From positions 1 to 52,962 of the forward strand of contig JASHPB010000292.1 of NCBI GenBank assembly GCA_030038355.1: a stretch of 52,962 bases of DNA, in the 5' to 3' direction. Positions within the stretch are counted from its first letter, which is position 1; every line of letters starts with the position of its first letter. Made by a program: the position numbers and the translations under genes. Positions 1-52,962 of this stretch are shown one piece after another. Origin of the DNA: Candidatus Binataceae bacterium (GTDB lineage Bacteria > Desulfobacterota > Binatia > Binatales > Binataceae). The notes beneath the pieces are model-generated. The model was not told the DNA's origin and searched no databases. It saw only the letters and a list, made by a program, of their open reading frames with translations.

Positions 1-745
1 CGTCGGCAGTGATTTTTTTCGCGCGGCAGGAACGTCTTTGAGCGCACATACTGTAGCAACGCGGCGGCCGAGTATTTCGGCACTCGCGTCGGCACGGCGG
101 TCGCGCCAATCGAGTTGGCATGCGTCTTGTCGAGGATAGTTAGGTAGCCACCTAAGCTGAGGCCCTGGATCGGAGTTACGCTCGGCACGATTTCGGCTCC
201 TTGCGTATCGACGCGGGCCGCGTTGCCGGCTTCGGAACCGAACGGAGTATCGGAAGCGGGTACGGCGAAGCTCAATTGTGCACGCGCCGCGAAAATACGT
301 CGACGTGAACGTTGCCCCATTCGCCAAATGTGGTGATGAATCTGCCATCGTACTCGCTCGAGATCTCCGGCTTCAAATTCGGATTGCCGAAGCCCGGGAA
401 ATAGAGCTCGTCAAACGAGGGTGCGCGGAACCCCTCGCTATAACTGCCTCGTAGCGTGGTTGACAATTTGTTGACCGGAATTACGACTGACCACGATGGG
501 TCACTTCCTCGCCAAAGTCGCTGTTGCCGTCGACGCGAAAACCACCGGTCACCATGATGTGCCGGCGGAGGAAGCTTCCCTCCTGCTGCAGGTAGCCCCG
601 TATTCCTGGCGTCGCGCGCGTTCCGCCCTCCGACACGAAGGTCGCTTCGGCGGACCCTCACCCTCTTGCGACAACACGTTGACCACGCCGCCGATTGCCG
701 GCGAACCGTACAGCGACCGGCCCGCGCCGCGTAGCACTCTGCCGC
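1..745 (-). pseudogene. btuB: TonB-dependent receptor (BtuB-like), plug C-half and barrel, frameshifted, runs off left edge
   Basis: Reading right to left, separate frames give a plug C-terminus (SLYGSPAIGGVVNV, about 730-660), a middle barrel piece (VTGGFRVDGNSDFGEE, about 555-505), the barrel signature GFRAPSFDELYFPGF (about 430-385) and late strands (NAARVDTQGAEIVPSV, about 230-185; PTRVPKYSAAALLQYV, about 100-50). They follow the order of a vitamin B12-type outer-membrane receptor, but at least two frameshifts and an in-frame stop break the reading frame. The N-terminal plug half is not in its expected place: it lies on the plus strand at 765-1165. A cobalamin riboswitch upstream and the B12 operon beyond support corrinoid uptake as the original role. 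The family assignment is firm; the exact frameshift points are approximate. Confidence 0.75.
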
Positions 746-764
746 GATGTGAGGCTGGCCGAAC

Positions 765-1165
765 GCGGAGGGAGTTCATGGAGCGGAAGTTTCTCGCCAT
801 CGTCCTCACCTTGGCAATCCAACGGGCAAGGCTTCGAATGCGTCGAAGTCAGGGACCGCATCTACGTAGGGGAATTCTTCGAACGCGGCAAGCAAGCAGG
901 GCAAATCTGAGGCGCGCGCCAAGCCCGGCGAGTAGCAACCTCGCCGATCCTCGTCACCGCGACGCGCATCGCTCAGCCGCGGGCTGACATCGGCACCACT
1001 CTGATGGTGGTCAATGATCAACAAATCAATGCGCACAAAATCGATCACGTCGAGAATGCGCTCCGCCGGGTCCCTGGCGTGATCGTCACGCAGAGCGGAT
1101 CGCCCGGGACCGAGGCTGACGTTTCGATTCGCGGCGCCACGCCGGCGCAGAGCGATCGGTGCGAA
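765..1165 (+). pseudogene. btuB: Inverted N-terminal part of the BtuB-like receptor
   Basis: On the plus strand a good Shine-Dalgarno (GGAGGGAG, about 767-774) precedes ATG 778, which begins a signal-peptide-like MERKFLAIVLTLAI. In another frame from 932 comes the TonB-box and plug N-terminus: SPILVTATRIAQP, then ALRRVPGVIVTQSG and ADVSIRGATPAQ, ending near 1160. This is the half missing from the minus-strand receptor fragment next to it. Flipping about 745-1165 would place the start roughly 130 bases downstream of the minus-strand riboswitch and put both plug halves in order, although some residues between them are absent. A frameshift between signal peptide and plug means the segment is also decayed. 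The inversion is inferred. Confidence 0.65.
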
Positions 1166-1259
1166 AACAAAACCCGACCCCTCGCTGAGGAATCGGACGA
1201 TTGGGCGATTACTCGCCCGCGCGACCCTCCCCGCGGAAGGCAGACACGTGATCGCACGG

Positions 1260-1395
1260 TTGGTCTCCTAACTTGAGGGTGGTCCTCGGGCCCGCCTTCC
1301 CACCGCAGCGGTGGCATCTCGGGCCGTCGTCGCCCGTTACGGTTGCGGGGTCCCGCCGGATTTGCACCGGCTTCCCGACACCGCGCGTGGAGTGG
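1260..1395 (-). promoter_or_regulatory. Cobalamin (B12) riboswitch
   Basis: The reverse complement carries the conserved elements in order: GGGAAGCCGGTGCAAATCCG at the 5' side, CCCCGCAACCGTAA, GATGCCACCG with GGTGGGAAGGCGGGC, and a B12-box-like AAGTTAGGAGACC at the 3' end (near 1260). It points left, towards the broken btuB, and would normally shut off receptor synthesis when adenosylcobalamin is plentiful. The 5' boundary is approximate. It overlaps the leader of divergent cobU but is on the wrong strand to control it. Confidence 0.88.
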
Positions 1396-1487
1396 ATAGT
1401 GACGTTCTGGCCTTCATTCAGTCAACCGCAGATTCGCGAGGCGGTGTTCGCCGCGGCAGCCGTGCTATTGTCGCGAAGCTTTTGACG

Positions 1488-2009
1488 GTGAAACACATCA
1501 CTTTGATCACGGGCGGCGCACGCAGCGGCAAAAGCTCGCGAGCACTCGAGCTCGCCGCCGCGGCCGATGCGGGCCGGCGTTTCTTCATCGCGACCGGAGA
1601 GGCGCTCGATACCGAAATGGCCGCGCGTATCGCGCATCACAAACGTACGCGGCCGTCTGAGTTCGAGACGATCGATATGCCGACCGACATCGTGTCAGCA
1701 TTAAGATCGATCGAGGACAAAGCCGCCGTCGCGGTCGTCGATTGTGTGACGCTTTGGATTTCCAACCTGATGCGTACCGAGGCGGTCGACGATGCAATTC
1801 TCGCCGCCGCCGATAGCCTGACCGCCGCCTTGGTTCAAGCGAATTTCGCGTCTTTTGTCGTGACCGATGAAGTCGGGATGGGAATCGTGCCGGAGTATCA
1901 GTCGGGTCGGCGGTTTCGCGATCTGCTCGGATGGACCAATCAAAAGATTGCGGCCGCCGCCGATGAAGTGATCCTGATGGTCGCCGGATGCGCGCTCAAG
2001 CTGAAGTAG
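1488..2009 (+). CDS. cobU: Adenosylcobinamide kinase / adenosylcobinamide-phosphate guanylyltransferase
   Basis: CobU (CobP) phosphorylates adenosylcobinamide and then makes AdoCbi-GDP, activating the nucleotide loop. Seen here: P-loop GGARSGKSS near the N-terminus, VVDCVTLWISNLM, and the C-terminal TDEVGMGIVPEYQSGRRFRD block with a WTNQ motif. At 173 residues it has the usual length. I chose GTG 1488 (VKHITLITGG); TTG 1482 is an alternative, and the longer open frame upstream runs into the antisense of the riboswitch. It is convergent with cobS, with one base between the stops, and is the only gene of the pathway on the plus strand, so it needs its own promoter. Confidence 0.9.
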   Translation: MKHITLITGGARSGKSSRALELAAAADAGRRFFIATGEALDTEMAARIAHHKRTRPSEFETIDMPTDIVSALRSIEDKAAVAVVDCVTLWISNLMRTEAVDDAILAAADSLTAALVQANFASFVVTDEVGMGIVPEYQSGRRFRDLLGWTNQKIAAAADEVILMVAGCALKLK

Positions 2010-2010
2010 C

Positions 2011-2796
2011 TCACGACGCCATCACAACGAACGCGATCACTTCGACGATCTCGCCGCAGGCGCCGATCATGTCGCCAGTGATTCCGCCAAGCCATCGCGC
2101 ATAGAACGATCGAATAAGCACCGGCGTGATAAGTGCCATCAGCGTCGCAGCAATTGCGCGCGGCGAAAGCACGAGCGCCAGCGCAATCGCCACCGTCACT
2201 GCGGCCCTGAACATCCTGCCCCTGCTGCCCGAGCCAAGCAGCGTCGTTCCCGCGCCACTCGGCCGCAGGTAATCGATGCCCTGCGTAACGGTCACCATCG
2301 CCCACCGCCCGAGTCCCGGTACAAAAAAGAGCGCCGCGTAACGGCGCCATCCTGTGAGCGTCGCGAGCGCGCTAAACTTGAGCATCAGATCAAAGATCAG
2401 CGCGAGCGCGCCGTAGGTTCCAATAGTGCTGTCGCGCATGATCTCGAGCGCGCGCGTCCGATCGCTGCCGGCGCCGAGCGCATCTGCTGTGTCGGCCAGC
2501 GCGTCGAGATGAATCGCGCCCGTCACTATCGTGAGCGACAGCACATCGATCACCGAGCGAACCGTGAGGCCGAGCCGAATTCCGAGAAACCAGTCTTCCA
2601 GGCAGAGCGCCAACCCTATCGCGAAGCCGACCAAAGGGAACCATGCGAATGACGCGGCTACGGTTTCCTCGGCAGCCGGCGTCGAATCAATCACCGGCAA
2701 GATCGTGAGAAACCCGAGCGCGAGTCGAATCTCCTCGAACAGCCCGCTGGACTCCTCCGACAGTCCGAAATCTTCGCCCTGTCCCTCACCGTTCAT
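2011..2796 (-). CDS. cobS: Adenosylcobinamide-GDP ribazoletransferase (cobalamin synthase)
   Basis: CobS is the integral membrane enzyme that joins AdoCbi-GDP to alpha-ribazole to give adenosylcobalamin (phosphate). The 261-residue product has an N-terminal LALGFLTILPV segment, several hydrophobic helices, and the metal-binding signature HLDALADTADALGAG followed by EIMRDSTIGTYGA. The usual glycines of the DGLADTADG motif are alanines here, but the aspartates are kept. The ATG at 2796 overlaps the cobT stop (ATGA), giving translational coupling. It is the last gene of the bluB-cbiZ-cbiB-cobD-cobT-cobS operon. Longer readings of this frame only enter antisense of cobT. Confidence 0.92.
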   Translation of the reverse strand: MNGEGQGEDFGLSEESSGLFEEIRLALGFLTILPVIDSTPAAEETVAASFAWFPLVGFAIGLALCLEDWFLGIRLGLTVRSVIDVLSLTIVTGAIHLDALADTADALGAGSDRTRALEIMRDSTIGTYGALALIFDLMLKFSALATLTGWRRYAALFFVPGLGRWAMVTVTQGIDYLRPSGAGTTLLGSGSRGRMFRAAVTVAIALALVLSPRAIAATLMALITPVLIRSFYARWLGGITGDMIGACGEIVEVIAFVVMAS

Positions 2797-3857
2797 CGTA
2801 CCTTGCCCGACACTCCCGCCTTGGCGAAGGTCGCCATGTTGTGAAACAGGTCGAGCGCCGACTCGATGACGTTCATCGCAAGCGCCGCTCCGGTCCCTTC
2901 GCCGAGTCGCATGTCGAGCGAGAGAATCGGTCTCACCTTGAGATGCTCCAGCACGCGAGCGTGACCGCCTTCGGCCGAGCGATGACTGAAGAATAGATGG
3001 TCGATAAGGCCTGGGATGAGTTTCTCCGCCGTGGCGGCCGCGGCGGTTGAAATGAATCCGTCCACCACTACAGGTACGCTGCACGCCGCGCCACCGATAC
3101 AAACTCCCGCCATAGCCGCGATTTCGAAGCCGCCGAGCGCCGCCAGCATCGTCATCGGATCGCCAAGCGCCGAGTGGTGAAGCTCGAGCGCGCGCGTAAC
3201 GACCTCGGTTTTGCGGCGAAGTCCGGGATCGTCGAGGCCCGTGCCTCGCCCCACGATCGATTCGGGCGGCAAGCCGCAAAGCGCCGTGAGCAACGCCGAA
3301 GCGGACGTGCTGTTCGCGATTCCCATCTCGCCGATTCCGATAAGCGTGACGCCGGCGCTCGCAAGATCGCGCGCTGTCTCGACTCCGATTTCAAGCGCGA
3401 GCCGCACCTGCCCCGTCGTCATCGCCGGCCCGTTCAAGAAATTGCCGGTACGAGAGCCAACGCGACGATAGGTCACGCCGGCAAACGGCGCCGCACTGGT
3501 ATCGGATCTCACGCCGACGTCGATCGTCCGCAGCTCGTAGCCAAAGCGCCGCGCAAGGACGCTTATCGCCGCGCCGCCGCCGGCGATATTGCGCAGCATT
3601 TCAACCGTAACAGCTTGCGGAAACGCGCTCACGCCGGCATCCGCAACGCCATGATCTGATACAAACACCGCGATCGCACCGCGGCCCTTGCGTGCGCTGC
3701 CGTCGCGCCGAATTGCCGCATAGCGGCGGACTATTTCCTCCAGATAGCCGAGGCTGCCTGGCGGCTTGGTGAGCGAGTTGAGTCGTTCGTCCGCGGCCCA
3801 TGCCTCTTCAGCGTCGAGGGGCCGAATCTCTTTCTGCGTTTCTTCAAGCAGACCCAT
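2793..3857 (-). CDS. cobT: Nicotinate-nucleotide--dimethylbenzimidazole phosphoribosyltransferase
   Basis: CobT activates the lower-ligand base by transferring ribose phosphate from nicotinate mononucleotide, giving alpha-ribazole phosphate. The 354-residue protein is full length. It has the N-terminal LTKPPGSLGYLE motif, FVSDHGVADAGVSAFPQ, GIGEMGIANST, and the C-terminal RLGEGTGAALAM, which carries the catalytic glutamate. It sits between cobD (68-base gap) and cobS (ATGA overlap). With bluB in the same operon the likely substrate is 5,6-dimethylbenzimidazole, although CobT enzymes accept other bases. Confidence 0.95.
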   Translation of the reverse strand: MGLLEETQKEIRPLDAEEAWAADERLNSLTKPPGSLGYLEEIVRRYAAIRRDGSARKGRGAIAVFVSDHGVADAGVSAFPQAVTVEMLRNIAGGGAAISVLARRFGYELRTIDVGVRSDTSAAPFAGVTYRRVGSRTGNFLNGPAMTTGQVRLALEIGVETARDLASAGVTLIGIGEMGIANSTSASALLTALCGLPPESIVGRGTGLDDPGLRRKTEVVTRALELHHSALGDPMTMLAALGGFEIAAMAGVCIGGAACSVPVVVDGFISTAAAATAEKLIPGLIDHLFFSHRSAEGGHARVLEHLKVRPILSLDMRLGEGTGAALAMNVIESALDLFHNMATFAKAGVSGKVR

Positions 3858-3925
3858 TGGAATCCTTGGTGGAGGACAATCGCATCACGGCGCAGCGAGG
3901 GTGGCAAGCGACGATTCGGCGCCGT

Positions 3926-5020
3926 TCACGTTGGCTTCCAGAGCCTGGCCGTCGCTATAAGGCGCTCATTGTCGGAATGCGAGCGCACCGCGATCCTGTA
4001 CGTTCCAGGTCCGCAACCGGGCAGCTGGGAGAGATCACGAATTGCGATCCTTTGCTTTGCCAGATGCGCAGCAAACGCGCCAGCCGAGGGCTCGCGAGCA
4101 AGCTCAATCATCATGAAATTCGCCGAAGAAGGAACGACGTGCAGACCGGCGACTTGAGATAGCTCGCGCCGGAGGTAAGTGCGCTCGGCTTCGACAATGG
4201 TACGCGCGCGGTTCAGATAGTCGGGAGAGAGTGCGAGACAAGCGTGGCCGACGGCATCCGCGGCAGCATTCACTGACCATGGCTCGATCGCCTCACGCAT
4301 GCGCGCGATCAGTTCCGGATGTCCAACCGCAAAGCCGAGTCGAATTCCGGGAATCGCAAAAGTCTTGGTCAGCGAGCGCAGAACGATCGCGCGTGGATTG
4401 CGCTCGAGCAGCGGTGCCAGGGACCGGGCGCCGCCCGCCAAATCGATGAATGCTTCGTCGAAGATGCACCAGGCGTCGCGTACCAGGCATCGCCCACCGA
4501 TCTCGAGCGCGACTTTCTCCTCTATGATTGTGGCTGTCGGGCTGTTTGGGCGTCCGACCCAGATCGCATCGGCGCCGGCTCTTAGTGTGTCGGCAATGGC
4601 TGCGATCCTGAGCGTAAACCCCGACGCGCTCGGTAATTGGATCGACTGCGCGGGAGAACCCGCAACGGCAAGCGCGTTCGCGATTTCGCTGAAGGTCGGA
4701 ATTGCGACGTAAGGCTTCGATATGCGAAGAACGCGCACGAGCAGGTAGATGAGGTGAACGGAGCCGTTGCCCGCGATCACGCGCTCGGGTTCGACGCCGA
4801 TCCAGTCGGCGAACTTCCTTTCGAGTTCCCGCTGATGCGCCGGAGGGTAGCTGGCAATTCGCGTTGAGGCTCGCTGGTACGCTTCGAGCGCTTCCGGCGG
4901 CGGCCCAAGCGGGTTGAGGCTGGCACTGAAATCGAGCCATCCCTCGGCCGCGCTCCCGCCGTGAATATGATCCACAGCAATGGCTTGGGGAGCCGCGGTA
5001 CGTGATGGAGGCTTCTTCAT
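3926..5020 (-). CDS. cobD: Threonine-phosphate decarboxylase (PLP-dependent)
   Basis: CobD decarboxylates L-threonine-O-3-phosphate to (R)-1-amino-2-propanol phosphate, the linker that CbiB attaches to adenosylcobyric acid. The 364-residue protein belongs to the class-I/II aminotransferase fold. Visible are HGGSAAEGWLDFSASLNPLG near the N-terminus, AGNGSVHLIY, GRPNSPTATI, and the PLP-lysine region SLTKTFAIPGIRLGFAVG. Histidinol-phosphate aminotransferase is the near relative, but the N-terminal motif and position directly after cbiB (ATGA overlap at 5017-5020) favour CobD. Confidence 0.9.
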   Translation of the reverse strand: MKKPPSRTAAPQAIAVDHIHGGSAAEGWLDFSASLNPLGPPPEALEAYQRASTRIASYPPAHQRELERKFADWIGVEPERVIAGNGSVHLIYLLVRVLRISKPYVAIPTFSEIANALAVAGSPAQSIQLPSASGFTLRIAAIADTLRAGADAIWVGRPNSPTATIIEEKVALEIGGRCLVRDAWCIFDEAFIDLAGGARSLAPLLERNPRAIVLRSLTKTFAIPGIRLGFAVGHPELIARMREAIEPWSVNAAADAVGHACLALSPDYLNRARTIVEAERTYLRRELSQVAGLHVVPSSANFMMIELAREPSAGAFAAHLAKQRIAIRDLSQLPGCGPGTYRIAVRSHSDNERLIATARLWKPT

Positions 5021-5991
5021 CGCGTGATGACATAACGGCCAACGGTGAAGCCGATTAACGCGATCGCCGTGGCATAGTGCAGGATTGAGCGCGACAGTTC
5101 GATCGATTGGCAGGTGATCGGATTCTCCGCGTCGCCGAGGGTCGCGCGAGGTTCGAGTTCGCCGCCGTAAATCGCATCACCGCCCAACTGAACACCTAAT
5201 GCGCCAGCCATTGCCGATTCCGGATGACCCGCGTTGGGACTCTGATGCTTGCGTGCGTCGCGCGCGCGTACTGCCAACGCGCGGCGCCCGCTGCCCAGCA
5301 AAAGCTCGGCGGCGCCCGCGATGCTGAAGGCGGCAATCCGTGCCGGAAGCCAACTTGCGAAATCATCGAGCCGTGCGGCGGTTCGTCCGAATTGGACATA
5401 GCGTTGGTCGCGATAACCGATCATCGAATCGAGCGTGTTGATGGCCTTGTAGACGAGCGCGCCGACCGGTCCCGCGATGAACAGAAACAACAGCGGCGCA
5501 ATCACGGCGTCGTTCGAGTTCTCGGCGACTGATTCCACTGTCGCGCGAGCGATGGCTCCAGCGTCGAGCGCGTCCGGATCGCGGCCGACCAGGGCCGGCA
5601 GCGCCGCGCGCGCCGCCGCAAGATCGTTGATGATTAACGCTCGCTCGACCTCGAGCGCCGCGTCGTCAAGTCCGCGCCAGGCGATCGAAGTCCATGCCAG
5701 GAGCACAGCCACGGCCGCTCCCAACGAGGCTCCGAGGCGATCTGCAACTGTTACGACGAGATAGGTCACCAGCGCGGTGAGGCCGACGATTCCAATCGTC
5801 AGCAGGCGGCCATTGCGCCGGTCGATTCGCCGCTCGCCAGTATACAGTCGGCTCTCGCCGATCGCGATCGCCGCGCCAATCATCCGCACCGGATGAGGCA
5901 GCCATTCGGGGTCACCAAAGAAAAGATCCGCGCCGATCGCGATCGCGATCAGCAATGCGGAGAGATGGGTGGCGTGGTTGACGCGGTTCAT
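5017..5991 (-). CDS. cbiB: Adenosylcobinamide-phosphate synthase
   Basis: CbiB (CobD in the aerobic nomenclature) condenses adenosylcobyric acid with aminopropanol phosphate in the cytoplasmic membrane. The 324-residue product has hydrophobic helices and the family motifs DLFFGDPEWLPHPVRMIG, AESVAENSNDAVIAPL, YKAINTLDSMIGYR and LGVQLGGDAIYGG. Its ATG overlaps the cbiZ stop by four bases and its stop overlaps the cobD start, so it is translationally coupled on both sides. Being next to CbiZ makes sense, because CbiZ produces the adenosylcobyric acid that CbiB consumes. Confidence 0.93.
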   Translation of the reverse strand: MNRVNHATHLSALLIAIAIGADLFFGDPEWLPHPVRMIGAAIAIGESRLYTGERRIDRRNGRLLTIGIVGLTALVTYLVVTVADRLGASLGAAVAVLLAWTSIAWRGLDDAALEVERALIINDLAAARAALPALVGRDPDALDAGAIARATVESVAENSNDAVIAPLLFLFIAGPVGALVYKAINTLDSMIGYRDQRYVQFGRTAARLDDFASWLPARIAAFSIAGAAELLLGSGRRALAVRARDARKHQSPNAGHPESAMAGALGVQLGGDAIYGGELEPRATLGDAENPITCQSIELSRSILHYATAIALIGFTVGRYVITR

Positions 5992-6650
5992 GATCGCTGC
6001 GCGAGACTCCGCGCACAGCTCCTGTATGCCGCGCGGCCAATCAACTCACCAAGCCGCGTGTGCTTGCCGCAGTAGAAATGCACGGGAGATTTTTCAGGCG
6101 CCGCGACCACGATGCAATCGGTCCCGGTGCCCGTCGCGCGCTTGCCTGAGCGAACGCTTTTCACGCGCGCCGCGAACAGCGCGGCTACTCGAGCCTCGGT
6201 CGCGATTTGAATTGCCTCAACCATCGCGGCTTCAGTGAGCGGCTGGCCGATCAACACAATGAGATTAATCGTCCCTGGCGCCGTGACTTCAACCGACGCC
6301 ATATCGCCGACGCGCAGCGCATTAGAGCATCCAGCAGTACACCAGGCGGTGACGATCGTGTCGCCACGTTTCTCCGTCGTGGAAGCGGCTCTCTTGATTT
6401 GCGCACCGGTCATCATAGCGACCGCGTGCCGCGGGTTGACTCCAAGTGAACGGACGACGCGGCCAAGATAGGGTTGCGGCGATTGAGTTGCGACACGATC
6501 ATTGAGTGAAATCTGGTGGTTCACAATGAGTTGGGCGCGCCTCCAGCCGCCGCCCAGCGGCGCCCATCCGAGCGCGCGGTATGGTTGTGGCAGAAATATC
6601 GCGAGGGTCTGCCCGCGGATCTCCGATTTCCAGGGAACGGTGAATGGCAA
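5988..6650 (-). CDS. cbiZ: Adenosylcobinamide amidohydrolase
   Basis: CbiZ hydrolyses the aminopropanol side chain of adenosylcobinamide or of incomplete cobamides, giving adenosylcobyric acid for rebuilding. Recognised by the C-terminal GTGTDCIVVAAP and YCGKHTRLGELIGRA motifs and the central AWCTAGCSNALRVGD. No ATG fits. I chose TTG 6650 (MPFTVPWKSEIRG), three bases after the bluB stop, which gives 220 residues; the longer frame upstream is antisense to bluB. In this operon it implies remodelling of scavenged cobamides, not only de novo assembly. It is coupled to cbiB by an ATGA overlap. Confidence 0.88.
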   Translation of the reverse strand: MPFTVPWKSEIRGQTLAIFLPQPYRALGWAPLGGGWRRAQLIVNHQISLNDRVATQSPQPYLGRVVRSLGVNPRHAVAMMTGAQIKRAASTTEKRGDTIVTAWCTAGCSNALRVGDMASVEVTAPGTINLIVLIGQPLTEAAMVEAIQIATEARVAALFAARVKSVRSGKRATGTGTDCIVVAAPEKSPVHFYCGKHTRLGELIGRAAYRSCARSLAQRS

Positions 6651-6652
6651 GG

Positions 6653-7402
6653 TCAGGAAGTTCGGCGCTGGCCGGTTGCGATAATGCCGTTCCAGATCGA
6701 GGAGTCGTCGATCGCGGCTTTTAGCGCATCGCCGCGCGCGCCGTCGCCCTCCCAGGAATCGAAGTGGAGCAATGATCGTGGTGGCAGACGTTCGGCCCAC
6801 TCCAGCGTTTCGAGGACTGGGCGCTCCGGGAACTCCTTCACGTAGCCGATGCACAAGTAAGCAATTGGGATCACATGCGCGGGAATCGAAAAGACTTCGC
6901 GGAGTGCGTCGTTGCGCAAGATACTGACCCAGCCGACGCCGAGCCCTTCGGCGCGTGCCGCCAGCCACAAGTTGCCGACGGCGAGGCATGCCGAATAGAT
7001 TTCGACCTCGTCGATGCTGCTTTTGCCGAGTACGCCGGGGCCGAACCGATCCGGCGTGCAAGTAACGATCAGGTTAAGCGGCGCCTCGAGAATGCCCTCG
7101 AGCTTCAATGAAAGGAATTTTTCGCGGCGCGCATCGCTGAAGGATGCCGCATTCTTGTTGCGTTCGGCTTCGAAGATTTCGCGCACGCGCCAGCGCCGTT
7201 CGAGATCGCGCACGATGATGAAATCCCACGGTTGCGTGAAGCCGACGCTCGCCGCATGATGCGCCGCAGTCAGCACGCGCGCCAGCACTTCCTCGGCGAC
7301 GGGAGTGGAGACGAATTCGCGGATATCGCGGCGGCGGAAAATCGCTTCGTAGAGACCGCGCCTTAGTGCGGGCTCGAAGGCATGGCGGTTCGGATCAGGC
7401 AT
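6653..7402 (-). CDS. bluB: 5,6-dimethylbenzimidazole synthase
   Basis: BluB is a flavin-destroying, oxygen-dependent nitroreductase-fold enzyme that converts FMNH2 to 5,6-dimethylbenzimidazole, the lower ligand of B12. The protein has the RRRDIREF motif near its start, AAHHAASVGFTQPWDFIIV, a long mid-section with GVGWVSILRNDALREVF, and the YLCIGYVKEFPERPVLE tail. ATG 7402 gives 249 residues; an upstream GTG at 7432 is possible but less likely. It is the first gene of the six-gene operon. No riboswitch is visible between it and tpx. Its need for O2 indicates an aerobe. Confidence 0.93.
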   Translation of the reverse strand: MPDPNRHAFEPALRRGLYEAIFRRRDIREFVSTPVAEEVLARVLTAAHHAASVGFTQPWDFIIVRDLERRWRVREIFEAERNKNAASFSDARREKFLSLKLEGILEAPLNLIVTCTPDRFGPGVLGKSSIDEVEIYSACLAVGNLWLAARAEGLGVGWVSILRNDALREVFSIPAHVIPIAYLCIGYVKEFPERPVLETLEWAERLPPRSLLHFDSWEGDGARGDALKAAIDDSSIWNGIIATGQRRTS

Positions 7403-7464
7403 TGACTGGTTCCGACGCGGAAGGCCGCGCACGATTTACGTGTGCGTTCACCTCCGAGGATTTG

Positions 7465-7494
7465 CGCGGGCGGTGCTGAGTGTCCCCGCCCGCG
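7465..7494 (-). terminator. Strong hairpin between tpx and bluB
   Basis: A perfect 9-base inverted repeat (CGCGGGCGG with CCGCCCGCG) and a 12-base loop lie directly after the tpx stop on the minus strand. There is no clear U-tract, so intrinsic termination is plausible but unproven. It separates tpx from the B12 operon. Confidence 0.45.
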
Positions 7495-7506
7495 ATACAT
7501 CGATGA

Positions 7507-8028
7507 TCAGGCGGCAGCCTTCTTCGCGGCCGCGAGCACGGCCTCGTAATTTGGTTGGTTGGCGACTTCTTTCACGTATTCGACGTATTGAACGTTGTCG
7601 TTCTTGTCGACCACGAAGACCGCGCGCGCGAGCAGGTGCAGCTCCTTGATCAGTGCACCGTAATTCTTGCCGAACTCGGCGCTCCGATAGTCGCTCAGCG
7701 TGGTGACCTTGTCCACGCCAGCCGCGCCGCACCATCGGGCCTGCGCAAACGGCAGGTCGAGCGAGACTGTGAGAACCTGGACGTCGCCCGGAAGCTTGCC
7801 CGCCTCTTCGTTGAAACGCCGCGTCTCCATGTCGCAGACGGGCGTATCGAGCGATGGCACAGCCGAGATGATTTTGACTTTGCCTTTGAATTGATCGAGC
7901 GTCGCCGGCCGCATCGTTTTGTCGACCAGCGTGAAGTTCGGAGCCTTTTGGCCGACCTTGATTTCCGGTCCGACCAGCGTCATCGGGTTGCCCCGCATCG
8001 TTACCGCGCCTGCGCGTTCTTCGGCCAT
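7507..8028 (-). CDS. tpx: Thiol peroxidase (2-Cys peroxiredoxin, Tpx type)
   Basis: Tpx reduces H2O2 and organic peroxides with electrons from thioredoxin. The 173-residue protein has the peroxidatic Cys65 in SLDTPVCDMETRRFNEEA and the resolving Cys100 in FAQARWCGA, the Tpx spacing. VGQKAPNFTLVD at the N-terminus and AVFVVDKNDNVQYVEYVKE complete the fold. ATG 8028 is preceded by an excellent AAGGAG about eight bases upstream. It lies 105 bases downstream of the selenoprotein gene on the same strand, so the two redox genes may be co-transcribed. Confidence 0.95.
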   Translation of the reverse strand: MAEERAGAVTMRGNPMTLVGPEIKVGQKAPNFTLVDKTMRPATLDQFKGKVKIISAVPSLDTPVCDMETRRFNEEAGKLPGDVQVLTVSLDLPFAQARWCGAAGVDKVTTLSDYRSAEFGKNYGALIKELHLLARAVFVVDKNDNVQYVEYVKEVANQPNYEAVLAAAKKAAA

Positions 8029-8133
8029 GAGAGAAATCTCCTTCGGAAGCTGAGTGGGAAATCGAACACTCCGACTCTAATCGCTCAGGCGATTGCCGTA
8101 AACAAGCGAGAATCCGGCGCGATTCCGGACGCT

Positions 8134-8991
8134 TTATTTTGGCGAGTCGCGATAGCGCGACTGCCGCTCTGCCTCGATCAGGTCGGCGTCCTCACGCGCC
8201 GGCCGCTCCGGCATCCAGCCCTTGGTGTAATCGCGCGTCTCCCATGTCCGGTCGTTTGGATCCCAGACGAAAGGCAGCTCGACGATCGTTCCGGGCTGAT
8301 CGATCGTATCGAACGCGCGCATCGCGTGGCGCACGATCTGCCGCTGCAACTCGGGTTGATCGGGCTTCCCAGTCTGATGGCCGAGCGGAAAATTGAGAAA
8401 CACCGCGCGCGGCGGATTCACAGCCCGCGTGATATCGATCGCAGAAGTCATGCAGAGCGTCGGAATTCCAGCCGCTTCGACGACGCGAGCAATCAGTCCA
8501 ACGGACTGATGGCATACGGGTCAGGCAGGCACCAGGTAGAACGCATCGGCGTGTGCGGCTTGCAGTTCATCGACGATTCGCGGCGCGAGTTCATCACGAA
8601 CTTTGCGCGCCGAATAGATACCGCCCATGAAGCTCAACGCCGGATCGCATAGCGCTCCGATCGTTCGGTCGGCCTCTAACTCGCGCATCCGCTCGAGCGG
8701 AAACACGCAGTTCGGATCGCGCTGAGCGTCGGCCGTAGGGTAGCCGAAGTGCCAGACGTTGAGATCCTCGCGGCGCGCGTCTTTTGGAATGCGGCGATAC
8801 GACGCGTCCTCACGATGGAAACGTGGCTGATCGCGATACATGACGCCGCCCGAACTGATGAGCGCGACGCTGCATTTCGCGATCGGCTTCTTGAGCGGCG
8901 TGAGCGGCGGAGTGTCCTCGTTTACCACCCATCGATACGGAGTGAAGTCGCTGTAGAGTTCGCGTGTACGCGGAATGTATTCGACCGGCAT
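8134..8991 (-). CDS. Selenoprotein of the glycine/sarcosine/betaine reductase selenoprotein B (GrdB) family, Sec157
   Basis: Two apparently separate minus-strand frames, 8991-8524 and 8520-8134, are in the same register and are joined by a single TGA at 8523-8521. Reading it as selenocysteine gives a continuous 285-residue protein with the redox motif U-P-V-C (Sec157, Cys160), flanked by DAFYLVPA and HQSVGLIARVVEAAGIPTL. Family marks on both sides of the UGA are intact: SFMGGIYSARKVRDELAP before it, NPPRAVFLNFPLGHQTGKP after it. A SECIS-like hairpin follows the UGA, and tRNA-Sec is encoded at 52696. ATG 8991 has a GGAG eight bases upstream. The substrate is unknown: these short GrdB relatives occur outside glycine-reductase operons and no GrdA or GrdC is nearby. 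Confidence 0.9.
8492..8523 (-). promoter_or_regulatory. UGA (Sec) codon and SECIS-like hairpin
   Basis: On the minus strand, ten bases after the UGA (8523-8521) comes a perfect 8-bp stem, ATCAGTCC with GGACTGAT (8510-8503 and 8499-8492), closed by the three-base loop GTT. A small apical loop with a G near its start, about 20 bases from the UGA and inside the coding region, matches the layout of bacterial SECIS elements bound by SelB. Confidence 0.75.
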
Positions 8992-9000
8992 GGGGATGTC

Positions 9001-9488
9001 TCCGTGCTAGTTCCAGTGAACAACGAAGCGGCGGCGCGGTTCAAGCGCCGCTGCTCATGTGGTTTCAGGGGGGGGATACTCCGCCGCCTACTCGGCAGAG
9101 ACGTTGCCCATTGGCGGATTGGGGTAGTAGCACGCGTCCGAATTGCCGACGGGCGAGGTGAACGGCGCTTTGCAGGGCGAAGCGGGATCCGTTTCGCCGA
9201 GGTTTGGAAAGGCCTCCGTAGTCGGCGTCGGGCTGGGAGGCGAATCGCTAGTCTGGAAGCCGTTTCCAAGCTCTATGCCGAAGCCAAAGCATCCGCCGTT
9301 CGGACAGTCCATCCTTGGTGCGGAACTTTAGATGCCGTTGGTTGTGCTGCATTCGTTCGTTCGGTTTTCTCCGCGCCTGTAAGCCGACCGGGCTGACCGC
9401 GTTCGACGCGCTGCGTGGGCTCGTGCTATCAGTCCGATGGTCAATCTGTGTCAATGCGTCGGTAAACGAGCTATCGCGACAGGGAAAG
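9001..9488. other. Gap between selenoprotein gene and LLM gene
   Basis: No gene could be assigned with confidence. The stretch includes GGGGGG homopolymers (about 9067) and a minus-strand proline/glycine-rich frame at 9088-9312, listed separately. No promoter or RNA was recognised. Confidence 0.4.
9088..9312 (-). CDS. Possible small Pro/Gly/Cys-rich hypothetical protein
   Basis: A 74-residue frame begins MDCPNGGCFGFGIELGNG and has a threonine/proline-rich middle (SDSPPSPTPTTEAFPN) and four cysteines. It has no signal peptide, no recognised domain and only a poorly spaced AAGG before the ATG. The composition is less random than its antisense frames, so it may be a real small gene or the remnant of a surface protein. 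I do not recognise it. Confidence 0.2.
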   Translation of the reverse strand: MDCPNGGCFGFGIELGNGFQTSDSPPSPTPTTEAFPNLGETDPASPCKAPFTSPVGNSDACYYPNPPMGNVSAE

Positions 9489-10499
9489 TTATTGACGCAG
9501 ATTTGGCATCACTTCGAGCGTGAAACGCTCTAACGATCTACGGGCCAGCGCGGGGTTGAGGCCCGGGAGTTGCGTGGCGATGTTCAACTCGGTCATCTGC
9601 GTCGAATCAATAATGCCGCGAAGCTTGGCCGTCACTTCGACCGCGTTGCCGAGCACGCTCGTCCGCCGCAGCCGATCAGGATCGGGCCGAATCAGCACCT
9701 TCGATTCATCGGTGCCAGACGCCGCGCTTAGCCATTTCGCATAGTGCGCCGCCTGGTACATCAGCGCATCGCGGGTGTCGCGCCAAGCATGCTCCTCGCT
9801 GTCGGCCACGTATACCACGCGGCTCGTGACGACGCTGAAGTTCGCCGGGTCCTTGCCTTCGGCTTTGAGAGCCTCGTGGTAGATGCCGATTTCTTTGCGC
9901 CCGCCGACACATGCGAACGACATATTGAGCTTCGCCGCGCGGCGGATTCCCGCTGGCGCGCCCGCTCCCCAGAGTAATTCGGGATGCGGCTTGCTCGCGG
10001 GGACGGGCAGCACGCGAACACCGCGGAGCTTGAAGTATTTGCCGTCGAAATCGAAGCGCTCGCCCGTCCAGGCGCGCTTCATGATGTCGATGGTCTCGAT
10101 GGTGCGCCCAAAGCGTTCTTCCCGTTTGATGCCGAAGCCCGCGAATTCCTCCGCCCGGTAGCCGAGTCCAATGCCCAGGCGAAGCCGTCCGTTGGAGATC
10201 ACGTCAACCACCGCCGCATCTTCGGCGAGCTTGACCGGATGATAGAATGGCGCGAGCAGCACGAAGGTGCCGAGCGTGACGCGCCGCGTGCGAGCCAGAA
10301 TCGCAGCCGCGGCCGGCATCAGCGCTGGCAGATATCCGTCGTCGGTGAAGTGATGCTCGGTAAGCCAGATGGAATCGAAGCCGGCGCGATCGCAATACTC
10401 GGCCTGCATCACCATATCGCCGTAAAGATCGACGAATGAATCTGGCGATCCGGGAGGATTTCGGAAATCGAACTGATAGCCGAACTTGATTTTTCGCAT
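9489..10499 (-). CDS. LLM-class flavin/F420-dependent oxidoreductase
   Basis: A 336-residue bacterial-luciferase-fold TIM-barrel protein. Characteristic stretches are FDSIWLTEHHFTDDGYLP, the RVTLGTFVLLAPFYHPVKLAEDAAVVD block, and NGRLRLGIGLGYRAEEFAGFG, which together form the flavin or F420 pocket. Such enzymes oxidise alcohols, alkanes or aromatics, or act as F420-dependent dehydrogenases; the substrate cannot be read from sequence. ATG 10499 has GGAAGA just upstream. It lies 13 bases downstream of an SDR gene on the same strand, so the pair probably acts on one pathway. It is one of three LLM genes in the window, all clearly divergent from each other. Confidence 0.88.
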   Translation of the reverse strand: MRKIKFGYQFDFRNPPGSPDSFVDLYGDMVMQAEYCDRAGFDSIWLTEHHFTDDGYLPALMPAAAAILARTRRVTLGTFVLLAPFYHPVKLAEDAAVVDVISNGRLRLGIGLGYRAEEFAGFGIKREERFGRTIETIDIMKRAWTGERFDFDGKYFKLRGVRVLPVPASKPHPELLWGAGAPAGIRRAAKLNMSFACVGGRKEIGIYHEALKAEGKDPANFSVVTSRVVYVADSEEHAWRDTRDALMYQAAHYAKWLSAASGTDESKVLIRPDPDRLRRTSVLGNAVEVTAKLRGIIDSTQMTELNIATQLPGLNPALARRSLERFTLEVMPNLRQ

Positions 10500-10512
10500 C
10501 GATCTTCCGCGC

Positions 10513-11292
10513 TCAGCGTGCGCTCAGGCCGCCATCGACGATCAGCTCAGTCGCGGTGACATACGACGCGTCGTCGGAGAGCAGGAACGCCACCGCCTTG
10601 GCGATTTCCCAGGGCGTGCCCTGCCGCCGCATCGGGATTCGCGGTGCAACCTGCGCTTCACGATCGCCGATTTCGCGGCGCACCATCGTCGAGTTGATAA
10701 GCCCCGGGAGGATCGTATTCACGCGCACCTTGTAACGCGCACCGGTCATCGCCGCCGAGCGCGAGAGTCCGAGCAGCGCCGCCTTCGTCGCCTCGTACGC
10801 GACCATCGAGTTGCTGCGGAGAGCGGCGAGCGACGACACGTTGACGATCGCGCCACCGCCCGCCTTCTCCATCTCCGGCATCGCATGGCGGATCGCCAGG
10901 AAGTGGCTTCGCAGGTTGACCTGAAGCATCCGGTCAAACTGGTCGGTCGTCGTCTTCAGCACGTTGCCGCCGATTCCGATACCGACGTTATTGACCAGCA
11001 GATGCAGCGCGCCGAATGCCTTCACCGTCGCGTCGATTGCGCCGCGGATTTGCGCCTCATCGCTGACGTCAGCCGCCACGGCCTGCGCGCGCCCTTCTTC
11101 GGCGCGAATCGCGGCGACGGTTTCCTCGGCGAGCGCGAGCGATTTGTCGGCAACCATGACCCTCGCGCCTTCGCGCGCGCATACGATCGCGGTCGCGCGG
11201 CCATTGCCGATAGCTACCTTTTCGCCAGTGTTGGGCGGACCGTCAGCCCCGCCGCCCATGATCAATGCGACTTTGTTTTCGAGCCGACCCAT
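10513..11292 (-). CDS. Short-chain dehydrogenase/reductase (SDR)
   Basis: A 259-residue classical SDR with a Rossmann fold and NAD(P) as cofactor. The N-terminal GGGADGPPNT...GNGRATAI loop is longer than the usual GxxxGxG, as in an SDR subgroup with an extended glycine loop. NNVGIGIGG is the NNAG-type motif, INVSS supplies the catalytic serine, YEATK the catalytic Tyr and Lys, and the protein ends with VDGGLSAR. ATG 11292 has GGAGG about nine bases upstream. It is co-oriented and nearly contiguous with the LLM oxidoreductase gene, which suggests alcohol or ketone interconversion upstream or downstream of that enzyme. The substrate is unknown. Confidence 0.9.
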   Translation of the reverse strand: MGRLENKVALIMGGGADGPPNTGEKVAIGNGRATAIVCAREGARVMVADKSLALAEETVAAIRAEEGRAQAVAADVSDEAQIRGAIDATVKAFGALHLLVNNVGIGIGGNVLKTTTDQFDRMLQVNLRSHFLAIRHAMPEMEKAGGGAIVNVSSLAALRSNSMVAYEATKAALLGLSRSAAMTGARYKVRVNTILPGLINSTMVRREIGDREAQVAPRIPMRRQGTPWEIAKAVAFLLSDDASYVTATELIVDGGLSAR

Positions 11293-11380
11293 GATGCGCG
11301 CCTCCGGTGAAGTTCCAGCCGAGAGATAGCGTAATCAGGCGCCGCTTGCACGAGCCGAGCGACGAATCAAATCGCCTCGA

Positions 11381-11908
11381 CTACGCGCCCTCGCGGCTCG
11401 GGAACTTGGCGAGGTGCGGCTCGGGCGGAATGGTAAGGATGTCGCGCTGATAGATCTCGCCGAGATACTCGATCAGGTTGCGCATCGAAATGACTTTCAC
11501 AGGATGCCCCGCGTCGTCGACAATTGGGATATGACGGAAGCCCTCCAGCACCATTCGGTTGAGCGCGAACGCGACGTTTGCGTCGGCAGGTAGCGAGTAC
11601 GGATCGGGCGTCATGAAGGCGTCGACGGGCTGATGCTCGACGTCGATGTTGCTCGCAGCGATTTTCATTAGCACGTCTCGCTCGGTGAAGATTCCCGCGA
11701 GGCGGCCACCGCGCGTCAGCAGCACGCATGCGCGCCGCTCGGACTGCATCTTGTGAATTACGTCGGCGACCGTTGTCGAGGCATCGAGCATCAGCGGCGT
11801 CGGCGCGTCAACCTCAGAGAGATGGTCGTGGGCCAAGGCGGACTCGAGGTCCGGTCCGGGATGCTCCTCCTCCAACAAACGTTCGCGATCATCGTCGGCA
11901 TCAGGCAT
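11381..11908 (-). CDS. Two-CBS-domain protein
   Basis: A 175-residue soluble protein made of a CBS pair (roughly residues 35-165) after a short acidic N-terminus. Repeats are seen as ADVIHKMQSERRACVLLTRGGRLAGIFTERD (in two halves) and FMTPDPYSLPADANVAFAL...GFRHIPIVD. Such Bateman modules bind adenosyl nucleotides and usually act as regulatory subunits. ATG 11908 follows AGGAGG with seven bases of spacing, so the in-frame GTG at 11914 is not needed. It is divergent from the LLM gene at 12052. No catalytic domain is attached, so its partner is unknown. Confidence 0.9.
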   Translation of the reverse strand: MPDADDDRERLLEEEHPGPDLESALAHDHLSEVDAPTPLMLDASTTVADVIHKMQSERRACVLLTRGGRLAGIFTERDVLMKIAASNIDVEHQPVDAFMTPDPYSLPADANVAFALNRMVLEGFRHIPIVDDAGHPVKVISMRNLIEYLGEIYQRDILTIPPEPHLAKFPSREGA

Positions 11909-12051
11909 CGGCACACCTCCTGAATGAACTGCGACCGAGCCTATTGCGTTGACAAAGTTACGGCAAAGGTCCGATTGCCCGGATCAAATCTGGATTTGCT
12001 ATGATTGCAGGCCGCGACAGCTGTCGGGCCATCCGCACTAGGAGGTTCATC

Positions 12052-13296
12052 ATGGACGAACGACTTGGATTCGGCGTGTTCCTCGCGCCCCATCATCCGA
12101 CGGGTGAAAGCCCGACTTTGCAACTGCAGCGCGATCTGCAGCTCTCAACTCTCCTCGATGATCTCGGCTACGACGAGCTCTGGGTCGGCGAGCATCATTC
12201 TGGAGGCTGGGAAACGATCGCGTCGCCCGAGATGTTCCTTTCCGCCGCCGCGATGGTCACACATCGGATCAAGCTTGGCACCGGCGTGGTCTCGATTCCG
12301 TATCATCATCCGTTCACCGTGGCGCAGCGGATCGTGATGCTCGATCACTTAAGCCGCGGCCGCGCCATGCTGGGCGTCGGCCCCGGCGCGCTGCCCTCCG
12401 ATGCCTTCATGCTCGGCATCGATCCGATGACGCAGCGCGATCAAATGGACGAAGGCCTGGGCGTGATAATCCGGTTGCTCACCGAGCGCGAGCCGATCAC
12501 TGTCGACGGATCGTGGTACCGGCTTCGCAACGCGGCATTGCATTTGCGCCCGATTCAGCGCGAGCTGCCGATAGGAGTGGCGTCGATGATCTCGCCGGCG
12601 GGAATGAAGTGCGCGGGCAAGTATGGCGTCGGCGTGCTCTCCGTCGGCTCATACCTGCCCGAAGGGCTCAGCGCTCTCAAGACGCAGTGGGAGTTCGCCG
12701 AGTCTTCTGCCACGGAGCACGGCCAGCGTGTCGATCGCGCCAACTGGCGAATCGTGATGCCGTTTCACATTTCCGATTCCAAAGAACAAGCGATGCGCGA
12801 AGTCGCCGAGGGTCTGAAGCGCTGGAACAACGAATACGTGGTCGGCATTCTCGGCCGTCCCGACGGCAAGGTCTTCGAGGACGGTTACGAGGCCGCGCGC
12901 TTCATGAATGAAATGGGCGGCGGCATCTTCGGCACACCGGAGGACGCGATCGAGAAGCTCGCGAAGCTCAAGGAACTTTCCGGCGGCTTCGGCACGGTGC
13001 TCTGCTTCGCGCACGATTGGGCGCCGCGCGAAAAGATGTGGCGGAGCTACGAGTTGCTCGCGCGTCACGTTATCCCGGCCTGCCAGGGCCAGCTCGTCTC
13101 GATCGATGAGAGCGCCGCGCGCGTGTCGGCCAAGAAGACGGAGCTGATGGGTGCGGCGGCAGGCGCGGTCATGAAGGCGATAAGCTCCGATCAGAAAGCG
13201 GTCGAGGCGTTCGCGAAGAGCGCTGAGATGGGTGCGTTCAGCCTGGCGCCGGCGCAGAAGGCGGCGGCCGAAAGCGCGTCGCGTTCGGGCAAATAG
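12052..13296 (+). CDS. LLM-class flavin-dependent oxidoreductase (monooxygenase-like)
   Basis: A 414-residue luciferase-fold protein. GVFLAPHHPTGESP starts the barrel, LGYDELWVGEHHSGGWE carries the EHH motif, and IKLGTGVVSIPYHHPFTVAQRIVMLDHLSRGRAMLGVGPGALP (seen as overlapping family blocks) is the core of the flavin monooxygenases related to limonene monooxygenase and alkanal monooxygenase. ATG 12052 follows AGGAGG at 12041-12046; the open frame from 12001 lacks such a site. The C-terminal 60 residues are Ala/Lys-rich and helical. It needs a separate flavin reductase, and none is adjacent. A VOC-family gene follows 87 bases downstream on the same strand. Confidence 0.88.
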   Translation: MDERLGFGVFLAPHHPTGESPTLQLQRDLQLSTLLDDLGYDELWVGEHHSGGWETIASPEMFLSAAAMVTHRIKLGTGVVSIPYHHPFTVAQRIVMLDHLSRGRAMLGVGPGALPSDAFMLGIDPMTQRDQMDEGLGVIIRLLTEREPITVDGSWYRLRNAALHLRPIQRELPIGVASMISPAGMKCAGKYGVGVLSVGSYLPEGLSALKTQWEFAESSATEHGQRVDRANWRIVMPFHISDSKEQAMREVAEGLKRWNNEYVVGILGRPDGKVFEDGYEAARFMNEMGGGIFGTPEDAIEKLAKLKELSGGFGTVLCFAHDWAPREKMWRSYELLARHVIPACQGQLVSIDESAARVSAKKTELMGAAAGAVMKAISSDQKAVEAFAKSAEMGAFSLAPAQKAAAESASRSGK

Positions 13297-13383
13297 TGCT
13301 TACCGGATACCAGTCGCCATCCCGCGCCGATCAAGCCCGGGCTCGCGGCCTTTTACTTCATCGACCAAAAGGAGGCTGCTCCG

Positions 13384-13743
13384 ATGCTGGACCATGCTGG
13401 CATCCCTGTAACCGACCTCGCAAAGAGCAAGCAGTTCTTCGCCGCCGCGCTGGCGCCGCTCGGCTACAAGGTCTTGTACGATTTGCCGCGAGCGACCGGG
13501 ATGGGCACCGGAAAACGTTCGACTTTCTGGATCGGCCAAGGTGTTATCGGCGGGCCGATCCACGTCGCATTTGCGGCGCGTGATCACGCGACCGTCGATG
13601 CGTTCTACCGTGCGGCGATCGCGGCAGGCGGGCGTGACAACGGCAAGCCAGGCCTTCGCGCGCAATACCACCCCGACTATTACGCGGCGTTCGTGTTCGA
13701 CCCCGACGGCAACAACATCGAGGTGGTTTACCGTACGGATTAA
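13384..13743 (+). CDS. VOC-family (glyoxalase/bleomycin-resistance fold) protein
   Basis: A 119-residue single-domain vicinal-oxygen-chelate protein. It starts MLDHAGIPVTDLAKSKQFF, with a metal-ligand histidine at position 4, and ends with YYAAFVFDPDGNNIEVVYR, where the glutamate is a typical metal ligand. A strong AAAGGAGG lies upstream of ATG 13384. It follows the LLM monooxygenase on the same strand. VOC proteins include glyoxalases, dioxygenases and fosfomycin- or bleomycin-binding proteins; nothing here distinguishes among them. Confidence 0.88.
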   Translation: MLDHAGIPVTDLAKSKQFFAAALAPLGYKVLYDLPRATGMGTGKRSTFWIGQGVIGGPIHVAFAARDHATVDAFYRAAIAAGGRDNGKPGLRAQYHPDYYAAFVFDPDGNNIEVVYRTD

Positions 13744-13842
13744 CGAGCGAGGTTAGCGCCACTTTAAATATGAGGACTACTCTCGACAGCGACGAAGAAG
13801 TGCCGCAGGTAGCGAAAGCGGCGCGCCGCAAAACAGCCGCCG

Positions 13843-14829
13843 TCAGCGGCGGACGCGCTCGCGCTCGCTGCCGATATAGGTGAGCAAATCGCGCGCCATC
13901 TCATCCGCGGTCTGCACCAGTGACAGGTCGAGCGGCTTCATCAGCATCTGCATCATGATGCGATCGCCGGCCTCTTCGTCGCGCGGCTCGATACCGCAGA
14001 AAAAATAGCCCATCCGCTCCAGCTCGAGGCAGACCTCGATCGCGCCCGGAGTGTTGGCGTGAACCTCGGCGAACACTACCTCCGACTTGCTCTGCAGCTC
14101 AGCTGCGGCTTTGTGCAACCGCGCTATCGTGTCGGCACCCGCGCGGCGAATCGTCATCTCGCCGCGAGCGTCGTCTGGATCGTGCGCGACTACGAACTCG
14201 CCTGAGCCGGCGAGCGTCACGGATTCACTGAACTTCACCTCGCGCCCCAGAGTGCCAAAGATACTCTCCGCAATTGGCCGGTGATGCTCCGGGCAATAGA
14301 CCGGCGCTGGCCCCGGATGCTGCAAATACTTGAAGTAGGTCACAAGACTCACGCGTTGCGGAAAATTCGCCAGGCGATGCACCGACGCCGGCGCCGAACC
14401 AAGCTCGAAGCCAGTAGGCACAGCGCTGAACCGCTCTTCCATCTTCTGGCTGAAAACGTGATGCGTGACGGCGTTGCCGAATACTCCCGTGAGCGCGATC
14501 CGCGCGGCTTCCGCCTCGAGCAGTGTGCGCATTTTGTCGAGGACATGATGATGCTGATGCTCGGGGAGTACCATCGCCTCGCCGGTTTCAGCGAAGCGGC
14601 CGAGGTCGGGACGCTCGAGCGCGTAGTGGCCGACGACGCCCGCCTCTTCGTGAATCGCGACCACGGATACGCGCTCGCCGGTTTCGTTCATCGCGATGAG
14701 CGCCTTCGGATCATAAACCTCCTGGTGGAGGTAGGTAGGGCCGTTAACGCGCTCAGTTATTTTGGGAATCGCCTCGGCATCCTGGGGCGTGAGGCGTCTG
14801 ACAGTGTAAGCGCTTTCGGAGATATCCAT
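13843..14829 (-). CDS. GNAT-family N-acetyltransferase-like protein
   Basis: A 328-residue protein. The N-terminal 160 residues have the GNAT pattern: YTVRRLTPQDAEAIPKI, a VVGHYALERPD strand, then VLPEHQHHHVLDKMRTLLEAEA in the acetyl-CoA-binding position. A second, less typical half contains REVKFSESVTLAGSGEFVVA and VVFAEVHANTPGAIEVCLELERMGYFFCGIEP, resembling a second GNAT-like repeat, so this may be a tandem GNAT. No Shine-Dalgarno stands out before ATG 14829. The substrate is unknown. It is isolated between the VOC gene and a decayed surface-protein gene. Confidence 0.75.
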   Translation of the reverse strand: MDISESAYTVRRLTPQDAEAIPKITERVNGPTYLHQEVYDPKALIAMNETGERVSVVAIHEEAGVVGHYALERPDLGRFAETGEAMVLPEHQHHHVLDKMRTLLEAEAARIALTGVFGNAVTHHVFSQKMEERFSAVPTGFELGSAPASVHRLANFPQRVSLVTYFKYLQHPGPAPVYCPEHHRPIAESIFGTLGREVKFSESVTLAGSGEFVVAHDPDDARGEMTIRRAGADTIARLHKAAAELQSKSEVVFAEVHANTPGAIEVCLELERMGYFFCGIEPRDEEAGDRIMMQMLMKPLDLSLVQTADEMARDLLTYIGSERERVRR

Positions 14830-15000
14830 TTTCGCGCTGGAAGTTTTCCAGCGGCGTCAATCGATTGCAAGCGCATCGCCCAAGCACGCGCTGCCAACAT
14901 CCTTGCCATCTATTGCAACGGGTCGCGTCGAATTTCGGTAAACCTGTGCACGGCTTTGCGCACATGGCGGGGGCTTGCACGCATACCGGCCAGCGCCCGA

Positions 15001-16366
15001 TCAACTCGTCCGGCTTAGATGGTCGATGACTCTAAAGCCGACACTGTAGAGCAGGTTGCCGCTGCCCTGATTGGTTGCTTGCACGAAAGTTGCGGTTCCG
15101 CGGACGGTCGCGTTCGGGGATCGCGGAAACGGCTGGATGGGCCTCTTCTGTTCAACGCTGGTCATGTCGCTGCTGAACGTTCCGCCGGGATCGCTGACAC
15201 CCGTGACGTTTCCAGGCAAGAAAACCACGGGACGGGAGATCAGATTCGGCAGGCTCGCTGCCGCCTTGCTGCAATCGATCGTGGGCGGTGGCGGCTGGAA
15301 CTGGTATGCGCCGAAGTCGCAGTTTCCGTTGACTCCGTCGGCCGAATCAGGTCGCCGTTCGCCGCGCTGATCGCAGGTCAGCTGGTCTGGCGTCGCCCCG
15401 CCCGTCGCGCAAGGGTCTGGTCCCGCGAAAGTGCACGATGCGGGCGGGACGCTCGCTGTCGCGATACTGTTCGGCTGGAGCGCGATGGTCTCAGGCGGAC
15501 CGCATCGTAGTGGCAGCCCGCGCGATCGAGCGCCTAATCAGCGGCGCTCACATCTTTGCGGCTTGAGCTCGCAGTGAATTCGGAGGCTGAGTCGTCGCTC
15601 AAGTTGTAGCCGGCGTCGGCGATCGCGCTGGTAGCAGTCGGCGCCTTCTGTCGATTGGTCCGCCGGGATCGAGTTCTTGACCGTCACCGAGCCTGCGGCC
15701 TGGGAGATAGCGCCGCCACCGAAGATCGCGCTGTTGCCGAAGAATGCGCTGTTGGTCACGGTGGGATAGCGTTTCTGGATATGCTCGCGATACCCCGCAC
15801 CACGAACATTCGATTGGTTTCCAGCGAATGGGCAGTTGGTGACAATCAACGTCGCTCCGATCGCGTCATTTGCTGATAGCGCCAGCGGCGAAGGTCGCGA
15901 CATGGCCGGTGAAAGTGATCTCCGACACGGCGAGCGAACCCTGGTTGGAAATCGCTCCGCCGCTCATCGAGAGTCCATTGAACAGAGTGAGGTTCCGCAA
16001 AATTCAAGGTCGTTCCCTGGTTCACCGCGAACAATCGATTCAGGTGGCGGCCGTGTATCGTGACGCGCGGCGCCGTCGCCGGTCCGATAATTGTGAGAGC
16101 GGCCGCGTTGATTGAGGGCAGCGCGCTGTCCGGCCCGATCGTGCCGCTCAGACCCGCGTTGAAGATGATCGGTAAGGGCCCCGTTTTTCCGCTTGCATTG
16201 CAGTCCGCGCCGGCTCGGGCAACTCACCGTCTGCGATTAGCAGCGCGTCGCGAAAGGTGCACATCCCGCTCTGGCTCGGGTGTGGTGACCGTGATCGTGG
16301 TCTCGGCGAGCGCGGCCCGGCTGACAAATGTGGCGACCATTGAAAGCGAAATGCTGCGCACACGCA
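15001..16366 (-). pseudogene. Decayed CSLREA / parallel beta-helix surface protein
   Basis: Minus-strand frames spell out a broken exported beta-helix protein: a signal-peptide-like start (SISLSMVATFVSRAALAETT, about 16360-16300), the CSLREA-type motif SGMCTFRDALLIADGE in another frame (about 16270-16225), beta-helix repeats (TVTNSAFFGNSAIFGGG, about 15760-15710), then CDFGAYQFQPPPPTIDC (about 15325-15275) and a C-terminal domain ending at 15001. The typical Asn-Ser-x-Phe-x-Gly-Asn pattern identifies the repeats. Several frameshifts and an in-frame deletion make it non-functional. Such proteins are usually large cell-surface or secreted proteins of unknown role. Confidence 0.65.
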
Positions 16367-16599
16367 CTACCACAGGACGCGCGGCTCAAGTTCCCGACGC
16401 ATGAGGCTCCTCCCTCAGGACGTTGGCGGTCTTGCTCTCGCTGCCCGAAAGCAAGAGTACGGGCAACCTGCCCACCACATCAGACCAAACAATATGCCTA
16501 GGATTAGTTCTCGCCCACTAGATCGCAACCTTGAGCTCAAGCCCATGGTTGCATGCGATCGCGCTGGATGAGATCGTCGGAAGAAAATGGTGGCAGAAA

Positions 16600-17475
16600 A
16601 TGGCTGAATCATCTGCATATGTTCCCCCGAAAGTATGGACCTGGAACAAAGCGAGCGGCGGCAGATTCGCAAGCATCAACCGCCCAATCGCAGGACCGAC
16701 GCACGACAAGGAGCTTCCGATCGGGCGCCATCCGCTGCAGCTTTACTCGCTCGGCACGCCCAACGGCGTGAAGATCACGATTCTGCTTGAGGAGCTATTA
16801 GCGCTTGGCCATAAGGACGCCGAGTACGATGCGTGGCTGATCAACATCGGTGCTGGCGATCAGTTCGGCGGCGGTTTCGTCGCGGTGAACCCGAACTCAA
16901 AAATCCCAGCGCTGGTCGACCGAAGTGGCCCGTCGCCAATCAGGATCTTCGAGTCCGGAGCGATCCTGTTGTATCTTGCGGAGAAATTTGGCGCGTTCAT
17001 ACCAAAGGAGGTCGGCGCACGTGCCGAATGTCTGTCGTGGCTATTCTGGCAAGTGGGGAGCGCGCCTTATCTTGGCGGCGGGTTCGGCCACTTTTACGCC
17101 TACGCGCCGGAGAAGATCGAATACGCGATCGATCGATTTACGATGGAGACGAAACGGCAGCTTGACGTGCTCGATCGCCGCCTTGCGAAGACTGAGTACA
17201 TCGCCGGCAGCAACTACACGATTGCCGATGTGGCTATCTTCCCGTGGTATGGATGGCTTGTGAAAGGCTGGCTGTACGGAGCCGGCGAGTTTATCGGCGC
17301 GGTAGATTACAAGAACGTCCTGCGATGGGCTGATGCGCTGCTCGAGCGCGCGGCTGTGAAGCGCGGCAGCATGGTCAACCGCACTTACGGCAATCCATCG
17401 AGTCAGTTGCACGAGCGCCACGACGCCAGCGACTTCGATACCAAAACTCAGGACAAGGTCGCGCCCGCCAACTGA
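16600..17475 (+). CDS. yghU: YghU-type glutathione S-transferase / disulfide-bond oxidoreductase
   Basis: A 291-residue GST-fold protein closely matching the YghU (nu-class GST) family along its whole length. It has PPKVWTWNKASGGRFASINR, the LPIGRHPLQLYSLGTPNGVK segment that opens the thioredoxin fold, NPNSKIPAL (cis-Pro), FESGAILLYLAEKFG, GGGFGHFYAYAPEKIEYAI and a C-terminal QLHERHDASDF tail. YghU binds two glutathione molecules and has disulfide reductase and peroxidase activity. ATG 16600 matches the family start; the upstream frame is not homologous. It is convergent with the TauD gene, with about 45 bases between the stops. Confidence 0.92.
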   Translation: MAESSAYVPPKVWTWNKASGGRFASINRPIAGPTHDKELPIGRHPLQLYSLGTPNGVKITILLEELLALGHKDAEYDAWLINIGAGDQFGGGFVAVNPNSKIPALVDRSGPSPIRIFESGAILLYLAEKFGAFIPKEVGARAECLSWLFWQVGSAPYLGGGFGHFYAYAPEKIEYAIDRFTMETKRQLDVLDRRLAKTEYIAGSNYTIADVAIFPWYGWLVKGWLYGAGEFIGAVDYKNVLRWADALLERAAVKRGSMVNRTYGNPSSQLHERHDASDFDTKTQDKVAPAN

Positions 17476-17520
17476 ACTTGGCCCGACCTATGTGAGCTGA
17501 GCGCCGTCCCGGATTTCAGT

Positions 17521-18339
17521 TCAGGGGCGGTAGAAAGGTTGGTCGCCGCAGATCGTAACGCGATAGCCGAGGCGGCGGTGAGGAAAGTAATCCCACAGGG
17601 CAAGATGCTGAGTGCATCGATTGTCCCAGAAGGCGACCGAACCCGGCTTCCAGGCGAAGCGGCATTGAAACGCGGGATTTTCAACGTGGCGGAACAGCAT
17701 CTCCAGTATCGTGCCGCTCTCATGCTCGCTTAGTTGCACGATTCTGGTTGTAAACATTCGATTTACAAAAAGAGAATTCCTGCCGGTCTCGGGATGAGTG
17801 CGGATAACGGGATGCTCTGCGCGAGGAAACTCGTGATCTGGTCCGGAAACCGGGCGACGGCCTTCATAATTGCGGCTTCCGTCGTGAATCGCGGTTAAGC
17901 CCGATAAGAAGCGGCGCATCGAGTCGGAAAGGGCATCGTGCGCGGCGTACATGCTGGCAAACAACGTATCGCCACCGATCGGCGGAACCTCCGCAAGATA
18001 AAGGATCGATGCCATCGGCGGCTCAGCATCGCACGACACATCCGAATGCCAGGTCTCACCCGCAATACGGCTGGAAGTCTCGTCCGCCTTGATAACGATC
18101 ACCTCCGGATGTCGTTGCAGAACGCCGAGGGGCGCGGGATGGATATGAAGTTTACCGAATTTTAAGCCAAAGGCCTTTTGCTCATCGGGCGTCAGTACTT
18201 GGTCGCGGAAGAACAACACCTGGTTCTCGAGTAGCGCGGTCCGAATTGCTTCAAACTGATCGGGGGTAAGCTGCGACGCCAGGTCGATTCCTTCAACCTC
18301 GACTCCAAGCGCCGGCGAAGATCTCTTGATGGACAGCAT
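17521..18339 (-). CDS. TauD/TfdA-family 2-oxoglutarate-dependent dioxygenase
   Basis: A 272-residue Fe(II)/2OG dioxygenase. The metal triad is visible as His98 and Asp100 in TWHSDV and His245 in RCTQHLALWDY; Arg257 or Arg260 in PHRRLGYR would bind 2OG. The N-terminal GVEVEGIDLASQLTPDQF and VLFFRDQVLTPDEQ are typical of the family. Possible substrates are taurine, alkylsulfates, 2,4-D-like ethers or other carboxylates. No transporter or sulfur gene is nearby to decide. No good ribosome-binding site is visible at ATG 18339. Confidence 0.9.
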   Translation of the reverse strand: MLSIKRSSPALGVEVEGIDLASQLTPDQFEAIRTALLENQVLFFRDQVLTPDEQKAFGLKFGKLHIHPAPLGVLQRHPEVIVIKADETSSRIAGETWHSDVSCDAEPPMASILYLAEVPPIGGDTLFASMYAAHDALSDSMRRFLSGLTAIHDGSRNYEGRRPVSGPDHEFPRAEHPVIRTHPETGRNSLFVNRMFTTRIVQLSEHESGTILEMLFRHVENPAFQCRFAWKPGSVAFWDNRCTQHLALWDYFPHRRLGYRVTICGDQPFYRP

Positions 18340-18407
18340 CTCCAGGGCATTATGGCAATGTGTCCTCTCTTTACCAACGCGGCATTCACCCGCGTTGGGG
18401 CGTCTTA

Positions 18408-18730
18408 CGATTGAAGCGCGCCTGGCGCAGCTTGAGTGCTCCAGCTCAGGACTACGAGGACGAAAGCGGTGAACGCCGCGTACATCCGGTTTCTCTGCGC
18501 GAACGCAAAGAACAGCATCGAGATAAGGACGCTCGCCACGGCCTAATCATCAGTGCAGCGATGCCGGCGTTGATGCGCGCGCGAGGTGAAACGTGTCCAT
18601 GGAACGCGCCGGCAATGTCTCGGCCGAGGAATCCCAGGAGATTCATTCCGCCGCGATGATAGTCGGGCACCAGCTTGCAGCTAAGAATCCAGCTCCAGCA
18701 GCTCCCCGCAACCAGCAGTGCCACGCTGAG
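18408..18730 (-). pseudogene. Frameshifted small membrane protein
   Basis: Two adjoining minus-strand frames give a hydrophobic protein: ALLVAGSCWSWILSCKLVPDYHRGG with GMNLLGFLGRDIAGAFHGH (18725-18550), then after a frameshift VASVLISMLFFAFAQRN and AAFTAFVLVVLSWSTQ (18540-18430). At least two transmembrane helices are lost to the shift. I do not recognise the family. Confidence 0.4.
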
Positions 18731-18911
18731 CTAGGACGCGGCAGGGGCTTTCACTGGCTGATAGCCGCGCTCTGACTACGTCAGGGGGGAATGTCTTGCG
18801 CAGACAGGAATTCGGAAGTCTCTGGAATCGCGAGCGCTTGGGTCACGCGATCAATCGGGTCATAGCCACAGCCTTCGACGTGCGCGCGATGCGCCGGAGC
18901 GGTTCACTTTA

Positions 18912-20052
18912 AGATTCGATGAGAAACGGCTCGCACGTGTTGGCGAAACTATCAGGCGCGATATCGCGGACGGAAAGTGCTTCGGCGCAGCCCTGCGCGT
19001 GGCGAGCAGCGACGGTGTTATCATTGATCTGATCGAGGGTCATGCAGACCGCGAGAAGAAGCGGCCGCTATCGCAAGACTCGGTGTTTTGTACACTTTCT
19101 ATCGCTAAGCAGTTCACAAATGTGCTCGCGCTTGCGCTCGTCGAACGAGGATTGCTGCGGCTCCACGCTCCGATCGCGGACCTGCTTCCTCAGTTCGGCG
19201 AGCTAGGTCATGAGAAGATCAATCTTTGGCATCTTCTGACCCACACCAGCGGCATCTGCTCCGCATTTCCGAGGGTGCCGCCGGAGGTCGTTTGCAACAT
19301 CGAGCAACTCACCAATTTCGCCGCTTCTCAGCAGCTCGAGTCACTTCCTGGCGAGCGGGTGAACTACTCGATCTGCGTAGTCCATTCAGTCATTGCAGCG
19401 CTCTGCCTGCGGCGCCCGACGGCCGCGGCCGCACCTACTCACAGATGCTCGAGGAGGAAATCTTCGCCCCTCTCAGGATGCGTGACACCAGCCTTGGATT
19501 AAGAAAAGACCTGGAAACGCATTACTGTCCGGTCAAGGCAGCGTGGAGCGGTGGCGGTGTTCTGCCTCCTGAAACCGTCGAAGGGATGAATCATCTGATG
19601 CCGATGCCGGGCAACGAAATCCCGGGCGGCGGAGCAGTTTCCACCATGGAGAATGTCTTTCGCTTCGCGGAAATGTTGCGCAATGGCGGCGAACTCGACG
19701 GGACACGCATTCTCTCTCCTGCAATGATCGAATACGCATCGCGCAACCAGACCGGCGATTTCCGCATGGTCCTCATGGATCTCGTTCTGAGTTCACGCAA
19801 CTGGGTGCCGACGCCCGCATATATTTCGGGCTCGGCTTCTTTGTCCGCGGCAAAGGAATCACACCGGGACCAATCGGAGTGCTGAACTCGCCCAACATCA
19901 TCGCCGGCATGGGTGCCGGCGGGACCGCGTTCTGGGTCGATCCGCAAAGCAACCTGTCATTCACGTTCCTATCCACTGGACTTATGGACGCGAGCCACCA
20001 TCAGGAACGCCTGGGGATTCTTTCCGATTTGGTATTGGCCGCAATCGTATAG
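18912..20052 (+). pseudogene. Broken serine hydrolase of the beta-lactamase / class C esterase family
   Basis: Three successive plus-strand frames make up one serine-hydrolase (PBP-like, COG1680-type) gene. The first has RFDEKRLARVGETIRRDIADG, the S-x-x-K nucleophile motif as SIAK in FCTLSIAKQFTNVL, LLTHTSGI and a degenerate Y-S-I instead of the Y-x-N motif. The second continues with YSQMLEEEIFAPLRMRDTSLG and GGGAVSTMENVFRFAEML. The third ends with GAGGTAFWVDPQSNLSFTFL and a stop near 20052. Two frameshifts (about 19390-19420 and 19810-19830) inactivate it. No start codon is evident. Confidence 0.75.
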
Positions 20053-20164
20053 TGATCCCGCGCGCAATCGTCGATTACTGAGCACTCGACCCGATCGCGG
20101 AGTGCGGGTTATACAAGCTGCTAGAGTACGAAAAAGGAGCTGCCCTCGGGCCGAGCTTTGCACC

Positions 20165-21271
20165 ATGGCCTTCAATGAACTGAATTTCGACTTCAGCGAT
20201 CTTCTGGCGAGTCACCAATATCGCGAACCGCTGGTTGTCCGAGGTATCCGATGTCACGGCGGTTATAACGATTCGGGCAACTATGTTTCGCCCCGCACGC
20301 GCAACCGTGTTCCGGCAATTCGCGCATGGCAGGATCGCTACAAACAGGAATTCGGACAGCCGCTGCTCGACCGCGCAGTCGAGGAAACACCGCCGCACTA
20401 TCCCAACCTCGCTCAGGCCAAACTTCTTCTCTGCAACGGAATTCGCGAACCCATGATTCGAACCCTGACTCGAATTGGCACCGTTGAAGGCTTCGGCGCA
20501 GGGATTCGTTTCGGCGCGGTTGACGACATCGGGCGCCATTTCGTCGAGGATCTTGCCGGAACGGCTACTGCTCATCTGACGCGCGGGCTTTACGAAGCCC
20601 ACGCGCGCGACGAAGCCGGCTTCGAGGATCAAGCCGGTCACAAGCAGATGTGGTGGGCCGCACGCGACATCGCGTTCGAGAATCCCCCGGTCCAGGATCT
20701 CACGGTGGAAATGCGCCGCGCCATGGGGATGCCGGCCGAGCCCCTGCCGCCCGCGGAATTGCTGCGCCGGATGGCCGAGCAGGCGCTCAAGGATCGGCTC
20801 CTTCCACGTGATATCGATCCGATGCTGGAAGCACAGGTTGCCCGGATGATGCGATTGCTTCTTATCGAGATCAACGCCTTTCACGGCTTCCGATGGGCCG
20901 AGTCGATCCTGGCCGATGACAGCCTGGTGGCTGGCGATGGCGACGCGGCGCGCATTATTTCTTATGTTCGCGGCGACGAGACGCCGCACCTCGAATATCT
21001 CAAGTGCGCGCTAAGCGAGATACGCGAGCGCACGTTCCGGGGCGAATCCGGCCGGACCTATCCTGCTCGCGAACTTATAAACGCGCTATGGCAACGCGCG
21101 CTTGCGACCTCGACCCAGCGCTCGATCGAAGGCCGCAACGCCGAGCTCGCCGAGATTACCACAGCCCTCGAAGGCCATCCTCGAGGCGACGATTTGCTAG
21201 AGGAGTTTCATGCACTTGGCCAGGTGCGGCCCGTTGCTGACGGTAACTGGATCAACAATACCAACAGTTAG
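20165..21271 (+). CDS. Uncharacterised protein with ferritin-like (possible diiron) helices
   Basis: A 368-residue soluble, mostly helical protein from ATG 20165 (MAFNELNFDFSDLL); the same frame is open further upstream, but that part overlaps the decayed hydrolase. I do not recognise a named family. It shows spaced Glu/His pairs typical of four-helix diiron proteins: EDQAGHKQMWW, LLIEINAFHGFRWAE and GDETPHLEYLKCAL. That pattern (E-x-x-H repeated) suggests metal binding and perhaps oxygen or peroxide chemistry, but this is inference. It lies 59 bases upstream of an LLM oxidoreductase in the same direction, so the two may be partners in one oxidation step. Confidence 0.6.
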   Translation: MAFNELNFDFSDLLASHQYREPLVVRGIRCHGGYNDSGNYVSPRTRNRVPAIRAWQDRYKQEFGQPLLDRAVEETPPHYPNLAQAKLLLCNGIREPMIRTLTRIGTVEGFGAGIRFGAVDDIGRHFVEDLAGTATAHLTRGLYEAHARDEAGFEDQAGHKQMWWAARDIAFENPPVQDLTVEMRRAMGMPAEPLPPAELLRRMAEQALKDRLLPRDIDPMLEAQVARMMRLLLIEINAFHGFRWAESILADDSLVAGDGDAARIISYVRGDETPHLEYLKCALSEIRERTFRGESGRTYPARELINALWQRALATSTQRSIEGRNAELAEITTALEGHPRGDDLLEEFHALGQVRPVADGNWINNTNS

Positions 21272-21330
21272 TTATTTGACTCGTTTCGCGGCAATCGTAT
21301 CGGAGTGGACGCCGAGTAAAGGAAGATTAC

Positions 21331-22719
21331 ATGCGATTTGGACTTTTCTATGAACATCAGCTCCCGCGGCCGTGGGAGGACAAAAGCGAGGTGGAATTGA
21401 TTCAGGACGCGCTCGACCAGATCGAGCTCGCCGACCGGCTCGGTTTCACCAACGTCTGGGAAGTCGAGCATCATTTCCTCGAGGAGTATTCGCACTCCAG
21501 CGCGCCCGAGGTGTTTCTCGCGGCCGCCAGCCAGCGCACCGAGAGGATGCGCCTCGGGCACGGAATCGTCCTCACTGCTCCCGGCTACAACCATCCGGCG
21601 CGCGTAGCAGAACGGATCGCGATGCTCGACCTCGTATCGCGCGGGCGCGTCGAGTTCGGATCCGGCGAGTCGGGCTCACTCGCCGAGTTGGGCGGCTTCG
21701 GCCTCGCGCCGGTACTCAAACGCGAGATGTGGCACGAGGGGCTCACAGTATCTCTCCGCTGCATGACGGAAGTGCCGTTCGGCGGGGTTGAGGGAAAGTA
21801 TGTCAAGATGCCGCCGCGCAACGTGGTTCCTAAACCGGTGCAGAAGCCCCATCCGCCGGTGTGGGTAGCGTGTTCGCGGCGCGAGACGATCCTGCTCGCG
21901 GCTGAACTTGGAATCGGCGCGCTCACCTTCTCCTTCATCGACCCGGAAGAAGCCGAGCTGTGGGTCGGCGACTATCGAAAGACGCTGGCCGAGAAGTGCG
22001 TGCCGATCGGCAGGATGATCAATCCAGAGATCGCATGCGTCACCCCGATGATGTGTCATGGCGACGAGCGCGAAGCGGTCCTGCGCGGCCTCGAAGGCGG
22101 GAATTTCTTCGGCTACTCGCTCGGTCATTATTACATTTTCGGAGACCATAAGCCCGGCCTTTCCAACGTGTGGGAAGAATTCGTGCGCAAGCGCGCCGAG
22201 CGCGGCTTTTCGCCCGACGTGGCGATCGCGATGCGGCAGAAGCGACTCAGCGCGCGGCTCGACAACGACCAAGGCGCGCAGCAGGGACTTCGCGGCGCGG
22301 TCGGCACTCCCGACCAGTTGCGCGAATTCTTCCGCCGCTTCGAGGCGGCAGGCGTCGATCAGATGATTTTCGTGATGCAGGCGGGCAAGAACCGTCACGA
22401 GCACATCATGGAATCGATCGAGCTGTTCGGCCGCGAGGTGCTGCCGGAATTTGCCGCGCGCGACGAATCGGTACGCGCGAAGAAAATGGAGCAGCTCGCT
22501 CCGATCCTTGAAGCTGCGATGAAGCGCCGGCCCGACGATGCGCCGCGGATGCCGAGTGATTACGTGATCGAGGCGCTACCCAAACGGACTATCGAGCAGT
22601 ACGGCGGAAAAGAGATGCTCGACCGGCTCGAAGGCGACTCCGCAGTCGGCATACCGCGTCCGCGCGACCTGCAAGAACGCTTGCAGCGCGGAATGCGTCC
22701 GCAGACTGACGGCAAATAA
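21331..22719 (+). CDS. LLM-class flavin-dependent oxidoreductase
   Basis: A 462-residue luciferase-fold protein, longer than the usual 330-400. The core has GLFYEHQLPRPWEDKSE, GFTNVWEVEHHFLEEYSHSSAPEVFLAAA, RLGHGIVLTAPGYNHPARVAERIAMLD and GRVEFGSGESGS in the expected order (flavin pocket and EHH motif). The extra C-terminal 90 residues are charged and helical. GGAAGA precedes ATG 21331. It is directly downstream of the possible diiron protein and is followed by a strong hairpin. Likely an alkanal, alkane or polycyclic substrate monooxygenase; the substrate is unknown. Confidence 0.88.
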   Translation: MRFGLFYEHQLPRPWEDKSEVELIQDALDQIELADRLGFTNVWEVEHHFLEEYSHSSAPEVFLAAASQRTERMRLGHGIVLTAPGYNHPARVAERIAMLDLVSRGRVEFGSGESGSLAELGGFGLAPVLKREMWHEGLTVSLRCMTEVPFGGVEGKYVKMPPRNVVPKPVQKPHPPVWVACSRRETILLAAELGIGALTFSFIDPEEAELWVGDYRKTLAEKCVPIGRMINPEIACVTPMMCHGDEREAVLRGLEGGNFFGYSLGHYYIFGDHKPGLSNVWEEFVRKRAERGFSPDVAIAMRQKRLSARLDNDQGAQQGLRGAVGTPDQLREFFRRFEAAGVDQMIFVMQAGKNRHEHIMESIELFGREVLPEFAARDESVRAKKMEQLAPILEAAMKRRPDDAPRMPSDYVIEALPKRTIEQYGGKEMLDRLEGDSAVGIPRPRDLQERLQRGMRPQTDGK

Positions 22720-22720
22720 T

Positions 22721-22739
22721 CGGCGCGATAATCGCGCCG
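22721..22739 (+). terminator. Hairpin after the LLM gene
   Basis: A perfect 8-bp stem, CGGCGCGA with TCGCGCCG, and a three-base TAA loop begin right after the LLM stop codon. A short pyrimidine run (CCGCTTTC) follows. Likely ends the 20165-22719 transcript. Confidence 0.5.
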
Positions 22740-22859
22740 CCGCTTTCATCTTCCGCCGGCCATGCGTGACATGAGCCGCTATCGGCGCATACGGTTAAGA
22801 AGCGGTACGTCGAAGGGCCAAACAGCCAATAAGGGGAGGTCGCCTCATCGAAGAAGAGC

Positions 22860-23174
22860 GTGGTGGTTAGGGCAGTCATCGCGATGATTGCATGCGCAAC
22901 ACTATCAGTTATGAGTTGCCTCGAAACCGTGTACCGACCGGAGCCTGTTTCCGTTCGTTCTTCTCCCCGATTGCTCCGGGCAGAGAACGACCTGACGGCA
23001 ATCAGTCGCGATAGGGGCGGGATCTTTCTTTGCGGCGCACTGATGACTCTCAGCAAGCAGCTCTATGACGACAGATGCACTCTCGACATCGACAGAGTTG
23101 CGTCGGTGAAAGCGCTTTATGGCAGCTTTTGTTATCGTTTCCTACACGGCAGATCTCAGGATGTCATCGGCTAA
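22860..23174 (+). CDS. Possible small exported/lipoprotein-like hypothetical
   Basis: A 104-residue frame with a GTG start has a short signal-like N-terminus (RAVIAMIACATLSVMSC) whose cysteine could be lipidated, followed by an undistinguished sequence. There is no convincing ribosome-binding site or homologue I can name. The surrounding 22740-23460 stretch is otherwise empty, so this may be chance or a relic. Confidence 0.2.
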   Translation: MVVRAVIAMIACATLSVMSCLETVYRPEPVSVRSSPRLLRAENDLTAISRDRGGIFLCGALMTLSKQLYDDRCTLDIDRVASVKALYGSFCYRFLHGRSQDVIG

Positions 23175-23464
23175 TGCTGGTTTCGTGGAACATCCCGAGG
23201 AGCAGCCTGCATTCGCATCTTCAGCGTTGTGCTTCACAGATTTGAGTGAAAGCGAACCGATTTGCCAATGCTTCAGGCGTTCTCTCCGCCCGAACCCCGA
23301 AAAGCCGACGGTCAACCATCCAAGGGAGGCACAAGATCCGATCCCGAACCGCTATCTTCTTGAGACTTCTGGCGAAACAAGCAGGCTGACGGCAAAAAAT
23401 CAGCGCAATCACGAAGCTGCGACGAAAGGATTAGTTGCGGTGATGACTATGGTAATCTGAGAAG

Positions 23465-23731
23465 ATGGCGATCAAGACTTCCGAGGAACATCCCGCAGTG
23501 CAGCCGGATTACCAGGCAACCGCCGCACAGATAAAGCGCGCCTTGCAAGCCGCATCAGAAGGATGCGGACGTCTCATGCATATCGCTGAACGGACAAATG
23601 CCGAATGGGCGAAGAACAGCGTTCGTGACGCCAATCGCGCCATCGCCGATGCACGGGAGGCAGTTGAAGAAGCGGAACGCGCGATGGAACCGCAACCGAC
23701 AAAGCCTACCGGCCGCTTGACCGACTATTGA
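23465..23731 (+). CDS. Small hypothetical helical protein
   Basis: An 88-residue protein from ATG 23465, beginning MAIKTSEEHPAVQPDYQATA. It is rich in Ala, Glu and Arg, with a long predicted helix (SVRDANRAIADAREAVEEAE) that could form a coiled coil. It has no membrane segment or known motif. Codon usage resembles nearby real genes. Function unknown. Confidence 0.45.
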   Translation: MAIKTSEEHPAVQPDYQATAAQIKRALQAASEGCGRLMHIAERTNAEWAKNSVRDANRAIADAREAVEEAERAMEPQPTKPTGRLTDY

Positions 23732-23891
23732 CAATCCGGCGGATCGAGGTCTCTCCAAGTCAACGCCACTTCGATTCAGGCTTATGAGGCTCCGGCCCGC
23801 CGACAACAACGCGATAGGTCGCTCCGGAATTCCTCGTTCGCACCGCATCGTGGACCGATCGAACGCTGATCAGATCTACAACATTTATCCG

Positions 23892-24560
23892 TCATAGTCT
23901 GGCTTGGGGAGAATCAGCTCGAGTTTTACGCCGACAATTCAGCCACAAATCGAGGGAATCGATGTGGCCGTTGCCTGCGCCCTCGATCGCGACCAGCGGA
24001 TTCCTTGCAAAACCAAGCAACCACCATGGAAGGGGATGCGAACTGATCAGCCACGTGAAAAGGATGACCGCGATCGCAATATCGCAAAGAAGGATCGCCA
24101 ATTTCATCGCGCCTGCGGATTCGTGCACGCCCGCCACGCCGCGAAAGAAAAGCTCCGCGGCGGCAGGTAAGGTGTCGGCTCGCGGCGATGATTCATCAGC
24201 AGAGTCTGAGCCGTATGCAGTTGACGAAAGGTGGGGTCTGCGGGCACGACCACTAGAGAGATCGTATCCGAGGCGCTGGATCCGGCCGTCCCAAACATAT
24301 CGATACACGTCGATTGAGAGGGCAGGCGGTTTGAGCAGGATCGGAACGCGCCACATCGCCGCCGGTGCAAGGCAGGCAATAAGGAGCCATGTGCCCTTCT
24401 CCTCGAAACGATCGAGCAAAAGCAGAACTCGAAGATAATTGAGACCAGCAAGCAGTCGATGCAATGAACAGCGCGGATAGGTTCTTGGATCAACGAACGC
24501 GACATCGAACATGCACGTTGCCATGATGAATCCAGCGCCGACTACCGCGGACGGACGCGG
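23892..24560 (-). pseudogene. Truncated GT87-like membrane glycosyltransferase
   Basis: Minus-strand frames give parts of a polytopic glycosyltransferase of the GT87/mannosyltransferase type: SIDVYRYVWDGRIQRLGYD (the loop-1 acidic motif, about 24310-24255), VVVPADPTFRQLHTAQTLLMNHRREPTPYLP in another frame (seen as two blocks, about 24255-24165), then AELFFRGVAGVHES and AGNGHIDSLDLWL. The frame shifts twice and the protein stops after about 240 residues, where the family has 400 or more. It probably used lipid-linked sugars at the membrane. It overlaps the remnant of another glycosyltransferase just upstream, so this is an abandoned glycan operon. Confidence 0.6.
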
Positions 24561-24574
24561 CGGCTCAACCTTCA

Positions 24575-24793
24575 CTACTTCCCCAACTCCGGCCGTTGAG
24601 CGAGCCACGCGGCAGTCCTCGGGACGCGATGCGGAAACGCTTGAAGCTCGCGGGCAAGGCGCACGAGGTGCTCGGCATCATCGACGTCATAAGACCTTTC
24701 GGTTTGCGCCACCTTCAGATCCAAACCGCGTGCATTCGCTATCAACGAGTCAAGCGCGGTGCCTGTTCCCATCCGTCTGGTATCGAACAATTC
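24575..24793 (-). pseudogene. C-terminal remnant of a DUF2064-like glycosyltransferase
   Basis: Only the last 70 or so residues are left: LFDTRRMGTGTALDSL, ANARGLDLKVAQTERSYDVDD and LARELQAFPHRVPRTAAWLA. The YDVDDAEHLVRL block is the usual C-terminus of the DUF2064/TIGR04282 family of soluble glycosyltransferases. The upstream frame degenerates. It is followed immediately by the GT87-like remnant on the same strand. Confidence 0.45.
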
Positions 24794-25154
24794 CGGCTTT
24801 GTAGTGGCACTACCGACGGCCAGGAGGCCTAAGAGCGTTTTGCTCGTTCTCCAGCAGCCGCTGAAAGCCGATAGCGCGCGCGACGACTGATCCATTATGC
24901 GGCAACGCCAATAATGGACCCAGAATTTTCTATCAGCGGGACTGGAATCTAAGCGATTCGGGTGGTTAGCCGCCGAAGAGTCGCGCTCCGATGACGGAAC
25001 CGCGCAGCAAACTGCCGCTTGGGCCTCAAGGTGGGTCTCTATCGCCATGCGGAGGGTGGGAATCGCGCCGCGCGGCGCGCGCTCAATCGACGCCGGGCGC
25101 GACCGCGCAGTGGCAGGCAAACGGCGCCGCTGCAGGCCGTCGAGAGTGACGAAG

Positions 25155-25380
25155 ATGGCGCCGCGCCGCGGCGCTCAGAGGCTCGGCCCGCTTGTCCCCC
25201 CAGAATTGCAGCCGCCCCGGCACGATTCTCTACGCCGAGCTTGTCCAGAATCCGGTTCGTGTGCTTGCGCGCCGTGTCGTGGCTGATGCCGAGCATGATC
25301 GCGATTTCTGGACCGGTCTCGCCATGGGCGATCTATTGCAGCACTTCGGCCTCCCGCTCGCTCAGCCCCCAAGCGCGTCA
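25155..25380 (-). pseudogene. LuxR-type response regulator C-terminal HTH remnant
   Basis: In one minus-strand frame: GLSEREAEVLQ, an in-frame TAG where a Trp is normal, then IAHGETGPEIAIMLGISHD and TARKHTNRILDKLGVENRAG. This is the four-helix GerE/LuxR DNA-binding domain of a NarL-type regulator. The receiver domain is absent, its place being taken by the antisense of hipB, so the gene is truncated and has a nonsense mutation. Confidence 0.65.
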
Positions 25381-25405
25381 TCATCCGTCGGCGCCGCGTT
25401 TTGTT

Positions 25406-25750
25406 AGAACCCCATCAGATCTAGGTGCCCTCATACGGGAGCGCCGTCAGAAACTCGGCCTCGACCAACTCACACTCGCCAAAAAAGCAGGCACCAGCCG
25501 AAAGTGGCTTATCGAGGTCGAAAATGGGAAACCTCGTGCCGAAATTGGCCTTATTCTGAGGACGTTGAAAGCTCTAAGGATCGAGCTTACGGCGAAGCCG
25601 CCGCAAAATGTCTCCGGACGAACGCTGCGTAAACGCGGCGTGAAGCCAATCGATATCGACTCCGTCATCAATTTCCTCAAAAGCACGCATGAACGACCAC
25701 CGCCTCGTAATCGCCAACGCCAAGAAATGCGGGCCGTTGCATTATCGTAA
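25406..25750 (+). CDS. hipB: HipB-like antitoxin (Xre HTH), 5' end uncertain
   Basis: The frame encodes TPSDLGALIRERRQKLGLDQ and LTLAKKAGTSRKWLIEVENG, a Cro/CI-type helix-turn-helix of the HipB kind, then a basic tail. The reading frame runs upstream without a stop, but there is no ATG, GTG or TTG near the natural start (about 25406), because the LuxR remnant abuts it. It overlaps the hipA start by 62 bases, as in real hipBA operons. HipB represses the operon and neutralises HipA. Because hipA is broken, this antitoxin gene is probably an orphan or also dead. Confidence 0.5.
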   Translation, partial: RTPSDLGALIRERRQKLGLDQLTLAKKAGTSRKWLIEVENGKPRAEIGLILRTLKALRIELTAKPPQNVSGRTLRKRGVKPIDIDSVINFLKSTHERPPPRNRQRQEMRAVALS

Positions 25751-26934
25751 TGCCCGCCTCTCTTTTGTTTACCAAGATTCATGGAGAGACCAGAATTCCT
25801 ATCCGCTCTCCCGTTCCATGCCGCTCGCGTCGGCCGAGCACGGCCATCCGTGGGTCCACGCTTTCCTGTGGAACCTCTTTGCCTGACAACGAAAAGACTC
25901 TTGAAAGCTGGGCTAGAAGATTTTCACTTTTCCTCACGCGACCGTTTCGCCTAATCGAAAATGTTGGCGAGGACTGTCCAGGCGCGAATCAGTTTGTCAC
26001 TCCCGAGCGGCTTAATGACATGCGCGACGAATCGAGCCACTGCGAGATCGAATGGCTTAACGAAAACGACATTGCCGGCGGCTGGCGGCCTTGCGCGCGG
26101 AGCACTCCGCATGGCGCGCAGCATCGGACACAGGCCAATTCAGCCTTGCGGGCGCGGAGCCTAAGACAGCTTTCATCTTTGAGAACGGCAAATGGGGAGT
26201 TCCTTCGGGCCAATCGCCAACCAGGCACACGTTAAAGCCGCCGACGGCGAGTGGGACGGTCATGCTGAGAACCAGCACTTCTGTCTGCTTCTCGCAAGAA
26301 AACTGGGCCTTGTTGTTCCATACTCAAATGTCCGGCGCTTCGGAAGGAAACAGCAATCGTCATCGAACGATACGACCGTATCCGAAGCGCCAACGAATGG
26401 CTCCGCGTACACCAGGATGAAATGTGTCAGGGGCCCGGAACCGCTCCCACGCGCAAGTAGGAAAATCAGGGTGGTCCCGGAATCGTCCAAATTGTGGCCT
26501 GCTCAGAGAGAACTCCAGCAATTCGCAGCAAGATGGCGATCATTTTTAGATGCGATTGCCTTCAATTGGCTGATCGCGGGAACTGACGCCCACGCAAAAA
26601 AGTTACGCACTCCTTCTCGCCGCGCAAGGTGCAGTGCGACTCGCTCCGCTTTACGACCTAGCAAGCGTTCTGCCAAACCGCGCAATCGACGCGAATAAGG
26701 CCAAAATCGCCATGAAGCTCGGCGGCGAATACAGACTTCGGACTTCGGAACATTTCTAAGCGAACTCAGCTTAAACTGGCAGCTGATCTACGGATACCCG
26801 ATGACGCCCTTATAGAGCGCGTTCGATCGATCGCCGCAGAAGTTCCTCAACAGACGGCGGCAATCGAGAGAGAACTTGCAGACGAGGGGCGGTCACATTC
26901 GCTGATAGCGATTTTGGCTCGCAAGCTGCGCTAG
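25689..26934 (+). pseudogene. hipA: HipA-like Ser/Thr kinase toxin, multiply frameshifted
   Basis: Successive plus-strand frames give, in order, VIANAKKCGPLHYRNARLSF and SMPLASAEHGHPWVHAFLWN (25689-25884), DNEKTLESWARRFS and LIENVGEDCPGANQFVTPER (25885-26085), RAEHSAWRAASDTGQFSLAG (26091-), HAENQHFCLLLARKLGLVVPYSN (in part), DAIAFNWLIAGTDAHAK (about 26545-26600), LYDLASVLPNRAIDANKAKI, and a C-terminus ending near 26934. These are the N-subdomain, G-loop area and catalytic core of HipA, which phosphorylates glutamyl-tRNA synthetase in E. coli. At least four frameshifts make it inactive. Confidence 0.75.
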
Positions 26935-27224
26935 CGAGCCAAGCATTGCGGGGCGGTCTTCGAGTAGCGTTGCCGAATCCAGCTTGGCCCTTCCCGTCAA
27001 CAATAAATCTTGTCAAAAGGATCGACATAGCTGGCGCACCGCACCACAGACAATTCCATGCAATGACGGTAGCCTTCACGCCGCACGGCAGACTATTACC
27101 TGACATCGCGTTTTTGAAAATGTCTCGGTTTGTGGAGAGATTATGGAAAAGGCAGTCCTCCGCGTTTTTGCATTCGCCGCTGAACCTATATCCTCTTTAC
27201 GGCGGTTTCGGATGGACGAAGTAA
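26935..27224. other. Non-coding gap between hipA and TIR remnants
   Basis: No gene or signal was recognised in these 290 bases. Open frames exist on both strands but have no family resemblance. Confidence 0.4.
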
Positions 27225-27419
27225 GTAGACTCGTCAAAAAGGGAGCGTATTGCGCTCTTTATCAGTCATGCCAATCGCGAAGACAACCCATTCGCAATCA
27301 GGCTTGGCGCAAAACTGTCGGCACTAGGGTACGAAGTTTGGGCTGATGTGCTTCAGGTGTATGATGGAGACGATTGGCAGCGCAAGCTTGAACATGCTAA
27401 TGCCGGGTACGCCGCTTAG
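27225..27419 (+). pseudogene. Truncated TIR-domain fragment
   Basis: A 64-codon plus-strand frame reads RERIALFISHANREDNPFAI, RLGAKLSALGYEVWADV and DGDDWQRKLEHA. This is the N-terminal half of a TIR_2 domain: the FISHA strand, then the helix and the WAD-x-L loop. Full TIR domains continue for another 70-80 residues to the NADase glutamate, which is absent. There is no start codon: the frame begins just after a TAA. Bacterial TIR proteins are often NAD-depleting defence effectors. With hipBA next to it, this may be a decayed defence/toxin island. Confidence 0.6.
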
Positions 27420-27985
27420 TCCTTTACGCCAAACGCTAATGTCATCGTCCACCGCCTGATAGTCGCGCGCGCCGTGAAGGATCAGGATCGGCCTTCCGAG
27501 CTTCTGCGCGTATGCGATCTCATTACGCGAAGCGAGATCGTAGAAATATACGGTGGGAACACCCATCCCCACAACTGTCTGTTGAGGTGGCAACGCTTTC
27601 GCTCTCAGCAGCCGCGCGTTCTCTTCAGACTGCGCAATCATCTGAGGATGTGCTCCCAGATAGCGATACTGCCTTATCCATCGTATCAGGCAGCGGGAGC
27701 TCGGGTGGTGCGAGCATGACTACACGCCTTTAGCCTTTGCTCGCGTGGCTAGCTCCGGAGCGAGCATCGCACCGAGGCTATGACTGATCACGAATACCCG
27801 AGGCGGATCGACTTCCGTTTGATGTCTGATTAGATCCACCGCTGCGACCGCGTCGTCGATCACTTCGCCGTCTGACCTAATGTCCTTGGGCGCGACTCAA
27901 TACCCGGGAGTCCGCTTCTCGTAGCGTAGAACCGCGATTCCTTCTGAACTCAGGCCCTCGGCGATGTCTTGATTCGCCTTTTCCT
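27390..27985 (-). pseudogene. Frameshifted alpha/beta hydrolase
   Basis: Minus-strand pieces in different frames: IAEGLSSEGIAVLRYEKRT (about 27965-27905), DAVAAVDLIRHQTEVDPP then VFVISHSLGAMLAPELAT (nucleophile-elbow S-H-S-L-G, about 27850-27730), and LASRNEIAYAQKLGRPILIL with LHGARDYQAV, which holds the catalytic Asp (about 27530-27450). The layout is that of a serine alpha/beta hydrolase of the S9/dienelactone type. At least two frameshifts and a stop after TPGY inactivate it. Its 3' end overlaps the TIR fragment on the other strand. Confidence 0.65.
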
Positions 27986-28314
27986 ACCCTCTGCTCCTCG
28001 TCGTGCGGTATACGGGCGCGCGACCAGAGGAGAGCCATCTTTGTCACAGATTACTCTAGATGACTCTGACTAGATCTGAAGACGGTGTGTGATGTGTAGG
28101 GACGGCGTTGCGGCAGGACAGGGAAGCGGCAACGAATTGGTTTGAGGCTCCATTCGACGCCGCTGTTTGGCGATGGAGCTCGATGGCTCGCCCTACCGTT
28201 TGCCATAACTCGGAAAGCTCTTACAGATATTAGATGAGGCCCTCTGCCGGGCTTCGCTCTTCCGTAGCGCTGGAGTCTGCGAGTTCCGACAGAGAGCCGC
28301 GCTCGGTTCGAGCA
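27986..28314. other. Gap upstream of the urea regulator gene
   Basis: About 330 bases without a recognisable gene. It should hold the promoter of the regulator at 28315, but no clear -35/-10 or direct repeat was found. An in-frame ATG at 28234 would lengthen the regulator by 27 residues. Confidence 0.35.
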
Positions 28315-29910
28315 ATGCTTGATTCTCGCGTATTCGTCTTCGGACAGTACCGGATTGATCCCATCAATCAGGAGCTGTGGCGAGGTGCCGAAAAGGTTGA
28401 AGTCCGGAGGAAAACCTTCGAGGTTCTCCTGTACCTGGTGCGCAATCCGCGGCGCCTCATTCCTCGGCGGGAACTTCTGGACAACGTCTGGCCGGGGACC
28501 AAGGTCTCGAACAGTCTGCTACGCGGCTATATCTGGGAACTCCGCCGCGTTCTCGGCGATACCGCGACGGCCTCGCACTATCTGGAAACCTTCAATCGAC
28601 GCGGTTACCGCTTCATGCCGCAGGTGTGGATCGAGTCGCGACTCGTTGACGGCTTTGAGGGCGACGTCGCTCGAGCGGTAACCGACTTGGGTGAGAATGC
28701 TTTCGCACCCGAGCAGCCTCAGCCCGCGCCATTGAGGCACCTTCCAGTCAACTACCGGGCATTGCCGTTGCGGGTGGGCGTTCTTCATTCGCTCAGCGGC
28801 ACGATGGCCTACAGCGAGAGCCCGGTGGTCGACGCGACTTTACTCGCACTCGACGAAATCAACCATCGCGGAGGGCTCCTCGGCCGTCGTGTAGAGGCGA
28901 TAGTGGCCGATGGCAGGTCGAACGGCACCGCATTCGCGCGTGAAGCTGAGCGCCTCCTAGTCGAGCATAAGGTGAGTACTTTGTTCGGCTGCTGGATGTC
29001 GGCGCATCGCAAGCAGCTACTGCCGGTTGTGGAAAAGTACGACAATCTACTGATTTATCCGGTGCAATACGAAGGCCTCGAAACTTCGCCGAATTTATTT
29101 TATACGGGCGCGGCACCAAATCAGCAGATAATCCCCGCAATGCGCTGGGCGTTCGGATTCCTTAACCGTCGGCGTTGGTTTCTGGTCGGCTCGGATTACA
29201 TCTTTCCACGCGTTGCTAATCAGATCGTGCGGGATCAAGCCGCGCGATTGCAGGCAGAAATCGTCGCCGAACTGTACATTCCGTCGGGAAGTCTCGAAGT
29301 CAAAGACCTCGTAACTGCCGTCGCTTCGAGCAGGGCCGACTTGATCGTGAACACGATCAACGGCGATAGCAACATCGCATTTTTTCGGTCTCTTCGCACA
29401 ATCGGCGCGACGTCCACGCAAATTCCCACGCTCTCATTCAGTATCGGAGAGAACGAGCTCCGCAATCTCGACATCAGCGGTGATTACGCGGCCTGGAATT
29501 ATTTCCAAAGTATCGATCGACCTGAGAACCGCGTATTTGTCGGCGCGTTTCACTCGCGTTATGGTCCGCAGCGGGTCACCTCCGATCCGATGGAAGCCTC
29601 CTACCTGGGAGTCAATCTCTGGGCTCAGGCGGTCGCCGAGGCTGGCTCCAGCAAGCCCGCCGATATTCGGTCGGCCTTGCGCCATCAGAGTTTCAACGCA
29701 CCCGAGGGCCCGGTGCATATAGATTCCGAAAATCAGCACACCTGGAAGACGATCCGCATTGGCCAGATCAAAGATGATGGTCAGTTTGAAATCGTCTATA
29801 GCTCCGAGAAGCCGATCCGACCAGAACCATTCCCGGATACTCGCTCGAAACAAGATTGGCAACGCTTCGTTGACCGACTGATGTCAGCGCAACCTAAGCC
29901 CTCTTGCTGA
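28315..29910 (+). CDS. One-component regulator: OmpR-type winged helix fused to a UrtA/AmiC-like urea-binding domain
   Basis: A 531-residue fusion. Residues about 5-102 are an OmpR/PhoB/CadC-type winged helix (FGQYRIDPINQELWRG, KTFEVLLYLVRNPRRLIPR, ELLDNVWPG, YLETFNRRGYRFMPQ). Residues about 103-150 are a Pro-rich linker without a membrane segment. Residues 151-515 are a type-I solute-binding domain that closely follows UrtA encoded 2 kb downstream: RVGVLHSLSGTMA, YPVQYEG, GAAPNQQIIPA, GSDYIFPR, NTINGDSN and DYAAWNYFQS. There is no signal peptide, so it should be cytoplasmic, like the amide sensor AmiC. Likely role: bind urea or short amides in the cell and switch the porin-urt-ure operon. 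ATG 28315 begins exactly at the wHTH; ATG 28234 is an alternative. No receiver or kinase domain is present. Confidence 0.85.
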   Translation: MLDSRVFVFGQYRIDPINQELWRGAEKVEVRRKTFEVLLYLVRNPRRLIPRRELLDNVWPGTKVSNSLLRGYIWELRRVLGDTATASHYLETFNRRGYRFMPQVWIESRLVDGFEGDVARAVTDLGENAFAPEQPQPAPLRHLPVNYRALPLRVGVLHSLSGTMAYSESPVVDATLLALDEINHRGGLLGRRVEAIVADGRSNGTAFAREAERLLVEHKVSTLFGCWMSAHRKQLLPVVEKYDNLLIYPVQYEGLETSPNLFYTGAAPNQQIIPAMRWAFGFLNRRRWFLVGSDYIFPRVANQIVRDQAARLQAEIVAELYIPSGSLEVKDLVTAVASSRADLIVNTINGDSNIAFFRSLRTIGATSTQIPTLSFSIGENELRNLDISGDYAAWNYFQSIDRPENRVFVGAFHSRYGPQRVTSDPMEASYLGVNLWAQAVAEAGSSKPADIRSALRHQSFNAPEGPVHIDSENQHTWKTIRIGQIKDDGQFEIVYSSEKPIRPEPFPDTRSKQDWQRFVDRLMSAQPKPSC

Positions 29911-29925
29911 GTTGAAACACTCAGC
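29906..29925 (+). terminator. Small hairpin at the regulator stop codon
   Basis: A 7-bp stem, GCTGAGT with ACTCAGC, and a six-base loop span the TGA stop of the regulator gene. No U-tract follows. It could be a weak terminator or an RNA 3'-end stabiliser. Confidence 0.25.
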
Positions 29926-30477
29926 TACCGATCACGGCAGTGGTTGGTGCATGACATGGTTTGTTCGATGCTTAATAGATTCATTCCTGCTGTGCATAGC
30001 GCTTTGGCAAACGATAGTCCGCAGAGGGTCAAGCGTTTAAGAGGTCGTCAAATTGCCGTCAAATTTTAGCCGAACCCTTCAACTCCTTTACTTCGATCCT
30101 CAGAATTCGAGTCAGTTTGGTTGCTCAACAATTAATCTCGGCGTGCTTGATTTGTGCGCAGCTTCACCGCGCCACGTTGCCGAGTGAACTACACTCTCAA
30201 ACCTCTCGATTTTGCTTTCCGGCGGCATTTGGCACCTGAGGCCCGAGCTTCAGTGACTCTCCAGTTAGCTACCAGCTCCTAGTTCGAATTTTCGGTTCTC
30301 ATCTCTTAGGCACACCTAGAACGGTTGTAGTCCTGATCGCGAAGCTTCAAGCGCATCGCAGTGCCTTCATGGCATCTGGGTTGCTGTTGGGCGATTTGTT
30401 GAAACGCGCATCTGCTTTAGAAGGCGCTTCATAAGCGTTGGTTCTCTAACGACTTTGCTTTAACGGTGGGAGGATCC
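29926..30477 (+). promoter_or_regulatory. Long regulatory gap before the porin-urt-ure operon
   Basis: About 550 bases separate the regulator from the porin gene, far more than any other gap in the 13-kb module, and it contains no gene. It is the natural place for the operon promoter and its operators. It is A/T-richer than the genes and holds the tandem repeat listed at 30046. No GG-N10-GC sigma-54 promoter was found; a TTTGGCAC at about 30227 lacks the matching GC. Confidence 0.55.
30046..30067 (+). promoter_or_regulatory. Tandem 11-bp direct repeat, candidate operator
   Basis: CGTCAAATTGC is followed directly by CGTCAAATTTT: two head-to-tail 11-bp units sharing the first nine bases. OmpR/PhoB-type winged helices bind head-to-tail to direct repeats with an 11-bp period (pho boxes have a TGTCA core and an A/T-rich tail). 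This fits the regulator encoded just upstream. Confidence 0.45.
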
Positions 30478-31944
30478 GTGAAACCGCAAGTTAAGCCAAA
30501 TACGTGGTATCGAGCTGCTGGTGTGATCGGCGTCACGTTCGCGATCGTTATGAGTCCAGTTAGAGCCAAAGGCGCCGAACTGTCCGCATCTTCGACGCCA
30601 ACGGTACTCGCCGAGGAATCAACCAGTTCTTCCTCGGCCGCAACCATCGCTGAACTCAGGCAAGAAATAGACTCCGAGCGCAAGCGTACCGCCGAACTCG
30701 AGAAGCGTCTCGACCAGATTCAGGAACAGCAGGAGAGTCAGGCCAAGACCATCAAGCAATTGCCCAAGCTTAATGTTGGCCGCGCAGCGGAGGTCACGCC
30801 CGGAATCACCACCGGTCTCGCCCCGGCCGATATCTACAACCGGGGTTTCTTTCTTCAATCCAACCAGAAAAGATTTTCTCTGTTTATCAACGGTCTTTTC
30901 CAGATCCGGTACACGCTATTCGCTCCCAACTCTGTGATCCACTATGGAGCGCTCGAGAACACGCAAAACACCTTCGACGTGTTCTTGGGCCGGCTGGCCT
31001 TCTCAGGTTCGGTCTTCGCTCCTGATTTAAAGTACTTCGCGCAAATTCAGGCCAGCACCGCCGGGAATAGCAATACAATTTCCATGCTCGACTGGTTTGT
31101 CTCCAAGACTTTCTCACAATACCTGACAGTGCAGGCGGGGCGATCGTGGATTCCATACACGTACGAATACTACGACAATCCAGGAAACTATCTGTTCGCT
31201 GACCTGTCGACCGCGGAGTATGCATTCCTGCTGCAGCGCGCGATTGGTGTTCAAGCCTCCGGTCAGGTGGGCAATCTGAGCTATGCGGGCGAGGTGATGA
31301 ATAGCGTTCCAGCCCTCGACGCCGCAGGTCAGGAGAACTTGGGAAGCAAAATGGCCTATCTTGGTCACCTCCACTACGACCTGCTGCAGCCATATGGTTA
31401 TGTGGAGTCCGATCCAAATCCGGACGGGACTTGGAAGCCGGAGCTGACGCTGTGGCTGTCGGGAATGTACAATCCGGTCGATTACTCATCCGGATTTCAG
31501 AACGCTCGAGCCGGCGATCGCACTTACGGAGCAACTCCCTCAATCCTTTTCCGCTATGGCTTCCTGAGCTTTCAGGGCACTGGCTACTACCGCCGCACGC
31601 TGCAAGCCGCCGGAGGCGGCCCGAGCTATGATTCTTGGGGCTATGGAGAGCAGGCCGGCTACTACCTAGTTCCGGCTACATGGGAACTGGCAGAGCGAGT
31701 TTCGGGCGTATGGTGGGGGCAACCTGAGATAGCTTCTACCGGCGGGAATCAGACCAACTGGTTCAGCGGGCCAACAAATTTCCCATACCATCGCATCACT
31801 GAATATTCCGTCGGGCTTAACTACTACCTATTCGGACATAACGCGAAGGTTCAGGGTGATTATTCGTATCTGGCGGGTAGCGGTTTCGATAATCATTCCT
31901 TTGGTGCGAACCGCGTTGAACTCCAAACTCAAGTGATGTTCTAG
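30478..31944 (+). CDS. Outer-membrane porin (FmdC-like) of the urea operon
   Basis: A 488-residue precursor from GTG 30478, seven bases after GGGAGG. A signal peptide (to about residue 32, VMSPVRAKGAE) is followed by a Ser/Ala-rich stretch, a coiled coil (AELRQEIDSERKRTAELEKR), and a long beta-strand region with alternating aromatics that ends in Phe (QTQVMF), the mark of a BAM-assembled outer-membrane barrel. OprP-like porins share this layout. Its place just before urtA recalls fmdC, the amide/urea-induced porin of Methylophilus. It likely admits urea to the periplasm. First structural gene of the operon. Confidence 0.8.
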   Translation: MKPQVKPNTWYRAAGVIGVTFAIVMSPVRAKGAELSASSTPTVLAEESTSSSSAATIAELRQEIDSERKRTAELEKRLDQIQEQQESQAKTIKQLPKLNVGRAAEVTPGITTGLAPADIYNRGFFLQSNQKRFSLFINGLFQIRYTLFAPNSVIHYGALENTQNTFDVFLGRLAFSGSVFAPDLKYFAQIQASTAGNSNTISMLDWFVSKTFSQYLTVQAGRSWIPYTYEYYDNPGNYLFADLSTAEYAFLLQRAIGVQASGQVGNLSYAGEVMNSVPALDAAGQENLGSKMAYLGHLHYDLLQPYGYVESDPNPDGTWKPELTLWLSGMYNPVDYSSGFQNARAGDRTYGATPSILFRYGFLSFQGTGYYRRTLQAAGGGPSYDSWGYGEQAGYYLVPATWELAERVSGVWWGQPEIASTGGNQTNWFSGPTNFPYHRITEYSVGLNYYLFGHNAKVQGDYSYLAGSGFDNHSFGANRVELQTQVMF

Positions 31945-31989
31945 ATGCCACAACCTAAAGTCCGGTCAGAACAGGAGAGAATTGGCGAA

Positions 31990-33237
31990 ATGACAAGCTA
32001 CCATCGAAAAAGCCGCACAAGTGTCGGTTCGAGACGCGAATATCTCAAAGCAGTTGGGATCACGCTGGCTCTGGTCGTGGTTTTAGGCGCAATCAATTCA
32101 CGGGCGGAAGCCGACGATTCAACTGTCAAGGTTGGAGTGCTCCACTCGCTGACCGGCACGATGGCAATCAGTGAGGTTACTGTTGAGAATGCGACGATGC
32201 TGGCTATTGATCAGATCAATGCTGCCGGCGGAGTAAACGGCAAACAGATTGTACCGATCGTCGAAGACGGTGCCTCGGAACCGGCGACATTCGCGCAGAA
32301 AGCACAGAAGTTGATACAGGAGGACAAGGTCGTTACGGTGTTCGGTGGTTGGACGTCAGCCAGCCGCAAGGCCATGCTGCCGGTGTTCGAACGGTTTCAT
32401 GGACTGCTTTGGTATCCCGTGCAGTTCGAAGGCAATGAGTGTTCGGCAGACATAATGTATTCAGGCGCTCAACCCAATCAGCAGATTCTCCCTGCGCTTG
32501 AATGGGCGGAACAGAAGGGCTACAAGAGCTATTTTCTCTTGGGTTCCGACTACGTATTCCCTCGTACCGCTAACCTTATATTGAAGAAGCACATTGTTCA
32601 CGACGGCCTCAAAGTGGTTGACGAAGAGTACGTGCCACTCGGCGGCACGGACTTCAGCGCGATAGTCAACAAAATCCAGGCCGCGAAACCTGACGTCGTT
32701 TTCAACACGCTGAATGGCGACAGCAACGTGTCATTTTTCAAGCAAATGTCGGCTGCGGGACTTCCTTCGTCCAAGCTACCGGTAATGTCATTTAGCATCG
32801 CCGAACCGGAAGCCAAAGCGATGGGACCCTCGCTTGTTCAGGGCAGCTACGCGGCATGGAACTACTTTCAAAGCCTCGATGATCCAGCCAGCAAAAAGTT
32901 CGTTGCAGACTACAAGGCCAAGTACGGTTCTGATTCCGTGGTCGACGATCCGATGGCGCACGGATACCTGGACGTTTATGTTTGGGCTGCTGCTGCTGAG
33001 AGGGCCAAGAGCTTTGATGTGGACAAAGTACGGCGCGCAGCAGTGAAGCTCGAATGGAAAGATATCGTCATGGGCAAGACAAAATTTGCCGTTAATCAGA
33101 GTCTCTATCAGACGGCCTACGTGGGCCAGCTCGACGCGAGCGGACAATTTGACATCCTTTGGCATTCGCAGAAGCCCATTTTTCCTGAACCTTATGATCC
33201 ACTCGCGTTTCCGGGCAAAAAGTGCGTCATCCCCTAA
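31990..33237 (+). CDS. urtA: Urea ABC transporter substrate-binding protein
   Basis: A 415-residue periplasmic binding protein. The N-terminus carries a twin-arginine-type export signal (SRREYLKAVG) and a hydrophobic stretch ending near SRAEA. The mature part begins STVKVGVLHSLTGTMA and has the UrtA marks WYPVQFEG, GAQPNQQILPA, GSDYVFPRTAN, NTLNGDSNVSFF and WNYFQSLDDP. I chose ATG 31990 (AGGAGAG upstream); an in-frame ATG at 31945 directly after the porin stop would add 15 residues. It delivers urea to UrtBC. It is the close relative of the ligand domain in the upstream regulator. Confidence 0.95.
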   Translation: MTSYHRKSRTSVGSRREYLKAVGITLALVVVLGAINSRAEADDSTVKVGVLHSLTGTMAISEVTVENATMLAIDQINAAGGVNGKQIVPIVEDGASEPATFAQKAQKLIQEDKVVTVFGGWTSASRKAMLPVFERFHGLLWYPVQFEGNECSADIMYSGAQPNQQILPALEWAEQKGYKSYFLLGSDYVFPRTANLILKKHIVHDGLKVVDEEYVPLGGTDFSAIVNKIQAAKPDVVFNTLNGDSNVSFFKQMSAAGLPSSKLPVMSFSIAEPEAKAMGPSLVQGSYAAWNYFQSLDDPASKKFVADYKAKYGSDSVVDDPMAHGYLDVYVWAAAAERAKSFDVDKVRRAAVKLEWKDIVMGKTKFAVNQSLYQTAYVGQLDASGQFDILWHSQKPIFPEPYDPLAFPGKKCVIP

Positions 33238-33299
33238 ATTTGTGGAATTGATACGACTCGTGACCGAGTGTTTATGCGGCGTCTGGATATGGCGCGCAG

Positions 33300-34211
33300 A
33301 TGACTGAATTCGCACTTCTAATAGGACAGGGATTCAACGCCGTAAGTGTCGCGTCGATTCTGTTGCTGGCAGCGTTGGGGCTTGCCTTGAGCTTTGGCTT
33401 GATGGGTGTGATCAACATGGCCCATGGCGAGCTGCTCATGATGGGGGGATATCTTACCTATCTCACCCTTCAGTATCTTCCGCACGGTATCGGCTATCCG
33501 ATTGGCATGCTCGTGGCCTTCGCAGGTACCGCGATCTTCGGCGCCATCCTTGAGGTTACATTGATTCGGCGACTTTACGGGCGTCCGTTGGATACGTTGC
33601 TGGCGACATGGGGAGTTAGCCTTATTCTGCAGCAGGCGGCACGGAGCATTTTCGGCCCTATAGGTAACGAGGTGACCGCCCCCGCCTGGCTTGCCGGATC
33701 GATAAGAATCTCGGGCGGGCTTTTGCGAGGGCTAGATCTGCCTGTGTCGCGCCTCTTCATAATTATGCTTTCGGCGGCCGTTCTGGGTTTGGTCGCATTA
33801 CTGACCACACGCGCGAGGATGGGGATGCTAGTGCAGGCGGTCCATCAGGATCGTTCGATGGCTGAAGCGCTGGGAATCAACACGCGGATCGTGGATCTGC
33901 TGGTGTTCGCGATAGGCAGTGGAGTCGCGGGTTTGGCCGGTTCAGCGCTGGCATTGATAGCGCCCGTTACGCCTACAGTCGGACAAAGCTATATCGTATA
34001 CGCCTTTTTGGTGGTAATCGTCGGCGGTCTGGGCAGCCTGCTAGGAACCGCAATGGCGGCGTTGATGGTAGGATTGTTCTCAGCCGGCTGGCAAATCTTC
34101 ACGAGTGTGAGCACGTCCGATGTGCTGTTGCTCGTATTTGTGATCGCTTTCATTCAGTTCCGGCCTCGCGGCATGGTAAGCATCCGTTCGCGTTCCCTCG
34201 AGGAGACCTGA
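33300..34211 (+). CDS. urtB: Urea ABC transporter permease
   Basis: A 303-residue branched-chain-type permease with about eight hydrophobic helices. Family signatures are LALSFGLMGVINMAHGELLMMGGY, PLDTLLATWGVSLILQQAARSIFG, MVQAVHQDRSMAEALGIN (EAA-like coupling loop) and VVIVGGLGSLLGTAMAALMVG. UrtB pairs with UrtC in the membrane. It lies 62 bases after urtA and 1 base before urtC. Confidence 0.95.
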   Translation: MTEFALLIGQGFNAVSVASILLLAALGLALSFGLMGVINMAHGELLMMGGYLTYLTLQYLPHGIGYPIGMLVAFAGTAIFGAILEVTLIRRLYGRPLDTLLATWGVSLILQQAARSIFGPIGNEVTAPAWLAGSIRISGGLLRGLDLPVSRLFIIMLSAAVLGLVALLTTRARMGMLVQAVHQDRSMAEALGINTRIVDLLVFAIGSGVAGLAGSALALIAPVTPTVGQSYIVYAFLVVIVGGLGSLLGTAMAALMVGLFSAGWQIFTSVSTSDVLLLVFVIAFIQFRPRGMVSIRSRSLEET

Positions 34212-34212
34212 A

Positions 34213-35352
34213 GTGCGCCGGATCGCGGTCGTTGCGAGCAGCGTTGGGATGCTCCTATTACTGTTCGCCCCCTTTTGCATCGGTGCCTACAACCTGTCTT
34301 TGCTCGGACGCTTTCTTGCGATGGCGATTCTGGCGCTAGGGATTTCGCTGGTATGGGGCAGTGCGGGGATTCTTCCGCTTGGGCAGGGGTTGTTCTTCGG
34401 CTTGGGTGCCTACGCTGTGGCGATGCATCTCAAGCTCGAAGCCCTAGGCCCTGGCGAAATACCTGATTTCATGCAATGGAACGGGCTTAATTCCTTACCC
34501 TGGCTATGGGTTCCCTTCAAAAGCGGGGTTTTTGCGATCGCCGCATCCGTAATAGTCCCAGTGTTATTCGCGGCGGCGCTTGCGTGGTTGTTGTTTCATC
34601 GGAGGGTCGGCGGAGTATATTTCGCGATTATCACGCAAGCGCTCGCTCTCGCGGCGACGACCTTCATCATCAGCCAGCAACCTTACACGGGTGGCTTCAA
34701 TGGCCTGACAGATTTCGCTAATGCCTTCGGCTTTGCTCTTTCCGATCAGCGGACGCAGACTGACCTCTATTATCTGACCCTGTTGATACTCGCCTTGTCC
34801 TTCCTCGGGAGTTGGTGGCTGCTTGAGACTCAATTCGGAAAACTGTTGCGTGCCATCCGTGACGGCGAAAACCGCGTTCGCTTTTTCGGTTATGACCCCG
34901 CGCCCTATAAGGTGGCCGTTTTTGCAATTGGCGCTATGCTCGCAGGCGTGGCGGGAGTTCTGTTCACGCTGAACATAGGCGTGATTTCGCCCGCCATGAT
35001 TGGTGTCGTTCCCTCGATCGAAATGGTGATTTGGGTCGCCGTAGGAGGACGCGAATCTCTCATCGGCGCGATTCTCGGCACGCTTTTGGTAAACTTCGCC
35101 AAAGACAAGATTAGCAGCGCCTTTCCAGAATTATGGCTGTATATGATGGGCGGGCTTTTTGTCCTGGTAGTGACGGTTTTGCCCGAGGGTCTCGGCGGTC
35201 TGCTGCGATTATTAGGTCCCGAGCCTGAGGAATCGAGAAAGACTCTTGCCATTGCACCGGTGGTTAAGGCGAGCGAGGAGGTACCGCGCTTCGAACGCCA
35301 AGAGACCCCCGATCAGCTGAAAAAGAGAATGAACGGTGGAGCAGTGCAATGA
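34213..35352 (+). CDS. urtC: Urea ABC transporter permease
   Basis: A 379-residue LivM-type permease starting at GTG 34213, one base after the urtB stop. It has the hydrophobic helices and family motifs ALGISLVWGSAGILPLGQGLFFGLGAY, ITQALALAATTFIISQQPYTGG, LLRAIRDGENRVRFFGYDP (coupling loop) and VAVGGRESLIGAILGTLLVNFAKD. The hydrophilic C-terminal tail of about 50 residues is typical of UrtC. Its stop overlaps the urtD start (ATGA). Confidence 0.95.
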   Translation: MRRIAVVASSVGMLLLLFAPFCIGAYNLSLLGRFLAMAILALGISLVWGSAGILPLGQGLFFGLGAYAVAMHLKLEALGPGEIPDFMQWNGLNSLPWLWVPFKSGVFAIAASVIVPVLFAAALAWLLFHRRVGGVYFAIITQALALAATTFIISQQPYTGGFNGLTDFANAFGFALSDQRTQTDLYYLTLLILALSFLGSWWLLETQFGKLLRAIRDGENRVRFFGYDPAPYKVAVFAIGAMLAGVAGVLFTLNIGVISPAMIGVVPSIEMVIWVAVGGRESLIGAILGTLLVNFAKDKISSAFPELWLYMMGGLFVLVVTVLPEGLGGLLRLLGPEPEESRKTLAIAPVVKASEEVPRFERQETPDQLKKRMNGGAVQ

Positions 35353-36116
35353 CCGAACCATTACTCCGAGTCGAACATCTTACTGTCTCATTCGAAGGCT
35401 TTAAGGCGCTCGACGATGTGAGTATTTCGCTCATGCCAAAAAGTGTCGAAGTCATCATCGGGCCGAATGGAGCCGGCAAGTCAACTTTGATGGACGCCAT
35501 CATCGGGCGCGTTCATCCCGTGTCGGGACGCGTGATCCTCAAGGAAGCGGAGGTAACAAGGCTTCCCGAATACTTGATCGTGCGGCGCGGCATTTGTCGC
35601 AAGTTTCAAACCCCCGGAATACTGCCCAGCCTGACAGTCGAGGAAAATATTCTGGTGGCAGCGACACGCGAGCGCGGATGGCTCAGTACTATGCGCCGTT
35701 CGATCAGCTCCGCTGTGAAAGCTCGGATCGACGAAATTCTGGAGCTTGTCGCGTTACGCGAGAAGCGTCGCATGCTGTCGGCTCATCTTTCTCATGGTGC
35801 AAAACAATGGCTTGAAATCGGCATGGTAGTCGCCTCCGATAGCGATCTTTTGCTGCTCGACGAACCTGCGGCCGGAATGACCCATCAAGAGCGGTCAAAG
35901 ACGGCGGAACTGATAAAAGGGCTCGCTCGACGTCATGCAATCGTCGTCATCGACCACGACATGGACTTTGTCGAGCAACTCACGGCACCTATTACCGTCC
36001 TTCACATGGGACGGATATTGTGCCAAGGAAACATCGAGACCGTTCGTAATGATCCTCAGGTTCGCGCGGTCTACCTAGGCCGCGCCGCCCAGGAAGCCGC
36101 CGATGCTCAAGCTTGA
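35349..36116 (+). CDS. urtD: Urea ABC transporter ATP-binding protein
   Basis: A 255-residue ATPase of the LivG type. Walker A GPNGAGKSTLMDAI, a degenerate signature LSHGAKQWLEIG, and Walker B LLLLDEPAAGM are visible, followed by IVVIDHDMDF with the H-loop. The LSHGxKQWLEIGM signature is characteristic of UrtD. It overlaps urtC by four bases and urtE by 14 bases, showing translational coupling. Confidence 0.95.
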   Translation: MTEPLLRVEHLTVSFEGFKALDDVSISLMPKSVEVIIGPNGAGKSTLMDAIIGRVHPVSGRVILKEAEVTRLPEYLIVRRGICRKFQTPGILPSLTVEENILVAATRERGWLSTMRRSISSAVKARIDEILELVALREKRRMLSAHLSHGAKQWLEIGMVVASDSDLLLLDEPAAGMTHQERSKTAELIKGLARRHAIVVIDHDMDFVEQLTAPITVLHMGRILCQGNIETVRNDPQVRAVYLGRAAQEAADAQA

Positions 36117-36810
36117 GGAGGTAGGGGCCGCATACGGAATCAGCCCGGTGCTGACTGCCATACGGCTCGAAATTGCAGAAGGCGAAGCCGTAGCTCTGCT
36201 CGGGCGCAACGGAGTGGGCAAGACGACCTTGTTACGTACTATTGCGGGACTGCACCCGATGACAGCCGGCCGGCTGACTTTCGAAGATCGCGATATTACC
36301 ATGATGCCCGCTTACAAGCGTGCTCGACATGGAATCGCGCTGGTACCACAGGGCCGCGGTATATTTCCCCATCTGACGGTCGAGCAGAATCTGCTCCTGG
36401 GATTTTCGGCTGTCAGCGAGAGCATCTCCGGAGCCAAGAACGAAATTCCGGCCTATGTTTTCGAGATGTTTCCGGCCTTGACGCGTTTACGCGCGCGCAA
36501 AGGTGGGGTGCTTAGCGGCGGCGAACAACAGCAACTTGCAATAGGCCGTGCACTTGTCGCGCAGCCGCGGCTAATGTTGCTTGACGAACCCACCGAAGGT
36601 ATTCAGCCGTCAATCGTGAAAGAAATTGGCGAGGCCCTCAACCGAATAAGAAGGGACATGAAAATCGCGATCTTGCTGGTAGAACAATACCTGCAGTTTG
36701 CCTGGACGATCTCCGACCGCTACTACGTCATGCAGCGCGGTAGAATCGTGAAGAGTGGCGACACGCGCGTTCAATCGCCCGACGCGATCGCGCATCTAAT
36801 GAGTGTCTAA
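36103..36810 (+). CDS. urtE: Urea ABC transporter ATP-binding protein
   Basis: A 235-residue ATPase of the LivF type, with Walker A GRNGVGKTTLLRTI, signature LSGGEQQQLAIGRAL, Walker B LMLLDEPTEGIQPSI and the H-loop replaced by ILLVEQYLQFA as is normal in LivF/UrtE proteins. Together with UrtD it powers urea import. Urease structural genes follow after 17 bases. Confidence 0.95.
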   Translation: MLKLEEVGAAYGISPVLTAIRLEIAEGEAVALLGRNGVGKTTLLRTIAGLHPMTAGRLTFEDRDITMMPAYKRARHGIALVPQGRGIFPHLTVEQNLLLGFSAVSESISGAKNEIPAYVFEMFPALTRLRARKGGVLSGGEQQQLAIGRALVAQPRLMLLDEPTEGIQPSIVKEIGEALNRIRRDMKIAILLVEQYLQFAWTISDRYYVMQRGRIVKSGDTRVQSPDAIAHLMSV

Positions 36811-36827
36811 GCTAACGTTGTATCCTG

Positions 36828-37130
36828 ATGCGGCTCACTCCCAGGGAAATTGATAAGCTGCTCATATTCACCGCGGGAGAGCTGGCACGTCGCCGAAGGG
36901 CTCGCGGTCTGAAGCTTAACTATCCGGAAGCAAATGCACTTATCACGGCCGAAATTTTGGAAGGTATTCGAGACGGTCGTTCCGTTTCGGAGCTGATGGA
37001 ATTTGGCGCCACAGTTTTAACCCGCGAAGACGTAATGGAGGGTGTACCTGAGATGCTTGACCAGATCCAGGTTGAGGGAACTTTTCCTGATGGCACAAAA
37101 CTGGTGACTGTCCACCAGCCGATTAGGTGA
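36828..37130 (+). CDS. ureA: Urease gamma subunit
   Basis: A 100-residue protein with the full gamma-subunit pattern: [69 protein letters not shown] (as adjoining blocks). The gamma chain frames the active site of the alpha subunit in the trimeric (abg)3 urease. Separate gamma and beta genes are the usual bacterial arrangement. 30 bases separate it from ureB. Confidence 0.97.
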
Positions 37131-37160
37131 AAATTTTGAGGACCGCTCAGCAGAATTAAA

Positions 37161-37532
37161 ATGATCCCAGGCGAATACCTCCTTGCTGACGGCGAAATTG
37201 TAGCCAATGCCAATCGCCATACCGAACACCTCCGCGTTGTCAACACGGGTGACCGTCCAATCCAGGTCGGATCACACTTTCACTTCTTCGAAGTCAATCG
37301 AGCGCTGGCCTTCAACCGCTCCAAGGCATTCGGCATGCGACTAAACATTCCCTCGGGCACGGCGATGCGATTCGAACCGGGCGACGACCGGGAAGTTGGC
37401 TTGGTACGTCTCGGCGGCGCAGGGGTGGTATACGGACTAAACAATCTAACCAACGGCCCTACCACGGCAGCACGAAAAGGCGGCGCGCTGCGCCGCGCGC
37501 ACCAGCAGGGTTTCGATCACGACGCGTCATGA
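37161..37532 (+). CDS. ureB: Urease beta subunit
   Basis: A 123-residue protein beginning [17 protein letters not shown], with [28 protein letters not shown], and [17 protein letters not shown], the conserved beta-subunit core. The C-terminal 20 residues are Arg/His-rich. Its stop overlaps the ureC start by four bases. Confidence 0.97.
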
Positions 37533-39247
37533 CTCTAAGAATCCCGCGCTCACAGTATGCCGAACTTTACGGACCAACGACGGGCGATCGAATCCGTTTG
37601 GCCGACACGGAATTGATTGTTGAAATTGAACGCGACCTGACTGTGCCTGGTGACGAGGCAAAGTTCGGCGGCGGCAAAGCGCTGCGCGATGGAATGGGAC
37701 AGTCTTCGACAGTGAGCTCTGAAGCCGGCGCGCTCGACCTCGTGATAACCAATGCTGTGATCCTTGATCACTGGGGCATCGTGAAGGCCGACATAGGAAT
37801 TCGCGGTGGGCGCATCGTCGCGATTGGCAAAGCCGGCAACCCGGACGTCATGGAGGGGGTCAGCCCTGGTATGGTCGTCGGCGCCGGCACAGAGGCGATC
37901 TCCGCCGAAGGACAGATTGTGACCGCGGGCGCGATCGATGCCCACGTTCACTTTATATGTCCACAGCTTGTCGCCGAAGCTATATCCTCTGGAGTTACGA
38001 CGCTATTTGGTGGAGGCACGGGACCAACTACCGGAACCAAAGCTACCACTTGTACTCCGGGCCCGTGGAATATCCAGCGAATGTTACAAGCCGCGGAGGG
38101 CCTTCCCGTCAACTTGGGCTTTCTGGGTAAGGGCAATTCCTCAACACCCATCCCGTTGCGCGAACAGCTCATGGCCGGTGCAATAGGTCTCAAACTGCAT
38201 GAAGATTGGGGCACCACGCCGGCTGCCATCGATTGCGCGCTCACGGTGGCCGACGAATATGACGTTCAAGTCGCTATACATACCGATACGCTGAACGAAA
38301 GCGGTTTTGTGCAGGACTCGATAGCTGCCTTCAAAGGCCGCACGATTCATACCTATCACACTGAAGGCGCGGGCGGCGGTCATGCTCCGGATATCATAAA
38401 GGTGTGTGGCGAGCCTAACTGCCTACCCTCGTCCACCAATCCAACGATGCCATTCACCGTGAACACTCTCGATGAACATCTCGACATGTTGATGGTTTGC
38501 CATCATCTCGATCCTAAAGTGCCGGAAGATGTAGCTTTCGCCGAGTCCCGCATCCGCGCCGAGACTATCGCTGCCGAAGACATTCTCCATGATCTGGGTG
38601 CGATCAGCATGATGTCCTCGGACGCTCAGGCGATGGGCCGGGTCGGCGAGGTGGTGATCCGAACGTGGCAAACCGCTGACAAGATGAAGCGTCAACGCGG
38701 TTCACTCGAGGGCGACCCCGATCGCAATGACAACTTTAGGGCTCGCCGTTATGTTGCAAAATACTCAATCAATCCGGCGATTGCGCATGGCGTATCGCAC
38801 GAAATCGGCTCGGTTGCCGTTGGTCGTCTGGCGGACCTTGTGATTTGGAAGCCGGCATTCTTCGGCGTCAAACCTGAGCTAGTTCTCAAAGGCGGTATGA
38901 TCGCGTGGGCAGCGATGGGTGATCCTAATGCTTCGATTCCCACTCCCGAGCCTGTGATCTACCGGCCGATGTTCGGCGCCTATGGCCGGGTATCGGCCGA
39001 GTGTTCAGTGACCTTCGTTTCGCGCGCCGCCGAGGATGCAAGGGTCGGCGCTCGCCTCGGACTTGTGCGTAAGACAGTAGCCGTGAGCAGCTGCCGTGGG
39101 CTTTCGAAGCGCGACATGGTCAATAACGACCTGTTACCTCGTATCGAAGTCGATCCGGACACTTACGAGGTGCGCGCCGACGGCAGACTCATAACCTGCG
39201 AGCCTGCGGCGATTCTGCCTATGGCGCAGCGGTATTTCTTATTTTGA
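37529..39247 (+). CDS. ureC: Urease alpha subunit (catalytic)
   Basis: A 572-residue nickel amidohydrolase that splits urea to ammonia and carbamate. Visible active-site parts: [12 protein letters not shown] (two Ni-ligand His), the carbamylated lysine in [42 protein letters not shown], and the flap cysteine and histidines in [13 protein letters not shown]. All are intact and the length is standard, so it should be active. Coupled to ureB and ureE by ATGA overlaps. Confidence 0.98.
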
Positions 39248-39693
39248 TGACGATTTTCATAGAGCATCTTCCGGTGGTGTTGGGAGTCGAAGAACTATCG
39301 CGCCTTGAGTGCGATACCATTGTGATGACCTCGGAGGAGCGACGGTGGTGTCGGCGGCGCGCCTCCACGACTCAAGGACGAGAGATAGTGCTTGCGCTGC
39401 CGACAGGTACGATACTCGAACCGGGGTCGGTAATTGCAATTCAAAAGAATTGGTATCTTAGAGTCGAGGCGGCGCCTGAAAATGTGCTTGCGGTTAGACC
39501 GTGCAGTCGAGAACAAGCAATAACGATTGCCTTTGAGATTGGCAATCACCACTTTCCTTTGGCTCTCGATGGGGAGGAGCTTCTTGTTCCCGACGATATC
39601 GCGATGGAACAGTTACTCAATCGCCTCGCGGCTCGATGGGAGCGTCGCCGTACGGTCTTTGTACCGCTTGCACGTGGCCATTCTCATGACTAG
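39244..39693 (+). CDS. ureE: Urease accessory protein UreE (nickel chaperone)
   Basis: A 149-residue protein with the UreE domains: an N-terminal peptide-binding part ([23 protein letters not shown], as two blocks) and a metal-binding part with [24 protein letters not shown] in which GNHHFP is the conserved nickel site. The C-terminus ends with only a short HSHD, without the long His tail of some UreEs. It hands nickel to UreG. Its end overlaps ureF by 8 bases. Confidence 0.92.
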
Positions 39694-40375
39694 CGACGCG
39701 CTGTTAGCGCTTTTGCAGTTTTCTGACGGCCTTTTTCCAGCGGGAACCTACGCGCATTCTTGCGGTCTTGAGACTTTTGTGCAGGAAGCAATCGTCAGCG
39801 ATGCAGACGGCGTCGAACAGTTCTTGCGCGCTTATCTCCAGGGCGCGGTAGCTAGGACAGACGCGTCCGCGGTGATACTAGCAATGCGCGCGGTGGCTTC
39901 GGATGACTTATCGACGTGTCAGAAACTCGACGCAATTCTTGAAGCCATGAAGCCTGTAACCGAGCTGCGAGCTGCTAGCCGCCAGCTCGGCCGCCAGACG
40001 TTGAGAATCGTGGCTGCGCTGGAGGCAGGTCCGCTGATTCGCGAGTTTCTGGATCTTACGGAAGCCGATGTCACGCCTTGCCATCATGCAGTGGCTTTCG
40101 GAATGGCCGGAGCTGCGTTCGACTGGCCCCTGGTGAATGCGGCGGCGTCCTTTCTCTATACCACGGCCGCCGGATTGACCGGTTCTGCTCTGCGCCTGCT
40201 GCCATTGGGTCAGACTCGGGCGCAGATTATCCTTCGAAACGTGGCGCCGCTTATAAGTTCGCTCGCAGACATCGCGACAAAAGTCGGTATTGATGACCTC
40301 TCTAGCTTTGCTCCCGCGATCGAAATAGCTGCTATGAAACACGAGCGGCTGGAGGCGCGCTTATTCAGATCATGA
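39686..40375 (+). CDS. ureF: Urease accessory protein UreF
   Basis: A 229-residue helical protein starting [29 protein letters not shown], the UreF signature, then [34 protein letters not shown] and [13 protein letters not shown] in their usual places. UreF joins UreD and UreG in the complex that opens apo-urease for nickel loading. ATG 39686 lies inside the end of ureE; longer forms of the frame are antisense-like read-through within ureE. Its stop overlaps the ureG start. Confidence 0.93.
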
Positions 40376-40983
40376 TGCCTAAACCTCTCAAGATTGGAAT
40401 CGGCGGACCCGTGGGTTCGGGGAAGACCGCGTTGGTAGAAACTCTGTGCCGACGTATGAACGGACCACTGCAACTCGCTGTCGTAACCAACGACATCTAC
40501 ACGCGCGAGGATGCTGAGTTTTTGACGCGGCGGCAGGTCTTGTCGGCCGAAAGGATTCTCGGCGTAGAGACCGGAGGTTGCCCACATACTGCCATTCGTG
40601 AGGATGCTTCGGTCAATATTGAAGCAGTACGCCAGCTAGTCACACGTTTTCCCGACCTTGACCTCGTTATTATCGAAAGTGGCGGTGATAATCTGGCAGC
40701 GACATTCAGTCCGGAACTGGTTGATGCCACGATCTACGTGATCGACGTGGCCGAAGGCGATAAAATTCCGCGCAAAGGCGGCCCGGGAATAATTCGTTCA
40801 GGACTGCTCGTCATCAACAAGATCGATCTCGCTCCATACGTGGGGGCTGATCTGGGAGTCATGGAGCGAGATGCACGTAGAGCGCGAGGAGAACGCCCGT
40901 TTGTATTTACCAATCTCCGAGACGGTACCGGCGCCGATCAGATCGTCGCCTGGATCCGACGAGAATTGCTTTTCGCCGCGTGA
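40372..40983 (+). CDS. ureG: Urease accessory GTPase UreG
   Basis: A 203-residue SIMIBI GTPase. P-loop [15 protein letters not shown], the metal motif [17 protein letters not shown] (CPH nickel site), [19 protein letters not shown] and the NKID specificity motif in [16 protein letters not shown] are all present. It delivers Ni2+ during GTP-driven maturation. A second ATG three bases downstream of the first could also serve. Confidence 0.97.
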
Positions 40984-41806
40984 TCGCGTTGGGCGCGATG
41001 GATTCCTTCACTTGACCTTCGCTAGGCGTCGCTCAAGCACCATCTTGCAGAATTGCCGTTTTAGGCATCCGCTTCAGGCGCTCGCGCCAGTGCGTGCGGA
41101 AGATGGTTCGCTTTATGTGATGATGCTTAACACAAGCGGCGGATTGGTTGGCGGCGATCGGCTTCTCACAGAAGTAGAGCTGGGGCCGAAGGCGGAAGCC
41201 CTTCTCATTACAGCCTCGGCGGCGAAGGCCTATCGTACCAACGGCACCCCGTCCATTCAGGATACAGTGGTGCGGATGAAACAAGGGGCGACCCTGGAGT
41301 ATCTGCCGGATCACTTGATTCCGCATCCTGATTCGATCATCCATCAGTCACTCAAGGTCGAGATGGAGCCTGGCTGCCGCGCCATGATCTACGATGCCAT
41401 CGCAGCTGGCCGGATCGCGCGTGGCGAGCGGTGGAATTTTAAAGAGCTGAAGATGGAGACCAGCATTTCGCTGGAGAGCCGACCGGCTTACATAAGTCGT
41501 TCGCTGATCACTCCGGACAGCGAACCCCTGCATCGAATCGGATGGATGCAGAGTTACAGCTATCTCGCGACGATCGTCATCGTAGGCCCGGCCGAGAGCG
41601 ACTGGACGGCACTGTCTTCCGAATTGAACCGCGTTTTGGAGAAATGCTTAGGGATATCAGGTGGAGTTAGTTGCATCAGTCACGGCACTGTGGTGCGCTT
41701 CATGGCCTCCAGCGCTGTCGCATTGAGTTCGGCAAAACGTAACGTTTGGAATATCGGGCGACGATTCCTGCTAGGCCTCGACGCCTTCGAGTTGCGCAAA
41801 TACTAG
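40871..41806 (+). CDS. ureD: Urease accessory protein UreD (UreH)
   Basis: UreD scaffolds urease during nickel insertion. The family part begins [19 protein letters not shown] at 40991 and continues with [54 protein letters not shown] and [15 protein letters not shown] in order, ending at 41806. No ATG, GTG or TTG lies between 40874 and the family start, so the frame's only usable ATG is 40871, inside ureG (113-base overlap), giving 311 residues with an odd N-terminal extension. A non-canonical start or a small sequence error near 40985 would be the other explanation. Last gene of the urea module. Confidence 0.88.
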
Positions 41807-41984
41807 GCGGCGGTGCCACGGCGCATCGGTAGAGAACGTCGGTCCAGCGGCATTAAGTTCGGCCAATACGTGGTTTAAACGGTCTTATAGACTTCACAGA
41901 GATTCAAAGTCGAGTTTGTGGGTCGATCGCGGGTCGAGCAAGAAGTTGTTTAAAGCAATTCGTTCTGTCAGATGCTCGCCGCTG

Positions 41985-42190
41985 AGCTGCGATTCATCTC
42001 GGCAAATCCGATCGAGCTAGTTCACTCTCACATCGCCCGCCGTCCTGAACCGCTGACGAATCGAAACAGCGAAGTATCTCAGCCGCTCTCGGATATCACT
42101 CAGAAACTGCTTGCCAAGAATCCCGAGGATCGATATCAAACAGCGCCACGCATCGTGGCCGATCTCGAGAGCTGTCTCGCTGCAGTAGCG
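41985..42190 (+). pseudogene. C-terminal fragment of a Ser/Thr protein kinase domain
   Basis: The frame reads NPIELVHSHIARRPEPL, then QPLSDITQKLLAKNPEDRYQTA and RIVADLESCLAA. This is the last 60 residues of a Hanks-type kinase domain of the kind found at the front of large kinase-AAA-histidine-kinase proteins. Neither the catalytic loop before it nor the AAA domain after it is present, and the DoxX gene on the other strand starts to overlap it. A relic. Confidence 0.55.
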
Positions 42191-42239
42191 TGCTGCCCCT
42201 TGTCATTGGCCTTCCAACCACGCTGGCGACAATCGTTAG

Positions 42240-42797
42240 TCACGGTTGGCGTTGTTGCTGGTCACGTCTCTTCATCTCGGCGCGCCCTCGACAGATCGCC
42301 ATTCGTCGTGCATCCGCTTTTGACTCAACCCTCTGGCTGGTAATCCTCAGAAATTTATCCACAGCGAGTGGGCCAGGACCAGTCATAACAAGCGCCGCGA
42401 GACAGACGAGGTACAGAAGATCACACTCATATCCCGGAGGACCGAACTGAGCGCCCGCGGGGGTCACGCCAATCAATTTGATAGAGCTGAACCCGTAAGG
42501 CAGGTGCACTGTAAACACTGCAACCAAGAGAACAACGGCCATCGGCACCGCAACGACCGGCACGAGAACACCTAAGATCAGGGCGAAACCTCCCCCGATT
42601 TCCGTAAATATCGTTAGCCAACCCATCAGATGAGGCGCGGGGACGCCCATCGCGTGCAGAATTGTTGCGAATGCTTCAGGTCCCTTGGATAGTTTGGCGA
42701 AACCATGTTCCATGAAGCCAAATCCAACGATCAGCCGCAGCGGCAATGGAGCCCATCGCGCGTACCGATATTGAGCAAAAAGATCGATGAGGAACAT
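42240..42797 (-). CDS. DoxX-family membrane protein
   Basis: A 185-residue protein with four hydrophobic helices. LRLIVGFGFMEHGFAKLSKGPEAFA, then HLMGWLTIFTEIGGGFALILG and VPMAVVLLVAVFTVHLPYGF are typical of DoxX. DoxX proteins take part in thiol or quinone redox at the membrane and are often induced by oxidative stress. The C-terminal 35 residues are basic and may be read-through past the normal end. Coupled to the SnoaL-like gene by an ATGA overlap; the pair lies downstream of a SigF-type promoter. Confidence 0.85.
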   Translation of the reverse strand: MFLIDLFAQYRYARWAPLPLRLIVGFGFMEHGFAKLSKGPEAFATILHAMGVPAPHLMGWLTIFTEIGGGFALILGVLVPVVAVPMAVVLLVAVFTVHLPYGFSSIKLIGVTPAGAQFGPPGYECDLLYLVCLAALVMTGPGPLAVDKFLRITSQRVESKADARRMAICRGRAEMKRRDQQQRQP

Positions 42798-43462
42798 CAG
42801 ACAGAATTCCTTTGTTTCTGTTTCGCCGGTGACAATGCATGGTCACCGGGCGCAGCCGTTTTCAATTTTGGAGTGATCGTACGGCAGCTCGTCGTGACGT
42901 GCCGTTGGAGTATCGATACTCGAACGCTTGGCACACCTGGCTCAAACAGCATCGCGCGCGGCCAGGTAGTTTCACTGATGTACTGTGGCGTGCTGCGCAC
43001 CAACTTGGATATCACGCAAACGGCGTTGAAGTGCTGAGCCTGGTCCCAGTACAGGTGTTCGTGCGCCAACTTGTTGCCCGCGAACTTAACCACCGCGACA
43101 AAAGCGATTTCGACGCGCTTTCCCGTGGGCGGGATGCCTGGCAGCAGCCAATCCATTGAGATGGTGTGGGTGAATCGTGCCACCACTTCATCCACCAGGC
43201 TGTCCCGGCCGATAGTCCGCGAGACCGAGAGAATTTCCATATCCGGCGGAATCTGCGACAAGAAATGTTTCGAATAGAACTCGTACACCTCGCGCCTGCC
43301 ATTTCCCCCGATCAATACTGAGAGTTGCTTGACGAGCGGGTTCTCAACCATAGTTCCGATGGTTTCATCTGCCGCGTGCGCACCGAATTTTGTACGTACG
43401 TGTTCGTCCCAAAGATCACTGAGTTTCTGTTGTTCGGCGCCTAATGCTTCGTGTTGCGACAT
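42797..43462 (-). CDS. SnoaL/NTF2-like protein
   Basis: A 221-residue protein. Residues about 25-145 are a SnoaL-like cone fold: MVENPLVKQLSVLIGG, REVYEFYSKHFLSQIPPDM, VDEVVARFTHTISMDWLLPG, and KLAHEHLYWDQA near the active site. The family includes ester cyclases and stress-linked proteins of unknown role. The C-terminal 70 residues (after WDQA) do not look like the family and may come from a frameshift. A GTAACT-N16-CGAA promoter lies 89 bases upstream of ATG 43462. It is co-transcribed with doxX. Confidence 0.7.
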   Translation of the reverse strand: MSQHEALGAEQQKLSDLWDEHVRTKFGAHAADETIGTMVENPLVKQLSVLIGGNGRREVYEFYSKHFLSQIPPDMEILSVSRTIGRDSLVDEVVARFTHTISMDWLLPGIPPTGKRVEIAFVAVVKFAGNKLAHEHLYWDQAQHFNAVCVISKLVRSTPQYISETTWPRAMLFEPGVPSVRVSILQRHVTTSCRTITPKLKTAAPGDHALSPAKQKQRNSV

Positions 43463-43786
43463 GAGCTGATACTGCTAACGTATGTCCAGAGTCCGCTACG
43501 AAAACTTCGAACGGACCGGGTCGGCTGGCTAATGCGTCTATGTGAGTGAGTTCGAGATGAAGGTGGGATTAGTTACATTTCAGTCGCAGCAATAAACAGC
43601 CATACGAGGAAAGGTCGTCGAGATGCGTCACACGCGAAATTTCAGCACTGATTATCATTTCGCGCGGTGCCTGCAGATCGGATTATTAAATCGTACCTGG
43701 CGGCCTAAGGGTGTTCCTTGGGCTCAGGGTTGGAGACCAAAATCGTTTAATTTTGCGGCGCCATCATAATCTCGAATACGCTGCAC
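43463..43786 (-). other. Intergenic region between nrsF and the SnoaL gene
   Basis: About 320 bases with no gene. It contains the SigF-type promoter at 43551-43576; no terminator for sigF-nrsF was recognised. Confidence 0.4.
43551..43576 (-). promoter_or_regulatory. SigF-type ECF promoter (GTAACT-N16-CGAA)
   Basis: On the minus strand GTAACT (43576-43571) and CGAA (43554-43551) are exactly 16 bases apart, matching the GTAACC-N16-CGAA consensus reported for Caulobacter SigF. It is 89 bases upstream of the SnoaL-DoxX pair. Confidence 0.65.
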
Positions 43787-44437
43787 TTACCATCGAAGGA
43801 GGCGAGGTCCGAGTTGCGCTCCTATTAACGCGCAGAGTGCGATTGCTGCACCATAGCACACGGCGATAAAGGGGATTGCATCGGTTGTGCAGGCAAAGGC
43901 GTAAGCGGCAGCGCCTAGTCCACCGGCTGCGACTCCTGCGATCGCGCCGCTAAGACTGGGTCGTGTCGGTGCGCCCTGACGAAGAGCCCCGATCAGTGCT
44001 GCGAACGGGATTACGGAAAAAAAGATGATGCACAGCAGGCACCGTGCGGGTGAAGCGGGAGTTGCACCACGGAGCATACCGCTCCAAATGGGCAGCGGAA
44101 CGAACAGAAGCATCGCAAGAGCTGCAGCGAGGACTGCAAGGAATGGCAGGAAAATTGTTTCCGTGGGCGTCGCTTTCTCCAAACCTGGCCGCATTGATTT
44201 GAGCAAAAGAGGGGAGGCTGTCCCAATCACGCTGAGCGCGAAGAGCAATTTAAGCGCGGTCCATACGAGATGAGCGCTTGAATCAAGATCCGGTCGAGGC
44301 CCTACTGTCGCCAACATCAAACTAAGCGCAGTCGCGCTACCCATGAGTATCGCCAGCAGCAACGTCTTTCCGAACCGGACGCGTCCGACGGGCTCCAGGT
44401 TCGAGCTGAGCAGGTCGATGAGCCGATCGGTATTCAC
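43787..44437 (-). CDS. nrsF: NrsF-type (DUF1109) anti-sigma factor
   Basis: A 216-residue membrane protein: MNTDRLIDLLSSNLEPVGRV cytoplasmic start, then six hydrophobic helices (LLLAILMGSATALSLMLATV, LLFALSVIGTASPLLLKSM, IFLPFLAVLAAALAMLLFV, LLCIIFFSVIPFAALIGALR, and two more). The layout matches DUF1109/NrsF, which holds SigF at the membrane until heavy-metal or oxidative stress. The conserved cysteine of CLLCII is present. Its ATG overlaps the sigF stop. Confidence 0.88.
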   Translation of the reverse strand: MNTDRLIDLLSSNLEPVGRVRFGKTLLLAILMGSATALSLMLATVGPRPDLDSSAHLVWTALKLLFALSVIGTASPLLLKSMRPGLEKATPTETIFLPFLAVLAAALAMLLFVPLPIWSGMLRGATPASPARCLLCIIFFSVIPFAALIGALRQGAPTRPSLSGAIAGVAAGGLGAAAYAFACTTDAIPFIAVCYGAAIALCALIGAQLGPRLLRW

Positions 44438-45003
44438 GCGCCTTTCTCCTTGCGGATCCGCGCCGCCAAGGATTTCATGCCCCGATGCACGGCGACCTTT
44501 ACCGCGGACTCGGACATTCCAGTGCGGCGGGCGGCCTCACTTACACTCAACCCCTCAAGCTTTACATACTGAATCGCGTCTCTGGTTTTGGTCGAAATCT
44601 CCGCCAAAAGTCGTTGCAGATCGATGCCGCTGTCGATCGCCGTCATATCGCTGTCTGACGTCAATTCATGAGCGTTCTCGAGCGGAAGATTCTTGAATGA
44701 CGACTTGGTTCGGCGAAGGTAATCCAGAAATTTGTAGCGCGCAATTGCGTAGATCCAGGGCGTGAACGGTTGTGTGGGATCGTAAGTATGCCGATGAGTA
44801 TGGATGGCAATGAGGGCTTCCTGGAGGAGGTCCTCCGCTTCCGTCGGACCGTGTCCGATCTGCGCAAAGCGGTGCCTGTAGTAGGCGCGCAAGTGAGAGG
44901 TCAATCGCTCCAAAAGCTGGTGGTAAGCCGATCCCTCGCCGTGGAGACCGGCTATCATGAGAGCCCGAAGCTCGCGCTCGTGAAAATGAGCGGGTTCGTC
45001 CAT
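44434..45003 (-). CDS. sigF: ECF RNA polymerase sigma factor, SigF-like
   Basis: A 189-residue ECF sigma. Region 2: HFHERELRALMIAGL, LERLTSHLRAYYRHRFAQ, EDLLQEALIAIHTHRHTYD (region 2.2), FTPWIYAIARYKFLDYLRR (2.3-2.4). Region 4: QLRDAIQYVKLEGLSVSEAA in the equivalent place and RRTGMSESAVKVAVHRGMKSL, the DNA-binding helix. I chose ATG 45003; the frame upstream is not family-like. Downstream nrsF is translationally coupled. A SigF-type promoter lies about 470 bases upstream, in front of a small ORF, so the gene is probably autoregulated. Confidence 0.92.
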   Translation of the reverse strand: MDEPAHFHERELRALMIAGLHGEGSAYHQLLERLTSHLRAYYRHRFAQIGHGPTEAEDLLQEALIAIHTHRHTYDPTQPFTPWIYAIARYKFLDYLRRTKSSFKNLPLENAHELTSDSDMTAIDSGIDLQRLLAEISTKTRDAIQYVKLEGLSVSEAARRTGMSESAVKVAVHRGMKSLAARIRKEKGA

Positions 45004-45201
45004 TTCTAAGTAGCAGGCGCTCCGCAGCACTACTCCATAGTGCAAGCCGTCTGGCGGCATTCAGGGGTGATAATTTGTTAGATGCGGCAAATTCCAGATC
45101 GTTTCGAAAATGGCAAGTCAACAAAATCGAATAGACTTTTGCCGGATCAGTGTCGTCGCTATCAGGCAGCATGCGCCGACCCCACGATTTCACCGAGATT
45201 C

Positions 45202-45420
45202 CTATTGCCCAATTCGTTGCGATTCCAGGTCAAAGCAAGGTGACCTTTCTTCGATCGAACGGCAAGCGTCTCGCATCGCCTGCATTTCTTTCACGCTCGC
45301 ACCGATCCTTCCAATCTCGCTACTTTCTTCTATCAGCGTCCAGAACCAGGATCCTTCACTCATCCATATCGCAAAATCAACGCCGAGATAGGTCTTACGA
45401 ATGCACAAGACAGTGCTCAT
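45202..45420 (-). CDS. Small hypothetical protein upstream of sigF
   Basis: A 72-residue protein from ATG 45420. YLGVDFAIWMSEGSWFWTLI is followed by EMQAMRDACRSIEER. The aromatic-rich front and helical tail with a cysteine suggest a real small protein, not chance coding. I do not recognise the family. It starts 54 bases downstream of a SigF-type promoter and is followed on the same strand by sigF-nrsF, so it is probably the first gene of that operon and a stress-response product. Confidence 0.5.
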   Translation of the reverse strand: MSTVLCIRKTYLGVDFAIWMSEGSWFWTLIEESSEIGRIGASVKEMQAMRDACRSIEERSPCFDLESQRIGQ

Positions 45421-45473
45421 CAATCATTCTGGCGGTTTCACGCGAACAATAGACCACAGCCATCACCCGTTAG

Positions 45474-45499
45474 TTCGAAGGCGCTCGAAAGTTGGTTAC
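45474..45499 (-). promoter_or_regulatory. SigF-type ECF promoter (GTAACC-N16-CGAA)
   Basis: On the minus strand GTAACC (45499-45494) and CGAA (45477-45474) are separated by 16 bases, an exact match to the Caulobacter SigF consensus. It precedes the 45202-45420 ORF and sigF-nrsF, giving autoregulation. Confidence 0.7.
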
Positions 45500-45651
45500 A
45501 TCCAATGATATCGACGGGTAACTTCTTCGAAGTCGTTCGAACCTGGCAGATGAGGGTATTTGTTTGGCGCCAATAACTAATCGGCCAACAAATGCGCGTG
45601 ATCGCTTGACAGATTGGTCTGACCATTATAAAGTCTTACCATAGATTGGGA

Positions 45652-45999
45652 ATGGCAAGGAGAACGAGATTGAGCTCCAAACCTACGCCCTGTTACTTAA
45701 TTGGGTTGCTCCGGGTTAGGAACTTCGAGGAGTACATTCAACGCTACGGGATGCCGGCGATGGCGCACCTTCAAGCCGCAGGCGCGGAAGTCTTGGTGGC
45801 CGCGCCGCAGGCAGAACCGCTGGAAGGCGAATGGAATTGTAACTGGACGGTAGTGATCAAGTTTCCCAGCAAGGCGGCAGCGACCGCATTCTATAATGCC
45901 CCCGGATACAAGCCGCTCCGAGAACTCAGGATCAACGAACTCACCGATGGCGGTTCGCTCGTACTGGTGCAAGGCTTCGACCCATCGGCGCCGAGATAA
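45652..45999 (+). CDS. DUF1330-family protein
   Basis: A 115-residue ferredoxin-like-fold protein from ATG 45652. CYLIGLLRVRNFEEYIQRYG is the usual DUF1330 front, WNCNWTVVIKFPSKAAATAFYNAPGYKPLRELR the core (strand, then the FxSxxAAxxFYxxPxYxxLxxLR motif). The function of the family is unknown; members occur near catabolic genes. A TTG six bases upstream is a possible alternative start. A GntR regulator gene follows in the same direction. Confidence 0.8.
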   Translation: MARRTRLSSKPTPCYLIGLLRVRNFEEYIQRYGMPAMAHLQAAGAEVLVAAPQAEPLEGEWNCNWTVVIKFPSKAAATAFYNAPGYKPLRELRINELTDGGSLVLVQGFDPSAPR

Positions 46000-46076
46000 G
46001 CGAAAACTTTTTGATTACTCGTCTGCAAATTGACTTCCAGGTCAGGCGCGTAAGTTGAGCAGGGTCGAGGCGAGGA

Positions 46077-46907
46077 ATGAGCGGACCCTCAATTAACAGT
46101 TTTGGCCCGGTTAGAGGCACGCGGCTGTTCGAAGAGATCTGCGACCAGATCCGAGGAAAGCTCTCGCTCGGAAAAATCGGACCCGGGGACAAGCTGCCAC
46201 CAGAACGAGATCTGGCCGAGCAGTTCGGGGTGAGCCGTGCCGCGGTCCGTGAGGCACTTCGAACACTCGAGGTTTCGGGACTCATTGAGTTGCGCATGGG
46301 ACCGAAAGGCGGCGCTTTCATATTGGAGGAAGGAGCGCCACTCACGCAGTCCTTTGAGAGTATGCTCGACCTTGGTCGCATCCCACTGGGCGATCTCACC
46401 GAAGCGCGCGTTTTGATAACTCAGCTCGTCGTTCGGCTCGCCTGTGAGCGCGGCACGGAAGATGACTTCGCCGCGATCGAGAAACACATCGATCAGATGG
46501 AACAAGCGATTGCACGCGGCGAAGGCTCCGAGAACCTCAATGTCATCACCGATTTCTACGATTTATTGGCCGCGGCTACAGGAAACCGGATGCTGCGGTT
46601 TCTCACCCACGGAATCGCGCAAGTCCTATCTAATCTCATCAGGCGCAACCATCCGGGGCCAATCGACGATCTGGTAGAACGTCGCCGCGAGATACTCGCG
46701 AAATTGCGGGTTCGCGATACGGACGGGGCCGAAAGACTCTTGACGAATCATCTGATGGAAGTTCACGCGAAGTTGAAGGAAGTAGATCCGGCATTTGGCG
46801 CCGGAGCGCGAGTACTTCGGCGGCAACTGGTCGTCGTACAGCACCGCCCGCATCCTGAGTCCAACGACAAGAGCATGCGCGCCCGGCTCGTTCGAAGACG
46901 CAGATGA
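46077..46907 (+). CDS. FadR-family GntR transcriptional regulator
   Basis: A 276-residue regulator. The N-terminal winged helix is clear: IRGKLSLGKIGPGDKLPPER, DLAEQFGVSRAAVREALRTL and LRMGPKGGAF. Residues 95-240 form an all-helical FCD ligand domain (TEARVLITQLVVRLACE, DFYDLLAAATGNRMLRFLT, RRREILAKLRVRD with His in LLTNHL), whose Asp/His set usually binds a metal and a carboxylate effector. GGCGAGGA precedes ATG 46077. A short Arg-rich tail is unusual. Its target is unknown; candidates are the DUF1330 gene or the oxidoreductase remnant nearby. Confidence 0.88.
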   Translation: MSGPSINSFGPVRGTRLFEEICDQIRGKLSLGKIGPGDKLPPERDLAEQFGVSRAAVREALRTLEVSGLIELRMGPKGGAFILEEGAPLTQSFESMLDLGRIPLGDLTEARVLITQLVVRLACERGTEDDFAAIEKHIDQMEQAIARGEGSENLNVITDFYDLLAAATGNRMLRFLTHGIAQVLSNLIRRNHPGPIDDLVERRREILAKLRVRDTDGAERLLTNHLMEVHAKLKEVDPAFGAGARVLRRQLVVVQHRPHPESNDKSMRARLVRRRR

Positions 46908-46945
46908 AATCAATGTGAACGCCTAGGTCGCGATTGCGTCTCAAC

Positions 46946-47560
46946 TCATGCAACGAGCAGTATTTTGCCCGCGCCCCTCTTCTCCACCGTGATATTCCCC
47001 TGCGCGAAGTCTCTAAGTGGCAGCTCCTGCGAAATCGGAACCTGCAACTTTTCCCTTCTTACTGCTTCCGCGTCCGCGAACTGAACCAGTGTCTTAGGGT
47101 CTTGCTTCGCGACGAAATGCACCGGACGGATGAACGCGACCTCGCCTATCAGGAACGCCAATCACATAGGCGCATATGGCGCCGTCTTTGATCTTGTCCA
47201 ACAACAATTCGGCTTTTGTGCTGCGGACGGTATTGGCGACAACATCGACGGGTGACAGAGAACTGATTGCAGCGTCGTCATCAAGTGCGACGATTTGGTC
47301 CGCACCCAGGCCTTTTGCTTCGGCGAGTTGAGTCTTTCGAACTCCTGCGATCACTCGCGCTCCCGAGTGTTTCGCCGTACACACGGCTGCCCGGCCGCCA
47401 CTACCTACGGCATCGGAAACGACGACTGTCTGACCCGACTGAAGCTTGCCCGCGACTGTGATCAACTGGCTTCCCGTGAGCGTGGCCAGCGGGCTGACGG
47501 CTCGGGCGTGCTGCGGCTTTCGGCTCAGCCGGCCAAGCAGATCGTGGGGCGTCTTCGACG
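46946..47560 (-). pseudogene. Zinc-free MDR-family quinone/alcohol oxidoreductase, truncated and frameshifted
   Basis: Minus-strand pieces of an NAD(P)H:quinone-oxidoreductase-type MDR: LTGSQLITVAGKLQSGQTVV, SDAVGSGGRAAVCTAKHSGA (nucleotide-binding AxGxxG region degraded to GSGGRA), LAEAKGLGADQIVALDDD, then after a shift near 47150 VAKQDPKTLVQFADAEAVRR and the C-terminal QELPLRDFAQGNITVEKRGAGKILLV (in adjoining blocks). The GroES-like N-terminal half is missing. An orphan SigF-type promoter lies upstream at 48381-48406. Confidence 0.65.
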
Positions 47561-48181
47561 GCTCATGTTTACGTGAGCGAACTTCCAGCGATTCGTCGGA
47601 TTCCGGTGCGGGAACGTGAGCAGCCCACCAGAGCGGGCGCAAGGCCAGACTAATCGTTGATCGAAAGATAAGGTTGCAACGTCAGCGTCTCCCGGTCGTT
47701 TCTGTATGACAAACCTTCCTGATCTCCTTCTCTCGTTCGTGACTATCGGAAGAGGACTGACCACAAGTTCTTCCAACCGGGTAACTCGTGCCACGCATGC
47801 GCCGCGACCTGCTGAATACCATTTATTCAATACTCCTATAGTGGGTAGTCGCGGATATGGTTGAATACTAACCGGATACTGCCTGAGCCGCAGTGATCGA
47901 AGGGCCTGGCATCGTTTCGTCGCCATGGCACACCATTCAGTAACACGCCGCAATATTCTATTGGGGCACAAATTCGAATGCAGCGGAAATTGAGGTCTAC
48001 TTATAAAAGTCCGACGCGATGAGTTTTTGTCAATTCAATTGATGACTTAGCCGGAGCTCTTGCTAGTTGCACGCGGAACCCTCGCTGCCGAAAATGCGGG
48101 CCACCGCGTTGATCGCACCAGTTCTCGCCCCTTTGCACGCGATCGATGCGGCGGGGAGATAAAAAGAAGCTCCGATACTTT
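47561..48181. other. Non-coding region between oxidoreductase remnant and selC-like fragment
   Basis: About 620 bases without a recognisable gene on either strand. It may hold the fully eroded N-terminal half of the MDR gene. Confidence 0.35.
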
Positions 48182-48223
48182 GGAGGAGGAAGGGGCCCAG
48201 TGGCCCCAGCGGCCTTCAAAACC
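48182..48223 (+). pseudogene. Truncated tRNA-Sec-like (selC) 5' half
   Basis: These bases parallel the first 42 of the selC gene at 52696: the same GGAGGAGG acceptor strand, a 6-bp D stem with a four-base loop (GGGGCC-CAGT-GGCCCC), and the anticodon loop CTTCAAA with UCA. The D-stem end pair is G-C here and A-T in the full gene, a compensatory change. After the anticodon loop the similarity ends: the anticodon stem cannot close and no variable or T arm follows. Confidence 0.6.
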
Positions 48224-48380
48224 TAAGCGTCTGGTTACGACCGATCATGCCAGATCATCTCGCGTCGGAAATGTGTGTAGTTGTCGCCGTGACGTTAGCT
48301 CACATAACGCCGTCGACGCGGAGCGTGGGCACTTGGTGAGCATGCCGAGCACGACGAATCAACTTATCCTTCTAATTCGG

Positions 48381-48406
48381 TTCGCGAATGCGGAAGACTC
48401 AGTTAC
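48381..48406 (-). promoter_or_regulatory. SigF-type ECF promoter (GTAACT-N16-CGAA), apparently orphan
   Basis: On the minus strand GTAACT (48406-48401) and CGAA (48384-48381) are 16 bases apart. No intact gene follows to the left; the nearest is the MDR oxidoreductase remnant, about 800 bases away. Confidence 0.5.
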
Positions 48407-48452
48407 AAAGCGATTACTAAAATGATAAAGACCACAGATGGCACTTTCCTTC

Positions 48453-49757
48453 TTACGAGTTCGTCGTTGGGCGGCTCACATGGGCGCTATCGCCTCTCCA
48501 TTCGGCAAGTAACGATCGCGGGCCTCGGACCGAGATGTTAGGCGAGAAGCGTAACGACTGATTATGAGCCAGGCGCAAGCCCGGCAACCGCGCGGTGAAC
48601 TCCTCGAGCACAAGGCGTGCTTCAAGACGCGCAAGCGGTGCACCAAGGCAGAAGTGAGCGCCGTGTCCGAACGAAATATGCTCGCGAGCATTCGAACGCC
48701 GCACATCGAATCGCTCCGGATCAGCAAACACCGCTGGATCACGATTGGCCGAACCAAGCAGGAGAAGCAAGTCAGCATCGGCGGGCACCGGCACTCCGCC
48801 AATCTCGACTTCTCGCGTCGTCTTGCGCCGCCACGTGATGATCGAGGAATCCATCCGCAATACTTCCTCGATTGCGTTCGGAATGAGCGACGGATCGAGA
48901 CACAGACTCTCCCATTGCGGGCGATCGCTAAGCAGGCGAAAAAATGCATTGCCGAGGAGATTTGTCGTCGTTTCGTGGCCGGCAATCAGCAGGGTAAAGA
49001 TGATCGCGGTCACCTCTGAACGAGTAAGCGCCGGCAAGTCGCCATCGCGCGCCGTGACCAGATCACTGGTAAAGTCCTCGCGCGGTTCCTGAGCACGACT
49101 CGCGACTAATTCCTCGGCGTAGTGCCAGAATACGCCCATACCGCGCGCCAGTGCGCACTGCTCGCTCTCGCTCGGGTTACCGAACATGAACAGGATGCGG
49201 CTTTGCGCTCCTGCCTTGACCCGCGGGACGTCCTCATCAGGAACGCCGAGAATCTTGAAGATAACCAATGCGGGCAGTTCCCACGCGAGATCATGAATCA
49301 GATCCGCCTTGCCGCGTGCAACCAGCTGGTCGATGAACCTGACTGCCAAACCGCGGATGAACGGTTCCATCGCCGCTAGTCGGCGCGGCTTGAACGCAAT
49401 ATTAGCCAGCCGCCGCACGCGCGTGTGGGCCGGCGGATCGATGTTGACCAGCGTCGGCCGGGGGCGAAAATTGTAGCTTGTGAGAATCTGTTCCGCCGCC
49501 ACGCAAGGTTGCTTCAACAGCGAAAGCGTATTGCTGGCGGAAAATACCATCGGGTTTTCTAAGATTTGCCGGATGTCACGGTAGCGCGTCACCACCCAGT
49601 AGTTCAGCTTCGTGCTGTAGAATACAGGCGTAACCTCACGCGCCTCCTTGAAGAACTCATATGGGTTCGCCAGGTATGACTCGGCGAATGGATCGAAACT
49701 TTCCTCAAACCCGCTGGGCTCAGCGGTTATCAAATCTAGTTGCTCTGACATTTTCAT
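48453..49757 (-). CDS. Cytochrome P450
   Basis: A 434-residue soluble bacterial P450. The I-helix oxygen motif is AGHETT (259-264), the K-helix ExxR is EEVLR (297-301), the PERF-like DPERFDVRR is at about 346-354, and the heme loop FGHGAHFCLGAPLARLE has the thiolate Cys370. All key parts are intact. It needs an external ferredoxin and reductase, which are not nearby. ATG 49757 overlaps the stop of the upstream ACAD gene (ATGA); ATG 49751 is an alternative with an AGAGAA site. It is likely co-transcribed with that gene from the SigF-type promoter at 50939, acting on an unknown lipid, terpene or xenobiotic. Confidence 0.92.
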   Translation of the reverse strand: MKMSEQLDLITAEPSGFEESFDPFAESYLANPYEFFKEAREVTPVFYSTKLNYWVVTRYRDIRQILENPMVFSASNTLSLLKQPCVAAEQILTSYNFRPRPTLVNIDPPAHTRVRRLANIAFKPRRLAAMEPFIRGLAVRFIDQLVARGKADLIHDLAWELPALVIFKILGVPDEDVPRVKAGAQSRILFMFGNPSESEQCALARGMGVFWHYAEELVASRAQEPREDFTSDLVTARDGDLPALTRSEVTAIIFTLLIAGHETTTNLLGNAFFRLLSDRPQWESLCLDPSLIPNAIEEVLRMDSSIITWRRKTTREVEIGGVPVPADADLLLLLGSANRDPAVFADPERFDVRRSNAREHISFGHGAHFCLGAPLARLEARLVLEEFTARLPGLRLAHNQSLRFSPNISVRGPRSLLAEWRGDSAHVSRPTTNS

Positions 49758-50594
49758 TTCTCTTGGTTTCCAGAATTGCTACCAAAATGTGAGCGGCAGG
49801 CAGCTTTCACCTCAAAAGCTCCAGGGGGCGAAACTCCCAGCAGTGACCGTTGCCTGATTTCGTAGTTGCGGATCGAGACTAATGTGTGCTGGTTTATCGT
49901 ACGGATATCGCGGAGAGCGCGGTCCAGGTATCCATTGGCATAAACCGACGGACCGCCACCCGGTTTGTACGGGGGATCAACCGCCTCCATGGATCCCTTG
50001 AAAGCGCTTAAGATAGCCAGCCAATAGTGTCCAATTTGATCGGCGCTTAGCCGTTGCCTGCTCTTGAGTGTGGACCACACCTCACCCATTACGTCGTACA
50101 CATAGCTTCGTACGGTTCCCGCTGCCGCTTGAGCGTGGTCGAAGGCGTTTTGAATGTGCGGCTGCTCGCACATCTTGAGCGCCGGCGTCAGTCGACCCTC
50201 GTCGACAAGCTGTCGACCGGTTGTCCTGCGCGTCATCTTCGCAAATGCGTGCAGCGCGCCGCGAGCGATTCCCAACGGCGCGGCGGCTGCCTTCGCTGTA
50301 AAAGGGAACGGAAATGCATAGAGCGGTCCTCGGCGTAACACCTTGGCCTCCTGCCAACTCAGAGTCTGATTCGGCGGGACGAATAGGTCATTAACGGCGA
50401 CGTCAATGCTGCCGCTGCCGCGTAGTCCCGTGGTGTACCAGGTATCGGTGACTTCACATTGGTCCGCCGGTATGAAGCAGCATCGCTCTGGCAAACCCCA
50501 GATCTTAGACTTGCTCGATCGGCGTCATAAGCTAGACAACCGCCAACAATCCATTCGCTATGCTGGCAGCCGCTGCTAAAGTGCCAGCCCATTG
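49754..50594 (-). pseudogene. Acyl-CoA-dehydrogenase-fold flavin monooxygenase (HpaB/type-2 ACAD-like), N-terminus lost
   Basis: The main frame (50494-49754, 246 residues) has CCFIPADQCEVTDTWYTTGLRGSGS, VAVNDLFVPPNQTLSW, PLGIARGALHAFAKMTRR and GYLDRALRDIRTINQH: the middle and C-terminal domains of the ACAD-fold family that includes flavin-dependent monooxygenases. Just upstream in another frame is WHFSSGCQHSEWIVGGC, the matching earlier segment, so a frameshift lies near 50500. The first 120 or so residues are missing. Probably inactive, although the P450 coupled to its 3' end is intact. Confidence 0.7.
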
Positions 50595-50672
50595 TCTTTG
50601 ACTCGGGGCGGGACCTTTCGGATCTCCGCGCGGGTATGTGGATCGAGCTTTTCGAGCTCGATTTCAAAATGT

Positions 50673-50852
50673 CTAAAGAGCCTTGCGAGTTGGCGGACGA
50701 CCGACTACTCGAAACCCATTCTGTTTGTTCGGCTGGCTGACGTGGGCCCTTTGCTGCAGATCTACTTTTAGTTGTGCAAACTCGGCGATCGCCTCGAAAA
50801 GCGGTGATGGATTTATCGCGCCAAACACCGTTTTCCAGATGGTTATTTTCAT
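50673..50852 (-). CDS. Small hypothetical ORF downstream of a SigF-type promoter
   Basis: A 59-residue frame: MKITIWKTVFGAINPSPLFE, AIAEFAQLKVDLQQRAHVSQ, ending GRPPTRKAL. A GGAG lies nine bases before ATG 50852. A second frame just beyond it reads VVRQLARLFRHFEIELEKLDP, which also looks coding, so this may be one protein of about 95 residues with a frameshift. I do not recognise it. The promoter at 50939-50964 is 87 bases upstream, as for the SnoaL gene. Confidence 0.35.
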   Translation of the reverse strand: MKITIWKTVFGAINPSPLFEAIAEFAQLKVDLQQRAHVSQPNKQNGFRVVGRPPTRKAL

Positions 50853-50938
50853 CTCCTTGTGCTCCTACGCAAATCAACGGCATCAACCACTCTGAAATTC
50901 GGATGGGACCGACGGAAAGTGCGTCCCATGTAAGTGAG

Positions 50939-50964
50939 TTCGTGGTTTAAGCGAGAGCAGTTAC
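50939..50964 (-). promoter_or_regulatory. SigF-type ECF promoter (GTAACT-N16-CGAA)
   Basis: On the minus strand GTAACT (50964-50959) and CGAA (50942-50939) are 16 bases apart. Similarity to the promoter at 43551 continues past CGAA (ACTCACTTACAT against ACTCACTCACAT), so the two are probably paralogous. It faces the small ORF, ACAD remnant and P450. Confidence 0.65.
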
Positions 50965-50999
50965 ATTTCCGAAGTGAGTGCGATCTCGCGCACGTGATT

Positions 51000-51635
51000 A
51001 CCATCGGATGAAGCGGGATCCGAAGCTGTGCTCTGATGAGCGCGCAAAGTGCGATCGCCGTTCCATACCAGAAAGCCATCAACGGAATAGTGTGGCTCTT
51101 GCAGCCAAAAGCGTAGGCAAAGGCGCCTAGACCACCGGTCACCTATCCCGCCATCGCACTAGTAAGAGTCAATCGAGTTGCTGAACCCTGAGGGAGTGTC
51201 CATCTCAGCGCCGCCATTGGAACTACGGCCAAAGACAAAATGCACAGAGGACAGTATCCCGGTGCAATTGGCGACGCCCTACGAAGCATCTCGCTCCACC
51301 TCTGGGCGCCAACAAAAGGCAGGATCGCGAGAGCTACCGCGATCGCCGCGAAAAAGGGCAGAAAGACCATCCCTGCCTATGCTTTTTCTCCAGACCCGGC
51401 CGCATCGATCTGAGCAAAGGAAGAGCTGCCGCGCAATTACACTGAGAATGAAACACCGTTTAATTGCGAGATGGCTGTTGAATCGAGATCGGCACAAGCC
51501 CCGACTGTCGTCAGCATCAAGCCAAACGCGACGGAGCGGCTGACGAGCATGGCAAGCAGCAGTCTCTTTCCAAACTGACGTGACCTACTGGCTCAAGGTC
51601 CGCACTAGCACGTCAATCAGCCGATCAGTAATCAC
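51000..51635 (-). pseudogene. nrsF: Decayed second NrsF (DUF1109) anti-sigma gene
   Basis: Minus-strand fragments match the intact nrsF at 43787-44437 in order: ITDRLIDVLVRTLSQ followed by a stop, RSMRPGLEKKHRQG in another frame, FLPFFAAIAVALAILPFVGA and LCILSLAVVPMAALRWTLPQ (51370-51145), a stop, then GGLGAFAYAFGCKSHTIPLM and IALCALIRAQL (51140-51030). At least three disruptions make it inactive. Confidence 0.75.
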
Positions 51636-51639
51636 GTGT

Positions 51640-52157
51640 CTCTTTCCTATCGTACTCTTAACGCCGGCGTTTCTTGAGCCACGATGTACTGCAACCTTTA
51701 TTGCGGATTCGGACATTCCGCTGCGGGCGGCCGCTTCGCTTACACTCAGCCTGTCCAGTTTTACATCCTGAATCGCTTCTCGAGCTTCTTTTGTGATTTC
51801 CGATAAGAGGCGTTGGAGATCCGGGCTGCTCTCCACCCCTGTCATATCGGTAAGTGAGGTGGGTTCCTGAGTGTCCTCCAGGGATAGGTTTTTGAATGAC
51901 AATTTGATCCGACGAAAGTAATCGAGAAATTTGTAGCGTGCGATTGCATAAATCAAGGGCGTAAACGGTTCCGATCGATCGTGCGTGTGCGGATGGCTAC
52001 GCATCGCGATCAACGATTCCTGCCGGAGGTCTTCCACCTCTGTTAAACCCTGCCCGATTCGTGCGAAACGATGCGTGTAGTAGGCGCGCAGATGAGCGGT
52101 CAACCCTTCTAAAAGCTCGTCATAGGCTGCACCGTCGCCATCGAGGCTGGCTATCAT
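51640..52157 (-). pseudogene. sigF: Decayed second SigF-like ECF sigma gene
   Basis: The frame matches the intact SigF from its residue 15 on: LTAHLRAYYTHRFARIG, EDLRQESLIAM, FTPLIYAIARYKFLDYFRR, REAIQDVKLDRLSVSEAA and SGMSESAIKVAVHRG. A stop lies just upstream of ATG 52157, removing the first residues, and a frameshift after AVHRG replaces the end of region 4.2 and runs into the nrsF frame. Regions 2 and most of 4 are still readable, so the loss is recent. Changes such as LLQEA to LRQES in region 2.2 also suggest relaxed selection. Confidence 0.75.
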
Positions 52158-52695
52158 CAGAGCCCGAAGCTTGCGGATATGCAGCTGTCATCAACCGAAA
52201 GCAGAGCTTCAGGGCTGAGACATCATCACTCATATCGAAACTGAATAGAACAGAGTCAGAAACTGGCTACTACTCGCCCTCGCCGAATGGATTACGTTCG
52301 AAGCAAGGAGCTTTGCGACAGGAATCAGCGAGCGAAACACGTGTCATTTCACATCAGACTCGATCTGAATCCAGAGAATCGACGAAGGAAGCCGCAGCTT
52401 CGCGATCGGCATGAAGTGTTGAAAGCTGATAGCCGCCTACCAAGCCAAGGATACGAACGCAGACCTCTTGGCGACCTTCGCTATTCAAATATCAATTCCC
52501 TAACGACGAGCGCCTCAGTAGGACGGAGCGGGGGGCGTTTTCCTCATTCTTAGATAGAGGAAGGAGAAGGCGCGGCCAAGGCGTAGGGCCCAAGACCGCG
52601 AGCGGCCCAAGAAATAGCGGCATATTTACAAATCCATTTACATCTGCGCCTAATTCGGCTCACCAGCGCCGAAAAACCCAGTAGAATAAAGGCCT
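52158..52695. other. Non-coding region between sigma remnant and selC
   Basis: About 540 bases with no recognisable gene on either strand and no GTAACY-N16-CGAA match, unlike the region upstream of the intact sigF. A promoter for selC should lie in its last 100 bases. Confidence 0.4.
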
Positions 52696-52791
52696 GGAGG
52701 AGGAAAGGGCCCGGTGGCCCTACCGGTCTTCAAAACCGGCTTGGCGGCTATTGCAGTCGCCGGAGAGTTCGACTCTCTCCCCCCTCCGCCA
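52696..52791 (+). tRNA. selC: Selenocysteine tRNA (anticodon UCA)
   Basis: 96 bases fold as a bacterial tRNA-Sec. An 8-bp acceptor stem (GGAGGAGG with CCCCCTCC, one A-C mismatch) is followed by a 6-bp D stem with a four-base loop (AGGGCC-CGGT-GGCCCT), an anticodon stem CCGGT/ACCGG with loop CTTCAAA (anticodon TCA), a long variable arm (GGCGGC with GTCGCC), a T arm GAGAG-TTCGACT-CTCTC, discriminator G and an encoded CCA. The 8+5 acceptor/T arrangement, long D stem and G73 are specific to tRNA-Sec. It would decode the UGA in the 8134-8991 selenoprotein gene. Confidence 0.93.
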
Positions 52792-52912
52792 TCCGGCGCG
52801 GATTGCGGGTGCAGTCGATTGAAGGCGTAGAATCGTCCGCGCTGCGAGCTTAAAATCAGCGGCTCCAAAACATCGACGATCCATTTTATCGGCGCGGCAC
52901 GGAGTCCGGCGT

Positions 52913-52962
52913 GATCCCGATTCGTTACAACTTGCGCAGTTTGATGGTGCGCCGCGCGACCA
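52913..52962 (+). CDS. Start of an ABC-transporter permease (MacB/FtsX-like), cut by window end
   Basis: GTG 52913, preceded by ACGGAG, opens a frame reading IPIRYNLRSLMVRRAT up to the window end. That N-terminus (MIP-x-x-YN-x-RSL-x-VR) is typical of FtsX/MacB-type permeases. Only 16 codons are visible, so the call is tentative. Confidence 0.45.

Follow-up and report, generated by a model that had tools for sequence, protein, structure and literature searches.

Gene content of the locus

The window analysed here, meaning the whole stretch of 52,962 nucleotides from a Candidatus Binataceae bacterium (contig JASHPB010000292.1), belongs to an assembly of 5.05 Mb in 349 contigs. It carries an intact reading frame, open throughout from 28234 or 28315 to 29910 on the forward strand, whose start methionine at 28315 agrees with the starts of its relatives and whose product, of 531 residues, is hereafter called the regulator. 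After a gap of 555 bp, and on the same strand, follow genes in the order porin-urtABCDE-ureABCEFGD (Table 1). A reading made from the sequence only had placed the regulator ahead of a transport and urease operon, and the profile searches bear this out: urtABCDE and ureA, B, C, E, F, G and D are all present, with the urt transporter genes and the main urease subunits passing their curated cut-offs, but not UreE. No ANTAR protein was found among the operon genes examined.

Table 1. Coordinates of the regulator, its domains and the urea genes that follow it, with the supporting matches
Feature	Position	Strand	Description or match
Regulator	28315..29910	+	winged helix, residues 1-108; disordered linker, ~112-135; UrtA-type ligand domain, ~150-525
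Trans_reg_C winged helix (residues 26-100)	28390..28614	+	Pfam E 6.7e-14
Peripla_BP_5 ligand domain (residues 152-511)	28768..29847	+	Pfam E 3.3e-144
Candidate operator	30046..30065	+	CGTCAAATT-GC-CGTCAAATT, perfect 9-bp direct repeat, 11-bp period
Outer-membrane porin (Porin_O_P-like)	30466..31944	+	weak Pfam match, E 1.6e-5; G040 homologue in the same place, 64% identical
urtA, exported urea-binding protein	31945..33237	+	TIGR03407 519 bits, cut-off 492.75
urtB	33300..34211	+	TIGR03409 over cut-off
urtC	34213..35352	+	TIGR03408 over cut-off
urtD	35349..36116	+	TIGR03411 over cut-off
urtE	36103..36810	+	TIGR03410 over cut-off
ureA (urease gamma)	36828..37130	+	
ureB (urease beta)	37161..37532	+	
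ureC (urease alpha)	37529..39247	+	TIGR01792 983.5 bits, cut-off 680
ureE	39244..39693	+	UreE models, best E 2.2e-29, under their equivalog cut-offs
ureF	39680..40375	+	PF01730 E 3e-38
ureG	40372..40983	+	TIGR00101 over cut-off
ureD/ureH	40982..41806	+	PF01774 E 3.7e-45

Two minor features flank these genes. Behind ureD, a short reading frame at 41972-42343 contains a stretch, LLAKNPEDRYQTA, that resembles the end of a protein kinase domain; it has no Pfam match and is possibly a gene remnant. On the other side, positions 25019-26698 hold a gene for an HTH_31 helix-turn-helix protein and then fragments that match HipA_C weakly, which may be what is left of a HipBA-type pair.

Domain architecture of the regulator

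The regulator combines a DNA-binding and a ligand-binding domain in a single chain. Its Trans_reg_C match scores 52.2 bits against a Pfam cut-off of 26.2, which identifies an OmpR/PhoB-type winged helix; the protein begins with this domain, Pfam detects no Response_reg domain in it, and where a LacI-type helix-turn-helix might stand there is no Pfam match to one but Trans_reg_C in its place. Against TIGR03407, the model for UrtA, the regulator scores 448 bits, under the curated cut-off of 492.75, and the blocks it was thought to hold in common with the UrtA encoded downstream are indeed part of a long alignment with 155 of 361 positions identical (43%; E 7e-106). A structure model (mean pLDDT 89.4) is confident for both domains and of low confidence for the linker at residues 112-135.

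No membrane helix or export signal was detected in the regulator. The highest 19-residue Kyte-Doolittle mean is 0.89 over the whole protein and 0.32 in all that precedes the ligand domain, whereas membrane-anchored relatives of the same ligand-domain clade reach maxima of 1.68-2.63. As no stretch of it is hydrophobic enough to resemble a membrane segment, the protein is, on hydropathy, most likely cytoplasmic. The architecture described in the sequence-only reading, a winged helix and a UrtA-like domain in one reading frame with neither signal peptide nor membrane helix, thus stands.

A urea-type ligand pocket

In the structure of PmUrtA with urea (8HIC), the ligand is held by W120, S122, Y141, Q144, E146, Y190, F192, N246 and S274, eight of which are strictly conserved in UrtAs (PMC10392092). 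The regulator matches Prochlorococcus UrtA at all nine positions (W227, S229, Y248, Q251, E253, Y295, F297, N349 and S376, or WSYQEYFNS in short). Structural comparison agrees: the closest matches to the model are the urea-binding UrtAs 8tg1, 8hic, 7s6e and 7s6f (Z 49-51; rmsd 2.2-2.4 across 367-370 residues), and AmiC ranks after them with Z 46.8. The corresponding pocket of AmiC (YSYPEYYVT) departs at five of the nine positions, and that of FmdD-like Azospirillum proteins (WSYFEYWVS) at three.

These comparisons bear on the earlier suggestion that the regulator senses urea or an amide, of which the first half is upheld by the urea-type pocket and the second becomes unlikely because AmiC differs at more than half of the contact positions. 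We regard it as improbable that the regulator answers instead to another small amide or urea-like compound such as formamide, acetamide or methylurea, in the way known from AmiC or FmdD. Such a ligand is favoured by AmiC, which senses amides in the cytoplasm, belongs to the same domain family and has a fold close to the model, by the amide-linked relatives of urea transporters already known (PMC3098086) and by the description of Binatota as methylotrophs using methylamine (PMC8262859); the pocket, however, follows urea-bound UrtA throughout, and genes for urea degradation are encoded in both complete gene contexts described below.

Related fusions and their gene neighbourhoods

Within the order to which the window belongs, the fusion is found in three of 41 genomes, those of the window, G040 and G009, each from a different genus. 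G040, a public Binataceae record (JASHOJ010000305, L035), has the gene order fusion-porin-urtABCDE-urea carboxylase-allophanate hydrolase, with no urease behind the block; its urea carboxylase scores 1880 bits with TIGR02712 (cut-off 1304) and its allophanate hydrolase 788 bits with TIGR02713 (cut-off 511). The G040 fusion retains all nine urea-pocket residues and the incomplete G009 copy all eight that are visible. The latter ends at a contig end, where its neighbourhood is not visible, and complete gene context can be seen at two loci only, in the window and in G040. The expectation that the fusion would accompany urea genes in related genomes is supported by a second genus. Since urease and the urea carboxylase/allophanate hydrolase pair are unrelated routes of urea degradation, the element common to both loci is urea itself, and urea is, from this gene context, likely to be the signal of the regulator.

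The urea carboxylase and allophanate hydrolase genes that take the place of urease behind the same regulator-porin-urt block are at L142:1160-6606. Four urt loci of the same family that have no porin (G024, G028, G030:C46 and G031) also have no fusion, and in G030:C5 a porin lies before urt-ure at the extreme edge of the contig, with the region upstream of it not visible. In G028 (L169:6642-9705), a PAS histidine kinase, recognized by Pfam, and a response-regulator-like gene, judged by eye, lie upstream of urt-ure, where they may form another kind of regulator at the equivalent position.

A fourth fusion occurs in one of 162 Vicinamibacterales genomes (L036/G428); it has neither urt nor ure genes in its vicinity, and nothing else in that genome matches UrtA. 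Its winged helix is 55% identical to that of the window, and non-fused winged helices reach at most 45%; this fits a single fusion event. Its pocket reads WSYQESSVS, with Y190, F192 and N246 (PmUrtA numbering) lost, and, in these few cases, intact pocket and urea gene context appear to go together. The fold is retained in this copy despite the loss of three pocket residues, which shows that such a protein can survive the decay of its urea pocket, and the ligand domain might be conceived as having ceased to bind any ligand and acting only in dimerization or as a protein partner, with nitrogen status reaching the regulator by way of another protein. We give this little credence for the Binataceae proteins, which keep the entire pocket even though their ligand domains share only 71% identity from one genus to another.

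No fusion was found among 343 genomes of Planctomycetota, and none beyond those described among 395 genomes sampled from the phylum of the window or among 396 of Acidobacteriota; this contig scan looked for identical peptide words and covered the best 80 of 182 relatives, a setting that rarer or more divergent fusions could escape. The soluble fusion is rare, occurring in three Binataceae genera and one Vicinamibacterales genome. Azospirillum matches that aligned from query residue 78 and had been entertained as further fusions are proteins in which a chemotaxis domain precedes one of FmdD type. One such protein, a chemotaxis signalling domain fused to an FmdD-like ligand domain on an Azospirillum argentinense plasmid (NZ_CP007794; L144:4903-7329), adjoins genes for an FmdD-like binding protein, a urt-type transporter and a formamidase-like protein, the family of which was judged by eye.

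Origin of the ligand domain

The ligand domain had been supposed to stem from a duplication of the neighbouring urtA, an origin in keeping with the 43% identity and the long blocks common to the two proteins. Among the best 80 of 182 relatives, however, membrane-anchored proteins from cyanobacteria, Nitrospirota, Chloroflexota, Verrucomicrobiota and other groups are 57-62% identical to it, closer than the local UrtA. When 74 ligand domains were placed on a tree, the fusions nested in a clade of 46 sequences of sensory type (SH-aLRT 99), apart from the local UrtAs, and forcing fusions and local UrtAs together lowers lnL by 58 (p-AU 0.023); the trees were quick ones, computed with no bootstraps. 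The placement and the AU test disfavour the duplication, which we now hold to be very improbable, and indicate that the ligand domain was recruited from among sensory UrtA-like domains, which form a clade of wide distribution.

A candidate operator and a model for urea-dependent control

OmpR/PhoB-type winged helices bind tandem direct repeats head to tail, in steps of about 11 bp. The gap between regulator and porin contains one perfect repeat whose 11-bp period is the spacing expected for such binding (Table 1). In random sequence, a repeat of this kind has a probability of 0.0015 for a period of 11 and of 0.04 for any period from 9 to 22; its core has no other exact match in the genome, and it lies ~400 bp ahead of the start codon of the porin gene. 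The equivalent gap of G040 holds a weak three-unit match (P 0.009, tested after being seen); when the two fusion-porin gaps were aligned, a comparison separate from the one that revealed the repeat, their common blocks were otherwise no better than those of shuffled sequences, and a scan of the gap for a sigma-70-like promoter found none. No matching repeat was found upstream of the fusion gene, so autoregulation is unsupported. The repeat at 30046-30065 is best taken as a lead, a candidate site for the operator.

From the architecture, the pocket and the gene context, we consider it likely that the regulator senses urea in the cytoplasm and, as a one-component transcription factor, controls porin-urt-ure by way of cleft closure; the proposed urea-sensor function is well supported. 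Urea would enter the cell, or arise inside it from the breakdown of arginine or purines, and would bind in the cleft of the UrtA-type domain, the closure of which would alter the pairing of two copies of the regulator. The flexible linker would then allow the winged helices of the pair to line up head to tail along a tandem site ahead of the porin gene and, with the candidate site at 30046-30065 occupied, porin-urt-ure would be switched on; in G040 the counterpart would be control of porin-urt-urea carboxylase. We infer, rather than observe, urea binding, DNA binding, dimerization, activation in preference to repression and the identity of the repeat as operator, and the same is true of the direct switching by cytoplasmic urea put forward in the sequence-only reading. 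Where no transporter is present urea passes through membranes slowly, and cells also produce it themselves, which makes a basal internal signal plausible. An active urease counts against the urea-sensor explanation, as cytoplasmic urea may then be short-lived.

That the regulator activates porin-urt-ure is a guess by analogy, made because of its OmpR-type winged helix, a class whose members are mostly activators that contact RNA polymerase. The opposite sign, in which the regulator represses porin-urt-ure and urea releases it from the DNA, is less probable though a serious possibility: LacI and AraR, proteins of the same architectural type, act in just this way as repressors, but the preponderance of activators among OmpR-type winged helices would point to activation.

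Comparison with known sensors and regulators

The principle of joining a DNA-binding domain to a fold of the type-I binding-protein class is already known from the LacI/GalR family and AraR. LacI/GalR proteins are likewise cytoplasmic one-component regulators with a ligand domain resembling type-I periplasmic binding proteins, but they have another DNA-binding domain, a ligand domain from another branch and mostly sugars as effectors. AraR of Bacillus subtilis couples a GntR winged helix to a LacI-type ligand domain (PMC4218819); like the regulator it is soluble, unites a winged helix with a domain of the type-I periplasmic-binding-protein fold and regulates use of its ligand, and it differs in the GntR type of its winged helix, the GalR/LacI type of its ligand domain and its response to arabinose. 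AmiC of Pseudomonas aeruginosa is a cytoplasmic sensor from the same ligand-domain family as the regulator but works through a separate RNA-binding antiterminator, AmiR, and has the divergent amide pocket described above. CadC and ToxR also begin with an OmpR-type winged helix and carry a sensory domain in the same chain, yet possess a membrane helix and an external sensor, neither of which is found in the regulator. UrtA itself has the same domain and the same nine urea-contact residues; it is exported and feeds a transporter, whereas the fusion lacks a signal and falls under the cut-off for UrtA.

A urea-responsive regulator of urease genes is known in UreR, a member of the AraC family, whose DNA-binding and ligand domains are unrelated to those of the regulator. 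If our reading is true, the regulator would be a direct, transcription-controlling urea sensor that has no relation to UreR and uses a binding domain of the transporter type. It would also be the natural counterpart of chimeras in which periplasmic binding proteins have been fused to DNA-binding domains by engineering (PMC6079105), differing from these synthetic proteins in being natural and in its combination of a UrtA-type domain with an OmpR-type winged helix, and it could yield a urea-responsive switch. A literature search, conducted mostly outside subscription journals, found no description of an OmpR-type winged helix paired with a UrtA-type domain. The earlier view that the architecture is undescribed thus survives for this exact pairing, which together with its direct urea input appears to be undescribed, but not for the principle, which AraR (PMC4218819) and the LacI family already use. 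The Binataceae are uncultured and, to our knowledge, no regulator from them seems to have been studied so far.

The wider clade of sensory UrtA-like domains

The membrane-anchored proteins of the ligand-domain clade have the regulator's type of ligand domain and most have its urea pocket; in them the sensor is predicted to lie outside the membrane, and output passes through kinases or phosphatases, the proteins having no DNA-binding domain of their own. Genes near them code for histidine kinases of the dCache-HAMP kind, for a SpoIIE-type phosphatase or for a chemoreceptor. Among the best 80 of 182 relatives, anchored UrtA-like proteins, most with the urea pocket, are found at L037, L038, L040, L041, L076, L084, L115 and others; directly behind such genes come ones for dCache-HAMP proteins whose output is a histidine kinase or SpoIIE, an arrangement seen across many phyla, Thaumarchaeota among them. 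In Planctomycetota, L042:8786-11170, L046:8519-11170 and L048:8459-11167 each encode one protein in which a Ser/Thr kinase and a membrane helix are followed by a UrtA-like domain whose urea pocket is intact. The anchored UrtA-like proteins are likely to constitute an undescribed family of urea receptors.

By a small degree we lean towards a joint reading in which the regulator is a natural urea receptor and transcription factor, made when a UrtA-type domain was brought from outside the cell to inside and combined with an OmpR-type winged helix, and is one offshoot of a large urea-receptor clade that appears to be undescribed and that elsewhere, across many phyla of bacteria and also in Thaumarchaeota, would feed histidine kinases, a SpoIIE phosphatase or Ser/Thr kinases. 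Members of this broad clade are annotated as urea transport proteins, yet they stand beside or within signalling proteins, and many genomes may therefore hold unrecognized urea receptors; the clade may turn out to be the larger finding.

The urea pocket is intact in 63 of the 76 non-fused clade members sampled. Another 12 non-fused members, from Planctomycetota and related bins (L085, L087, L090, L091, L094, L095, L097, L099, L100, L102, L103 and L106), share the variant WSYAEYW[VP][AS], suggesting that this subgroup may bind a different ligand. In L100, the gene that follows the one for the variant protein encodes a dCache-HAMP chemoreceptor.
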